DNA of 64,000 nt from Metaphire vulgaris (Eukaryota; Annelida; Clitellata; Crassiclitellata; Megascolecidae), in the NCBI GenBank assembly GCA_018105865.1, contig CM030861.1, positions 2,732,984 through 2,796,983 of the forward strand. The letters are read 5' to 3'. Within the stretch, counting starts at the first letter, position 1; each line of letters opens with the position of its first letter. The notes beneath the pieces are model-generated. The model made no database searches, was not told the origin of the DNA, and saw nothing but the letters and a program-made list of their open reading frames with translations. Position numbers and translations under genes: made by a program. This document shows, one piece after another, positions 1-64,000 of the stretch.

Positions 1-154
1 GAGCTGAGAACTGCAGGACGGCCAACAGCAGCTGCCTGTCCTTCTCATTACCCGGCTGATTACAGGCCAAAGACCAACAGTCGTCACTGTTGCAGCATCT
101 CTCCAACACTTCATCCAGCTTATCCAACACATCAGCCCAGTTCAACAGCTCACA
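1..154 (-). CDS. HUWE1: HUWE1 coding exon 3 (cut by window edge)
   Basis: It begins after a T-rich acceptor (TTTGTTTGTTAG on the minus strand) with CELLNWADVLDKLDEVL, then a Cys-rich insert (CCNSDDC), then DRQLLLAVLQFSA. The reading is open to base 1, so the exon continues outside the window. Confidence 0.85.
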
Positions 155-1690
155 CTAACAAACAAAAATGCCGCAGCAGCATCTAACATCAAAATCATTC
201 AACAATATCCATAAAACACGAATGAAATGCATATGGCAATAGTTCTGGTGATCCTACAGGTGTGTAAATGTACCTTGTGCACATTCTTTAGCATAATATT
301 CAGTCAGATTGTAATGATTATACTAAAGGCTTCTATATAAAAACTCAAAGAAATGGACTAATTAATAATACTAACAATAATACTAATAATAATAATATCA
401 CTACTGTTGTCATTGCTATTATTTCTGTCATTGAGTAAAGATCAAAACTACTAAAATATTTCAATGTATAACAAACCTTTCCATAGATCCAAGTTTTGAT
501 CTGAGAAATTTCATTATACAGTTCATCTGCTGTGTTACATGACTTTATTCTGTCGATCAGTACCTTACATTCATGTGGCTACAAAATAAAATTTCAGAAT
601 AAAATTGCAAAATAAAATCACCAACTCCCATTACATGAACAAAGACAAGAGGCAAAAGATGACTCAAAAGGCTCAAAGTCCACAGCAGAAGTGAAAGACT
701 TCAAACACAATTATATCATGATCATCTCAAGTCTACTATAAAATGTATAGCATCAATACCTATTACAGAGTTAACTAAGACAATATGTCTCAATCTGGAA
801 TTAACTCGGCTGTCTAGCCGATGTCTCTAACCATGTCTATATTTTTGGGCCTACTAGGCATTGTGTGGCCAGTTCACGTCAGACCACTGAAGTTAAGTAG
901 CATTGAGCACTGTTCATACTTGGATGGGTGAACCTCCTGGAATCAAGTCATGGTGCCAGCAGTCAACCAAGCCATTCATTGTTTAGACATCAATAAAATG
1001 ATAGCATCGTTTAGCCAAGAAGGCAAAACACAGGTCTAGAGAAAGCAATGGCAAACTACTCTAGATTAATGGCATAAACCTCCTGCATCACTCCTTGCTT
1101 AGTGTAAGGAGATGAGTGCAGGACCCTAAGCTAGTTTCAGTATGGAACTAACTGTACATTTTACTATAGCTTTGACCTACCATTTTCCTGATGGACTTGG
1201 AAAACTAACAATTGATATTTCTGTGCATTGGAACAACTGTTGTAACATTTAACATCATAACATAAAACGTTGTTCTATTGGCTCAAAGCCTGCTTCAATT
1301 CTAGCACCTTCAACTTCTCATGACATCAGCTGAATATAGGCAGCTGCTGGTCGTTCCCTCGACACCCTTCCTTCCATCGTATCAGGCTGACACTGTCAGC
1401 ACAGCTGAGTCAATTTGGTTAAGTCCCTAGAGCAGAAACAACTGTGAAAATGTTCAACTTGTCCTGAGGACTGAACTCCAGGCCTCACAAGTGGGAGGTC
1501 AGTCTACCACTGAACCACTAACTACATCATGACAACTAACATAACTGATCCTATCACAAATTTTGAAAATTGAGTTTTATATTGTACATCAGACAACATA
1601 AATGTTCAAATTCTGGATGAAATTAGTCAAAGCAACAGAACTTACTACATCAAAGCTACTCTTTTTCAACTTGCTTCGATCAACTTTCAT
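1..1690 (-). CDS. HUWE1: HUWE1-like HECT E3 ubiquitin ligase, N-terminal coding exons (partial gene)
   Basis: HUWE1 is a very large HECT-type E3 ubiquitin ligase of nucleus and cytoplasm. Only its extreme N terminus is here. Three minus-strand exons join in phase: 1690-1646, 578-477 and 154-1 (open at the window edge). The reading begins MKVDRSKLKKSSFDV, continues with PHECKVLIDRIKSC and ISQIKTWIYGK, then CELLNWADVLDKLDEVL and DRQLLLAVLQFSA. These match, in order, the start of animal HUWE1 as I recall it (MKVDRTKLKK, the LIDKLK and QIKTW segment, CELYHWVDLLD, LLLAVLNFTA). Each junction has GT and AG. No catalytic HECT region is in the window. The intron at 579-1645 holds a 5S-like SINE. Identity is confident from four consecutive matching segments; divergence from vertebrates suggests a distant lineage. 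Confidence 0.85.
477..578 (-). CDS. HUWE1: HUWE1 coding exon 2
   Basis: A 102-nt exon of 34 codons between a TTTTGTAG acceptor and a GTTTGT donor, phase 0 at both ends. It encodes the PHECKVLIDRI to QIKTWIYGK segment, which matches the LIDKL..QIKTWNIGK segment of animal HUWE1. Confidence 0.85.
847..1140 (+). repeat. 5S rRNA-derived SINE or 5S-like relic
   Basis: Bases ~880-962 resemble the 3' half of 5S rRNA: GAAGTTAAGTAGCATTGAGC, then TACTTGGATGGGTGAAC and CCTGG. Point changes and a broken terminus make it unlikely to be a working 5S gene. It is followed by a SINE-like body containing GCAATGGCAAACTACTCTAG, a motif seen in the tails of several animal SINEs. It lies inside HUWE1 intron 1, opposite to the gene. 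Confidence 0.7.
1646..1690 (-). CDS. HUWE1: HUWE1 coding exon 1 (start codon exon)
   Basis: Fifteen codons, ATG at 1690-1688, encoding MKVDRSKLKKSSFDV. The donor directly follows codon 15 (GTAAGT on the minus strand, 1645-1640), so the intron is phase 0. Any upstream splice acceptor for the 5' UTR would lie just before the ATG. Confidence 0.8.
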
Positions 1691-2099
1691 CTTGTGGTTT
1701 CTGTTCTTTCAAACAATAAAATGATCATTCGTTCATTCAACACAACCAAAGGAAAAGTGCTGAAGACATCAACTCTGAAATTCAACAAACAGTCAATTAA
1801 CATCACATTCATTAACTTCCTACAGTAAATTAAAACAGAATCTAGCCCTCAAGAATTATATTTCTATAGGGATGGAAAAATTCATTAATGGAAGCAACTG
1901 AATCAAGGCAATATTATATGCATCACAAATCAACTGGTAATTAGACATTATGAGAACTTCAAATATTTCAGCTCAAAAATTAATTAATAAATACCAACAC
2001 TGTGCTAATATTGAAAACAATAATATTAACACATTCATGGGCTTTTTGAAATTCACATGTTAGGCCAATTTACAAACATTTCTGAAACAGACTCTAGAC

Positions 2100-3076
2100 C
2101 AGGGTGTCAAACATACAGCCCAGAAAAACTTTTCATCCATCCGCATGTATGTGGCTGAATACAAGAAAAAACTTTCTGTTTGAGGAGTTACTATATTTAA
2201 GGTGTGTTCAAAAAGTACATATATGAAAATCTGAAATTACATTTTTTTAAATTGAAAAAATTTTTGAACAAGCCTTTTTATATACTGTTTCGTGTAATAT
2301 CATATCAGATCATATCACAAACTCAACAAAGAGTTGCGTGCACAAGCTCCATTGGCTCCATCAAGTCAGGAAAGCACTTTCCACCTCCGCTGCACTACAG
2401 TGCGTTCTCGCCTCAGTGGTCTCCTCTGTTGACTATTGTAATAGTCTTGTCTATGGTATTCCTGAATATCTAATATCCAAAATCCAGAATATTCTCAACG
2501 TCGCTGCCAGACTAATCTACCGCCAGGACTGCCGGGCGAGCATAACACCTCTCATGAGACAAGCTTCACTGGCTTCGTGTCCGAGAATGCATTATCTTTA
2601 AGAGGTGCCTCATAATTCATGGCATCATCACCGGCCAAGCCAGTTTGGAGTACCTAGCACGACTTGTAATACCCTCCAGTGACACTCTCAGACGATCGAC
2701 ACTGCGATCATCGTCCTCTCTAGACCTTGTTGTCCCGAGACCACTCAAGATCCCTAACCCTAGGAGATCGCACCTTCTCACGAGGCGGACCACTCCTATG
2801 GAATACTATTCTGCTGGAAATCAGAAGGATCAAAGACCAACCCATTTTTAAAAACAGACTGAAAAACCATCTATTTCGGGAGTCATACTCTTTGTAAAGT
2901 GCCTTTGTCTTTGGCCCCGCTATTCTTACGGTGCTATATAAATAGTCCACTATACATACATACATACATACGTAATAGGCCTACTGTAGTTGTGTTAATG
3001 TTATGTACAAATCAGGCCATAATAACCACAAAGACTTATATGTGGCCCACTATATTGAATAAGTTTGACACCCCTG
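2100..3076. mobile_element. hAT MITE (CAGGGTGTCAAAC family) split by a LINE
   Basis: Terminal inverted repeats CAGGGTGTCAAAC and GTTTGACACCCCTG are flanked by a perfect 8-bp target duplication, CTCTAGAC (2092-2099 and 3077-3084), as expected for hAT elements. The ends match the shorter copy at 17519-17930 (shared TTTCATCC, TGTGGCTGAATACA and TTATGTACAAATC). Comparison of the two shows that a LINE fragment sits inside this copy at about 2300-2972. Confidence 0.85.
2300..2972 (+). mobile_element. CR1-like LINE 3' fragment inside hAT MITE
   Basis: Broken reading frames give the C-terminal tail typical of CR1/jockey-type LINE proteins: a QVRKALSTSAALQCVLASVV stretch, a SVDYCNSLVYGIPEYLI segment, then ILNVAARLIYR and ITPLMRQ. 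Several frameshifts separate the pieces. The 3' end is a short CATA microsatellite next to the MITE sequence. It is a dead, 5'-truncated copy. Confidence 0.75.
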
Positions 3077-3084
3077 CTCTAGAC

Positions 3085-4590
3085 AAACACCGTAGGACAA
3101 CATACATCAAGTACGAACAGCAAAATTTGTTCACCAATGACCAAAAGAAAACCTTCCATAATAAAAAAAAAATAACTTCTGAGAATTGAAAATTGATAAT
3201 TCAGTGAATCAATGAGGAGCAGCAGCATCCATGTAAACAAGAATTCTGCTATGCATCACATGTAAGCCAATAGAGTAGTGTCTGATTAAGTGGAACTGCC
3301 ATAAATATGCCCAGGAATGAAACATGACAATGATACCCTATTCTGTGCAATTCTATTAGAGCAATCCATTAAGATGCAGTCATAGAACAGCAAAGAATTC
3401 ACTCACTCTATGCACAACTTCAAAAGCCACAACACATTAACCACTCAGCTAATGCTTAAATGTGTATGCAGCTTTTAGAAGTTTACGCATTCATATTCAA
3501 TAAAGCATAAGCCATTACCACTATAACACTGCATTCCCATGATGGTAGTACACTTATTTAAAATTCTATCTTAAAACATTTAAAACTTGGTTCAATTAAC
3601 AATTTTCATCAATTCTTTTATCATGAATAATTATTAAGTAGCACAGTACTTTGTCAAATTAGATTTAAATAAGAAAAACATAAAAATTCAAGAGAAAATT
3701 TGGGACTTTCAATATCATTGTTTAAAATCAATTTTGCTTCTAAATTATGGGCTGTTTATTAATTTTAATGAAATCAGCGAATCTGCCCTCCTATTTCTGC
3801 AATAAGCAATAATTCACTCCACTCAATGTATCACCTATTTAATATTAATGAATATGCAACTACATCTATAATGCAGCATTTGACAGCACTCATCATCAGC
3901 ACAATCACAACCATCATAATAATAATTAACTCATCTTCAGTCAGCACAATCACAAATATCACCATCACCTTCTTCTTCATTAACAGTTTTCTTCTGATGA
4001 CAAGTTCTTTGCTAAATAGCATCATCTTAATCAACCTTGTGCTTTCTGCCCAAGATTCTACATATTAGATTCTCAAAAATTTTATGACAATCTTATGAGA
4101 AATTCTGTCTTACAACAATCCTAAGATATCTTTCCTAATTCTCAAAACATCTTCTATCAACTGCACAACAAAGTTATAACAAATTTTACTATCAGTTCAG
4201 AGGTGTTTCAAGATAATTCTAAAAATAGAATTTAAAACACTGATGGTCCAGGTGGTGATGAAATATTTACAAATGGGAGATTTTTGTGCTGACATTGGAA
4301 TACTGAAACTCTGCTGGAGGTTTCCAGTGGATGATAGGGAGAGACAGTGGTTCGATTATCTCAGAATAGCATTAGAAGAAGTCACAAGTGTCTTTAGTGG
4401 CTGGCTGGCTACTTGTTTGATCACCTCCCATCATTTAAATCAGGAAGATATGATCACAAACAAATTCAAACAGTGCCATCTACAGTAAGCCGTCCCAAAT
4501 GCCTTGGATGACATTACCAGTAATTGCACATAGAGTGCCACAAAAGTCTTCTTCAAATAATGAAAACACATACTTCTTCTCTGCCTTCTT
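3085..4590. other. AT-rich intergenic or 5' intronic stretch, nothing recognised
   Basis: Low-complexity AT-rich sequence. The short frames present show no family motif. It could be a 5' intron of HUWE1 if the promoter is near 6.9 kb. Confidence 0.4.
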
Positions 4591-5045
4591 CTTTAACCAT
4601 CCTCTTTCCAGGAGTCAGTTGCACTGTGGACTATACTTTTCTATTGCTACCTATTGTTAGTTGCCCTCACGGTTTGGTATGTTGCAAGTCCCATCCAGAT
4701 TTAGATGTTGTCGAGCCAGGTTATCCTTGGTCTCCCTTGAGACCTGGAATTGCATGTTGTACGATCTCCTTCTCAAGACAATTGCCTTGCTTCCTTGCCA
4801 CATGTCCATAGTATGTCAGTTTTCTTCTTGTGATGTTATTCAATAAGATTGCCTGATATTCTGCGTTTTTCCTTGCCCATTAAATGGTCTTCATCATTTC
4901 CAAGGCACTCTAAGCACTGTTCTCAATCCTGTCATCTTGATCTCTATGCAAGTTTCATCCTTTTTTGCCAGTGTCCAGCTCTTGCAGCCATATATTGCTA
5001 CTGGCTAAACCAAGGCCTTCCATAGTTGCATTTTTGTTGTAAGTG
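4591..5045 (-). mobile_element. Decayed LINE reverse-transcriptase C-terminal relic
   Basis: Reading the minus strand in shifting frames gives segments typical of the region after the RT in several LINE families: SSNIWLQELDTGKKG, NAEYQAILLNNI, then a RRKLTYYGHVARKQG-like stretch (the Y/L-GHVAR motif) and EKEIVQ. Multiple stops and frameshifts show that it is dead. Confidence 0.5.
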
Positions 5046-6240
5046 ATATTCCTCGATTTTTCCACATTTTCTTCAAAGAGGCATGGCCTTTTGCCAAACA
5101 TTATCGTTAACATTAACTTTAACAGAAATGATTTGACACAATGCAATTAAACAGTGAGACCAAAAGTAATGATGTTTTGAAACTGCAGACTCTGTCATGT
5201 CTCCATATTCTGTTTCAGGAGCAAATTAATACTACAGTTTCATCACTGAAGAAGTTAGGATGGTCATCACTCTCAGCCATTTCCCCTATTTTATTGTTAT
5301 ATATGAAACCTTATCTAAATAATTCAATATTTAAACCTTTGCAAGTCTGAATACATGCATAACAATGCAGCCAGTAGTTTCATGATTTGTTGACCTAAGT
5401 ATAACACTATCTGACTGGTCCCAGAGTTTTATCATCGATAGTAGTGATATCGTAAAAGGATATTTGAGAATCAACTTACGATATTTTTACAATTACCTAA
5501 CATCTCAAGTCTGTGACTTATGATAAAGCTCATCATTGTCTCAGGATTAGTTTCAGATTTTTCAAGAATCTGGCCATATCACTTGTTGGCAGTGTTTAAT
5601 CCTTCTTCCTCATAAATTCAGTTGAAATTGTCATTCCCATTCTCAGTTTAAGGTTTTCGACTTCATTCTACCACCTATCACTCTTGCTAGCATGTAGTCC
5701 CTTCAAAAAAATATATCAATTTCACTTGTCTTCATCTGACACTATTGATAAGGAACTTCTCCTATTATTCATTGCCTTCCATTCTACTCAGCTGATGTGC
5801 TGATGCTTTCACATTTCTCCATATCCACAAATCAAATCCATCTTCCTCGCTATTCAAGTCTCATCCACAATACCCCACTGACAATAATAGATATGAAAGC
5901 ATACTTCTTCAGAGACCAATTTCATATAAGATCTTTTCTGTGACACCAATTCCACATAAGGGCTTCACAACTGACAATTTTGGGGCAGAAATGCATATCC
6001 TTGAGTTATGAGAATTAATACCTCTTACCCAAAGTCCTAACTAAAATATATATAATGAGAAAATTTCTCAGGCTACATAAAAATGAGATTCCCTTAACAA
6101 TTAAATTAGTGACAATGAACCTTCACAAATTAACAAAGGATCTTTTCAGTAACCTACTCTTTCAAATAATAAGATCTTTGACTTTGTTTTCAAGTAAATA
6201 ATGAATTATACAAATTAATTATTCCCATTCATACACGGTT
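5046..6240. other. AT-rich non-coding stretch, nothing recognised
   Basis: No supported exon, RNA gene or transposon end was seen. Confidence 0.35.
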
Positions 6241-6843
6241 ACTAACAAAATAATGTTTGTTTACTTAGGGTTCTTTGTCCTAAACAAGTCACGCCTACAA
6301 AAAACGTATGCCAACTGCCAAGCAAAAAAACGGCGCAACGGGCAACTACTAAGTGTGCGAAATAGAGTTGCCAATCGTCCCGGAACGTCCGATAATTTGT
6401 CCCAATAGATTCTTCCGTGCGCACAATGTCCCGCATTTTAATGTATTGTCTAACAAATGTCTTCCACTAATACGGTTCGAGCGTTAATGCCGAAATGCAT
6501 TTAGAAATCGTCCGGCTTCTTAAACAGATAAAGGTCAAAACCGTAGGAAAGAAAGAAAGAAAGAAAAAGCGGTCGAATAAGAAGGAGACGATGGAGGTGG
6601 TGGTGATGATGTTAGACGCAGTTCCATATTTAGCGGATAACGCAGTCAAGAGTGATTTCAACAATCGCCGAGTAGTTTCAGTGCTGTCGGGAAAATTCGT
6701 CGCGCAATTTCAGCTCCGAACGACGGGTGCCGCCGAGAGTCGGTCGGCCGCCGCGGGTTTCGGCGTTCGACGGTCGGTTAAACGGCCGAGGAGAAGAGCT
6801 GCGAAGCGTCGTTTGCACAGACTGGTAATTCCAGCAGACTCAC

Positions 6844-6930
6844 CTTCTTGCTTCGCCATATTATGATCAAGCCCCGGATGTGAAGTCAAAGACGTCGAAA
6901 ATTTCCTCTTACTCACCAACGAACAGTAAA
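6844..6930 (-). promoter_or_regulatory. Candidate promoter and 5' untranslated first exon (minus strand)
   Basis: The 6.3-6.9 kb stretch is GC- and CpG-richer than its surroundings. On the minus strand an ATG at 6859-6857, in a YY1-like ATATGGCGAAG context, is followed 16 nt from the A of ATG by a strong donor GTGAGT (6843-6838). Splicing to either AG near the HUWE1 ATG would put this ATG in a short uORF that ends within a few codons. It could therefore be the HUWE1 5' UTR exon. That link is inference; it may serve another transcript. Confidence 0.35.
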
Positions 6931-7019
6931 TCGTTAAAAATCATAGATCAGCAATTCTGCATTCTGTATCATCGTCTAACGTCCGTAAATCAGAACTGCA
7001 GTTATTGATATTATATGTA

Positions 7020-7480
7020 ACAACCTAGCCTCACTGCCCTTCAGATATTGACTATTGCCTGGCCGATCTTTCACCTTTTCCATAGCTATATTTTAAGAAA
7101 GGCTGAGCGCCTATAAATAATCAGCTATACTGTTGTGCTGCTTTCCAATTAAAATTAAAGCGCTATATAATCCACGAGATTTTACTTACTAACTTACTTA
7201 TATTTATGGTTGCAATGTACTCGTAGGATTGTAAAATACACACTTTATAGAGCCTGTGTTTAGATTCTGCAATTTGTATGATTGTATCGTTAGTGCATGA
7301 TTGTGACTATATCAGGGCTATATATACAGCAATTCTAAAAAGATCGACAGCTGATTTTACAATCAATTCAAATGCATTAATTGGCTCGTGCTGTTACTAA
7401 GTCACCAAAATTCTACCACATTGTATTTCACCCATACTAAAAATAATTAGGCCTACACTGGCTTAAAATAGCTGGACGTA
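7020..7480 (+). mobile_element. CR1-like LINE fragments (family with TTTACTTACTTAC tail), plus orientation
   Basis: Bases ~7040-7200 are the LINE 3' UTR (GCCTGGCCGA..AAGCGCTATATAATCCACG..GATTTTACTTAC) in plus orientation. Bases ~7365-7480 are a broken piece of the coding end (LARAVTKSPKF and LHWLK segments). Both match the fuller copy at 11935-12950. Confidence 0.65.
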
Positions 7481-7484
7481 TCTA

Positions 7485-8185
7485 ATATAAAGTAAAGTAA
7501 AATCTCGTGGATTTCTATAGCGCCTTGGAAAACAGCACAACAGTAGCTGCTTATTCTTAGGCGCTCAGCCTCTCTTAAAATAGCTATAGGAAAGGTGTGG
7601 GATCAGCCAGGCAATAGTCAATATCCGAAGGGCAGTGAGGCTAGGTTGTTACAGCTATGGCGGAAATGATTTAAGAAACAGGAAGGATTTAATCTTAGAC
7701 CTGAAGACTTGAGGAGATAGTGCAGGAATTATAGGAAATGAGGAATCAGATTTTATTGTTTTAAAGTGTCCAAGTGTGCGAAGGGAAGCTGGGATCGAGT
7801 TCCAGAGTTCAGGTGCAGCGTATGAGAAGGCACGGTTGCAAATTTTCAGGGATGACTGATTTATGGGCGTGACAGAGTGAGATGAGATGACGAACGTGTG
7901 GGTCGAGGAGGCTGAGGGGTTAATAGTGATCTAAGGTAGACAGGTTTTGATGACTGAAGTGAGCTATGTGTAAGTGTTATTATCTTATATTGGATACGTT
8001 CTGTTATTTTAAGCCAATGTAATGATTTTAGTATGGGTGAAATATGGGAGAATTTAGGTGACTTTGAGCTAATTGCATTTTCTATTGATTGCCATTTGTT
8101 GATGGAGGCTTTGGGAAGGTTATAGTAGAGGGAGTTAATATAAGTAATATAAGTATAAGTTAATATAAGATAATATAGCATTTGC
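7485..8185 (-). mobile_element. CR1-like LINE 3' end, minus orientation
   Basis: It starts with the reversed tail (AGTAAAGTAAAATCTCGTGG) and reads back into the coding end: SSSHLTLSRP, SLHWLKITERIQYKI and SPKFSHISPILKS on the minus strand. Shared with the copies at 8775-11600, 11935-12950 and 62830-63250. Confidence 0.8.
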
Positions 8186-8190
8186 ATTTG

Positions 8191-8191
<1 letters not shown>

Positions 8192-8223
<32 letters not shown>
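8192..8223. repeat. (TA)n microsatellite
   Basis: About 16 uninterrupted TA units between two oppositely oriented LINE fragments. Confidence 0.95.
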
Positions 8224-8225
<2 letters not shown>

Positions 8226-8565
8226 TCACTTCATTCATCAAAACCTGTCTACATTAGGACATTATTAACACCTCAGCCTCATCGACCAACGCGATCTTCT
8301 TTTCGTCTCACTTTTTCACGCCCGCTGAATCGATCAATCACTCCTGAAAATCTGCAACCGTGCCTTAATTGCCAAGCGCCGCAACTAAACTTTGGAACTC
8401 GGTCCCAACTTCCCTCCGCGCAGTCTTAGACACTGTACAACATTAAATTCTGAATCTTCATTTACCATAATTCCTGCATTATTTGCTCATGTCTTCAGAT
8501 CTAAGCTTAAATCTTTTTTCCAAAATCATTTTCTACATATAGCTCTAACAACCTATATCGAGCGA
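8224..8565 (+). mobile_element. CR1-like LINE coding 3' fragment, plus orientation
   Basis: It encodes broken pieces of the same LINE protein tail (SKPVYI, RPTRSSSFRLTFSRP-like, ICNRAL, RSLRH, VFRSKLKSFF). Head-to-head with the minus copy at 7485-8185. Confidence 0.7.
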
Positions 8566-8569
8566 GAAT

Positions 8570-8665
8570 CTATACGGCCTACGTTAAATCCGTATGCCAC
8601 ACCGTATCGAAAACTGCTGTCAAACCCAGAAAGATGGCGCCTGTCTTTAGACGCTGTTGCATGAA
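8570..8665 (-). mobile_element. LINE reverse-transcriptase motif-A fragment
   Basis: The minus strand carries GAIFLGLTAVFDTVWH, the RT palm motif A region (F-D-x-V-W-H). The same segment lies at ~61450-61510, so both come from one LINE lineage. Only ~90 bp remains. Confidence 0.6.
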
Positions 8666-8967
8666 TCCGACGGTAAATAGATCTTTCTTTGAATCGGAAA
8701 TATTGTATAATATAACCAGGGCGCGATTTGTAGGGGGAATCTTCTCCCCCACTGTCCAACTGCATCCGCCCTAAAGTAAAGTAAGTAAAGTAAAATCTCG
8801 TGGATTTCTATAGCGCCTTGGAAAACAGCACAACAGTAGCTGTTTATTCTTAGGCGCTCAGCCTCTCTTAAAATAGCTATAGGAAAGGTGTGGGATCAGC
8901 CAGGCAATAGTCAATATCCGAAGGGCAGTGAGGCTAGGTTGTTACAGCTATGGCGGAAATGATTTAA

Positions 8968-10976
8968 CCCTTTCACTACCAATGACTCCAAATGGAGTCA
9001 TTGTATAAACTTGTGTTTTTCTAACTCCAGAATGCAAGTACAAGCAATTATTTTATTTGATACATAAAATATGCATATTTTGTCTAAAATAGGCATTTTA
9101 GCACCAAGCTAACCTCTTTGATGGAGGCATTGTGCTAATTTGAAGTTACCACATTGGAGCACAATATTTATTTTAAGTATTCAAGCAAATTTTTAATACT
9201 TTTAGTGCATTTTTTTAGATTTGAAAAATATTCTACCATTCATGTATTATTATTGAATGCACAACCGAAAACGTGAATGAATTTTTTCAAAACATTTTTA
9301 GAAAAACGAGTTTTTATGCATGACGCCATTTGGAGTCAATGGCTGTGAACGGAACTAAAGCACCAACTGCAGATCTGAGACAGAGTTTTATTCTCTAAGA
9401 AATATTTGAGAAATTCGTCAATGAAGGACTTATTGATCACATAGTACACCAGATGGACTCTATAGAGTATGACAGTGGCATAGCCTGGGTTCTAGAATGG
9501 GGGGAGTGGGTGTGCCATGGCCACCCATTTTGGGGTAATATTAGATTCAAATCTTGAAATTTGGTGCATATGTTTGAGACTTCATGACAGCACACTGGCA
9601 TTTGGCACTCCCCAATTGAAAAAATGTTCCTTAGGTTTTAAGTTCTCCTAGAGAGGTCTGGGGCAGAGACCCAGCCGCCCCAATTTAGCATAGGCCTAAT
9701 ACCAGATTTAAATCTTGAATTTGTTAGATAAAATTTTATAAATGTCTCTGCAAGAACCTCCCCACTACTGTTGGCCTGCTCAAGGGCCCCCAAGACGCTG
9801 TCCCTCTTGTGGCTGCGCTAATGGACAGAAGACAGACATGCACATTCAATATAGTCTGACAAGGGGACTATGGGCAGTGGTGGCTCCAGGATTTGGCAAG
9901 GGGGCCGTTGGGGTGTCAACTTCTAATCATGGGGGCCAACCATTTGATGTTAGGTATGTAGTATTAAGTATAGGGTCCCAACAGGGGGCCACTGGGGGGC
10001 AGGCACTCAATAGGGGCACAGGCCCCTGTGTAGCCACTACTGACTATGGAGGATAGTCGTGAGCTCCTCAGCTCTGTCACTGCCTCAAAAGTTTTGAGCA
10101 ATATATTTGCCGCTAAAGAGTTGGCAGAGAGCAAACAATCATTTGAGTTAGACAGTGAGCTCTGATGTAGGCCAATATCTTAAAGGTTTTAATTTAATTT
10201 AACACCGACTGGCAACCAGCCGCAATGCAACTACAGTATATCAATTCTGTTGACAATCACCGTCTCTCCACCCGGAGAAATTTCCCGCATATCCCTTAAC
10301 CATGTCTCATGACCTGGGTGTCATTATCCCTTTGGGATGCTCATTTGCCTGTGAAAGGAAAACCATAAGAATATCACATCTTGACTGGGTCAAGTTAAAA
10401 AACGACAGGTGAAGCACTGATTCATGAACAGAAGGGGCCATTTTAGTTTGCAAGTGTGAACCTCCAATGTCTTCTACATCTGTATTCAACACTTCAACTG
10501 AGCATGAAATAACAGAGAAACTAGCGAAGAAGTATGCTATAATTCCAGAAGGGAAATCAGATGTCACAGTGTTCTGCATTTCCCTTCATTCTGAACCAAA
10601 GCATTAGTGCAAGTTGTGCCACAGCTGTGTGGACTTAGGTGAATTAACTGGGGCTGCCAATGTGTGTCACAGGGACAGAATTTGGTTTCTAGCAAACATA
10701 ATTGCTAAGCAACAGTAACACTGTAGTTCTACAACTTGCAAACTTTAATAGCAATCTTTATTATTGATTACTCAATGTTACACCTCTATGACTCCATATG
10801 GAGTCATGGGGACCTTTGACCACCAGTGACTCCATATGGAGTCATACCCATAATTATATAATTAATTACTGTTTTAATTAAAAATTGTGCTTAGGTGTCT
10901 AAAAGCTTTCCATTTACTTCACTTTTGACTTCAAAAATTTTTTTTTGCTAAAAAAATTAAATCGGTAGTGAAAGGG
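8968..10976. mobile_element. piggyBac-like transposon, non-autonomous, 2.0 kb
   Basis: Perfect 13-bp terminal inverted repeats CCCTTTCACTACC and GGTAGTGAAAGGG are flanked by TTAA on both sides (8964-8967 and 10977-10980), the piggyBac signature. Near both ends is a palindrome of the type ATGACTCCATATGGAGTCAT: twice on the right (near 10.79 and 10.83 kb) and as ATGACTCCAAATGGAGTCAT on the left (~8983). These could be transposase sites. No intact DDD transposase frame is visible. A hAT MITE (9875-10042) sits inside it. Confidence 0.85.
9875..10042. mobile_element. hAT MITE family A (CAGTGGCGGCTCCA type)
   Basis: Ends CAGTGGTGGCTCCAGG and GTAGCCACTACTG, flanked by an 8-bp duplication with one mismatch (ACTATGGG and ACTATGGA). 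The core GATTTGGCAAG, CAACCATTTG and GGGTCCCAACAGGGGG are shared with the other family A copies in the window. Confidence 0.85.
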
Positions 10977-11747
10977 TTAAGAAACAGGAAGGATTTAAGC
11001 TTAGACCTGAAGACTTGAGGAAATAATGCGGGAATTATAGGAAATGAGGAATCAGATTTTATTGTTTTAAAGTGTCCAAGTCTGCGGAGGGAAGCTGGGA
11101 TCGAGTTCCAAAGTTCAGGTGAGGCGTATGAGAAGGCACGGTTGCAAATTTTCAGGGATGACTGATTGAGTGGGCGTGACAGAGTGAGGTAAGATGATGA
11201 ACGTGTGGGTCGAGGACGCTGAGGGGTTAATAGTGATCTAAGGTAGACAGGTTTTGATGACTGAAGTGAGCTATATGTAAATTAAGTGTTATTATCTTAT
11301 ATTGGATACGTTCAGTTATTTTAAGCCAATGTAATGATTTTAGTATGGGTGAAATATGAGAGAATTTAGGTGACTTAGTAACAGCACGAGCAAGTGCATT
11401 TTGTATTGATTGCAATTTGTTGATAGAGGCTTTGGGAAGGTTATAGTAGAGGGAGTTACAATAATCTAATTTGGAGTGGACTATTGAGGTGGCAATTGTG
11501 GAGGCAGTTTTAGTATCTAGGCAAGGGCGTATAGGCGGCGAAGGTCACGGATATGAACATAGCAGGCTTTTGATAGTTGGGAGATTTGAAGTGAGCTATA
11601 TATGTAAGTGTTATTATCTATGCCCTACTGCTACATCCCCCACCACTACATCCTCCCCACTGCTATATTTCTCAACAACTACATCCCCCCAAGCTCGACA
11701 TATTGCCCCCAGTGCACTGCTCCAGGTCACAAATCGCACCCTGAATA

Positions 11748-11896
11748 TAACTTACGGGAATAATCGAAAATTAATCGCGATTTCGATTTTTTCTGTCGAT
11801 TGTCGATTATTTCGATTTATTTAATAATCGTGTCGATTTCGATTTCGGTTTTTCCAAAAATCGCGATTTCGATTTCGATTAATCGATCCACCTCTA
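11748..11896. mobile_element. Terminal fragment of hAT family D (CGATCCACCTCTA end)
   Basis: Repetitive AATCG/CGATT sequence ending CGATCCACCTCTA. It is the reverse complement of the left end of the hAT element at 61212-62771. Only one end is present; there is no target duplication. Confidence 0.65.
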
Positions 11897-11934
11897 CTTT
11901 GTACACTGTATTCTATGGTCTAGCTAGCTACTAG

Positions 11935-12955
11935 CCTACTACCTACTACTATTTCGTCATGGATGTCATCTAACCTCCTTGCTCTTAATCCATCCAAGAC
12001 TGAATTCCTCTTAATAGGTTAATTTACCCCAACAAGTTAAAAAAATTGACAGTCCCAAGCTAGTCCTGACTCCAGATACCACAATAACCCCTGCTCCAAC
12101 TGCAAAAAATCTTGGTTTCAAAATTGATTCATCCCTAAATTTAGAATCACAGATCTCCCAACTATCGAAATCCTGCTATGCCCATATTCGTGATCTACGT
12201 CGCCTCCGTCCTTGCCTTGACACCAAAACTGCATCCACAATCGCCACTTCAATAGTCCATTCCAAACTGGATTACTGCAACTCTCTTTACTATAACCTCC
12301 CAAAATTTAAACCTCCATCAACAAATTACAATCAATTCAAAATGCACTAGCCCGAGCAGTAACCAAATCACCAAAGTTCTGCCATATTTCACCCATACTG
12401 AAGACATTACACTGGCTTAAAATATCCGAACGTATACAGTACAAGATAATAACGATTACTTACAGTTCACTTCATTCGTCAAAACCGGTTTACCTTCGTA
12501 AACTCTTAACGCCTCAGCCTCCCCGACCTGCACGATCATCATCTCATCTCACACTTTCACGCCCGTTAAATCAGTCATCACTCAAAATCTGCAACCGCGC
12601 TTTCTCATACGCCGCACCAGAACTTTGGAACTCAATTCCAGCCTCCCTCCGCAGCCTACGACATGGTCAAACAATAAGCTCCGAATCCTCATTTCCTTTA
12701 ATTCCTTCACTGTCTCTTCAAACCTTTAGGTCTAAACTTAAAACCTTCCTATTCGAAAAGTCATATCCCCCATAGCAACAACAACCTGACCCGCCGCCTC
12801 ATAGATACACTGACCTTTGCCCGGCCGACAAACCACCCTGGCTATAGCTATTTCAAGAAAGATTAAGCGCATAAGAATAAGCAGCTACTGCTGTGCTGCT
12901 TTCCGGGGCGCTGTAGAAGTTTACGAGATTTTACTTACTTACTTACTTACAAAGA
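11935..12955 (+). mobile_element. CR1-like LINE 3' end, plus orientation
   Basis: The longest copy of this LINE's coding tail. Segments in order: LLALNPSKTEFLLIG, QNALARAVTKSPKFCHISPI, LKTLHWLKISERIQYKI, SSHLTLSRPLNQSSLKICN, FSYAAPELWNSIPASLR and FRSKLKTFLFEKSYPP, then a 3' UTR ending TTTACTTACTTACTTAC. Frameshifts and stops break the upstream part. The tail units are TTAC repeats. Confidence 0.85.
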
Positions 12956-13101
12956 TTGCAAGGAGTCTGTTTTTTTGTTGGTCCTAGTTTTTAGAAAGGT
13001 TCCAGTGGCGTCTCCTCTTCGTTTAGTCGTAATCTCGTAGAACGTAAGGGAAGTTTATTTGAGGAGAGAAATTTCGGTTTTGTCGAAGGAAGAAGACGGG
13101 A

Positions 13102-13280
13102 ATGGAGAAGGTAGAGCTGGCTCCTCTGCGGCCGTTGGACGAGTTCCTCTGGGAGTCTGCGCGTTTCCAGGTCCCGGCGATCAATGATCCGGAGCGTTGG
13201 GCGAATAGAGTGACGAGCAATCTACTCTACTATCAGACCAACTACATGATCCTGGCGATCGTCATCTTCCTTCTCGTTGG
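13102..13280 (+). CDS. ARL6IP5: ARL6IP5 exon 1
   Basis: ATG at 13102 in the context GGGAATGG. The exon encodes MEKVELAPL through the first half of the first hydrophobic hairpin (VIFLLVG) and ends after two bases of a Gly codon. The donor is GTTGAA, weak but the only choice that joins in phase to exon 2 at the position where the vertebrate protein reads IVGFLSP. Confidence 0.85.
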
Positions 13281-15236
13281 GTTGAAACTAATTCTTTTAG
13301 TTTACTATCAAACAAATTATGTCACTAAATTGCACAGCGCAGTTGTAGTGAATCAATTATGGATACACGGAATCGTGGCCATGAATCAATAATTCGTAAA
13401 CTGAACTTTTCTAGAACTACTCAAAGGCTGGACTGATATCCATGCCTAAATTTATTGTTTTAAAGATGGGCGGATGTTTACTATAGAAATTAATATCATT
13501 AAATGTTATGATATTTGCAGAGTTTGCACTTGGCCAAAAATTTACAGCATAGGTGCAGCACAGTCTTATGGATTACCCAAATATATGCATGTTTTGCACA
13601 CCAAACATACATACAAACCTCAAGAAAGTGGATGAAGTGATTTTGGGCAATGAACCCCCTTTACCAGTGATTAAAATTTTTTAATTTGTTACCATGGTGG
13701 CCATGGTAACAGATTTTTACACGTATTATTTTGAAATAGTTTAAATGCTTCAGAATTTGAAATTTAGAAGCTGAAAAAACATTCAAAATTTAAAATAAAT
13801 GTCAAATTTTGTGTCCCTTTATCACTCTTATGTCCTCAAGGTACTTTCCCGTTATCTGGACCCCAGTGAAGAGATACTAAGAAATGCTTAGGGTTAGGGT
13901 GGTGGTTAGGGTTAGTGTTAGGGTTATGGTTAGGCTAAAACTCGAACCCTCACCCTAACCCTAATATCTCTTCACTGGGGTCCGGATAACGGGAAAGTAC
14001 CGTCCTCAATTACTGAATTTTTCCATGGAAGTCGAAAGAATGAGTTCTTACTAACGCTATCGAAAAGGCCACTCACTATAGCAAAGGAACTCCAGTTCAA
14101 GATCATAAAATTTCATTCTACAATGGAAGCCAGAAACTTCATAATCGCTCTAATTCCACTTGCAAATCCTGGAGCTGCCAGAGGTGTGCGGACCAAAAAA
14201 TTGGAGACCGCGAATTATCCAGATCCACCAAGTTTTGATACGCATAGGATCCGCATCCGCGAGTGTTTCCGCTGTCAGGAGCCGCGGAGGATCTGAATCC
14301 GCAGATAGTAAATAAGTCTTATGTTTACTATCACCCTCTCCCCCTTAATTTCTGCAAACCTAGGACTGTACTTCAATATTATAAGCAGTAAAATTATGTG
14401 CCTATGTCATATCTGAATAATGTATATTGGACAACAGAGTAATCATCACACCTCGACCAGTACAAAGCAAATTTAGGCAATAAATTGGTTACTTCATAAC
14501 CAAGGAGCTCCAAATTTCCCAATACCTCTTCAAATTACCAACAACGTTGTCATAGTGTTGGGTGTCATATATCTATTACATCTATACATTATTACATTAT
14601 TATATCTATACATCTATTAATGACTTGTAATTAAAACCCCCATTCGGCAGGCACAGACACAGACGATGCGGGTTGTTTGGTCTTTGGACTTGTCTGAAGT
14701 TGTCTCCCGTGAGTGAGTCCGATCTCTGATGTTAACCACCTAACTTAGTGTTTCTGTTGATCAAAGCGGTATGGCAAAGGTTATGTGAATGCCCATAAAA
14801 TGGATACACAATGGATACACTAGATACACATTTAATGATGCTCACTAATATAAATTCAATCTGGGCATTGCTATTACTGTATATGCTGTTGTAAACTGAA
14901 TGATGATCTTTAATAATTTTAAAAATCACTCATCTTTATTGCAACATTTCTTATCATTCAAATAATATCCAAGGACACGGCCAATGTGATGTTATGAAAC
15001 TGTTTTGGTTTCTGGAGAATGGTGTCTGATGTTGCAGATGATCTGCAGATGTTGTGTGTATTTGCTATTTGCAAGGCCTTAAGCTTGCTTACAGCTGGTT
15101 TTTCTTTCAGAAATACTTGAGTGCAATACAATATATTGATGATTTGAATGACATTTAAAGTGATTAATGCTCAGTCACCTTTAAAGAGAGTATTCTAGCA
15201 TCTCTAACTGTTACTAATAATTTGTGTATGTGTGTA

Positions 15237-15327
<91 letters not shown>

Positions 15328-18240
15328 TACGAGGTCGTAACACAAATAAGTTATGAAATGAAGCAGTTTAGTTAGTCTTTACAATGGAACAAATCTGAAA
15401 TAATATACATTTTGTACAGAATTTAATGACAAACAGAATATCGTTTCATAAATACTCGTATAACATCGACATGATTTCTATGACATTACAAGCACGTATA
15501 ACACAGTAAGTCTGTGAATTATTTTGCCAAACAATGTTTTCTGTCACAAATGCTGCATTGAACATTTTCATCTAATGAGCATCTAATGAATCAGTGAAAA
15601 GATGTAAGAGTAAATGTTTTAGATGTAAATTTTGAAATTACTGTTTCATTTTTCGACCTATCCACCTTGCTTGTTTAAACATTTGTCCCACCGAGCAACA
15701 AGTTTCTCAATGCCCACTTAGAAAAACAATGCTGGCTGCAGCTTGAGCCACTGACTAATGGCCTTTTGCTTCTCCGCATCTGAGGCAAATTTCTGGCCAA
15801 CCAACATTTTTTCACGGAACCAAAAAGATAATAGGTCACTGGGTGCTAAGTCAGAGCTATATGGAGGATGTTGTAACACCACTAACCCCAGATTGTTAAC
15901 AGTTTGCAATGGCTGACGTTTTTCCTTGCAGATTGCATTTAACGGCAATGTCATCACCATATTCAATGTTTACAGATATTAATTAGTCATTGTGATGGCA
16001 TGACCATAAACTTTGTCAGGGTTGTTCAAAATAAAATTTTCTTCAAGACGTATATTTCGGATTTCTTTTGTTGTGAAAACTAACTAGACTGCATCGTTTT
16101 GTAACTTATATATGGAACAACCCTCTTGCTAATATTGGCTTCACTGCATATCATTTGAAGTGGTGCACTTAACAGATGAGCAGGAGATGCTTATTGTGTG
16201 TTTGGATGAATTTGGTTTCAGAGTGTTCCACCCTGTCCAGATGATATTTGGGTTCCTGTCAGTGGCTGCCATATTTGGCATTTTCGTCTATTTGTCCAAC
16301 AACCAAGCTCAGTTGCGTCGGTTCAAGAGACAGCATCCTGGGGTCTGCACGGCAGCCATATTGGCTTGTGGTTACGTTGTCATCCACCTCTTTGGATCCG
16401 TGATTGTATTTCTGTTTGGAATTGCACTTCCTCTCTTTGGTTAGTCTGGTATATTTCAGGAATTAACATTTTAGAGGTTTTCAAGAATTAACCATTTTAA
16501 AGTGTGACCAAATGTTAAGTACTGATGGCATTTTGAAGTCCATTATTTGAAATTTTGCAAGGCAAGCATTTCACTTTGACTAATGATTGCCTCTAAAAGG
16601 GCAGAAACGATGAAGTCATAAGGCAAAGACTGGTAAGTTTGAGTTAATTATTTTGATGTAATATTTTTACCCGTGTCAAGGCTTTTGCATGATATTTGAT
16701 CAGTTTCAGTCACAAGATTACATTTTATCTTGAAATATAGAATTCATCATTACAACTTTAAATTGATTTTTGTCTTGTGATCTTGAGATAAAAAGTTGTA
16801 GCAGTTTTTAGGACATGAACTCAGTTTTCTTGGTTCTCTTGTTTCATTTTATACAATAGACCTTTTGTGAACACTTCTTTAAGATTTTATCAACACTTGC
16901 CATCTTTATGCTAGTGATACATGGCTGTTCATTGCTCTCAATTACAAAATGTCATCGTAATCTCTGGAAAACGTATCTGCTTCATTGCTGGATGTGGAAT
17001 GATAGACTTGCTTTTAACGTGTTGGAAACTGAATTGCTTCTCTTTGGAACACTACATCATCACATTTACTTTAATGAAATTATTTCTGTAGAATTTGATA
17101 ATGCATTGGTATTACCAGTTCACTGGATTATTGCAATTGTTTGCACAGTAGTGTGACCAAAAGCAGTTTGCACAAGCCATCACTAAAAGTCCTAAGTTGA
17201 ATTTCACTAAACATGTTGTTGAATATTTTTGCTGGTTACACCTCTTGAGTTGATAATTATTTGTTAAGAGAATTCATTAATTCTCATAACATCACAGACA
17301 GAACACTGTCAGTACTTGGAACTAAAGATGACTTCAGTGCCCAAAATGTTGGGCTCTTGTAAAATTCTGAATCTTGTATATATTTTGGAAACTGAATTGG
17401 GTTTTGTGTGAGTTTAGCATCTCTTGGTGCTCTTATTTGACTGCTTGATATGTCAACCTGAGTTTAATCAGCTGGTTTATGCACAGCTGATGCTAACCAT
17501 TTATATAATGTAATAGTACAGGGGTGTCTAACATAGGGGCCACGGGCCACATATGGCCAGCGAAAGCTTTTCATCCGGGCCGCTTGTACGTGGTTGAATA
17601 CACATGTGAGCAGTTGTTTTCTGTTATGAACGTGAACAAGTCTAAATACCGTTTGAAACTCAGTGACACTCCTTTGAATGCCTTCAGGCAACAAAAATAA
17701 TTATGACTACAACACGTGAAGTTCAACAAGGATGTGTTGTAATTAAAAAATACTTTTATTTTCATAAAAAGAATCACAAAAATGTAATACTAAAAGTTTG
17801 TTCTCAGTAATTTTTGTAAACTGTTTTGTGTAATAGGCCTAATGCAGTCCATGTTAATATTATGTACAAATCCGGCCCATGCAACCACAGACTTATGTGG
17901 CCGCTATATGACATGAGTTTGACACCCCTGCAATAGTAGTACTTCGTTTGGTTATTTTGAGTGCATGATAACGGTTCAGTGTTCACCTTAAATGCTGCAT
18001 ACTAAAATGAGTTTGAAAAGTGGTAAAACTATTAGGTGAGTTCATTTTGCAAGATTATTGAACTATTCTAGCATTCCTTTTATCTTATTTTATTTTGTAG
18101 TTATTCTTGTTCATGCAAGCCTAAGATTGCGCAATCTGAAAAGCAAAATCACCAACAAGGTGGAGTACGTTGGACTGCATCGCACTCCAATGGGCGTCCT
18201 GCTTGAAGCCCTCGGTATGGAGTCTGAAGCTGGATCGTAA
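13102..18240 (+). CDS. ARL6IP5: PRA1 family protein 3 (ARL6IP5/PRAF3), complete 3-exon gene
   Basis: Three exons (13102-13280, 16222-16439, 18101-18240) join in phase to 537 nt, 178 aa (vertebrate ARL6IP5 is about 188). ARL6IP5 is an ER and Golgi membrane protein of the PRA1/Yip family, linked to Rab/Arl6 traffic and to restraint of glutamate transport. The sequence begins MEKVELAPLRPLDEFLW and has the family hallmark SNLLYYQTNY (residues ~43-52), hydrophobic segments in two hairpin pairs (ILAIVIFLLVG, IFGFLSVAAIFGIFV, then AAILACGYVVI and FGSVIVFLFGIALPLF), and the signature HASLRLRNLKSK near residue 140, followed by RTPMGVLLEAL. Intron 1 contains a mariner relic; intron 2 contains a hAT MITE. 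AATAAA sites at 19337 and 19444 are possible polyadenylation signals. Confidence 0.9.
13840..14001. mobile_element. Foldback MITE with TTAGGG-like core
   Basis: The two arms, GGTACTTTCCCGTTATCTGG with ACCCCAGTGAAGAGATA and its reverse complement, are about 37 bp with one or two mismatches. An 8-bp target duplication GTCCTCAA flanks it (one copy just left, allowing for the shared G; the other at 14002-14009). The loop is made of degenerate GGTTAGGGTTAG units on the left and CCCTAACCC on the right. It lies in ARL6IP5 intron 1. Confidence 0.75.
15230..15321. repeat. (TG)n(TA)n microsatellite
   Basis: A TG run changes to a TA run of about 45 bases, directly before the mariner relic. Confidence 0.95.
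15331..16127 (-). mobile_element. Tc1/mariner-type relic with transposase C-terminal fragment
   Basis: The minus strand at 15966-15718 encodes LQHPPYSSDLAPSD, the last catalytic block of mariner transposases (normally HPPYSPDLAPCD), then AEKQKAISQWLK and, after a stop, GIEKLVARWDKCLN. The N-terminal DNA-binding part and the first catalytic Asp blocks are gone. The outer ~75 bases at each side are imperfect inverted repeats of each other (GAGGTCGTAACAC..AAGTTATGAAATG against GAGGGTTGTTCCA..AAGTTACAAAACG). Inactive, in ARL6IP5 intron 1. Confidence 0.8.
16222..16439 (+). CDS. ARL6IP5: ARL6IP5 exon 2
   Basis: Acceptor GGTTTCAG, then VFHPVQMIFGFLSV to FLFGIALPLF, donor GTTAGT. It carries the second half of hairpin 1, the basic loop QLRRFKRQHPG and most of hairpin 2. 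Confidence 0.88.
17519..17930. mobile_element. hAT MITE (CAGGGGTGTC family)
   Basis: Ends CAGGGGTGTCTAAC and GTTTGACACCCCTG with an 8-bp duplication, TAATAGTA and CAATAGTA (7 of 8). Same family as 2100-3076 but without the inserted LINE. Located in ARL6IP5 intron 2. Confidence 0.85.
18101..18240 (+). CDS. ARL6IP5: ARL6IP5 exon 3 (stop exon)
   Basis: Acceptor TATTTTGTAG, then VILVHASLRLRNLKSK and RTPMGVLLEALGMESEAGS, stop TAA at 18238-18240. The HASLRLRNL signature is near-identical to vertebrate ARL6IP5. Confidence 0.9.
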
Positions 18241-21030
18241 AATAATGCATTGTGAATTTTGTGTATGTGTGTAGTAGAAAATCTCAAATTTTATTTCAAG
18301 CTTAAAGCTATTAGCTGCTGTAGTGAATTCTGCTGTAAAGGCTGCATTTGCCATTGGTGTTATTACTTTGCTTACTGCCATTTATTGTCTACTGGTTATT
18401 TTTCTGTAAATGCAATGTTTTGATTAATTATTGTAATATAGGAAATGTTCATCCTTGGCTGGGCTAAACTGTTAAGAATGTGCAGGAGTTTCTATATTGT
18501 ATAATTTTTATTTATAGCATGTGTTTAATTAGTAGATTCTTAAATGATTTGTATTATTTTATTGATCAAAACACATCATCATGAGTTCTCATTAATATAA
18601 CGTCATACCCAATATTTGTCAAAGCATTTATGGGAACCTTGTTCTTCTTTTCATATTTGATTAAATTTGATGTGGAATTTGGAGATTGCTGTGTGAAATT
18701 TTTGAAACCTGATCCATTATAAAACTCGACATTTTGATGTGCGTGCATGCATGTGTGTGGTTATTAAGGCTTGATTAATTTATTATAAATCAGTGTAAGA
18801 GGGTCACTAACAAGTTGGTACCATGTTCAACTCGATCTGAAGAATATAGGTTTGAACATCCGCCAAGGAGACGTTCACAGTTTTCTCAGTCATTGATCTT
18901 CAGGTGATTACTCAACTGGATGAGGTGTTCACCTTGGGCAAGTTCATTGGAGGACATGCATTGTCGCCTGTCTCTGATGTTAAGTCCTTTTGCTTTGAGA
19001 TAGCTCTGTGACTTAAATGGCTTTTGGTCCTAAATGTTATTTTTTGAGTCTATGGAAAGGTATTTTGTTTCTGCTTAATTTGGGGGCCAGCACAACGGCC
19101 TGTATTTACTCCACTCGAAATCTGTGGCTACTGCATGGATTATATGATGTCTTGCACGGATGATAGTGTCTTGCATGATTATTAGATTGTCAGTGCATGA
19201 CAAAACATTTTAACTTATGAACATATCTTATTAAGTAGATATATTCAAACAAAAAACTGAATAATGTAGAGTCTACATCATTGCATATGTTTTTAAAGTG
19301 GCTCTAGGCTTGCTTACTTTGAAGCTATTCATAATGAATAAAAATTAGAAACCAAACAATATTTAAATGAAAAACATTTCAGTACAGAAATTGGCAGATG
19401 ACCAAAAGTTGTTTGTGTGTACAGTATCTATACTCTGTGAACCAATAAAAACCATGCCGCTGTGTATTTGTCCATAACTTTGACAAATGTGAACCAGTTT
19501 TCACTGTTTGACTCAGAAATGAATGGGGACAATGTCATATATATATATTATTTATGACACCCTTAACGTGTAGCAACTATATTTAGTAAAACTAAAACAA
19601 GCAGAAAAATAACAAAACTGTCATGTAAGACATATATATAATGTTTTACTTGTTCCCAAAATGTTCTGAATTTAATGAATGAATTAAAGCAAAGTTATAA
19701 CAAGTCGAAGCTCAAAGCAAATGCTCAAAGTGTCCTTCTCTTGGGGCCACAGTTCTGGTGGAATGAATGCTGTGTTTGCAACTTGTCGTTAAACCATTAT
19801 CCGACCAAGGATACTAGGATTTAAAATATATCTATGCCAAATGTGATCCTATTTTCAAAATTTGGAAATGTTTTGTTCCAAATAAATTTCCCTGCATCTT
19901 TGCCACTCACAAAAGATAGGTTGCCACTCAAAAATGTTAGCTGCGAGCTTTAAAAAAATATTTGATTTTTTTAGGGCGTCTGTATTAGGCTGGAGAGTGG
20001 TCCCTTCCCAAATTCTGTATATTTCTGCATGGATGGTTAGAAAGAGGAATATGAATGCAGAAGAATGGTGCGTACCTCATCATTTTAGTTTTCATATAGC
20101 CTGAGATATAACAAGCTGAAAATCCAATATTAGCCTACATGAAAATATGTAAAAACGCTGGTACTCTCAGGGACTTTTCCGCTTGTTTTAGTTTGACTAG
20201 GTATGATTGCTACACGTCAAGGGCGTCGTAAATAATATATATGACATTGTAACCTAACCTACATTTTCTGAGTCAAATAGTGAAAACATTTTAAAGTCAG
20301 TTCACAATTGCCAAGGTTATGAGCAAATATACAGTGGCATAGTTTTTATTGGCTCACCGTGTACATATGCACATATATCTGTTTGTACTGTATATACTGT
20401 ATATTCCATTTGACAGGGGTGGTGGGTGGTTTGACTTGCTGAAGTGCAAAAACATTTTTGATGTACCCTGCACAACATTTTTGAAAATTACACACACACA
20501 TATATATATATACACACCGGGGTATATGGTATACAGTGTGTGTGTCAAATGATGGGCTTAGGAAAGCACCTTGGGATATATGTTAAACCATATTGAGACA
20601 ATATGACACAACTGCCTAGTTGAATTCTCATGAAGTTCTCAGTTTTTATAATTTTGTGCTCAAAACACGACTTAATTCCTTATAAATTTACGGTTTTTGC
20701 TACAAACTATTAGAATGCCACTTTTATCTCATCAGTGTATATGTGTGTCGTGTCTTTTGAACTTTCTAACTTTTAGACTAAACAGTGCATTGATTTAACT
20801 TCCTTTAAATGACATTTCAACCATTCCTTTTCACCGTAATTAATTGTAGTCCATAGAATTGTATACAGTGTTGCATTTTGTCCTTTATTGCCATTTATCA
20901 TGTATTTATCAGTAGTTAAATGACACATTAAATGCATTTGTAGTCTTGGAAATTTATTACCGTTGAATAGCATTATTTCAATTATTCCTCTTTGGTACAA
21001 AAACCCTGAGATGCTTTACAGCCTAACAGT
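18241..21030. other. AT-rich stretch, ARL6IP5 3' UTR then intergenic
   Basis: The first ~1.2 kb may be ARL6IP5 3' UTR (AATAAA at 19337 and 19444). Beyond that only short TA and TG runs and no supported gene. Confidence 0.4.
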
Positions 21031-21227
21031 GGCGTCATTTCACACTTTTCTTGGGGGGGGCGAGAAATTTTGTAAAATTTTCTTTTAAATTTTTTTAATT
21101 TTTAGACAGAAGGATATTGGAAAGTTTTTTTTGACTAAGTTTGAGTTTGAGAAGAAAAAAGTTGAACGATCAGATTTCTTAGGTAGACTGGTTTTTTTTG
21201 CCTCCCCAAACGCAAGTGACGTCCCTG
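21031..21227. mobile_element. Possible hAT MITE family C (CAGTGGCGTCATTT)
   Basis: Left end CAGTGGCGTCATTTCAC and right end AAGTGACGTCCCTG are related inverted ends. No clean target duplication remains. Related to the better-supported copy at 28229-28326. Confidence 0.45.
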
Positions 21228-21467
21228 TTTTGTTTTTTTTTGCACATTAATACATTATAGATTAATATTTTCATTTCCTTGAGGAACTATTGAAGTGGCA
21301 GCCGCACGTAGATCCTCAAATGACGCCTCTGCAGCCTAATGCTAGAGCCTTCAAAAACACTAATTACTCTAGGCATGAGTGGATGATCATATTAATTTTA
21401 TTAAACTGGTTGAATAGGTTGATTGTTCAACAAAGAATGACATTTGTTGAGCAGTCAACCTCAAAAC

Positions 21468-22052
21468 TAGAGCTGTACCGATTGCACATTTTGCAATGGA
21501 TGAAGGTTTTTGGACAAATAGAATAATATTTTTGGAGTTAGGTTTGATTGTTCCGATTTCCGATTGTTAGACAACCGATTGTTTTGCGATACCGATTGTC
21601 TGTCATATTCTCCAAATCGGGTGTTTTTAACGACTGCAGGAGTGCAATCAAATTGGAAGGAGCCATAAAGGTGCGGATCTTAGAGATTTTTCCAGAAAAA
21701 AATTAGCAAATGATTCAGCAGCATAAAATGGATTAAATGCACATCACAGTGTTCCCCTCTGTATACAGGTTCAATTCGAGGTTTGCCAAGAGATTCAATG
21801 AGCATAGTTGCCGTGTGTGTGCTTGATCATTAATGAATAATGCTTTTGCTATCAATACTTATTATGTCAAATTTTAAATTTCTATGTTCACTTTGTAATT
21901 TATAACCGATTGTTCCAATTATCCTAATAATCTGTCAGAAAACAAGTGTTACCGATTAATCGGCACCCGACTGGCGCCCGATTACCGATTGTTCCGATTG
22001 TCCTAATAATCGGTCCGATTATGAATGTTGCCGATTAATCGTTACAGCTCTA
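21468..22052. mobile_element. hAT element, TAGAGCTGTACCGATT ends, 585 bp
   Basis: Ends TAGAGCTGTACCGATT and CGATTAATCGTTACAGCTCTA are flanked by a perfect 8-bp duplication CTCAAAAC (21460-21467, 22053-22060). CCGATTGTTCCGATT-like subterminal repeats lie at both ends. No transposase is visible. Confidence 0.85.
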
Positions 22053-22360
22053 CTCAAAACTCTTGAACTGCTACTACATATTATTTTTCACATAGGTAGT
22101 AGGCATAGATTTATTATTATCACTAGATGCCGTCTATCTATGGCAGTCAGACCGAAGTTGACGCCAGTTTGCATTTGGTGTGTGTCAAGAAATGTTTACC
22201 TCACAGAAATAATTTATTACTTCACGAAAAGAGTCTTGATTAAATTAATGTGGCCAAGCTACAGAAGGCCACTGCATTAAGCGGGTGTAAAAATTAAAGT
22301 CAAGCCTTGATTCATTCAGCAACTCACGAGCTCAGCACAAGATGACTAGTGCCAGACGAT

Positions 22361-22533
22361 CAGTGGCGTAGCGAGGGGCAGTGGGGACGAACCGCCCCGG
22401 GCAGCACTTGCTCTGTGGGCGGCATTTTCGAAGATAAAGTTTTTTGCTTGTCAAGATTTTTGGGAGGTGTGATGGCCTTTTTGGTTGCCAGATTTTATCG
22501 CCCCAGACGGCACTTTGCCTCTCTACGCCGCTG
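22361..22533. mobile_element. hAT MITE family B (CAGTGGCGTAGCG)
   Basis: Ends CAGTGGCGTAGCGAGG and TCTACGCCGCTG with a perfect 8-bp duplication CAGACGAT (22353-22360, 22534-22541). Confidence 0.85.
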
Positions 22534-22607
22534 CAGACGATGTTAGCGTGGATCAAATAAAAATTAATATATAAACCACCTGTGACCGGCGTCGCTGCTT
22601 GCCTATA

Positions 22608-22717
22608 GGGGTCGTCCATAAATGACGTCACGCGATTTTGGCAGTTTTTACCCTTCCCCTCGTCACAAAAGTCAGTCGTCTAAAAAAATGACATCACAAC
22701 GCGTTAACTCCCCTCTC
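22608..22717. mobile_element. Fragment of palindromic AGGGGTCGTCCATAAATGACG repeat
   Basis: It starts AGGGGTCGTCCATAAATGAC as in the full element at 63253-63554 and contains GACGTCACGCGATTTTGGCA. The right end is degraded. Confidence 0.55.
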
Positions 22718-22822
22718 TTTAATGTCAAAATTACTGTTTCAATTGACTTATTTCTTGAATGAAGTGGGTACTGCGATGAATTCGTTTGAAAATATTCGTT
22801 ATAATTATTATAGTTGGGGTCG

Positions 22823-23012
22823 CAGTGGCAGCTCCACCGGGGGGGCTAGGGGGCCCGTGCCCCCTATTGAGTTCCTGCCCCCACCCAGTGGCCCCCCCTG
22901 TTGGGACCCTATACTTAATACTACATACCTAACAACAAATGGTTGGCTCCCATCATTAGAAGTTGCCACCCCAACGCCCTCCCCCACTTGCCAAATCCTA
23001 GAGCCGCCACTG
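22823..23012. mobile_element. hAT MITE family A
   Basis: CAGTGGCAGCTCCACC to GAGCCGCCACTG with perfect 8-bp duplication TGGGGTCG (22815-22822, 23013-23020). It is inserted into another repeat whose right end, GGTTGAGAACCGCTG at ~23063-23077, is a hAT terminus seen in many animals. Confidence 0.88.
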
Positions 23013-23527
23013 TGGGGTCGCCACATCATGGGGAATTGAATTTAAAGGGTCGCGGCACTAAACAGGTTGAGAACCGCTGCTATACAGAGATAAGCGCTTG
23101 AGCGCTAGACCCTACGTTCACTAGACTGAATATATAGAGTAGGCTACGGCGTGACGGAACTGACTTTGCCTTTTAAAATACGTTACCATAAACACCTAAA
23201 GCATCATATAGGTCTACAGTATGTTATATAGCATCACACCATTTGGCAAACCTAAGCATGAAACCGTGTTTGTTTAGGGACTGTTCTAGCAATGACCTAA
23301 TTAAAATATCTATTATAGAGTTTCTAGACAAACGGTGTCATGGGTAGGTTTGTCATCTGTGTTGCCATGCGATGCCATAGATATGCCTATTGTCTAAACG
23401 TCAGTTAGACTAAATTACTCATTCAGTCTAAATGACGCTTATAGCGGCTTAGGCACATCTAACAGTGGCGACGCCAGACGTTTGAGAGTGGGGGGGGTTA
23501 TGGTGAGCACGTTGAGTGGGTCTGGGG

Positions 23528-23720
23528 CAGTGGCGGCTCCACCGGGGGGCCAGGGGGGCCCGTGCCCCTATTGAGTGTCTGGCCCCCAGTGCCCCCCCCC
23601 CAGTTGGGACCATATACTTAATGCTCCATACATTAAACAACAAATGGTTGGCCCCCATGATTAGAAGTTGCCACCCCAACGCCCCCCCCCCCTACTTGCC
23701 AAATCCTGGAACCGCCACTG
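23528..23720. mobile_element. hAT MITE family A
   Basis: CAGTGGCGGCTCCACC to GAACCGCCACTG, 8-bp duplication GTCTGGGG and GTCTGGAG (7 of 8). Confidence 0.85.
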
Positions 23721-24037
23721 GTCTGGAGCGGAGCCCCCAATGGGGTCCAGGGACCAAGCCCCTGGTCAGGGAGTCAGAGGGCAAAGCCCTCTGAAGCTGA
23801 ACAACTTTTAATTTTACAACTTTAGAATTCGTTAGAATTACTATTCCACACGCAATGAATTAAATTGCTTTTAAACAATATTTTTATCTATCCGATAAAA
23901 TTTCTTGCAAATAGTAACATGGACGGCCATGGCGGGTCCCCAGTCCATTTGACGCACGACTGCTTCTTATACAGATAGATAAATGGAGAACTTGTTATAT
24001 AGATATAACCGGAAATACCGGAAAACAAGTTAAATCG

Positions 24038-24200
24038 ACTTCAGTCCGTGCTGAATCTGGCTGCACGAGTGGTCTTCGGTTGTCGCTGGAATGACCACAT
24101 CACGCCACTACTGAGGGATCGCCTCCACTGCCTACGTGTTCAACAGCGTATTGTTTACAAGCGTTGTTGGCTCACTTTCCGAGCCCTTTATAATAGCATA
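24038..24200 (+). mobile_element. CR1-like LINE C-terminal fragment
   Basis: Encodes LNLAARVVFGCRWNDHITPL and LRVQQRIVYKRCWLTFRAL, the conserved tail after the RT in CR1-like LINEs (usual form LNAAARLV..DHITPVLR.LHWLPV..RI.YK). 5' and 3' truncated. Confidence 0.75.
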
Positions 24201-24443
24201 ATACGACCCACACTGCCCAGAATATCTGAGTGCGCTGGTGCAGCGAACGACGTCAAATGAGTCGAGAATGGTTTTCTAGAATGAATGCACTAAAGTTGAC
24301 TAAACAGTGTCGTAGTAGCCAGGATTACGGAATATTATTATGCGGACCGCGTCGACATTTTCACGTTAAAAAGAGTTGACAAGCAAAAAACGTCATCTTT
24401 TGAACTGTTATGCGTTCTCATACACTGTCGTTACCCCCCTCCC

Positions 24444-24620
24444 CAGTGGCGGCTCCACCGGGGAGTCAGAGGGGCCCGTGCCCCCCTATTGAGTGCCTGG
24501 CCCCCTGTTGGGACCCTATACTTAATGCTACATACATTAAACAACAAATGGTTGGTCCCTCATGATTAGAAGTTGCCACCCCAGCGGCCCCCCACTTGCC
24601 AAATCCTAGAGCCTCCACTC
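24444..24620. mobile_element. hAT MITE family A
   Basis: CAGTGGCGGCTCCACC to GAGCCTCCACTC. The flanks are C-rich (CCCCTCCC and CCCCCGCC), so the target duplication cannot be scored cleanly. Confidence 0.75.
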
Positions 24621-24869
24621 CCCCCGCCAACATCACAATAGCTGGCCTGTTGCTACGCATGTACTAGCAGGAATTTAGGAAATACATGTAAGTAAAGTAT
24701 AGGGTCCCAACTGGGGATATGCATTCAGTATGGGGGGCAAGGGCCTCTCCTGAGTCCGGACTCCGGAGCCCCCTGTATACAGCCGTTAAAACAAGCGCTA
24801 AAGAAATTCGTGAGAAATTATTGAATTACATTATACATGCGAACCCTATTTAGAAACTATTCATATTAT

Positions 24870-25273
24870 CAGGCCCGCCGCAAGTGGAGGTGCAGGGGGT
24901 GCAGTGCACCCCCTGGAAAAATGTAGGGGGTGCAGTGCACCCCCTGGAAAGAAGAAGGGCTGCACCCCCTCTGCTCCCCCTTTCAGCTAAAATTCGTCAA
25001 AAAATTGCCAAAATTTGCTAAAACTGGCCCAAAAATTGCCAAAATTTGCTTAAATTGGTCCAAAATTGCCAACATTTGCAAAAAATGTGCAAAAAATCGC
25101 CAAAAATTTGCTAAAATTAGCCAATAATTGCTAAAATTGGCCATAAAATTGTCAAAATTTCCCGAAAATTTGCAAACAATTATCTTGCCCCAAAGAAAAG
25201 TGTGAAATGATGCTACTGCTTTTATCTGGAGAAAATCTGCACCCCCTGATGAAAATTCGTTCCGGCGGGCCTG
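24870..25273. mobile_element. hAT MITE with CAGGCCCGCCG ends and internal tandem repeats
   Basis: Ends CAGGCCCGCCGCAAG and TCCGGCGGGCCTG with perfect 8-bp duplication CATATTAT (24862-24869, 25274-25281). The interior holds a duplicated GGGGGTGCAGTGCACCCCCT palindrome (~24895-24945) and about eight degenerate units of TTGCCAAAATTTGCTAAAA (24993-25180). Confidence 0.88.
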
Positions 25274-25281
25274 CATATTAT

Positions 25282-26580
25282 TATTTTTAGAACCGTAATT
25301 ATCCATGCATATAAATGGCCGGTCGCGACTCTATATAGTAACCACAACGCAATATGTACGAACTTAAATGGTTGAAAGATTTAGTCAGGGTGTGCGGTGA
25401 CAGCTGTTTAGGAGAAATTTCGTTACGTGGTTTTACTAGTGTTGGGTTATGGTGTTAGCCAAAGCCTTCTATATTTAGAAGGCTTTGTGTTGACATATTA
25501 TTCCGCAAATTAGTTTCAAAGGACGATTCACTTTCATATCGCCCAATAACTGCGCTCGACGACATTCACGAATTTCCGGTGGTCTATTATTAGAAGAGAT
25601 TGCGAAAAGTTGAAAGTGGTATTTCCAACGATCGAACGGGCGCCCGAGAATCCGAGATGGTTGTCAAAAGGTTTTGTCACTCGCTTGATTATTAGTCATT
25701 GACGAAAACCGATACACTGTAGTAAAAAAATGGTCTTCTGCGAATGCGAGTGGTTCTCACGCAAACACCTTCAAGTCTTAAACACAATTATTTTATATTA
25801 TTAGTAATACTGTGAGTTTAAGTGGTTTTAGGAGGCTAAGTAAGCCTGTGTGAAAGTACCGACTACCGACACGTTCTAGATCTTGTACCTACATATTTTT
25901 TCCTTTTCAATGCACAGGTAGACTTGAATATTGTAAATCTTCATCATTGGCGTACCCATGAGACCTGGGATTCAATTCAATCAATCAACTTCTATGGCGC
26001 CATTGTGATACTGCCTGGGACATTAGCCGATGGTGCACCAAATCCAATCCGAATTAGTGCCAGATAAAGCTGGAAAAGCCTGGTATTAATGGTCCGTCAG
26101 ATCATCGGGGGGAGGGGGGCAATCTAAGTGGAGAGGCCAAACCAGATTTGTGCAAAACCTATCAGAAATTTTTAGGGGTTCGGGGCTGGGCTGAATATGT
26201 CGACATAATCGAAACGCCTGGCTGTATTGCAGCGTTTCACCACTCAGTAATAAACGACACCTTTTATGAATCTGTCCTCGTCCCATGATAGGCCTATGCT
26301 GCTAGTGCATGAGGATCAGGACTGACGGGGCGGAGAATGGCGCTGGAAGAGAGTGATCTCTGAATTTCCAGAAGGAATTTCTTTTCCATATCGTCAGATT
26401 AGACTGACTCATTAGAGTGATATTATGTTTATCAAGATAATAAATAATTAGGTGAAATCGCTTAAGTTACCCTTCGCATCTTTTCTTGCTGCGTGATTGA
26501 TTGATAGCTCGATATGATATGAAGTGTTGAATGAATAATATTATCATTGCTCATATAGGCATAGACCTAGATATAAATAG
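25282..26580. other. Intergenic; short repeat pieces only
   Basis: Contains a degraded copy of the recurrent hairpin at 25821-25860 and, near 25985-26085, a dispersed repeat (CTTCTATGGCGCCATTGTGA..GATGGTGCACCAAATCC) also seen near 41500. No gene seen. Confidence 0.4.
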
Positions 26581-26610
26581 GTAGTCGGCTGAAGATTGAG
26601 ACCGATCAGA

Positions 26611-26684
26611 GGCCCGTTAGCTCAGTTGGTTAGAGCGTCGTGCTAATAACGCGAAGGTCGTGGGTTCGATCCCCATACGGGCCA
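26611..26684 (+). tRNA. tRNA-Ile (anticodon AAT)
   Basis: A 74-nt cloverleaf. Acceptor stem GGCCCGT pairs with ACGGGCC, discriminator A. D stem GCTC/GAGC. Anticodon stem TCGTG/CGCGA (one T-G pair) with loop CTAATAA, giving anticodon AAT for Ile AUU/AUC after A-to-I editing. Variable loop AGGTC; T stem GTGGG/CCCAT with loop TTCGATC. A box TAGCTCAGTTGG and B box GGTTCGATCCC are intact. No encoded CCA and no intron, as in eukaryotic nuclear genes. TTTT at 26689-26692 is the likely Pol III terminator. Confidence 0.95.
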
Positions 26685-26688
26685 TACA

Positions 26689-26692
26689 TTTT
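26689..26692 (+). terminator. Pol III terminator for tRNA-Ile
   Basis: A run of four T starting five bases after the tRNA 3' end. Confidence 0.6.
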
Positions 26693-26697
26693 GGGAA

Positions 26698-26760
26698 CGG
26701 AGGATGGCAGAGTGGGTTACGCGACAACGGTTATAGACAAAGGTTTATAGACCTTCGACG
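26698..26760 (+). repeat. SINE-head-like fragment beside the tRNA
   Basis: GGAGGATGGCAGAGTGGGTT resembles the A-box head of the SINE family described at 30758 and 37503 (GATGGCAGAGTGGGTTA). The rest does not match, so this may be a truncated copy. Confidence 0.4.
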
Positions 26761-26899
26761 AATCAATGGCAGAAAATCGCGATTCTCCACATGCGTCTTT
26801 GAAATCTATCCCATACATTCAGGACCGCCTCGTAGGGGAGGGGGCGCGAAAGGGGCATGTTGCCCGGGTCCCGCTTTAAAGGGGAGCCCCTAATTTTTA

Positions 26900-27360
26900 C
26901 AGGATAGATCATCGTATGCACTCGGTGAGTTGCTTGCGCCTGGCAGTAAATGAGTAGAGGTTGTAAAGGTCGACAGTTCTGAGTTCGTCCTTTCTTTCTT
27001 TCGTTCCTTCTCTCTCCCGAGTACTAGGCCTACTCGTTCTCGGCGCAATCGCTGTCTCTCACGTACGCATGTATCCGATTTTGACTTAGTTTCATTACAA
27101 TTTTCTTATTTTCTTGGTCTACGGAGAAATCGCGAAAACAGTGAAGTCTAGCGGGAGATCGGGAGACTGACAGTAAAAGCGGAGGCGGGCATATCCATGG
27201 ACTACTAAATGAAGTGGACAGCTAATTGTCTAAGTTACCTGACATCAAGGGGTTGAAAAATACAGCGATCTGTGTATTTTCACGCAATTTTGGATTTTAT
27301 CAACTTGCATTATTGCTCGAAAATTAGTGAATTAGAAAATTACAATATTTGATTGAGTCT
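26900..27360. other. Intergenic, nothing recognised
   Basis: Slightly CpG-richer sequence with a CTTTCTTTCTTTCGTTCC run, no supported exon. Confidence 0.35.
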
Positions 27361-27367
27361 TCCTACC

Positions 27368-27469
27368 CCGCTGTTGGGACTAATACATACATACAACAAA
27401 TAGTTGCCCCCATACTTAGAAGTTGCCACCCCAACGCCCCCCACTTGTCAAATCCTGGAGCCGCCACTG
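27368..27469. mobile_element. hAT MITE family A, truncated
   Basis: Right half only: GTTGGGAC, CAACAAATAGTTGCCCCCAT, AGAAGTTGCCACCCCAACG and the end AATCCTGGAGCCGCCACTG. The left terminus is missing. Confidence 0.75.
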
Positions 27470-27761
27470 TCCCAGGCTTAAGAAAGCTAAAAAAAGAATA
27501 GGTATACACCATTGTCTTGCATTTTATTCCTCTTCCTAACGATCCGTGCAAAATTTTAAAAATTGGGACAATGGTCCACAATCTGGTCTGAAGCAAACAC
27601 CCTTCCAAAAAATTATACTTTTTGTTCCAAGATAAAACCTAACTATGGTGAACGACAAAGTTGTGGAAGAATGTAATTAGGCTGATCGCCTAAGCGATTC
27701 CGTGACGTCATGCATATAATTAAAATAAATGGTCAAACTGCGCTCAGCTGTTTTTGCAAAT

Positions 27762-29030
27762 GGACAGTTGGGATAGTGAGACAGTTCTAGTCTGCGTCAC
27801 TGTTTTCCGAAATAAAGCTGTTAGAATCAGACATCAGCAAAACTTTGTAGTGAAATCTAACAATCAGTTGTTGAATAAAACGTTGGGGAAGTTCAGAAAA
27901 AAGGATGAACTTGTGCATAGGCAATGTCTAATATAGCGTTAAGTAAAAACAGTTTTTTAATCATCTTAATTTGTCTACAAACACACACACACACACTTGG
28001 AGGTAATCATCCACATACAGTTAAGTTAAGCAATGCTAATAAAGAATAGACCATCTTCACCAATTTGCAATGTTAACATTTCAATTTTGAGTTATAATTT
28101 TTAAACAAATTTCTTGTTGGCTCTTCCCCTACCAAATAAATTAACTAGTTATAGGGATTTTTGATGTCGACGACCCATGAGTACGAGTGAAACTGCAGTG
28201 ATATCAGTACGATGGTTAAACGTTTGACCAGTAGCGTCATTTCTTTTAGACAGAGATAATTTTATGGTCAAATTTTGACAAATTTTTGCAAATCTTATAC
28301 AAATTTTGGGTCAAATGACGCCACTCCGTTTGGCTAGTAGGCATCAAACTTTAACAGTTACTGAACGTATGCCCTCAGCCCTTTGTCCGTCCACGAAAAT
28401 ATGCAATTTGATATTATTAAAAGGTAGGATTGCATGATGTTGAGTTGGCCTCAGACGATCCGGATTCATCGGAGTTGGCCCAGTTGGATCAGAAGAGGTG
28501 AGAGTCCAAAATGTCCATCTGGTAACGTTCTTGGACCAAAGTTCTGTCGTCGACATGGTTAGGCTGACATCTCTGCTTTTGCTCTGTCAGTCGACGACTC
28601 GACGGGCAGGGGAACGGGAAAACGAAAAAAGTTTTCAAACAAATGTCAGTTTTCCCTATTGTCATTTGCGTCTGTTCCATAACAACAGTGTTTGATGGGC
28701 ATTCATCAATTTTATCGCGGAACAAATTAAACTTTCTGAAAAGATTTATTAATTCACAATACCGCGTGAATTGTCTATTTTTTGGACCATTTGCATACGC
28801 ATGCGCAGTGGCGTGACCTCCTTTAGGACCGATTCTAATTTTAGTTCTGCGATAAGCCTAATTGGAATGAAATAAATGGAAAATTTTGAAACTTTTACAA
28901 TATTTTTTGAGATGTTGAGACATAGTTCTAGTCTGCGTCACTGATTCCTCAAAACCACAGCCTTCTACACATCAGATGACCAAAAATCTAATAATGGTAA
29001 TGAATATTCTTTAGGGGAAGTACGACCCTT
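27762..29030. repeat. Duplicated dispersed repeats of unknown type
   Basis: Bases ~27762-27905 and ~28914-29025 share ACAGTTCTAGTCTGCGTCAC, then ACATCAG and ATTCT/GGGGAAGT-like pieces. A second pair, ~28555-28640 and ~30178-30270, shares GGTTATGCTGACATCTC-like sequence and GAACGGGAAAAC. No coding motif is recognised. Confidence 0.45.
28229..28326. mobile_element. Short hAT MITE family C (CAGTAGCGTCATTT)
   Basis: Ends CAGTAGCGTCATTTC and AAATGACGCCACTC, 8-bp duplication CGTTTGAC and CGTTTGGC (7 of 8). Only 98 bp long. Confidence 0.75.
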
Positions 29031-29154
29031 GTTAAAATCTGTTAATTTCTAAAGGCTTCCAAAAGATGCAAAGAAGTGATCCTTACGAAGATGGCTCAAT
29101 CTCGCTTGAAAGATTTTTTCAAAGTTGTGGGTCATTCATGCCGGAATCATTTAA

Positions 29155-29800
29155 TCACTGAGGGGAGTGGGCAAGACCCTATCGAGCTATGGAGGAAATG
29201 ATTTTATAAAGAGAAATGATTTTAGTTTGGAAAGAAAAACATGAGGAGGATGTTGCAAGCGGGGAGAAAATTGTGAATCAGAGTTTGTTATTTGGCTTTG
29301 ACACAGGACAGTAGGGATATTGGAATTGAGTTCCAAAAATCAGGCTAAGCTAAGAAAAAACGATTGCAAATTTTGAGAGATGATTGATTCAGAGGTCGAA
29401 GGAGAGTTAATGAGAAGAGGATCTAATAGATCCAGGTTGTAATGGAATTATCAGATTTCTTAGGTAGACTAATTTTGATGTATAATAGTTATAAGTCATC
29501 ATATTATTTTATATTCAATAATTCTGTTATTAATAGCCAGTGTGATTTGAATAATGGTTAATGTGGCAAAATTTAGGCGATTTAGTTACTGCACGAAAGG
29601 CATTTTGAATCGATTGCAGTTTGCATATGGAAGCCTTTGGAAGATTGTGAAAAGTGAGTTCAAGTCTAACTAGAGTGAACTATTGAGTAAAAATATAGTT
29701 GTAACTAGTTTTAATATACTTTTCCACAAAGTAGTTATTCACTAATGAGCATAACTACTTTTTGATAGTTAGATATTTGAGCTATGGGAAGGTTCTGCAA
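29155..29800 (-). mobile_element. Old CR1-like LINE 3' relic
   Basis: A diverged relative of the 7485-8185 copy in the same orientation: GAGCTATGGAGGAAATGATT, GAATTGAGTTCCAAAA, CGATTGCAAATTTTGAGAGA and GCACGAAAGGCATTTTGAAT align with the younger copies. No open frame. Confidence 0.7.
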
Positions 29801-30410
29801 CGCTCAAAAAAAAATATCCATTGAGGTAATCATCTTCATTTTTTAAACACCATCTCAAACAATGCATGGACGATCATCAATTCTATCAAAATGTTGGGAC
29901 TGATGTCTGATTAAAAGGACAATTAATGTAAGAATGAGACAAAGATATGATCATAAAACTATACAGTCAGCAATGAAGTTTTTATATGACCGTGACGGCA
30001 TTTTGGCCGTTGACGCCGAATATAATTATGTGAGTCTAATTGGTTATTCCTATTTAATCTTATCAAGTTAGACGATGCTTATGGTTAATTCTGTTAAGTC
30101 AGATTACTATTATTCCTTATACTCCCACTCACTGAGACGCCACTTGGACCTGTATTTTTGGTACCGCTCCAAGATAGGTTATGCTGACATCTCGTTAACT
30201 TGCACTTGCCGTCTGTACTTGGCAGCGAGGTTGGCAGTTGAACGGGAAAACAAAAAAACAACAAGGGCGATCCCTGGGTTACATCCGACGTCTCTTCCAG
30301 TAAAAACGACAGAGTCTCATCAATTATGACCAATTAAGCTGTCGTCTGAAAAGATGTTCCTTATCTCAGGATTTGAATCTAATATTGTCATCATTTTTTT
30401 CGACCGGAGC

Positions 30411-30731
30411 CAATGGCGTAGCCAAGGAGGGGTTTGGGGGTTAACCCCTGGTTGCCCGACCCAAGTTTTTTCATTGTCTTTCACACATTTTTTTCAATTT
30501 TCGGACGCGGTTTTGGGGGTTAAGACCTCCTTGGCTGCCCCGGACCAAAAATTTTACAGCGAACGCAATTAAGTATAAGGTGACGACCCGTTTTTTGCTT
30601 GTCAGCACTGGCGAAGGAAAGCAAAGTGACGAAGGAGTGATCACACAAAGATGGCCTTTTCTCGGTTGTCAAGATTTTTTCGAAGTTGGAAATCATAACC
30701 CCCCCTTCCGGAATCCCTGGCTACTCCACTG
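30411..30731. mobile_element. hAT MITE family B
   Basis: CAATGGCGTAGCCAAGG to CCTGGCTACTCCACTG with a perfect 8-bp duplication ACCGGAGC (30403-30410, 30732-30739). Confidence 0.85.
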
Positions 30732-30757
30732 ACCGGAGCTCCGTCCCAAGACCCCTT

Positions 30758-31182
<425 letters not shown>

Positions 31183-31250
31183 TATAATGTGATTTTAAGT
31201 GGTTTGAGGCTGTAAGCCAGTGTGTGTGCAACTGAAATTATCGGTCTGTA
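31183..31250 (-). mobile_element. SINE/LINE 3' hairpin fragment
   Basis: GATTTTAAGTGGTTTGAGGCTG then TAAGCC and GTGTGTGCAAC: a decayed copy of the recurrent hairpin, tail facing the TAA run. Confidence 0.55.
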
Positions 31251-31363
31251 GACTGTAGAAGTAGCAATACATGGCACATGAAGAAGAAGAAGACTGTAGA
31301 AACTTTGGCTCCCCATTTGGGAACCCTGTCTATACACACCAAGCACTAATTCCACTGACAGTG

Positions 31364-31373
<10 letters not shown>

Positions 31374-31446
<73 letters not shown>
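31374..31446. repeat. (TG)n microsatellite
   Basis: About 36 uninterrupted TG units. Confidence 0.97.
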
Positions 31447-31447
<1 letters not shown>

Positions 31448-32023
31448 GTGTGCCATGTGTCTTAGGTTATTTGCAGATCTTAACAATGCATGCATGTGTG
31501 TCTGTATAGGCGTACATGTATTGTATAATGGCATGCACGCCATGCCTACACTCTCTGTATAGGCTACTATAGACAAGTCTTTATTCGCTCTAATTTGGAC
31601 GAAGCTCATGATTGAGATCAAACAATACGAGCGCTATTCTGCTTATCAAAGTGAAGTATAGGCTACTATAGAGCGATAGAAAGACGAACTTTTCTATCAT
31701 CATAATTATATCCTAACAATAGGCTCCTATCTGATGCACTCAACGGTCTCTGCGTATGCCTTTGAAAAAGGCAATTATTCGCGTTTACGCCTCCCACTCG
31801 TCTCAGTCTAATCAAAACAAATCCAATTACTGACTTCAGACTCCATCTAAAGTGGATGAATCTATTTGAGAAATTTTCATAAAAACATTTCTACTGCCAG
31901 TCAGAAAGTAGCGCATTACTCGGCAAAAAGCAAAACGCCTTTCTATAAGGGGACCTTCAGGATAGCAATGCCCCCATCGCCCATCGTTAAGATCCGGCAC
32001 TGCTCCTAATATAGGCCTATATT

Positions 32024-32201
32024 CAGTGGCGGCTCCAGGATTTGGCAAATGGGGGGGCCGTTCGGGTGGTAACTTCTAAGTACGGGGGCCCAACCATTTG
32101 TTGATAGGTATGTAATAGTAAGTATATTGTATAGGTCCCAACAGGGGAGGCTATAGGGGGCAGGCATTCAATAACAGGGGTGGCAAGTGGAACCACCACT
32201 G
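32024..32201. mobile_element. hAT MITE family A
   Basis: CAGTGGCGGCTCCAGG to GGAACCACCACTG with the family core. The flanks do not give a convincing duplication. Confidence 0.78.
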
Positions 32202-32307
32202 CCTAGGCATTCAATCAGCCCAAGACATGTATTAAAACAGCTGACAAAACAGCCTGGAAAAAACTCCTCTGCCAAGCTGGAATTCTCCACTGATGGAAGG
32301 AACTTAA

Positions 32308-32586
32308 CAGGATTTGGAAATGGCCGATGGAAAGAACCCTAACAGGCCTGTATTAAAACGATGGAGACAAAACAGGCCTGCATGAAAATGGCCGATGGAA
32401 GGAACTCCTAACAGGCCTGTATGGAAATGGCCGATGGAAAGAACTCCTAACAGGCCTGTATGGAAATGGCCGATGGAAGGAACTCCTAACAGGCCTGCAT
32501 GGAAATGGCCGATGGAAGGAACTCCTAACAGGCCTGCATGGAAATGGCCGATGGAAGGAACTCCTAACAGGCCTGTATAAAACACT
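32308..32586. repeat. 39-bp minisatellite, about 6-7 copies
   Basis: Units of 39 bp contain ATGGCCGATGGAAGGAACTC and CTAACAGGCCTGTATGGAA, with A/G and T/C variants between units. The unit is 13 codons long and stop-free in several frames, so it creates shadow frames (repeating EGTPNRPVWKWPM and VRSSFHRPFPCRP). A single related segment, CTCCTAACAGGCCTG.., recurs at 34043-34076. Confidence 0.92.
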
Positions 32587-32876
32587 GAGCCGAACGCCGC
32601 GCGGGGAAACGACGACGCCGACAGCAGAACGGATCTCCATCCGCGAGAAGCTGAGGGAGGGAGTTAACCTTCAGAGCCTACGACTATGCGCGGCGGCGGC
32701 CATACAGACAGTTTGCCTTTAACGCGGCGGTCGAAGCCTTTTCTGTGATAACAAAGTTCGTCTTTCTTTCGCTCTACAGCGTCAGAACTATGCGCCAGCC
32801 CATATGCAGATGGACCTAAACTTAGGCGGCCTATGCAGCGCCTAGAGGCCGATTGTCACACGCCAACCCTCTAGGA

Positions 32877-33771
32877 CAGCGGTGTCCAACCTTCATGCTC
32901 TTGCGGGCCGCACAGAAATGTTTAGACCCTTGGCTGGCCAAGCAAGTTGTAGCACTTAATATTGCATAATTATGATATATGTACGCATGCCATATAAAAC
33001 TGTTATAAAATAATCAGAAGCGTCATTTAGGGGTGGGGGGAGGGAAGGTGCCGGGGCCCCAAGGAAATGAAGGAATAATGCATTAAGTAGTGTAAGACTA
33101 GGCCTATAGTAAGTGTTAACCAAAAAATAAAAAAAACACTTCGGTGGTAACTGCTATAAACAGCTATATTGCTATAATATTATTATTTTAACATAGTATT
33201 CCAGGTTAAAATTAAGTAGCAAGTAAGTATTAGTATTCTACCGGCTTAGTGTCTTAGTTAGATTTAGTAAGGCTATATAGTGACAATCATTCGAGTGATT
33301 ATGTTCAATTTCAATCTAATGATCCATTCTATTCTATTGAGTGAAAACTTTCTAATCTAGTGCGAGCACTGCGGAAAAGGATTTTCTCTAACAATTCCAG
33401 CAATATCAATATCAATGATTGTGGCGCCAAGTCGTATACAAGAAACGAAAGTGTTTTTACTTTAGCAAACTGCTCAAAATCATCAAAATGGCGTCAAATT
33501 TGAATTGAGCGAGAACGAGGCTCGCAGCGAGATGACAAATGTAAGCAAGTTAGTAATAAGTAGCAAATACGTAAGTTTAATTACCACCGTCACCTGTGGT
33601 GTGGATAAGTAAGCAATTTGGTAACCTCCTAGTCCAAGTATAGTCCTATAAAATAACGGTAATAACCGGTCCTATAGCAAAAATTGTTATTTTCCCAAAC
33701 TCGGTGGCGGACCGGATGAAACTGGTCCGCGGGCCGGATCCGGCCCGCGGACCGCCAGTTGGACAACCCTG
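32877..33771. mobile_element. hAT element (CAGCGGTGTCCAACC ends), 895 bp, non-coding
   Basis: Ends CAGCGGTGTCCAACC and GTTGGACAACCCTG are flanked by a perfect 8-bp duplication CTCTAGGA (32869-32876, 33772-33779). GCGGGCCGCAC near the left and GGGCCGGATCCGGCCCGCGG near the right are the usual GC-rich subterminal parts. No transposase frame seen. Confidence 0.9.
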
Positions 33772-34119
33772 CTCTAGGAAGACGCTTTTATGCAGGAGAC
33801 TTGGGTAGCCGGACCCAGCGGAACATCCGTCTCCGAATACATGGAGACAACAGACTGGATGGCGCCCAGACTGACAATTACGCAGTGTTTTATCCAGACT
33901 CCAGGACTTGGGGAGGGGGAATTGAGGCTTTCGGGGGAATCGTCTTGGTTGGAGGGGAAAAGACACAGTTCAATGCAAAATTTGTGTAAGTACTGGGATT
34001 TTGGGGGGGGGGGGGATTTTGAAGTTTGGGGGGAATCTCCCCTCCTAACAGGCCTGTATAAAACACTGCAATTACGTCGGTGATTTTCCAGCGGAAACAT
34101 GTACACACTGTGTACTACA

Positions 34120-34313
34120 CAGTGGCGTATTTAGGCATGTTCAACTTGTTCCACGGAACAGGGACCCTACACATAAGAGACCCCCACATAGTGACTGATG
34201 TGACATTTTTTGCTCGTCACAATGCGCAGCGAGGGAGGGAAGGGTAGTCTGGACAAGACCCCAGGACATTCGAAAGTTGGAACAAGACCCACACAATCCT
34301 AAATACGGCCCTG
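34120..34313. mobile_element. Possible hAT MITE (CAGTGGCGTATTTAGG)
   Basis: Ends CAGTGGCGTATTTAGG and CCTAAATACGGCCCTG are inverted repeats of ~16 bp. The 8-bp flanks do not match. Confidence 0.6.
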
Positions 34314-34363
34314 CTTGTGCATAGCCTACATAGGCTACATGGCGCTACACAATCAATGACCAG

Positions 34364-34602
34364 CAGTGGCGTAGCCAGAGTTCCGGAATAGGGGGCGGGT
34401 AATCACATAGATATTTTTTAGTAAAAGTATCCGAATAACAGAAATGCTCGTCAATAACTTAACACATTCACGTGTTCTCTTCAAACATACAACCGGTACC
34501 TACACCCTCCCCCTCCCCCAATTTCTTGGCGGTTTTGCGCAAGTTCCAAGACCTGTCCCAGATAGAATTTAGGGGGGGGCGTTAGTCGTTACTACGCCAT
34601 TT
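34364..34602. mobile_element. hAT MITE family B, degraded right end
   Basis: Left end CAGTGGCGTAGCCAGAG, right end ACTACGCCATTT. Flanks ATGACCAG and ATGACTAA agree at 6 of 8 positions. Confidence 0.65.
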
Positions 34603-34696
34603 ATGACTAACGGAACGAGATAATTTCGTTCTAAATTCTCTAAAACAAGTCGGGTCTCGAACATAAGTCGGGTCTCTAATACAAACCGGAGGCAAG

Positions 34697-35051
34697 CAGT
34701 GGCGTAGCGAGGTCTCGTCGCGTGCCGCCCATGGCTCCTGTAAAAAATGCCGCCCCAACCTGCTCCTATTATTATAACTGACAATCAAAAAAAAGTTGGT
34801 CGCGGCCGAATTTACCGCCCCTTCTAAATTTTGCCGCCCCTTCGCTAAAACTCTTCGACAACCCGACTCAATTTGCCGAAAAAGGTAATCGCCGTTCAAT
34901 TTCCGCCCCTTTCAAATTTTGCCGCCCCTTCGCTAAAACTCTCCGACAACCTGACAAGCAAAAAAAGTCATCGCCGCTCAGTTTACCGCCCCTTCATGTG
35001 TGCCGCCCATGGCTCGAACCATAGTATAGCCATTGGCACGCTACGCTACTC
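34697..35051. mobile_element. hAT MITE family B
   Basis: CAGTGGCGTAGCGAGG to ACGCTACGCTACTC with perfect 8-bp duplication GAGGCAAG (34689-34696, 35052-35059). Contains a duplicated TTTTGCCGCCCCTTCGCTAA segment. Confidence 0.85.
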
Positions 35052-35720
35052 GAGGCAAGTCATTTGTTTTGCTAGAAGCCGATAGCTTTTACAGTATAGG
35101 CCTATAATAGGGGATTTGCGGTTAATTCGAAAGCATTTCTTAGAAGGACCTTTTAAAAATCTGCAGTGATACACAAAATGTGCAGCGATGAAACGAAAAT
35201 GTGCACTTGTGCAGTGTTAAAATGACAATTTTCTGTGCTTTGCCTTTGTGCAGTGATTACTTTTCCGGACGACCTTTTTGCTTGTTTTTTACTCGCATCT
35301 ACACAAATTTTCTGAGTTTATTGGAGTGATAAATTTTCATTGAAAATGCTCTGTTTCTAAGACGTAGGCTATTTATACATTCCGTAATCGAAAAATGACC
35401 AAATCATCGGCACTTGGGCTGACAGCAATTAGAACGGATCCCGGATTTTTCCGATAATAGACAGCATAGTCAGATAGCAGCTACACAAGTCACAGGGTGA
35501 CAGAAACATCAGGTGTAGTGAATCAAGATGAATCCCTTGAAAAAATGAATCCCACCTCATTATTACATGTACATGTATAATAAAGAATCTCTGCATAGAA
35601 TTTATACTGTCAACAATAATTTTTAAAAAACAGCACATTTGTATACAAAATTTATACGTTTCCAGATCTTTATATTAGCCTATATATTATGTGTTTGATT
35701 TGACTTTTTTGACTTACATA

Positions 35721-35810
35721 CAGTGGCGGATTTCTGAGTGCAGTGGCACATAACTTAATGCTACATACATTAAATAACAAATGGTTGCATGATTTGCCAA
35801 ATCCTAACTG
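35721..35810. mobile_element. Deleted hAT MITE family A copy
   Basis: CAGTGGCGGATTTCTGAG, internal TAATGCTACATACATTAAA and CAAATGGTTG, end GCCAAATCCTAACTG. About half the usual length. Confidence 0.65.
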
Positions 35811-36080
35811 TATTTCTTATGGCATGTTTAATAACTGTATTTAACTTACGAAACTTCATCTTTTGTACTTTTGCAAAATTTAATATCTCTATGAAATCAT
35901 TTTATAAATTATACTTCGTATCATTATAGGGAGTTATGAAAATTCAGAGGAAGTTAAACTTAATATTCTACATGTAATAAAGAGATGGGAAGTCTTTTTT
36001 ACACGTCTAAAAATGACTTGGAGGATTCATCTTTAAGCGGATTCATTTTAATTCACTATACCGGTCGTTCATTGCACTTG

Positions 36081-36373
36081 TAATGGCGTAGCGAGGGTAT
36101 CAGGCGTCCCCGGGCGAAACCATACTGATGGCGTCCCCTGACTGCAAAATTCAACTTCGGGAAATTCCTGACAAGCAAAAAAGTCGTCCCTACTTATTGC
36201 CTTATTTCACTTGATAATTGGGCCTATCCCTGACAGCCAAAAAGGTCGTCACCACTTATCGGTGCGAACTACCCGCGTAATGTCCTTTGCCACCCTGACC
36301 CAAAACCCGATTTTGATGTCCCCACACCTCGGCGCCATGGGGAATATGCGCCCCGCCCCCAGCTACGCCACTG
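36081..36373. mobile_element. hAT MITE family B
   Basis: TAATGGCGTAGCGAGGG to AGCTACGCCACTG, 8-bp duplication TGCACTTG and TGCACGTG (7 of 8). Confidence 0.78.
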
Positions 36374-36503
36374 TGCACGTGACACGAAATGGAGGCCCAG
36401 AAATGACCGTAGGACTCACGCACGCACGGATCTAAATGAAGATCGGAATCTCATAAAACGATGAAAGCGAAATGAATCGCGTCAGAATAGTTTCAGTTGT
36501 TGC

Positions 36504-36711
36504 CAGTAGCGTAGCCACGGGGTTGTTTGGGGTTGTTCAAACCCCATTTCGAATAATATGACCAACGCTGCGGGCAACGCAATTTATGTAAATCCGTTGA
36601 CTTTTGGTTGAAGGAGGGGTAGTGGGGGGGGATCGACCGCGGCTTCAGTGTTCAGTTGCATATAGTGCCTCCGTTAACAACCCCATTTTGCATAAGCTGG
36701 CTACGCCACTG
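36504..36711. mobile_element. hAT MITE family B
   Basis: CAGTAGCGTAGCCACGG to GGCTACGCCACTG, 8-bp duplication GTTGTTGC and GTTGTTAC (7 of 8). Confidence 0.82.
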
Positions 36712-37502
36712 GTTGTTACTGTCGCTAATTTCATCATTTGGGCTTCATAAAAGAATTTATCAACGATTTGTCATGCACAGATTCATTACCCCCATCGGTG
36801 AACTTCGAGCACCACTTTCCATATTGGCGTAGACCTATGGCCAGTGTTCCGCAATACGAGGGAAGGCAAATCGAGTAAAAATGCGCGTGAAAAACGGATC
36901 GTCGTCAAAGAGATTCTTAGCAATTTCGCATATTAATCTTCGATCATTCTGCCTCCCCCAAATTTCTCAACTGTTTTCCCAAATTCCACGACTGGTCTCA
37001 AGCAGCATAGGGGCGTCCTCCGTGCCCGAAGTTTGAGACCAAAACCCTGTCTCAAAAACGAGACAAAGACTTTAAAAACTTAGTCTCGAGAGTCGACAGT
37101 GACGTAACGTGGTGGGGAGGGGGGGGCGATGCCGCGATGGGGCAATTTGCAGAAATCAACCCGTGCCCCGGAAGAAAATGGACCCTGAAGAGTGGTTGCA
37201 ACTTACTAAACAATGATTTGTTTTTACAATTGACTACTATTTCAATATTACTGCAACAAAGTGAAAGTGAGTAAATATTGAATTAGGGAGTAAACCTTAT
37301 TTTAGACTGGTGTAATCTATGTTATCCTATAGTGGCCCCCATATCCTATAGGGGCCTCATATCAAGGATACCCTCGTCCCTCGGGCCCCCGAAAGTAACG
37401 CTACGCCAATGAGAGTTGAAGACCACAGCACTGGAATTTTCTATGCAGTGAATGCATCATCCACTCCAGTCCATAGTAATCGGTAAACTACTAAACTACA
37501 GC

Positions 37503-37634
37503 GTAATTTATAATGGCTTAGGAGGCATTACTGCCGGCGTGAAAGCCACTATAGGGGCGCCAATCCGACTTGAACCTCGTTCCGTTAGTCTACTGCTCCA
37601 GCGTCTAACCCACTCTGCCATCTTCTGCCCCTAG
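37503..37634 (-). mobile_element. SINE with tRNA-like head and 3' hairpin
   Basis: Read on the minus strand: head GATGGCAGAGTGGGTTAGAC (A-box-like), then GAGGTTCAAGTCGG (B-box-like; GGTTCAAGTC is close to the Pol III consensus), then the hairpin with stem TGGCTT/AAGCCA and inner stem GGCA/TGCC (37513-37550). The head looks most like a Ser or Leu tRNA. The best-preserved head in the window. Confidence 0.75.
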
Positions 37635-37675
37635 TTTTAGGCCTATTTTTTTAAATTGTATTATCTATTTCGGAA

Positions 37676-38205
37676 GTGAATTATTTTTGTCGTACGTTTA
37701 ACTGTTTGTACAGTCGCAGCAGAGCTGCCGCGACTGAATTAATATGCGTTAACCTGGTAAAGAGCTACTGTCTACCTATTGTATTGTATGGCATGGAAGC
37801 CACAGGTCCAAACAAAAGTACTCTTAATGCTCTTGACAGATTGATTCAAGTAGCTGTTTGTAAAATTTTTAAAACACGTGAGGCAGATAATGTTGATTAT
37901 ATGATATATCAGAGTTTTAATGGGTTTGGAAAGTATACATGTTGCTGTAAAAAAGCGACAAGCATCCTTTGTCAATAAATATGCGAAGAAGCCACTGTAT
38001 TTGCTGAGTGCATTGCTAGAATTTGTCTGAGGGCAGAGGCTGGCTGGATGGGCAGTGCTAATGGCTGCACTGTGTAAAGTTTGTGCTTAGTTTATTAGTT
38101 TATTATTAGTTTGATTTTATTTGTTTTTTCAGTTGATTTGTGTTATTCCTTGTTTGTGTACTATTTTTTTGATGCTGTGCTTGTCACGAATAAAGATTAT
38201 TATTA
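37676..38205 (+). mobile_element. LINE RT C-terminal and 3' UTR with ATT tail
   Basis: A 100-codon open stretch has FNCLYSRSRAAATELICVNL, VKSYCLPIVLYGMEATG and LNALDRLIQVAVCKIFKT, the post-RT region of many jockey/I-type LINEs (SYCLP.LLY..EA, LD..I..A..KIF). The 3' UTR ends in GTCACGAATAAAGATTATTATT. 5'-truncated; a hairpin copy (38234-38275) follows. Confidence 0.8.
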
Positions 38206-38209
38206 TTTA

Positions 38210-38275
38210 AAAAGTCGATTTAAAGCGATTTTAAGTGTCTTAGCTAGAGGCATCACTGCCTGTGTGAAAGCCAAT
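38210..38275 (-). mobile_element. Hairpin fragment of the SINE/LINE 3' end
   Basis: TTTTAAGTGTCTTAG, AGGCATCACTGCCTGTGTG and AAAGCCAAT: inner stem AGGCA/TGCCT is kept while the outer stem has decayed. Confidence 0.6.
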
Positions 38276-38849
38276 ATTCGACCTGTTAATTACGAGTGCA
38301 ATGTCATTGATATGCGACATATGCCATTATGTAAATTTACAATAAGCTTATACTGCATCCTCGTGTAGCCATTGATATATGATGCTGATTCCAATAACCA
38401 CGCATAACAAATTTGCATCAACCGTCCACAGCATCTGCAGATTCAGAGCTTAAAGCAGTTATTTATAGATCATGGAATTTCCATTTTGAAAACACGTCCG
38501 CAGCTTGTTTCCAGCCAACCACAAGAGAGATCCATACGCTCCGATGCTAGAGCCGGGCAGCCGCCAGCCTCAGGCCTCGATTCGTAGCTATTGGAATTTC
38601 CCAGTTTTCCAGAAGTCACCTTTCTATTTGGGAAATTTTCACGTTACGCAAGATGAGATCAACTGCTGAGTTCAGCAAATCCCAATCATCTTTGATAAAT
38701 GAAACTTTAATAACATAAAACCACATTTTACAGCAACTAAGCAGATGGCGTATATTGCTTATCGTAAAATGCTGAAAAGCTGTGGAGTAGATAATAAATG
38801 TCAGAATTGCTGCTGCTGTTGCTGGAAGTAACAAAAGCAAGGCAATATC

Positions 38850-38858
<9 letters not shown>

Positions 38859-38945
<87 letters not shown>

Positions 38946-38950
38946 GGACG
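38859..38950. repeat. (GA)n(GACA)n microsatellite
   Basis: GA units to ~38904, then GACA units to ~38950. Frames through it are not genes. Confidence 0.95.
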
Positions 38951-39453
38951 GACAGACAGAGTGATAGACTGATAGAAAGAGACAGACAGAAAGAGAGAAA
39001 CAGACAGACATGTGTGCATTTATTAGCAATAATTAATTATAATTGTCGTATTGTCATAAAACAAACATATCTCTGAAACTTCTGAAAGGCGTTTTTTTCA
39101 CGTATGGCTCCTAGAGATGAGGGCGTTGTGAATGAATTTCCTTCTCGGGGCATTGGTGCACGGACGTAAATCCCGGGGGTCTGGAGGGGGGACGGTCCAA
39201 TCCAATAATTAGTCAAAGGGGATATAGTATCGTCTACCTCCCTCAATATTCGGCAAATAGACTACACTATAGCATACTTGTATTTAATAGACTAAGCTTA
39301 TTTGTTTCATAGTAATATTAGTAGTAGTAGTTAGGTTTCATATGTCAATAACTTCTACTTCTTAATTTCAAAGTGTGCGATTTCATGTCCAAAATGCACT
39401 GAAACTCACCTACGAACATCTATTGATTTCAAACAATTTTCCCGGGGTTATAC

Positions 39454-40395
39454 CAGTGATGTTAACAAGGACTGACCCCCCAAGGACGAGGATAAGGACA
39501 AGGACCGACCCCCCAAGGACGAGGATAAGGACAAGAACTGACTCCCCAAGGACGAGGATAAGGACGAGGACCGACCCTCCAAGGACTAGGACAAGGACCA
39601 GGACTTACCCCTCAAGCACAAGGACCACAAGGACTGACCCCCAAGGACAAGGATCAAGGACAAGGACCGATCTCTGTTTTAGATAAAAAAAAGTCAGAAA
39701 GGAAAAAAGCAAAAACAATTTCAAATCGAATCACAAAATCATAAAAGCAAAAAAAGAATGTTGCAAAACATAATTTAGTCAACAGCAATGTTGCATTTCA
39801 AATAAACAAGTGTTTCCAACAGCTGATCAGTCATGCACGCACGATGAGGCCTAATATTATGACACCACTTTGCGAAAAAACTCGTTCAACTGCCAATCTC
39901 CATTGCTGATCATGATTTGTTCCATTCCTTTGTAAGTTTGTAGACAATGACACCAGTATTTTAAGATACAACTAAAGAATAATAGAAATTTTAAAAACGC
40001 ATGCGTCTGGTTCATACGCTTTCAAACAGGAAATGGAAGTTCAGCTGCTCAACTGGTATTATAAAGGGAACAATGACTACACATTTAGAATAACTCAAAG
40101 CAAGTATGTAAATATGAATCCAAATACTACTCTTACCTTGGAACATAATTATCAGAACAATTGAAAATGGTATGCAAGTAATTTGGTCCTTATAAGGATT
40201 TTTCAAGGACTAAGTTACAAGGACCAGAACAAGGACCGATCTGCAAGGACGAGGATAAGGACGAGGACTGAGCCCCCAAGGACGAGGACAAGGACGAGGA
40301 CTGAGTCCCCAAGGACGAGGACAAGGACAAGGACTTCAAATTGGTCCTTAAGGAGTCCTTAAGGACAAGGACCAGGACAAGGATTAACATCACTG
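39454..40395 (-). mobile_element. hAT transposon relic with purine-rich terminal arrays
   Basis: Ends CAGTGATGTTAAC and TTAACATCACTG with a perfect 8-bp duplication GGTTATAC (39446-39453, 40396-40403). Near ~39800-39900 the minus strand encodes VERVFSQSGVII, the hAT C-terminal dimerisation motif (ERVFSQSG), followed by a decayed D/Q-L-L segment; the rest of the transposase is lost. Both ends carry degenerate arrays of GGACGAGGATAAGGACAAGG units (39466-39680 and 40204-40385) in the same strand orientation. Confidence 0.85.
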
Positions 40396-40622
40396 GGTTA
40401 TACCCCCGTTTAAGGGGAGGGTTGGAGGGAGGGGACGGGAAGGAGGGAAGCTGCTTCCAGCAGCCAGAGGGATGGGCGCCCCTGCCAATGCCTAACTACA
40501 TCCCCCCACAGAGGTGGCTACTGACATTCGGCCAAGTCAAGGAAGTCAATCTTCCTCACCTCTGTGACAAAAAAATGCATTCACCGTCAACATGCCCTCC
40601 TCCCCCCACTGCTCCCGGTCAC

Positions 40623-40826
<204 letters not shown>

Positions 40827-42190
40827 CTTCTTTAGCGCCATTGTAGTAGTACATCTGCACCAGTCGATGGTCGCTTCGGTAAATAATATTAGTCGTGATC
40901 TTGTCCGTGGTGAATCGAGGTTGTAATCCAGAGGTCAGTCCATACTTCCATATTCCAGGCTAATTAAGTCGGATATGCAGTTAGGAATAGATCGATGTGT
41001 TTTAAGTCTAGACCTGAAGCCGCACCCTGGTTAATACTATAGGCCTACTCATTAGACCTGATCTAGCTTAGTGAGATCAACATGCTTGCAACTAGTACTA
41101 CAGAACTGTTCTCTGCCAAACCAAGTCCCGCAATCATGCTAAAATACAATTAGATAAAAGTATTAATAGATTCAAATCATTCAACAAATAGTTTATTTAC
41201 TCACATGCTGGCATCTTTAATGATAAGCTTTGCCAGGTTTGCTTTAGTATGTTTTACTTATATTATTCTTAGATTTTATCTATATCGGTCTGCGTTCTAC
41301 ACACTACATCCGTGCAAAATAATCTTAGACCCAATGGCGTAGCCAGGATTTTCGGAAGGAGGGGCAGTGGCGTAAACCTGGCGTCAACATTGGGCGGATA
41401 GAATCATCGATAAGAGAGAAACAGACAGACAGACCCCACAGACACAATCAGACCCCTTTTCGTCTCCCAAATCAATCAATCAATCAATCAATCAACTTCT
41501 ATGGTGCCACTATCATAGTGTCAGCCGATGGCGCACCAAATCCAGATAGAATTAGAGCCAGGTCAATCCGGAAGATCAGACAGAACAGCATCGCCCTCTG
41601 TCGTCCACCACTGGCAGGAATCGGTGTATTTTGTCCTAATCGTCTTAAAATAACCGAGATAACGACCATAAACAAAATAAAGCAAAATATGACAAGAGGA
41701 GACAAAAGACACGATTTATCCTCTGCAGTGGTCAGAGACAGGATGCAGTGTAGTGCTGTTACGGTTAACCGAACCCAACCGAAACCGCGGTGTTTCGGTC
41801 AAAACCGAACCGAAACCGACCGAGACTGCACGAGGTGAAACCGTTAACAGCTCTATTGCAGCGTTTCACTCACTGAGGCACCAAACTCCTGCCTATAAAT
41901 GCCCCACCTCTGGCAGTCAAGACCCCGTAATAAAGTCGGTCGAGAAACGAAGACTGGAATTATATTAGACCGGCGGTGCGAATCCTGGTGTCTGACGAGG
42001 ATCCGCGGTATTAAATCCCAGATCCCCAATCAGTACAGGAGCTGTTAACGTTATCAAAACACCCCACCACCAGACAGATCCCGCACAGTTCCCGAAAACA
42101 TCTCCCGGACTCCAGGTATCCGAGGACGAGATCAAGAAAGCGTATCGGCCTACCTGCTAGGGTGGTAAACTGCTTCGCACTCTTCAGGTA
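40827..42190. other. Intergenic with short repeat pieces
   Basis: Bases 40828-40920 and ~41464-41620 carry a dispersed repeat (CTTCTATGGTGCCACTATCA, CAGCCGATGGCGCACCAAAT). A solo family B end (CAATGGCGTAGCCAGG) is at ~41333. A short hAT-like piece with GCTGTTACGGTTAACC and AAACCGTTAACAGCTCTA ends is at 41752-41855. No gene supported. Confidence 0.45.
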
Positions 42191-42200
42191 GGCTTAATTG

Positions 42201-42388
42201 CAGTGGCGGCTCTAGGATTTGGCAAGTGGGGGGCCGTTGGGGTGGCAACTTCTAATCATGGGGGCCAACCATTTGTTGTTTAATGTATGTAGCATTAAGT
42301 ATAGGGTCCCAACTGGGGGGCCACTGGGGGGCCAGGCACTCAATAGGGGGCACGGGCCCTCTGCCCTCCGCCGGTGGAGCCGCCACTG
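42201..42388. mobile_element. hAT MITE family A, best-preserved copy
   Basis: CAGTGGCGGCTCTAGG to GTGGAGCCGCCACTG with perfect 8-bp duplication CTTAATTG (42193-42200, 42389-42396). Confidence 0.92.
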
Positions 42389-42732
42389 CTTAATTGGGAT
42401 GCTCGGGAGGATGCGAATGTATAGTGCATGTGGCCAGACGCTGCCTAGAGAACATGCCAGAAGTTCACATCCTCGTCACTTGTGAAGCTCGATATTGCAA
42501 ATGCCTTTAATAGCATTCTTAGGGATATCGAGCTTATCGAATTAGGACAAATTCTGCCTGAGCTGCATGGCGGTCTACTGCGAACCAAACTACCTCAAGG
42601 GCCTATACATGTTATATAAAATATTTCAGACCAACGCCTTTGTGTGTGTGTGCGTGCGTGTGTGTGTTGTTGTGTGTGTGTTTGTGTTGTGTGTGTGTGT
42701 TTGTGTGCAGCTTTTTAGTACGTGTCTGTATT

Positions 42733-42871
<139 letters not shown>

Positions 42872-42880
42872 TAATATAAC

Positions 42881-42935
42881 AAGGTTTAAAGTGGTTCAGT
42901 AGGGACTGCCCTGTGTGAGAACCACTTATACAGTG
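42881..42935 (-). mobile_element. Hairpin copy beside TAA tail
   Basis: AGTGGTTC .. GAACCACT outer stem and AGGG/CCCT inner stem at 42890-42926. Both differ from other copies yet still pair. Confidence 0.7.
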
Positions 42936-43079
42936 TCTGGATTTCTGTCTGTCTGTCTGCCTATTACCGCATTTTGCTTTGAACTTTGATTTAGCTCTAT
43001 AGCCCTCTACCGGTCGCTCTATCAGCTGCTGTTGTTTGACTCTACTATTGACATTCGGACGCTGCATCCTCCCGCCATT

Positions 43080-43456
43080 GCATCAACCATTAACCACGCA
43101 TGATGACTAAAAGGCTTTCCCCACGGATTGAGTTGATGATTCGTGGCGCATTTAACCATATACACCACTGCCGTTTAGAGAAAACGTGGTTGTTGTGGTT
43201 ATGCGGTGGCTATAAAGTACCTGAATCATATATAAGCGTCTTTATAAATAAGAGTATTATTTGAAAATTAGCCGAATACAGCGTTAAGTTCTCTTCGATT
43301 CAGAACAAAAGTTTCATGAAATTTTGAATCCGAATGTAATTGTAAAATTTATCGAACACTGTTGACATTAGCGAACGCTAGCGTAAAGGACTCTGTTGGA
43401 AGCTGAACTTCGTTGTTTTACACTTAATTATTACAAAGGCATTTTAATCAGTGAAG
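43080..43456 (+). promoter_or_regulatory. Presumed promoter and 5' UTR of the IRF gene
   Basis: Unique sequence upstream of the IRF ATG. No TATA box or interferon-response element was found by eye. Start of transcription not determinable. Confidence 0.35.
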
Positions 43457-43904
43457 ATGAGTGAGAATTTGTCGCGTGAGTCGTTGAGGTCGTCGAAAAG
43501 ACAGCGCAAGAGAAAGCGCAGAGAGAGCGAGTTCTACAGCGAAGACTCGGCGGTCGAGGTCGACATCGACTCCGGGTCTGACACGGAGTTCCGCTGCGGA
43601 TCGTCGAAGAAGAAGCGCCTCAGGAGGTCCGGGTCGTTGACGGCCAAACGCCAGGCATTCGGCAGCGGCTGGGGGACGTCGGCGGCGGCGGACTGGCCGA
43701 CCAGATACGGCGGCGGCGGCGGCGGCGGTGAGAAGCTGCTCCTCCGTCAGTGGCTGCAGAGACAGGCGGACGACGAAACGATTCCGGGACTCTCCTGGTT
43801 GGACAAGGACAAAACTCAGATCCGAATTCCGTGGAAGCACGGATCGAGGACTGGATGGACGATCGAAGACTGCCACGTCTACCGCGCCTGGGCAGTACAC
43901 ACAG
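43457..43904 (+). CDS. IRF: IRF exon 1
   Basis: ATG, 149 codons plus one base, donor GTACTG. Encodes the N-terminal extension and the DNA-binding domain up to [10 protein letters not shown]-rich with a GGC repeat coding poly-Gly (residues 85-91). Confidence 0.88.
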
Positions 43905-44618
43905 GTACTGTAGGCAAATTAAAGCTCGGAGCTTTAAAAACATAATAATGTGATTTTAAGTGGTTTAGGAGGCTAAGTGTGAAAACCACTGATGTAACCA
44001 TCTGCATTCAATAACCTAGTCGAGATAGCCTTTGAATCCGTTTACTGTTTCAACTGTGTGATTTGAGACCATTTGGAACAGTGGCGGCTCCACAGGGGGG
44101 TCCGGGGGGCCCGTGCCCCCCTATTGAGTGCCTCTTTCAGTGGCCCCCCAGTTGGGACCCTATACTTAATACTACATGCCTAACAACAAATGGTTGGCCC
44201 CATGATTAGAAGTTGCCACCCCAACGCCCCCCCCCCCACTTGCCAAATCCTGGAGCCGCCACTGATTAGGAATCGGCTTTAGTCTTGAATTCAGTTTTTT
44301 TATCATTAGACAGCACAACATTTGGGAATTTAGCAGTAAAGTGTCAAAAGGAGTAGAGCCAGTGAAGCTGAAGCCCATAATTTCCATTACCTTGCAACAT
44401 TTCATAATCCTGAGCATTGACGTGTTTGTGACATCATTTGTCAGAATATTTAAGCAACTTTGATCCATTTGCTGAACTATTAGCATACCTATTCTGAAAT
44501 AGGTGAAACTTTAGCATTTAGAGTTTTAGACAGAACTATTAGATTATTTCTATATGATCAACAGCAGATTTTAAGTTTCATATGAACTTTTATATTCACC
44601 ATTTTTTTAAATGTGTGT

Positions 44619-44660
<42 letters not shown>

Positions 44661-47600
44661 TTTGGATAGACTTTTTGGATATATATATATATATATATAT
44701 ATCCAAAATATGCTGTATCCAGTGCACTTATATAGGTCACATATGAAGAATATATTCATTTATAAATTATATTTAGTTCATTTCTAAGTGAATTGCATAT
44801 TTTTCCTGTTTTAGGCAAGATAGCTTGTGTTAAAGAGCCAAAGAAGTGGAAGGCAAATTTCCGATGTGCTTTGAATTCCCTGCCTGACGTACAAGAAGTG
44901 ACACATCTTAGCCAGAAAAAGGGAAGTGATCCCTACAAAGTCTATCAAATGTTGGAGGAGATTCCTAGAAAAAGTCTTGCAAAGAGTAAGCAACTTCAGT
45001 TCAGAATTTGATTTAGGAGGGGAATTTTGTTCTGATTGGGTTGTATGTTAGTGCCTGTAAGGCAGCATGTGCTATAACAGATGCCCAATAAACTGGTCTT
45101 TAATTTATAAAGAATCTTTGAAATGATTAGCTCCATCATATATAGTGTTCTTGATTTACTTCTAAGCATGTTTTATTAAAAACATTGGCCATTCTTTTAG
45201 ACTGTTCAGGGTTTCAGAATATTTGATAAGGACTGCCAAAGTTTTGAAAGTTGAGATTACCAGAAAGTTCCAAGATATATTTCAAGTCAATTAGCAGATT
45301 TTTCAATTACTGAATTGCTTTTTCTCAAACGGATTTTGAACAGCCATGCCCTGTATTGTGTGTGACCAGTGTTGTGCAGCAGATTTAAAGGACAGTGTTG
45401 TGATTAGTGGCATGGGTTCAAACTTCTCCTGAAGTTAGTTAGTTAGTTTAACAAGTCAATTTCTATAGTGCAAAAAAACATGGTAGAAGACCAAAGTCAG
45501 GAGCGCTTTACAATTCAATGTCAAAGAATAGACGATCAATGGCACGCACAAAACACGTGCTGGCAGCCATACACTTAGGCGCCAAACTGGGATTGGAGTT
45601 GTATTGTCGGTCTTCAGCGGTTGCCGGTCGGTGTTGGCAAAGGATGACACCGACTGCGGAACGAAATGGTGAAATTGCTATCACTGAGACAGGCGACCAT
45701 GTTGGTTGTAAACACATGTTCTCTTCGTTGCTGTACACACCGAGGCAGATTCGTCCAGCGCGGCGTATGTCCTGACCGAGAGTGCATACTACGTTGTCGG
45801 CACGATCTCAGATCGAGGGGAGTGTCGAGCTGTAGCGAGTACACACTGCCGCCTGCCATTTCATCCAGCCCAGAAAAAAACCTTTCCAGAAGCATGTAAT
45901 TGTTCTAAAAAAGGACGGAAAGACGATTCACATCAACCAGGCAGCTGCAGTTGTTCAATTGAGACACCAACCCGGCAAAACTGCGACGAAACGACCGAAA
46001 AACAACCGTTTTGACGACAGGTGCACAGAATGCAGCCAGTAGTCTTGGCGCATGTGCAGAAGATTAAGAACTGAAGAACTGATTATTAAGATTATTGTTA
46101 TAAGATTATCAAGGCATGCCAGCGACATCTGTGGCAGTATAAAGCAGTGTCATGCAGTAGATTGAGCATTTGAATTATCCCTGAGCAGGACATACCTCTG
46201 ATGTTTCAGATGTTTTTATACGGGATCAGCTGTTGTGTGTGGTGCCTTTTGATTTTGGTTGGTTGTATGTGGTTAGAGAATACTTGAAATTTATGTTAAT
46301 TAGCAATGTAGAGTAAAGCACTCTTATGACTTATGAAGGGCCAATTTGAAATGTTGGTTGAGCTAAAGAAATAAGCATGTTGTCTATAAAGTGTGTGTGC
46401 GTCAGTTAGACTTTGTAACTTCAAGTTACCTGTACTAGAGCTGCTTAAGCTGTTATATCGTGAAGAATAGCCAAGTCCAAGTGTTTCTATGCTTGACATT
46501 GGGCCTACGTCTCCTCTGTCTTCTGTTAGTTTTGATCTTGTCTTCTGAGCTTCTTTCATGGTGACTATTTCAAAATGAAAGCCATTTTATGAGAGACGAT
46601 AGACTTCAGAGTAGGTCAGATGCAAAAGTGTCTGAGTGATTTCTCTGTTAAGACTTTCAGTCTGCAAATAGCTTCATGTACCCTTAGTATGTCAAACGAT
46701 CGTATGATGAAGTGCTTTGAGAGATTCTTCAGAAGAGATGCTATGCAAATATTTTTAACATTATATTATGTGATCTGGCAGAGTCCATTATGACATTGAC
46801 CTGACATTGTTTTCAGGTTTCAGATTGTACTTGGTAATGGATGGAGTCACCAAATGGCTTGAATACATTAGTTGATGGGATGCATCAAATAAAGTGCAAA
46901 TACTGCTAGTTATTAAATGCTGAGGATATAAGTGCATGTCTAGGAATGGCAAATTGCCCCAGATTAACGACGAAAGTCACATGCATCACTGCTTACCTCA
47001 AACAGGAGATATCTCCGTTCTTAGATCTCAGATTCCCTTGTGGAACAACCTTTACTGTGTTGGATTGTTGAGAAAATGTTGGGATCATTTACACTTCAGC
47101 ATTTTCTCGAAAAAAGAACATTGTTGTTCTTGCTAGCTGCTTCTCCTGACCAGTGTCAGGGTCTGTTGGAGGGATTGTGATGGTAGGATACGTGGATTAC
47201 TTGGATTGGCAGATCATTGGTTTTAATGTAATCATGAATGCACAGTTAATTAATATTTTTGGAGAAGTTTTATGTTTAAATTTTCTATCAAGGACTATGT
47301 CTATTCAATTTATCTGTTTGCTTTCATGTGACCAGCATGAAAGAGAAACACTGTCACAGGATCATATGCACGACCATTTTACATCTAGATAATTATTAAT
47401 TTTGTGTAGGCCTAACAATGTTTGTTTGGGTAATTTACTTGGTTTTGATGATAAAAATAGTTGAAGATGTGTGGAGGGCACTTAAATTGACAGCTGGGTC
47501 CAGTGGTGGTAGTGGAATAAAATCCTCAAGATCAGTAAAGTTTGAATATCTGTGATGCTAAGATGACGTTATGTTTCTATTTGCCAATGGAAATGTTATA

Positions 47601-49047
47601 CAAAAAACAATAAATTTTCTAAAAACTAAAATGACAGTCGCAGACTGATGGTTGAGGGTTTGTGTTAAGTTAGTTATTAATCTTAACAAGGCAGTGTACA
47701 GTACTGGTCTTGCAGTAGCTGTTTTGTGGAGGAAGCTACTTTGGTCCTCAGACTGTTGCATAAATAGTTGACCATTGAACACCAGTTATGCAGTTAAAGT
47801 CAACAGCAGTTTCCCGCCCTTCGTCTGCAGTTTTCATAGAAATTTTGACTGAAGCACACTTGACTTTGGTGAATTCTTTTCATCAGTGAGCTCACTCATT
47901 TTGAATATGAATGAATAAAAGAACTTACTTGTATTCTCAATCAAAAATGCTGGAAACAGTGAAACACGCTCGATGATTCATAAAGAATTCTACTGTACAG
48001 AGTAAGGCATTTGGCAACATTGAATACGATGGCCTCCAATTCTAATATTGAGAAAGCCTTGTCACCCGTATTTGTTCAGTGATATGAATTCAGCTATGCA
48101 CATAAGTGTTCCTATGTTTTTACTGTATTGCACTGTATACTGCATAATGTGTTGTTATTTTTATAACTAAACTTTGGTTTCATTGTAAATGATTTATCTT
48201 TTTAATAAACTCACTTTAAAAATAAACACACTTATTTGTTTTTAGAACTCCATCATATATATAAAACAATTATTAATTAAAAGTTACATGATTTGTTTAT
48301 ATTTTAAATGTTGACAGAATTCACAAGTCTTGTGTTTGATTTCACACATTATGGTGTCTTTGTGATTTGTTAGTTTTGGACCTTAAATCTTTTAAACTGC
48401 AAATAATGTTAAAGGAGCTTGTTGTTATCACAGTATTATTTTTGTGTTTTAGAAACAAAGCAGTGCAGTTTGGAGACAATTGAAGATGAATCAGAAGAAT
48501 CTTGTCCACTTTCTTCGCCTCCCATAACACAATGTCTGCATTCAAGTTCTGGAATTGACATTAAGGTATTCACGAATAGAAACTAACTAATGAATTGTGA
48601 TCATTTTTTAAAAGCAAAAACTTGAATAAAGATTTGAAAACTTCTGTACAGCAGCACTTAATTAATATGGTATTCCAAAGTATCAGAGATAGAAACTATA
48701 AATGATCTTACTCATTATAAGAGATGAAAAGGAAATGATATATCTTTCATGGTTGAACATTATCAATGTTGTATTGAATGTCACTTCCAGTTATATAGTC
48801 CAGGTCTGTGGAACTTAGGTCATTAGACGTGTTCTTGTGAAGACAGAGAATTGTGTGTTTAAGTTAAATGTGTAGAGTTAATGTGCATTTCAGTGCCTTT
48901 GTAATTCAATCGGATAACGCATCAGAATAATTTTGAGACAAATTGATAGCTAAATAGCTTGAATGTAGAGTTACTACAGTGGTTTTTACACAGGCTTACT
49001 TAGCCTCCTAAACCACTTTAAATCGCATAATAATAATAATAATAATA

Positions 49048-49083
<36 letters not shown>

Positions 49084-51865
49084 GTTAAGTATGTTGACTA
49101 TTTTGCTTTAAAAAGCATTGAATATCTTCTAGGATGAAACGATGAAGCTGGAAATTAAATTGCCAATGGAAGATTCTTTCTGGCAAAGGGATGTGAATTT
49201 AAAAATCAAACAGACACAATTAGAAACACAACATACACAATGTGAGTAAAAGCCAAGTCATTAAATGCATTGTATTTTAGTTAAGTTTTATTGGCTTAAT
49301 TATGTGATAAATATTTTTTAGCTTCACATCAGGCCAAGTTATATTTGTTCTGTTTGCATTGATATGAAGTTCAGTGCTATGTATTGCTGCAAACTAAGCC
49401 ATTCTAGGTGTTCTGTAAAGCGGCTGGGCCACTAGTGTTCTTTCGATAGCGGAACGCACCCGAACAAACCGCTACGCATTGGTCGCCCGAGGCATAAGCC
49501 GGTGTCTAATGATGGCCGGGCCACAGCGCATACAATGAACTGCGGACTACTGTGGGGGGGGGAGCGAGTGGTACGTGTACTTGAACGGCTCATACTGTTT
49601 GCACAGTCAAGCCTGCTTACTTGACCTACTTTCTGATTGTCCGACCAATCAGGCGTGAGTTCGACGATTATAGCGCCAACATAACGAAAACTAGTGGATT
49701 GACTTGTTTGTGAAAAGAAAAGATGGCGATGAATTAAAATGAATATGATTTGACAATTTTGAACGAGGTTGCTGCATGATTGTTGGTCTGTCGCTGTAAG
49801 TTCCTTGAAAAGGGAATGGTAAGCACCGTGCAACTCTCTGCATCTCATCCATGGTCTTACCCACGCCCGCTTTCTTTTCTTCGTTTTCTTTCTGATGGAT
49901 GATGCATGTACTGATCTGAGTGCAACCAAAAACATCATTCCAGATAATAAAACGGCGAAATGCTCGTCAGCCATTTTCTTTAACTGCGCTACATCAACGA
50001 CATGTGGGCGTGGCCTCATTTCTGCTACTAGGTCACATTTTTCAACTTGCAAATGCAAGGCGGTTTGTTTGGCGGCAGTTTGTTCGGGTGCGTTCCGCTA
50101 TCCAAAGAAAGCTAGTGGCCCAGCCGCTTAATTCGGGTGGAAATCTAGAACATTGGGTTTTTTATTCGGTTTTTTTCAACCAGGTATTAGTTACTTTGGG
50201 AGAACTGAGACAAAGGAATTACACAAAACTTACAATTGTTGGAAAACATCTGACTTAATTAAAATATAGTTTAAAGAGCCGTCTGTATGCAGGATTCTCT
50301 GAGCCTGTAGGCTCCACATTGCACGCCTCGCTTAAACTGAGCTTCCAATTGTGCTGATATTGAGATGGACTTTGTCGAGGTTTAGTGCAGGAGTCATTGT
50401 ATAGGGGCAGTTTACCCAACCTTTCACAGCAACAAGGAACTATTAATTATCCTTTAAGAATGAGTATTGTAGGATTTGGATCTAAGGCTTGAAATGCCCT
50501 TTATATGGTTTTCTGTTTCTTTGCATGAATGCATTATAGTTTTGCTTTGTGTAGAAATTATTTCCCTCATAATTTTCAAGTTTCTTATTTTCAGCACTAA
50601 TCCCAACAGTCGTTGAAGAACTTGCAGAAGAGTTGGGAGGCGTCAGAAATCAGGTCTTGATGACCCTCCAGTCGGCCGGTTCAATGAATTTAGACTCCTT
50701 CAAATATCAACCGGTATCTCCTGCGCCTTCGTCATCTTCATCATCATCGTCATCACCGCTATCCTGCAACTCTGAAGGTATACAATCCAATTATATTCAT
50801 CCTGTAAAATGATGTTGGGGTTTAATATTTTTAACATTCTAATTATTACACTCCACTTTCTAAAATTTAGTTAGAAAGCCCATTTGAATTAATACATTTT
50901 AAAGTTTCATTTTGTTATTTTATATGATTTTATTGTTTGCATTTATATTATTAATTTGCCAATTAGCATTTATTTTGATCGCAAAAGTCTTGGTAAAAAT
51001 TACAGTCTTTGATTGCCAAATTTTACTTTTCATTGTTTTTGTGAATTTGTTTTGTAGAATCAATTATCCCCAATGAAATATATCTAGAAGAGACCTCACT
51101 CTTTCCTGTAAGAATTGATTTTTCTATTTTTATAACTTAAAGTACTTTTCATCACAATTTCAAATAAATTTAGCTAGAGGCGTGAATAGAGAGCAAAAAA
51201 TGAGGAGTATCAAAATGCTAAATTTCATAAAACAAAATTTTGTTTCTGTTATTATATTCAAAAGAATATATTTGCATTTTTAAGTAACAGGATATTCTTT
51301 TAAAGTTATTTAATAATAAATTATTGAATTTTAGGAATTGTTTGACATCAAATCAGAACCGTGGTTCATTTATGAAGGAACTGGTAATTATTTCAATCGT
51401 TTTTCCAACACTTACAGCATTTTCATGTTGTGACAAATGACAGAATATTTAATTACAGCAGCATGAATAGAAAGTTTAAAATTAGCAGATACTTGGGTCA
51501 TAATATGTCAGAAAATTTTCTTGTTCAATTAATCGGACATTTTTTAATCAATTAATTTCGATTAAAATAATTATATAGCTTTTTGCTGATCTCCTTGCAT
51601 TGCAACTCTACATCTACTTTGCCGTCTGCAGTTAGCTTAAAAACAAAACAAAAATGCTTGCTCCGCTCTCCCCTTAGATGCTTAACTGTAGCATTGCTTT
51701 CATTACTCGCCATTGTTGTCTGAATGAAATAGAAATAATAGTATGCTAAGTAAATAAGTTACAGAAAATTTAAAATTTAATTGAAAAATTAATCGATTAA
51801 AGAAAATTTAATCGATTAAAAATTTTAACAATTACTCTATTAATCAATCGTTAATATCTGCAGCC

Positions 51866-51930
<65 letters not shown>

Positions 51931-52624
51931 ACACTTGGTATTTTAAATACCTTGACTGAGCATGTTAGCCTGTGAAATTACTAGATATTACTGAAGGGTA
52001 GATGATAGGATAAATCGTGTGGCATGTTTGTATGAAAACTAATTTAATTCTATTTGACTAGCTTAGCAGTTTACTTGCCCATGCCAAGTTTAGATAATTA
52101 TGATACCAAAGCTTTATGTTCCAAATCCTATCAATAGCAGAGTAAATAGTGGCCTACACTCTGCCCTGCACTGAGTGCACTCTAATATCCAGATATGATG
52201 AATGGATTTCCCTATTAGAGACTCTGACTATAATGGACAAGGCCTGTAAATCTCATATGTGGTGAAGTCTCTTTTAAATGACTGGTCATAGCAGACATGC
52301 AGTGTTCTAAACAGAGCTGTTCTGAAGATCTCTTGATGAAGAATTAATGTGTCTCAATCAGACTTGGAACTGGGTCACTGGGTCACCGGGTTACTTTTAT
52401 TTCGGGTCACTGGGTCACCGGGTCTTAAAATATGACCCGGTTCCAAGTCTGGTCTCAGTGGTTTCTTTTTGTTATTGATTTCATCTGGATGATAATCGAT
52501 TTTGTCAATTGCTATAATATTTATTTCATATTTTGCAGTCAATGATTGAACTGATTTTTGATTTTCTGTTTCAGGTTATTCAGAAAATATGCAATTCCAA
52601 ATTAGCAAACTGTTTGAGGTCTAA
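43457..52624 (+). CDS. IRF: Interferon regulatory factor, IRF1/2-like, complete 8-exon gene
   Basis: IRFs are nuclear transcription factors that bind GAAA-type elements. Eight exons (43457-43904, 44815-44985, 48453-48565, 49133-49241, 50595-50777, 51058-51107, 51335-51383, 52575-52624) join in phase to 1173 nt, 390 aa. The DNA-binding domain lies at ~92-205 and has the Trp cluster W99, W114, W126, W134, W145 with spacings 15, 12, 8, 11, plus IPWKHGSR and the recognition helix [17 protein letters not shown], closest to vertebrate IRF1/IRF2. Residues 1-91 are an extra acidic and basic tract with NLS-like KRQRKRKRR and KKKRLRR and a seven-Gly run. The C-terminal half is Ser- and acid-rich, contains IKSEPW (SUMO consensus) and shows no recognisable IRF-association domain. 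The ATG at 43457 is preferred; a GTG two codons earlier is in frame but not a likely start. Confidence 0.9.
43945..44040 (-). mobile_element. LINE 3' UTR fragment with hairpin, IRF intron 1
   Basis: Matches the 3' UTR of the LINE at 52928-53467: AGTGGTTTAGGAGGCTAAGT..GAAAACCACT, CATTCAATAACCTAG, GAGATAGCCTTTGAATCC. Part of the inner stem is deleted. Confidence 0.75.
44079..44264. mobile_element. hAT MITE family A, IRF intron 1
   Basis: CAGTGGCGGCTCCACA to GGAGCCGCCACTG, 8-bp duplication ATTTGGAA and ATTAGGAA (7 of 8). Confidence 0.85.
44625..44702. repeat. (TA)n microsatellites
   Basis: Two TA runs around a duplicated AGACTTTGGATAGACTTTTTGG-like spacer (direct short repeat). Confidence 0.9.
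44815..44985 (+). CDS. IRF: IRF exon 2
   Basis: Acceptor TTCCTGTTTTAG, donor GTAAGC. Encodes [29 protein letters not shown] and [11 protein letters not shown], the second half of the DNA-binding domain including the helix that contacts GAAA. Confidence 0.9.
45430..46045 (-). repeat. Unclassified GC-richer dispersed repeat, IRF intron 2
   Basis: Its left edge reads, on the minus strand, ACTATAGAAATTGACTTG then TTAACTAACTAAC, like the 3' ends of the LINEs in this window. The interior is GC-richer than the intron but has no motif I recognise. Confidence 0.4.
46046..48450. other. IRF intron 2, unique AT-rich sequence
   Basis: No supported exon or repeat seen; short frames lack motifs. Confidence 0.4.
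48453..48565 (+). CDS. IRF: IRF exon 3
   Basis: Acceptor TTGTGTTTTAG, donor GTATTC. Encodes [18 protein letters not shown] and [19 protein letters not shown], a Ser/acid-rich linker. Phase fits both neighbours. Confidence 0.8.
48978..49081 (+). mobile_element. SINE/LINE 3' end: hairpin plus TAA/TTA tail
   Basis: Outer stem AGTGGTTT/AAACCACT and inner stem AGGCT/AGCCT at 48978-49017, followed by TTAAATCGCA and a TAA then TTA repeat. In IRF intron 3, sense orientation. The head is missing. Confidence 0.75.
49133..49241 (+). CDS. IRF: IRF exon 4
   Basis: Acceptor ATCTTCTAG, donor GTGAGT. Encodes [20 protein letters not shown] and [15 protein letters not shown]. Confidence 0.8.
49419..50128 (-). 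mobile_element. PIF/Harbinger deletion derivative in IRF intron 4
   Basis: Inverted repeats of about 52 bp starting AGCGGCTGGGCCACTAG, with the conserved block GATAGCGGAACGCACCCG, are flanked by the 3-bp duplication TAA on both sides (49416-49418, 50129-50131), as for Harbinger. The minus strand carries a 208-codon open frame (50058-49432). Residues 61-95 include [18 protein letters not shown] and [16 protein letters not shown], resembling the N-terminal part of Harbinger nucleases (WVRPW, then ..YE/H.L..EL). The DDE catalytic region is absent, so it is a non-autonomous copy whose frame runs into its own TIR. Confidence 0.82.
50595..50777 (+). CDS. IRF: IRF exon 5
   Basis: Acceptor TTATTTTCAG, donor GTATAC. 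Encodes [35 protein letters not shown] and a Ser run of nine. Confidence 0.8.
51058..51107 (+). CDS. IRF: IRF exon 6
   Basis: A 50-nt exon, acceptor TTTTGTAG, donor GTAAGA. Encodes [16 protein letters not shown]. Confidence 0.75.
51335..51383 (+). CDS. IRF: IRF exon 7
   Basis: A 49-nt exon, acceptor GAATTTTAG, donor GTAATT. Encodes [16 protein letters not shown] with the SUMO-type IKSE motif. Confidence 0.75.
51869..51928. repeat. (TA)n microsatellite, IRF intron 7
   Basis: Uninterrupted TA run of ~60 bases, preceded by AATCGATTAA-rich sequence like a hAT terminus (51780-51860). Confidence 0.95.
52575..52624 (+). CDS. IRF: IRF exon 8 (stop exon)
   Basis: Acceptor CTGTTTCAG; encodes [15 protein letters not shown] and stops at TAA 52622-52624. 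The 3' UTR can extend only ~300 bases before the LINE at 52928. Confidence 0.72.
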
Positions 52625-52927
52625 CAATTCATTTCATCAAACGATTTAATAATAGACACTACCGGTTATCATTTTTAACACTGATGCTTTAAGACTGTCA
52701 CTTTTATTTCATGTACATATGTCGTTTTTAATGAGTTAGAAAGAATTGAGGAAAATGACTGTTAGTCTAAAATGCATTGAATGCAGTACTGTTTACCCGG
52801 TGTATCATTTATGATCTACTTTTGTTGAGCTTGTCATTGTCAGAATTGGGTTTGATATGCCTTATTGATATATAACAATAACTGATAGCCTGGCTTTGTT
52901 GATATCTCTAAGAACTTGTTCTGAGAT

Positions 52928-53467
52928 GTTTAATAATAAGGTGATCTAAAGTGGTTTAAGAGGCTAAGTAATCCTGTGTGAAAACCACTGTAGTATCTCT
53001 CCACATTCAATAACCTAGTTTTCCGAGATAGCCTTTGAATCCATTTACTGTTTTAACTGTCGCTCCCACCTCGTCCAAACTGTTCCTTTTGTCGACAACC
53101 CTTGCACTAAAAAAAATTTTCTTTCTTGGACCCACTCTCTGCTTATTCTTTCTTGGACCCACTCTCTGCTTAAACAATTTGCATTTGTGGCCTCTGGTGC
53201 TGCTATAGTGTGCCAATGTAAAGAATCGATCGAATGACACATCTACTTTCCCAGTCATTATTTTGTATGTTTCTATCAAATCCCCCCTCTCTCTCTTCTT
53301 CTTCTTTCTAATGTTGTCAGTCCACAATATTGAAGTCTTTATTCGTAGCTTAAATTATGGTATCCACAGACCATCTTTGTTGCTCGTCTTTGCACTTTTT
53401 CTAAAAGTGCTATGTCTTTTTTCAAAAATGGATTCCATGACTGAACACAGTATTGTAGATGAGACCT
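52928..53467 (-). mobile_element. LINE 3' end with RT C-terminus and conserved 3' hairpin
   Basis: On the minus strand, with frameshifts, come [39 protein letters not shown]-type and GDLIETYKIMTGKVDVSF, FFTLAHYSSTRGHKCKLF and FFSARVVDKRNSL. These are the standard post-RT tail of a large jockey/CR1-superfamily LINE group (RRARGD.I.TYKI, TRGH..KLF, FS.RVV..WNSLP). A 3' UTR of ~100 nt follows and ends with the hairpin (52950-52989) and a short ATT tail. A 20-residue-scale duplication is present (RVGPRKN.. twice). Confidence 0.85.
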
Positions 53468-53472
53468 TACTA

Positions 53473-53560
53473 AGGGGTCGTCCATTAATTACAAAATAGG
53501 GGAGTGAGGGGTTTGAAGAAAATTGTTGACGTCTGACATGGGACGCTGCACTCGCAAAAC
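53473..53560. mobile_element. Fragment of AGGGGTCGTCC palindromic repeat
   Basis: Starts AGGGGTCGTCCATTAATTAC; related to 22608 and 63253. Right end not found. Confidence 0.45.
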
Positions 53561-53957
53561 AATACCACAGAAGTGAACAAAAGCCCATGCATTTTGACCC
53601 TGAGTTGTAACAAAATTTTACAATGAAACAGTATTTTTGGGCCACCCTGTAGCGTGGATCAGTATCTGGTCTCAGGAAAGTTGCCTATGGAGTTCCACAA
53701 GGATCGATCCTTGGACCTCTGTTGTTCGCTATCTTCATTAGTAAGCTCGATGACATAGTGATGCTACACAAGTTCAATACGCACTACTATGCAGATGACC
53801 TCTTTATCTCAGCCACCACCCCACTGAAGTAAAGGATGCAGCAGAAGCACTGCAAGCCTGCATAAGGGACGTAGAAGGGTGGTGTTTAACAGGAATAGGC
53901 TCAAACTCAATCCCCAAAAACTCAACTAATCTGCCTAGGGCATAGGAAACAGATAGA

Positions 53958-54883
53958 CAGTGTTGGGTAAGTTACTTTTTATTTGTAACTAGATACAATT
54001 ACAAGTTACTAAGTAAAAAAGTAACTAGATACAGTTACAAGATAATTTTTTAAAGTAACTAGATACAGTTACAGGTAATTGAGGAGTAACTAGTTACAGT
54101 TACTTGTAGTTAAAAATACATTACAATATAGTACCAGTTGTCGAATAACAGTTCTTGTACGTAGTTTCATTTCGTTAGTTTTGTTGTTCAACATTAGTAA
54201 TAAAGCACAAGTAGTTTAACTAAGCAAACAGTTGATAGTAATCAAATACAGAAACCATAAATAATGTAAGTACAAAACTTTTATGCCACGAATATTAGGT
54301 TGTTAGCCAGCAAGAAAATTAGCTAGCTAATATAGTTCAATACTTAAAAAGTTACAATCAGAAACTGCAAACACCGTTAAAGTTATAAGATGAAGCTAAA
54401 AACACAGATGACATTAGCAAGTTAAAACTTCACATAAAAAGAAATCTATTGGCTCTCAGCAAAAGCTGCTGCTCAAAGTGTTCGTCTATCCTGTTGCGCC
54501 TAGGGGTCAGAATCTGACCTCCTAAACTAAATAAACGCTCTACTGGTGCACTAGATGGTAATGATGTGTTGTATTTTATGAATAGCTACTTAATCACCTT
54601 ATTCAGGCTTTTTAAATCTGGTGATGGATCACTCGGATACAACTCAACTTGAGCTGCTGCATCTGTGTTTATGAACTTTGGCTCATCAAATTCTAAATTC
54701 TATTACAAATAAAAAAGTAACTTGCAAAGTAACTATAAAATATCCGTTACAGTTCCTAAAAAAAGTAACTAGTTACAGTTACTAGTTACATCACAAAAAT
54801 GTATATAGTTACAGTTACAGTTACTGATTTGGTAACTAAGTTACAGTAACTTAGTTACAGTAACTCGTTACTACCCAACACTG
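53958..54883 (-). mobile_element. hAT transposon relic (CAGTGTTGGGTAAGTTAC ends)
   Basis: Ends CAGTGTTGGGTAAGTTACTT and AACTCGTTACTACCCAACACTG-type, with a perfect 8-bp duplication CAGATAGA (53950-53957, 54884-54891). At ~54430-54590 the minus strand encodes [20 protein letters not shown] and LTPRRNRID, the hAT C-terminal dimerisation domain. Terminal GTAACTAGTTACAG-like repeats fill both ends. The rest of the transposase is deleted. Confidence 0.9.
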
Positions 54884-55124
54884 CAGATAGATAAAGTAAT
54901 ACTGGATAAAATCAGCATTGGTTTGATTGAAATCTTGCGTCCTAAAGTTGTACAAAATCTAGGTGTTATGTTTGGCGAAAATCTGACAATGGTTCAGCAT
55001 GTCAACAAGGTTGTTGCAAGCAGTTTCGGCGAACTACGGAAATTGAGATCGATAATACCTCCTCTGACACAAGAAGCGGCAAAGGTGTTAGTTCATGCGC
55101 TTGTAGATCATAGTTATAGGCGTT

Positions 55125-55345
55125 TTAGGCGTTTCCTAACGCCTATAACTATGATCAACACAGATGTATTATAACTTCATATATTAATTATTAATGTTCG
55201 TATCCAGGACGCAACGGAGTGAGAGTCTTCGACTGTGTGAGAGCGACTGACGCTGAAACTAGTACTCTATAGAATATATAATGTAAGACTATCGCAGCTA
55301 CGCTATTGGTTGAGGCGTGGCTTGTAAGTGTCCAATCACGCCACA
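55125..55345 (-). repeat. 3' LTR (left copy)
   Basis: Identical by eye to the right LTR over 55128-55345. Its outermost three bases differ, and the flanking 19 bp (55106-55124) are an inverted copy of LTR bases 55139-55157. Confidence 0.9.
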
Positions 55346-55450
55346 TCTCTTCCCATTAATTAGGCTCATTATCTAATTAAGAAAATTAATATTTATAGCA
55401 GTTCTGTTAAAACTTTATCAGTCATCTAAAACAGAAATTTAAAATGTTAA

Positions 55451-58400
55451 CTATTTATATCTAGATGGCTTTCTGACTGTACGGCCAGATCTAGTCTTAT
55501 ATGGTTCAGCTCCTCTAGTAGTTATTTGTTGTTCCCTAGGTGGCGCTGGGATTGCCTCAGTTGTATCAGATGATGGTTCGTTCGCAGCGCTGGTGGAGTG
55601 TTGATCTTCATGCACCAGTGATTTGTACGGTGGTCTCGAACGGCTGTCTTCTTCTCTTTTCATTGATGGTTGTCCTTGTCCTTCGCTTTCCTCCTGGAAA
55701 ATGACAGGGGGTTCCAGGGAAAACCTGACATGCCTGGAGCTTCTTCGTTTGATTGAACCGTCGGCCAGCCGAAGTTGATACGATCGATGTGGAAGGACGT
55801 CTGTAACTTCCGCTTTCTTCCAGTGGTCGTCGGTCGGTCGTACTTTCACGCGACAAGTGTCTCCCTTCTGTAGCTTCCGTCGGTTGTGCGCGTTTTTGTT
55901 GTAGTAAGCGGCTTGCTTCAATTTTGATCGTTCTAATGCCTGTTGGACCTTGGCTGCAGAAGGAGTATCCAGTAGTTTACTGCTGATAGGCAACTTTGTG
56001 CGCGTTCGACGCCCAAACATAATTTGCGCGGGGCTTAGACCCAATCTCTCGGAAGGACAATTTCTCCACTCCATTAAGGAAATGTAGGGGTCTAAATTTT
56101 CATCTAAAGCTTTCTTCATCAGCTTCTTAGCCATTTTAACTGCTGACTCTGCTTTGCCATTTCCTTGGCTATGCATTGGTGAACTTAAGACATGTTGAAA
56201 CTCGTATTTGTCTGCGAATTTCTTAAATTCCATTGAGTTAAATGGGCTGTTATCACTATGCAAAAATGATGGGATACCATATCTTGCGAAATGTTGTTTT
56301 AGGCAGTAAATTATGTTGCTCACCGACTTCGATGGTAATCTGTCTATTTCGAAGAATCCACTGAGGAAGTCTGTTGAAATTAAATATTCTCGCTGTTGAA
56401 ATGCGAAAATATCGACTGCTATTCTTTCCCATTGTCGAGACGGTGGGGGGATGGGTGCCAGTGGTTCTTTTGGAGGCAAGTCTCTGAATGTATTGCAGAT
56501 GTGACATTTCAGAACTTTCTCTCGGAGTTCATAGGTCAAATTTGGCCAGAAAACCACCTCCCTCGCTCGACGTAGACAACTGTTTAGTCCAATATGAGAC
56601 GAGTGTAGACGGTTTAGAATTTCCTGTCTCGCCGGTGCTGGTACGACAAGACGATGTCCTTTATAGACGAGACCTCGACAAACCGATAATTCATCTCCAA
56701 AGGTCGCAAAAGGTCGAACGTCGGCTGTCAGCCCCTTCGGCGAGTCGGGCCAGCCTCGATAAATCTGTTCTTTCAGGCGGATGTAGCTCGGATCGGATGT
56801 CGCGTCTGTGATGAGTTTCAGAGTAGACGGAGATGTTATTAATCGAGTTTCTGCTTCTTGCTCCGCATCTGCTGTCTCTAGGAAAGCAATTTCTTCACTG
56901 AACTCCTGCGGAGTGCCTCTGGCAATGTAAGATCGGCTGAGGGCGTCTGCCAAAATTAAATCTCGGCCAGCAACGTATTCCATTTCAAAATCGTATCTTT
57001 GTAGCTTTAACAACAGGCGCTGGAGCCTTTTTGGCGCAGAAGAGAGAGACTTTTTGAATATACTCAATAAAGGTTTATGGTCATTTTGAACTTTTACTTT
57101 TCTGGCATATGTGTAGTAATGAAATTTCTCCATCGCAAAACATATTGAAAGACATTCTCTTTCGAGTTGGCTCCATCCTTTTTCAGCGTCTGTTAATGCA
57201 CGGCTAGCATACTCTACTACACGATTCTGTTGAAGGAGAAGGGCTCCTACGCCTTTTTGAGAGCTGTCGCACTGAACAAGCAAGTCCTTCTTGTCATTAA
57301 AATAGGCTAAAACAGGCGCAGATTTTAACATACCTTTCAATTTCTCGAAGGCTTCAGTGTGACGTTCATCCCATCTGAAGTGCGAGTCGGACTTCAAAAG
57401 CTCACGAAGCACCGACGTGACGTCACTGTAGTGAGGGCAGTATCTTGCTAAATAGTTGGCCATTCCGAGAAGACGTTGAAGTGCAGCTTTATCTTCTGGT
57501 TGCGCGAAGTTTTCAATGGCTTCGATTTTCGAGGCGGAAGGCTTTATTCCGTCTTTCGTTAAGTCATGGCCCATAAAAGTGATGCAATCTCGATGAAGTT
57601 TCATCTTTTCTCTGTTCAATTTAACTCCCTTTTCTCGACATCTCTGAAAAAGAGCAATTAAATTGGCATCGTGGTCCTGCATTGCTTCTTTCTGCGTGTT
57701 GCCAGAACCAGTTATCAGAATGTCATCGGCAATGCAGAAAATCCCTTTCAGTCCAGAAAGTGCTGCATGTATTCGTGCTTGAAATATTTCCGATGAAACT
57801 GAAAGACCAAAAGGAAGACGTAGATATCTGAAACGAGAAAAAGGCGTGTCAAAAGTGCATAGTAGACTTGATTCATGGTCAAGCTGAAGCATGTTGAAGG
57901 CATTTTCACAATCCACTGTGCTGAAAACTCGAACCCCAGACAGCTTGTGCAAGATGTCGTCGAGGGTCGGCAGACAGTACCGGCTTCTGATTAGCGCAGG
58001 GTTTAGGGTCCTTGTAGGGTCAAGACACAGTCTGAGTTTCCCATTATTCTTGATGGTGACAACTAACGCAGAGACCCAGGCAGTCGGCTCCGTTACTGAC
58101 GTAATTATACCTTGAGAAACCATATGCTGAAGTTCGTTTTCGACTCTGTCCTTGACTGCAATTGCCATTCGACGCAGTGGTAGCTGCACTGGTCGATACG
58201 ACGGATCTATATCCAGATGGACAGTACCTTCCATCAGTCCCAGATTTCCGTCGAACAGGTCGCCAAAACGAGCAAAGACATCAGCTTCAGTCAGCTGTCG
58301 CTCCAACGCAGGTGGCGAAACAGCTTCGGTCGCACAGATGTTGTGCTCCATAACGCGCAGGAGATCCAGTTCCTGGCAAATTGACATGCCTAGAATAGGA

Positions 58401-58639
58401 CTGTCATGATCAGTGACATAAATTTCCGTCAGTAATTGTTTTTTCGTCGTCGGATGAGTAATCGTGACGTCGATAACTCCTGCTGTCGGCAGCTCTAGAC
58501 CGCTAAACATTCGCAGAACTGATTTCGCTGGACGCAGCGCTGGTCGCAAAGGAAGGTTTTCGTAAATCGACGATGATATGGCTGTAATCGTTGATCCAGA
58601 ATCAATCATAAATCGGACACGCATTCCATTTATCAGCAA
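55451..58639 (-). CDS. pol: Pol polyprotein: protease, RT, RNase H, integrase
   Basis: A 1062-codon uninterrupted frame. Its first Met (58639) lies inside the gag-pol reading, so the true start is upstream. Protease active site FMIDSGST at 11-17. RT at ~150-330 with motif A FSTVDCENAF (D243), LRLPFGLSVS, and IADDILI (A304-D306, in place of the usual Y-x-D-D). RNase H from VQCDSSQKGVGALLL (D457), with YASRALTDAE and NDHKPL. Integrase with H679, H682, C712, C715 and the catalytic triad D743, D796, E831. The C terminus is KPSRYK. All key residues are present; nothing in this frame is obviously broken. Confidence 0.9.
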   Translation of the reverse strand: MLINGMRVRFMIDSGSTITAISSSIYENLPLRPALRPAKSVLRMFSGLELPTAGVIDVTITHPTTKKQLLTEIYVTDHDSPILGMSICQELDLLRVMEHNICATEAVSPPALERQLTEADVFARFGDLFDGNLGLMEGTVHLDIDPSYRPVQLPLRRMAIAVKDRVENELQHMVSQGIITSVTEPTAWVSALVVTIKNNGKLRLCLDPTRTLNPALIRSRYCLPTLDDILHKLSGVRVFSTVDCENAFNMLQLDHESSLLCTFDTPFSRFRYLRLPFGLSVSSEIFQARIHAALSGLKGIFCIADDILITGSGNTQKEAMQDHDANLIALFQRCREKGVKLNREKMKLHRDCITFMGHDLTKDGIKPSASKIEAIENFAQPEDKAALQRLLGMANYLARYCPHYSDVTSVLRELLKSDSHFRWDERHTEAFEKLKGMLKSAPVLAYFNDKKDLLVQCDSSQKGVGALLLQQNRVVEYASRALTDAEKGWSQLERECLSICFAMEKFHYYTYARKVKVQNDHKPLLSIFKKSLSSAPKRLQRLLLKLQRYDFEMEYVAGRDLILADALSRSYIARGTPQEFSEEIAFLETADAEQEAETRLITSPSTLKLITDATSDPSYIRLKEQIYRGWPDSPKGLTADVRPFATFGDELSVCRGLVYKGHRLVVPAPARQEILNRLHSSHIGLNSCLRRAREVVFWPNLTYELREKVLKCHICNTFRDLPPKEPLAPIPPPSRQWERIAVDIFAFQQREYLISTDFLSGFFEIDRLPSKSVSNIIYCLKQHFARYGIPSFLHSDNSPFNSMEFKKFADKYEFQHVLSSPMHSQGNGKAESAVKMAKKLMKKALDENLDPYISLMEWRNCPSERLGLSPAQIMFGRRTRTKLPISSKLLDTPSAAKVQQALERSKLKQAAYYNKNAHNRRKLQKGDTCRVKVRPTDDHWKKAEVTDVLPHRSYQLRLADGSIKRRSSRHVRFSLEPPVIFQEESEGQGQPSMKREEDSRSRPPYKSLVHEDQHSTSAANEPSSDTTEAIPAPPREQQITTRGAEPYKTRSGRTVRKPSRYK

Positions 58640-58713
58640 ATGCGTAAATACACGTCCTCCTGAATCAGTAGAATTCAGAACGAGAACAGATTCGAAAGAA
58701 TCAGATAGCTGCT

Positions 58714-59295
58714 TTACGCTTCCGTACGAAGAATTTCTCTTTTCACATTGGGCAGCATAATGGTTTTCTCATTGCAGCGCCGACACACAGCGCCAAAAGC
58801 TGGACAGTTATTCTTGCCGCGCTCATGGCTACGCCCACAGAAACGACAAGAATCTCTAACTGTACCTTTCGCAGGGCGATTCCGGTTTTGACTCGGATGC
58901 CTTTGATCTCGGGTCTCGTGTCGACGATTCCCTTGTTTCGCTCCATCGTGCTGACGACGATGCTGACTGTGATCACGGCGAGGCGGAGGGTCGCGACGCA
59001 AAGCGTTGACTGCTCCCGTCTCCGTGATGGCTTTGAATTGGCGGGCGGTCGCCTCTTGTGCCTTGCAGACGTCGATGGCCTTTTGAAGGTCGAGTCCTTG
59101 CGTCCCAAGCAGTTTCCGGCGGGTTACGTCGTCGTGGATCCCAAGGACAATACGGTCGCGAATCATGGAAGACTCCGCTGCACCGAATCCACACGAGCGG
59201 ACGAGGCGTCGCAAATCTGCAGCGAATACATCGAACGATTCACCAGGACTCTGTTTCCTGGTGTTGAACAAGTATCTCTCGTAGACCTCATTCAA
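58714..59295 (-). CDS. gag: Gag C-terminal part with zinc knuckle (frame B)
   Basis: A 193-codon frame: NEVYERYLFNTRKQSPGESF and FAADLRRLVRSCGF (capsid), IRDRIVLGIHDDVTRRKLLG, a basic linker (RRDHSQHRRQHD, HETRDQRHPSQNR), then a zinc knuckle CRFCGRSHERGKNNC (C-X2-C-X3-H-X6-C) and the start of a second, CRRCNEK. A second frame change inside the second knuckle (~58755) returns the reading to frame A, the pol frame. Confidence 0.75.
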   Translation of the reverse strand: MNEVYERYLFNTRKQSPGESFDVFAADLRRLVRSCGFGAAESSMIRDRIVLGIHDDVTRRKLLGTQGLDLQKAIDVCKAQEATARQFKAITETGAVNALRRDPPPRRDHSQHRRQHDGAKQGNRRHETRDQRHPSQNRNRPAKGTVRDSCRFCGRSHERGKNNCPAFGAVCRRCNEKTIMLPNVKREILRTEA

Positions 59296-59569
59296 CTCGC
59301 CAACGCAGTACCGTTTCGAAGGCCTCTAGAATGTCAGTCGTACTCTTCCGTTGCTCCTCAGTCAACGTCATCGACTCGAAAGTGACGTATGCGTCGGATC
59401 CAATGCAGGCTAGGAGAGTCGCAGCCTGAACTTCTGCAGTTTCTCCAGACACTTTCGCAGCGATACAAAAATTTTTCCATTGGCCCTGGAATCGACGGAA
59501 CTCCACACATAAGTTCGCCGCATTCAGATCCAGTTTCTCCGGCAGAGGAATGTTCGATCTGGTCGCCAT
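59288..59569 (-). CDS. gag: Gag N-terminal part (frame A)
   Basis: A 93-codon open frame starting MATRSNIPLPEKLDLN, with FRRFQGQWKNFCIA and ATLLACIGSDAYVTFESMTL, typical of the capsid start of Mag/K02A2.6-type gypsy elements. It ends at a stop because of a one-base frame change around 59300; the capsid reading continues in the next frame. Confidence 0.75.
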   Translation of the reverse strand: MATRSNIPLPEKLDLNAANLCVEFRRFQGQWKNFCIAAKVSGETAEVQAATLLACIGSDAYVTFESMTLTEEQRKSTTDILEAFETVLRWRVE

Positions 59570-59635
59570 AGTAACTAATGTTCACTTTTTTTTATTAAAC
59601 GCAAAGCTGTGAGTTCGTTTCCGCTGATGACACCA

Positions 59636-59856
59636 TGTGGCGTTTCCTAACGCCTATAACTATGATCAACACAGATGTATTATAACTTCATATATTAATT
59701 ATTAATGTTCGTATCCAGGACGCAACGGAGTGAGAGTCTTCGACTGTGTGAGAGCGACTGACGCTGAAACTAGTACTCTATAGAATATATAATGTAAGAC
59801 TATCGCAGCTACGCTATTGGTTGAGGCGTGGCTTGTAAGTGTCCAATCACGCCACA
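59636..59856 (-). repeat. 5' LTR (right copy)
   Basis: Complete LTR with TGTGGCG..CGCCACA termini. It carries the promoter side for the minus-strand element, next to the TGGTGTCA primer-binding site (59635 and below). Confidence 0.9.
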
Positions 59857-60404
59857 AAGTACAAGACTGGACTACTGTAATTATTGTAATAGCTTGTTAG
59901 CACAAATCAGCAACACACAAATTCAGCGCCTTCAGGCGGTGCAGAATGCTGCAGCCCACCTTTTAACAGACACAAAGAGGAACCAGCACATCACACCGGT
60001 TCTACGTGAATTGCTTTGGATTCCGATCAAGCAGAGACTGATTTTCAAGATCATTTCCCTCGTGGATAAGTGTCTCCGAGGAGAGGCACTGGAATACTTT
60101 TCCTGTGAATGTAAGCAGTTGAGGTCGATGCTCAGACCGTTTGGACTCAGATCAGATAACACAAGATCTTTGGTCACTACTCGAACCAGCACAAAGATTG
60201 GTGATCGTTCATTTAGGACGTTAGGGCCTTACTACTGGAATGCTCTCCCAGCGGAGCTACGGGACAATACCACCTCTCGAGACGTTTTCCTTTCAAGACT
60301 TAAAACATTATTCTTTGACCAATCAGCAGCGGCATTTGTGCTAACTCGATAAGTGCGCCTATTAAAGGAACAATCTAATCTATCTAATCTAATCTAACTT
60401 AGCC

Positions 60405-60530
60405 TGATTTAAAGTGGCTTAGAAGGCATTACTGCCTGTGTGAAAGCCACTATGGGCACTAATGGGGCTTGAATCCGCTCCGTCAGCCTGACGCTCCAGC
60501 ACGTTACCCACTCTGCCATCTTCCGCCCCC
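60405..60530 (-). mobile_element. SINE with tRNA-like head and 3' hairpin
   Basis: Minus-strand head GATGGCAGAGTGGGTAACG (A-box-like), a B-box-like GCGGATTCAAGCCCC, then hairpin AGTGGCTT/AAGCCACT with inner GGCA/TGCC (60413-60451). Adjacent to the LINE 3' end at 60392. Confidence 0.75.
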
Positions 60531-60754
60531 TCTAACGATTTTTGTCAAAGCAATTTGCAAACGCTGGTCAATCACAAAAGCGTCTGCAGGCGGTCTTTGG
60601 AGGAGACAAGCCCATCGATTGAAATTTCGGGCCTCTGGGCAGAGCAGTCACAGGCTCCTAAAACTTTGTGAAACCTTATATTAGTTAAATTATAATGTCC
60701 TCAGAAAGAGTTCGACGCTTTTCCAAAAATGTGCAAAAAGTGGTGATGACTTTA

Positions 60755-61203
60755 GTTGCTTGTCAGACTGCTCAAGAGTCAAGACCTTAAAATACAACAC
60801 GCATTGACGCAAATTGTGACGCAATGCCTTACTTCAGTTGCGGCCCCCGCACCCATCGCAACTGCTTCCACTATCGCCATTTCAATAGTTCATTCTGTTA
60901 GAATACTGCAACTCAGTGACTCACTGTTTCACAATCATCCAAAAGCTTCCATATGTATAAACACCAATCGATTTAAAATGCTTTAGCTCGTGCAGTTACA
61001 AAATCGCCAAAATTCTGCCATATCACACCATTACTCAAATATCTACAATGTAAATATGTAATGTAATGCAATGAAGCATTTGTATAGCGCCGCTTTATTT
61101 CTAAGCTAATGGGCTAAAATAAACATCGTCGATCCCCGAGGATTAGTCGTGTGTCACTGGCTGAAAATAGCAGAACGCATTAAATATAAAATCATATTGA
61201 TGA
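60755..61203 (+). mobile_element. Decayed CR1-like LINE fragment
   Basis: TASTIAISIVHS, HNHPKASI, ARAVTKSPKFCHI-like and, after a small insert at ~61045-61150, LKIAERIKYKI read in broken frames, matching the copy at 11935-12950. It continues beyond the hAT element at 62772. Confidence 0.7.
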
Positions 61204-61429
61204 CTCAGAACTAGAGGTGGGTCGATTAATCGAAATCGTAATCGAAATCGCGATTTTTGGAAAAATCGTAATCGTAATCGACACGATTATTAAATAAATC
61301 GAAATAATCGATAATCGTCGAAAAAATAATCGAAATCGCGATTATTTTTCGATTATTCCCGTAAGTTATATTATACAATATTTTCGATTCAAAGAAAGAT
61401 CAATTTACCGTTGATTATCAGATTTTCAT

Positions 61430-62640
61430 TGAAAATGGATTCAACTGCGTATAAAGACAGGCACCATCTTTCTGGATTTGACAGCAGCTTTCGATGCGGT
61501 GTGGCATGCGGGTTTAATGTACAAACTCTCGCTCAATTTGCCACCCTGGTTCTGTCAACTTGTGGAATTACTCATCTCTGACAGACGGTTCTTAGTTCAC
61601 TTGGGAGATGTCAGCTCCTGGAGACGTCAGCGAAACGGTCTAACACAGTGTTCAGTTCTAGCACCTATGTTATTCAATGTGTAGGCTTATAGGCCTACAC
61701 ACGACTTACCGGATACCATAGGTAGGAAGTTTGGATACGCTGACGATATCGGTCTTGCCACCCAGGCTCGATCCTTTAAGGAGATTGAAGACCAGGGTTA
61801 TTTCTAGGATTGTGAATTGGGGTGGGGTGTCGAGAAAATCTGGGGTGTGTTTATTTCTAGGATTGTAGGATTGTGAATTTGGGGGTGTCGGGAAAATCTG
61901 GGGGTGTCGAAATTTGGAAGTCTCTACCGAAAAAGGCTGACAAGCAAAAAACCTTATAGAGACTCACAAAAAGTCTGACAAGCAAAAAAGTCATCCGAGG
62001 ATAAAAGTTGTGGGGTGTATTTCCCATTTGGGGGCAGGCCCTTTCAGAGGCTGAAGGAGGCCCAGGCTATTTGGAATTTCTAGGCCTCTCCTAGCCTTCC
62101 CAACAATTAAAATGTTGACAAGCGAAAAAAGGTAATCACCAATTTTGAGGACCGCAGAATACCTTCCTAGCTTTCCCAAAATCCCAAAATTGTCGACAAG
62201 CAAAAAAGGTCATCACCAATTTTGAGGACCGCAGAATACCTTCCTAGCTTTCCCAAAATCCCAAAATTGTCGACAAGCAAAAAAGGTCATCACCAAATTG
62301 TGAGTCCCCTTCTAGTAGTAGCTATTTAGCTTTCTAGCTCTCTCAGAATTCTAGACAAGGAAACCAAGGGAGGCCCCCAAATGATGGAGGCCCGGGCCGA
62401 ATGGCCCTCCTGGTCCCCCTCTGAATGGGCCTGTTTGAGAGTGTTCGGGGCTAATCAATATGCATTCTGTATGCATACCATTGTGACATTACCAAATTTT
62501 AGGGGGTGTCGACCTCAAATTGGGGTGTTGGAGGGTGTTAGGGGTGTAGAAATATCCCTGTTGAAGACCAACTGAACATCGATACACAGAGGATTGCGAA
62601 TACTGTAAAATATGGCGGGAAAGCCAGTTTCTAAAGGTAC
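61430..62640 (+). mobile_element. LINE RT fragment inside the hAT element, itself interrupted
   Basis: Segments 61430-61792 and 62561-62640. Reads FLDLTAAFDAVWHAGLMYKL (RT motif A), LVELLISDRRFLVHLGD, RNGLTQCSVLAPMLFNV (Q-G-S-x-L-A-P motif B region) and, after one stop, FGYADDIGLATQ (motif C, YADD). RT of the CR1/jockey type. Confidence 0.8.
61793..62560. mobile_element. hAT-like MITE (CAGGGTTATTTCTAG ends), 768 bp
   Basis: Ends CAGGGTTATTTCTAG and GTAGAAATATCCCTG with perfect 8-bp duplication TTGAAGAC (61785-61792, 62561-62568). Internal direct repeat of ~90 bp (TTGTCGACAAGCAAAAAAGG, CACCAATTTTGAGGACCGCA) around 62110-62290. Confidence 0.88.
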
Positions 62641-62829
62641 TGTGAAATAATCGAAATCGAAATCGCGATTATATAAAAAACCGTAATCGTAATCGAAATC
62701 GTAATCGTGAAAAATAATCGAAAATAATCGTAATCGTAATCGGAAAAATAATCGTAATCGACCCAGCTCTACTCAGAACTCACTTCATGCACCAAAACCA
62801 GTCTTACGAAATCTAATACAGTAATAAAA

Positions 62830-63250
62830 GTAAAGTAAAGTAAAATCTCGTGGATTTCTATAGCGCCTTGGAAAGCAGCACAAACAGTAGCTGCTTATTC
62901 TTAGGCGCTCAGCCTCTCTTAAAATAGCCATAGGAAAGGTGCCGGATCAGCCAGGCAATGGTCAATATCCGAAGGGCAGTGAGGCTAGGTTGTTACAGCT
63001 ATGGCGGAAATGATTTAAGAAACAGGAAGGATTTAAGCTTAGACCTGAAGACTTGAGGAGATAGTGCGGGAATTATAGGAAATGAGGAATCAGATTTTAT
63101 TGTTTTAAAGTGTCCAAGTGTGCGAAGGGAAGCTGGGATCGAGTTCCAGAGTTCAGGTGCAGCATATGAGAAGGCACGGTTGCAAATTTTCAGGGATGAC
63201 TGATTTAGCGGGCGTGACAGAGTGAGATGAGATGACGAGCGTAATACTGT
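62830..63250 (-). mobile_element. CR1-like LINE 3' end, minus orientation
   Basis: Reversed tail AAGTAAAGTAAAATCTCGTGG, 3' UTR, then minus-strand SSSHLTLSRPLNQSSLKICN, AFSYAAPELWNSIPASLR and IPALSPQVFRSKLKSF. Close to the 7485 copy and possibly among the youngest. Confidence 0.82.
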
Positions 63251-63252
63251 AA

Positions 63253-63554
63253 AGGGGTCGTGCCCGGTCGTCCATAAATGACGTAACGCGATTTTGGCAC
63301 CTTTTTGACCTTTTCCCCTACGTAACGCGACGTAACAAAAAGCCAGACCCCCTAAAATATGACGTAACAACGGGCCGACCCCCTCGTCTTCCTTGTATTT
63401 TCCCTCTCCAAAACAAAAGAAAAAAGGTCGTCACTTAAAAATGTTGTGTTGCGTTACGTCACATTTACGGAACCCCCTCCCCCTCATCACACTTCGTAAC
63501 AAATGTCCGGACCCCCTTCCCCTAGGCTCGTTACGTCATTTATGGACGACCCCT
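63253..63554. mobile_element. Palindromic MITE AGGGGTCGT..ACGACCCCT
   Basis: Ends AGGGGTCGT and ACGACCCCT; inside them GGTCGTCCATAAATGACGTA and TTACGTCATTTATGGACGAC face each other, with several internal CGTAACGCGACGTAAC-like repeats. The target duplication is not clear. It interrupts the LINE ending at 63250. Confidence 0.7.
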
Positions 63555-63559
63555 AACAC

Positions 63560-63940
63560 AGCATCCTCGATACACTCGATCTTCTATAAATAAACCTACA
63601 ACAGACGGACAGGATATAATATCAGGCCAGACAACCATGGTCAACCAGGTGACAGCCTATATTGGATAAGCCAGAACCGTAAAGTGGATGGGTTTCTAAA
63701 CTTATTCTACAATTTGATAGTGAATTTGTAGTGCGCACATACTGAGACAAATTTGGAATAGCACAGACCTACTTTCTACATACAGTAGTAGAAGTGGTGC
63801 CATGGAAGTTTATGATTGAATAAAATAGCGCTATACTTATTTTTGATGTCTGATATGATTGATATCCAATGCTTCCGGCGTTTGCATAATCGGAGTCTGT
63901 TAACTCTGTTTAATGTTTTAAATCGTTTAATTTTCTAGAA
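63560..63940. other. Upstream region of PAK1IP1-like gene
   Basis: No repeat or exon identified. TTTAATTTTCTAG just before the ATG looks like a splice acceptor, so a 5' UTR exon may lie upstream. Confidence 0.4.
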
Positions 63941-64000
63941 ATGGAAATAATCGTTGGGACCGTGGAAGAGCTTTTGTTGGGATATAAACTGATTCACGAA
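63941..64000 (+). CDS. PAK1IP1: Probable PAK1-interacting protein 1 (PAK1IP1/Mak11), first 20 codons
   Basis: MEIIVGTVEELLLGYKLIHE runs open to the window end. It resembles the N terminus of PAK1IP1, a nucleolar WD-repeat protein of 60S ribosome assembly (vertebrate form MELVAGCYEQVLFGF.. as I recall it), sharing ME.-.G-.-E-.L-.G. The WD repeats would follow outside the window. Only 20 residues are available, so this is a tentative call. Confidence 0.5.
   Translation, partial: MEIIVGTVEELLLGYKLIHE

Follow-up and report, generated by a model that had tools for sequence, protein, structure and literature searches.

Does the hairpin that recurs along this piece of an earthworm genome tie a LINE and a SINE to the same reverse transcriptase? 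The question arose from a sequence-only reading of 64,000 nucleotides of Metaphire vulgaris contig CM030861.1 (the whole stretch is called the window here), which had placed one hairpin at nine positions and regarded it as a 3' tail shared by a LINE and a tRNA-headed SINE, with stems that vary and still pair.

The hairpin is present at all nine positions, and the stem variants that had been quoted are correct. A covariance model (R1) matches each copy at E <= 1.7e-10, the next matches having E values of 0.21, 3.1 and 4.1, where it must be kept in mind that R1 was built from these nine copies and finds them by construction. The strand had to be changed: the hairpin had been read on the complementary strand, which we rejected, as the opposite strand carries the LINE frame and the SINE head. 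Because of the orientation of these two the sense strand is minus in eight copies and plus at 48978. The folding z-score is lower on the sense strand in 7 out of 9 window copies (exceptions 25821 and 42890).

Three tail types are present, namely L (on a CR1-like LINE), E (on a related LINE) and S (on the SINE). We take the LINEs to be CR1-like by motifs rather than by a tree. Four of the window hairpins are:

25805..25871, minus strand: type-L tail whose 5' arm is broken or truncated (R1 54.0 bits)
31182..31243, minus strand: type-L tail whose 5' arm is broken or truncated (R1 54.4 bits)
38218..38285, minus strand: type-S inner stem with no SINE head and a decayed outer stem (R1 64.7 bits)
42874..42937, minus strand: type-E hairpin (R1 61.4 bits; 96% over 84 nt with L017)

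The claim that the stems vary and still pair holds between the type consensuses. Within the window the fold is incomplete in part, with the 5' outer arm broken at 25821 and 31198, outer-stem mismatches at 38234, the inner stem deleted at 43959 and one mismatch at 52950. The covariance model, which had been proposed as a check, found 12 further copies (E <= 0.01) in 232 kb elsewhere in the same 728-Mb genome. Two whole-genome pattern searches gave 4,848 and 2,629 matches and their reversed-pattern controls 0 matches each; there were also 0 matches to the hairpin pattern in viral contigs and in bacterial/archaeal contigs.

On the LINE side the window contains:

52934..52999, minus strand: type-L hairpin at the 3' end of a LINE copy (R1 76.6 bits; one inner-stem mismatch; sense z -3.35)
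53007..53354, minus strand: C-terminal piece of the LINE frame, whose stop codon lies shortly before the hairpin
53355..53478 (approximate ends), minus strand: continuation of the LINE coding sequence in a different frame, truncated here at its 5' end, from a three-frame reading of the minus strand
43943..44057, minus strand: 5'-truncated type-L LINE, inner stem deleted (80.5% over 128 nt with the LINE at 52934)
48959..49033, plus strand: 5'-truncated type-L LINE with an intact hairpin and an ATT-type tail (R1 79.5 bits; 89.7% over 68 nt with 52934)

For the piece at 53007..53354, 10 homologues pass E <= 0.001, the best of them with 3.4e-28, and Pfam gave no match. The evidence for a reverse transcriptase domain comes from an E-type LINE elsewhere in the genome (L013; RVT_1, E 4.5e-21, L013:2180-3220), the window copy being too short to show one. 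L013 ends in an E-type hairpin that has lost the 5' half of its inner part. The truncated LINE at 43943..44057 lies immediately downstream of a likely IRF exon.

The SINE, with a length of approximately 130 nt, occurs in the window as two copies:

60397..60530, minus strand: full-length SINE with an A/B-box head (about 60456-60530) and a type-S hairpin tail
37496..37632, minus strand: second, more diverged copy of the same family (79.5% to the first over 132 nt)

Each has an A box with 0 mismatches and a B box with 1 mismatch. A and B boxes at tRNA-like spacing occur at three places in the 64-kb window (the two SINEs and a tRNA-Ile gene) and at 5 further places in 202 kb of genome. Rfam returned no match to the SINE head at E <= 1 (two window copies, four genome copies), and ARAGORN called no tRNA on the SINE (two window copies, eight genome copies). 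Of the tRNA head claimed for this SINE the boxes stand and the tRNA call does not; by its A and B boxes only, the head may be termed tRNA-like.

The SINE is found as many dispersed copies with fixed ends. A genome search with 60397..60530 gave 998 first-look candidates, of which 40 were scored, and of the 41 matches listed (with the query's own among them) 40 cover nearly the full length at 95-100% identity. In 20 copies fetched from these 41 the 5' and 3' ends agree within a few bases, and the copies deviate by 0-3.6% from their consensus over 112 compared columns. By eye, TCTAA(C) flanks both sides of the SINE at 60397-60530; flanking duplications at other copies, judged by eye and not by statistics, are short or not evident.

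The 3' ends of LINE and SINE are not unrelated sequences: the SINE at 60413 shares 81% over 48 nt with the LINE at 48978 and 80% over 49 nt with the LINE at 52950. Both elements finish in homologous hairpins whose pairing is preserved through compensatory stem changes, as had been proposed. The LINE at 52928, named as the partner of the SINE, is a relative and not a match, since stem, apical loop and terminal repeat (TTAAG-like in the SINE, ATT in the LINE) differ. The larger strand of the internal loop, TCACAC, is identical in the L, E and S consensuses; the apical loop is not.

Four stem pairs differ between the type consensuses, each changed on both sides with pairing kept. For alignment A1 the covariation score is 0.182 compared to a shuffled mean of 0.078, and 0 out of 500 shuffles reach either this score or the observed count of covarying cells; for pairs changed on both sides the support is weaker, 5 out of 500 shuffles reaching the observed number. 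Alignment A3 (21 rows, 20 distinct) has a score of 0.160 compared to 0.080 in shuffles (0/500). Further pair types do not exceed shuffles in A1 (359/500) or A3 (366/500). Pairs changed on both sides also do not exceed shuffles in A3 (86/500), so that two of five A3 measures fail. RNAalifold predicted no pairs on the gappy alignment A1, which counts against covariation.

These scores could also reflect founder differences of the repeat families, apparent covariation then being relatedness. The shuffle control takes no account of relatedness, two splits (L/S and L/E) supply most covarying cells, and the failing A3 measures fit here as well. Yet in each split every substituted consensus stem base falls in a complementary pair; the chance that four random stem substitutions leave all pairs intact, counting G-U as pairing, is 0.0044 for the L to S split and 0.0048 for L to E. 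As slid controls of A1 and A3 also give far fewer pairs, we regard the founder explanation as very unlikely.

Template switching that corrects imperfect inverted repeats is a known mutational process, and both arms of the hairpin lie within about 40 nt. If it acted inside this palindrome, paired changes could arise in the DNA with no selection on RNA. We consider this improbable: it fails to explain an unpaired TCACAC identical in three type consensuses, and changes in single LINE copies are mostly one-sided.

In favour of kept pairing, the first 100 listed of the 4,848 genome matches have 72 T-A, 22 C-G, 4 T-G and 2 C-A at outer pair 6. In 20 fetched LINE tails whose outer base 6 has become C, the opposite base is A in 15 and G in 2, and 3 are unreadable; L074, which the script could not read, has G by eye. 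As 15 out of 20 have no partner change, single copies drift uncompensated; four of these tails (L065-L068) are near-identical, and an uncompensated change can therefore also be inherited. Compensation holds between lineages, not between single copies.

The principle is known in many animals and plants, and the family described here is new. Ohshima 2013 (PMC3747384) gives 58 SINEs with a LINE tail; the remark that this pair is undescribed may hold for these sequences, the kind being well described. The passerine TguSINE1 and PittSINE likewise combine a tRNA-derived head, a CR1-derived hairpin tail and a terminal microsatellite (PMC5729268); the bird tails closely resemble a single CR1 subfamily, whereas in Metaphire the SINE tail and the LINE tails found diverge, and their repeat is AUUCURUG in contrast to TTAAG-like (SINE) and ATT (LINE) here. 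SURF1/CR1-4_SP and Nve-Nin-DC-SINE/CR1_NV (PMC3747384, Table 1) also join an invertebrate tRNA-promoter SINE to a CR1-clade LINE tail, a likeness drawn from their descriptions. Compensatory changes in a hairpin common to LINE and SINE were likewise reported for plant L1/ZmSINE2, which differs in its L1 clade, its plant hosts and its (T)n 3' repeats (PMC3747384). A 3' stem-loop with a short repeat is also present in eel UnaL2/UnaSINE1 and zebrafish ZfL2-1 and ZfL2-2; retrotransposition needs stem-loop and repeat in UnaL2, where an internal loop of the stem likewise plays a role, and the stem-loop in ZfL2 (PMC5135761, PMC4176376). The apical loop is suggested to be recognised in UnaL2 and decides binding in ZfL2-2, whereas here this loop varies between types and TCACAC is constant. 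This LINE/SINE pair was not found in a literature search that had Repbase, SINEBase and most subscription journals outside its scope; a paper search by sequence words returned, by title, none on transposable elements.

With a probability of roughly 80% LINE and SINE form a pair of the stringent type, the hairpin giving the SINE access to a CR1-like reverse transcriptase; mobilisation in trans and the identity of the mobilising LINE we infer. Against this reading, none of 20 fetched LINE tails (of 63 places) carries the S-type hairpin, the terminal repeats do not agree, the head is not called as a tRNA, single LINE tails drift uncompensated, and no more than three or four lineages provide independent events. 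In a group of CR1-like LINEs the hairpin would serve as the 3' recognition element, and its homologue on the SINE would let the LINE reverse transcriptase copy SINE RNA in trans. The SINE would be transcribed by pol III from its A/B-box head, its RNA would terminate in hairpin and short repeat, the LINE protein could bind the hairpin, and target-primed reverse transcription would begin on the terminal repeat. The SINE tail may then have diverged from its LINE and yet stayed usable.

How such an enzyme might read the tail is a further aspect. It is rather doubtful that it does so mainly via the constant TCACAC and the duplex shape and not, like zebrafish ZfL2-2, via the apical loop, and that the hairpin tail alone may suffice as template. 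If true, stems and apical loop could drift freely in pairs, and the SINE could use cousin LINEs. Three tail types in one genome, with thousands of copies, paired stem changes and a constant internal-loop strand, represent a natural mutagenesis series; the paired changes and the constant strand therefore give a clear prediction of the bases read by the CR1-like reverse transcriptase.

A variant of the pair is conceivable, albeit not our preference: a third, unseen LINE family with an S-type hairpin and a (TTAAG)n-like repeat moves the SINE, and L and E are only cousins. S differs from L and E in stem, loop and terminal repeat, and one LINE copy (L071) with a shortened inner stem-loop looks intermediate. 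We sought an S-type LINE via C at outer base 6, and the 20 tails fetched were mostly decayed L-like copies. Against a third family, the S-type inner stem occurs in 0 out of 20 fetched LINE-anchored tails (of 63 places, chosen for variety), and 13 fetched headless S-type copies have no upstream sequence in common. These 13 come from 20 S-type hairpins picked for missing the usual upstream bases; they begin at the hairpin base, and their flanks differ from one another. If the tail alone can serve as template, they look as if the head had been removed (RNase Z, acting at the tRNA-like 3' end, may have done this) or as if the cDNA had stopped there.

All nine hairpins that the sequence-only reading had claimed for the window are present at their places. 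When a covariance model is trained on these nine, it recovers them with E ≤ 1.7e-10, and the next matches in the 64-kb window have E-values of 0.21, 3.1 and 4.1. The type at the end of the CR1-like LINE (type L), written in the sense direction and in DNA letters, is AGTGGTTT-TCACAC-AGGCT-TACTT-AGCCT-CCT-AAACCACT, with an outer stem of 8 bp, an asymmetric internal loop, an inner stem of 5 bp and an apical loop. Folding z-scores on the sense strand range from -0.60 to -3.72 in the nine copies, and the sense strand folds better than the antisense strand in seven of them (exceptions: 25821 and 42890).

The window (C30:2732984-2796983) is part of a genome of 728,303,522 bases. Further stretches, amounting to 202 kb on contig 1 and 30 kb on contigs 2-4, hold 12 matches to the model with E ≤ 0.01. 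Together with the window these are 21 matches, which fall into three types.

Hairpin types (L-numbers denote stretches fetched from elsewhere in the genome)
Type L: at the end of LINE 1; L001, L016 and window copies
Type E: window 42890, L017, L012 (twice), L013; outer stem AGTGGTTC/GAACCACT, inner stem AGGG/CCCT
Type S: the SINE and copies without its head; outer stem AGTGGCTT/AAGCCACT, inner stem AGGCA/TGCCT, loop GTAA

As had been proposed, a LINE ends in the hairpin: a reading frame at 52934-53354 (minus strand) stops a few bases short of it. The C-terminal piece of this frame has 10 homologues with E ≤ 0.001 and no Pfam match. The E-type copy in L013 ends a second LINE, related to the first (68-71% in DNA), whose frame matches RVT_1 (E 4.5e-21). 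In the hairpin of L013 itself the inner stem has lost its 5' arm and the internal-loop strand is missing too, so that the intact E hairpins are all without an attached LINE frame.

SINE copies in the window
60397-60530, minus strand: A box with 0 mismatches, B box with 1
37496-37632, minus strand: A box with 0 mismatches, B box with 1

The two copies are 79.5% identical over 132 nt. Apart from them, only the tRNA-Ile gene at 26611 passes a scan of the window for A and B boxes; the identical scan of 202 kb of other stretches gave 5 further places. Of the tRNA head suggested earlier the boxes hold, but neither Rfam (E ≤ 1) nor ARAGORN calls a tRNA, and the head is therefore termed tRNA-like, judged by its promoter boxes. 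A 24-nt match (92%) to its A-box region lies directly 3' of the tRNA-Ile gene (26690-26725), where no B box is seen. Three more SINE-like heads (L003:4301(-), L010:4000(-), L011:3704(+)), which have both boxes and are joined to differing bodies, perhaps represent additional SINE families.

A genome search with the 134-nt SINE gave 998 first-look candidates, 40 of them scored; of the 41 matches listed, among them the window copy itself, 40 cover nearly the full length and are 95-100% identical. The 20 of these that were fetched for alignment share the start of the head and, within a few bases, the end ...TTTAAATCATGCTAAG, which is mostly followed by TTAAG-like or T-rich repeats. They diverge from their consensus by 0-3.6% (112 columns, ending inside the hairpin), an age estimate biased towards young because the copies were drawn from the best-scoring ones. 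A pattern of the 20-base S core that requires a pyrimidine at -15 matches the genome at 2,629 places (reversed control: 0).

S hairpins without the usual upstream C bases, one mismatch allowed, occur at 139 places (control: 0). Among 20 fetched, blastn detects a SINE head in 7, while the other 13 begin at the hairpin base with flanks that, compared with one another, do not match. These tail-only hairpins are about 55-60 nt long (L045, L046, L048, L050-L053, L056, L057, L060-L063). That the break looks so sharp is in part an effect of how the copies were selected, since the pattern left out breaks inside the C run. Either stopping of the reverse transcriptase or loss of the head by cutting could have produced the tail-only copies. 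The flank of L052 resembles LINE endonuclease code by eye; this hairpin may have inserted into a LINE or belong to one.

The consensus sequences of types L and S differ in two pairs (outer 6, T-A/C-G; inner 5, T-A/A-T), those of L and E in a further two (outer 8, T-A/C-G; inner 4, C-G/G-C), and E lacks inner pair 5. Every one of these four pairs is altered in both bases, none in just one; were four substitutions placed at random, all pairs would survive with p = 0.0044 or 0.0048. A single copy, L019, has an inner G-C replaced by A-T. In a first alignment, by MAFFT, in which the inner stem of E is off register and its change is tallied at neighbouring columns, the covariation score is 0.182 versus 0.078 after shuffling (0/500 shuffles), two-sided cells 8 versus 3.0 (0/500), two-sided pairs 4 versus 2.1 (5/500) and further pair types 5 versus 4.8 (359/500). 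RNAalifold gives no structure on this alignment. Aligned to the model, 21 rows (20 distinct) yield a score of 0.160 versus 0.080 (0/500) and 15 two-sided cells versus 4.9 (0/500); two-sided pairs (4 versus 2.8; 86/500) and further pair types (9 versus 9.0; 366/500) are not above the shuffles. There are 4,848 genome matches in all; the first 100 listed, which all come from contig 1, have T-A at outer pair 6 in 72 cases, C-G in 22, T-G in 4 and C-A in 2. This tally mirrors families rather than independent events, and the stem bases next to the pair are set by the search pattern.

Hairpins that are anchored to LINE sequence and have a C as outer base 6 occur at 63 places (control: 0). In 20 of these, picked by hand for variety, the base opposite on the 3' side reads A in 15 and G in 2, and 3 are unreadable. 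The compensatory changes first read from the window thus stand between source lineages and fail in these LINE copies, where changes are mostly one-sided (15/20 uncompensated) and most of the one-sided ones look like decay. Four near-identical LINE tails (L065-L068) have an uncompensated change in common. Selection on the fold is accordingly visible between source lineages only. These four (C4:21.2-22.3 Mb and C45) are also alike upstream, possibly as a segmental duplication or small subfamily. As none of the 20 tails fetched from the 63 places has the S-type inner stem, the LINE donor of the SINE tail was not found among them; L071, in whose LINE tail the inner stem-loop is shortened, may be an intermediate form.

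All three consensuses (L, E and S) share the internal-loop strand TCACAC (5' side) and TTWAAA (W = A or T) directly 3' of the hairpin; the apical loop varies (TACTT, CAGT and GTAA, respectively). For zebrafish ZfL2-2 the consulted part of PMC4176376 reports that the loop decides binding, whereas here the apical loop differs among types and TCACAC is constant. PMC5135761 describes two parts of the eel UnaL2 tail as important, the apical loop and a small internal loop; here the apical loop is type-specific, and the larger internal loop has the invariant strand TCACAC. If the SINE uses the reverse transcriptase of a CR1-like LINE through this hairpin, recognition would, from the sequences, be carried more by internal loop and duplex shape.

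LINE-derived SINE 3' ends are established, CR1 being prominent, with 58 SINEs stated in a passage of PMC3747384, whose Figure 8 legend describes compensatory changes in the common 3' hairpin of plant L1 pairs. Passerine CR1 SINEs, in the section consulted of PMC5729268, have the same layout as the SINE here. The present case is therefore a new example of a known arrangement; no published description of this particular pair was found in the open-licence literature.

By eye, 53650-60400 holds nested insertions. On the plus strand a LINE that includes a YADD-type RT stretch lies in pieces (about 53660-53960, 54890-55127 and 59857-60352): a TTGGGTAAGT-type element (about 53960-54890) interrupts it, as does an LTR retrotransposon, and the SINE at 60397-60530 is inserted within the LINE's (TCTAA)n tail. 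Direct repeats of 218 nt each, 100% identical (55128-55345 and 59639-59856), bracket the LTR retrotransposon, probably a recent insertion, whose 1,105-aa open frame matches protease, RT, RNase H and integrase, rve being below its cut-off. The frame at 43448-43945 (Pfam IRF, E 2.1e-17) is likely an interferon regulatory factor gene exon, and by this domain the window is judged to be animal DNA; the LINE remnant at 43943 starts about 40 bases beyond the exon's likely splice donor. Short tandem arrays are also present.

Short tandem arrays in the window
32332-32617: 39-nt period
39448-39637: 33-nt period
40211-40367: 33-nt period
62125-62278: 77-nt period
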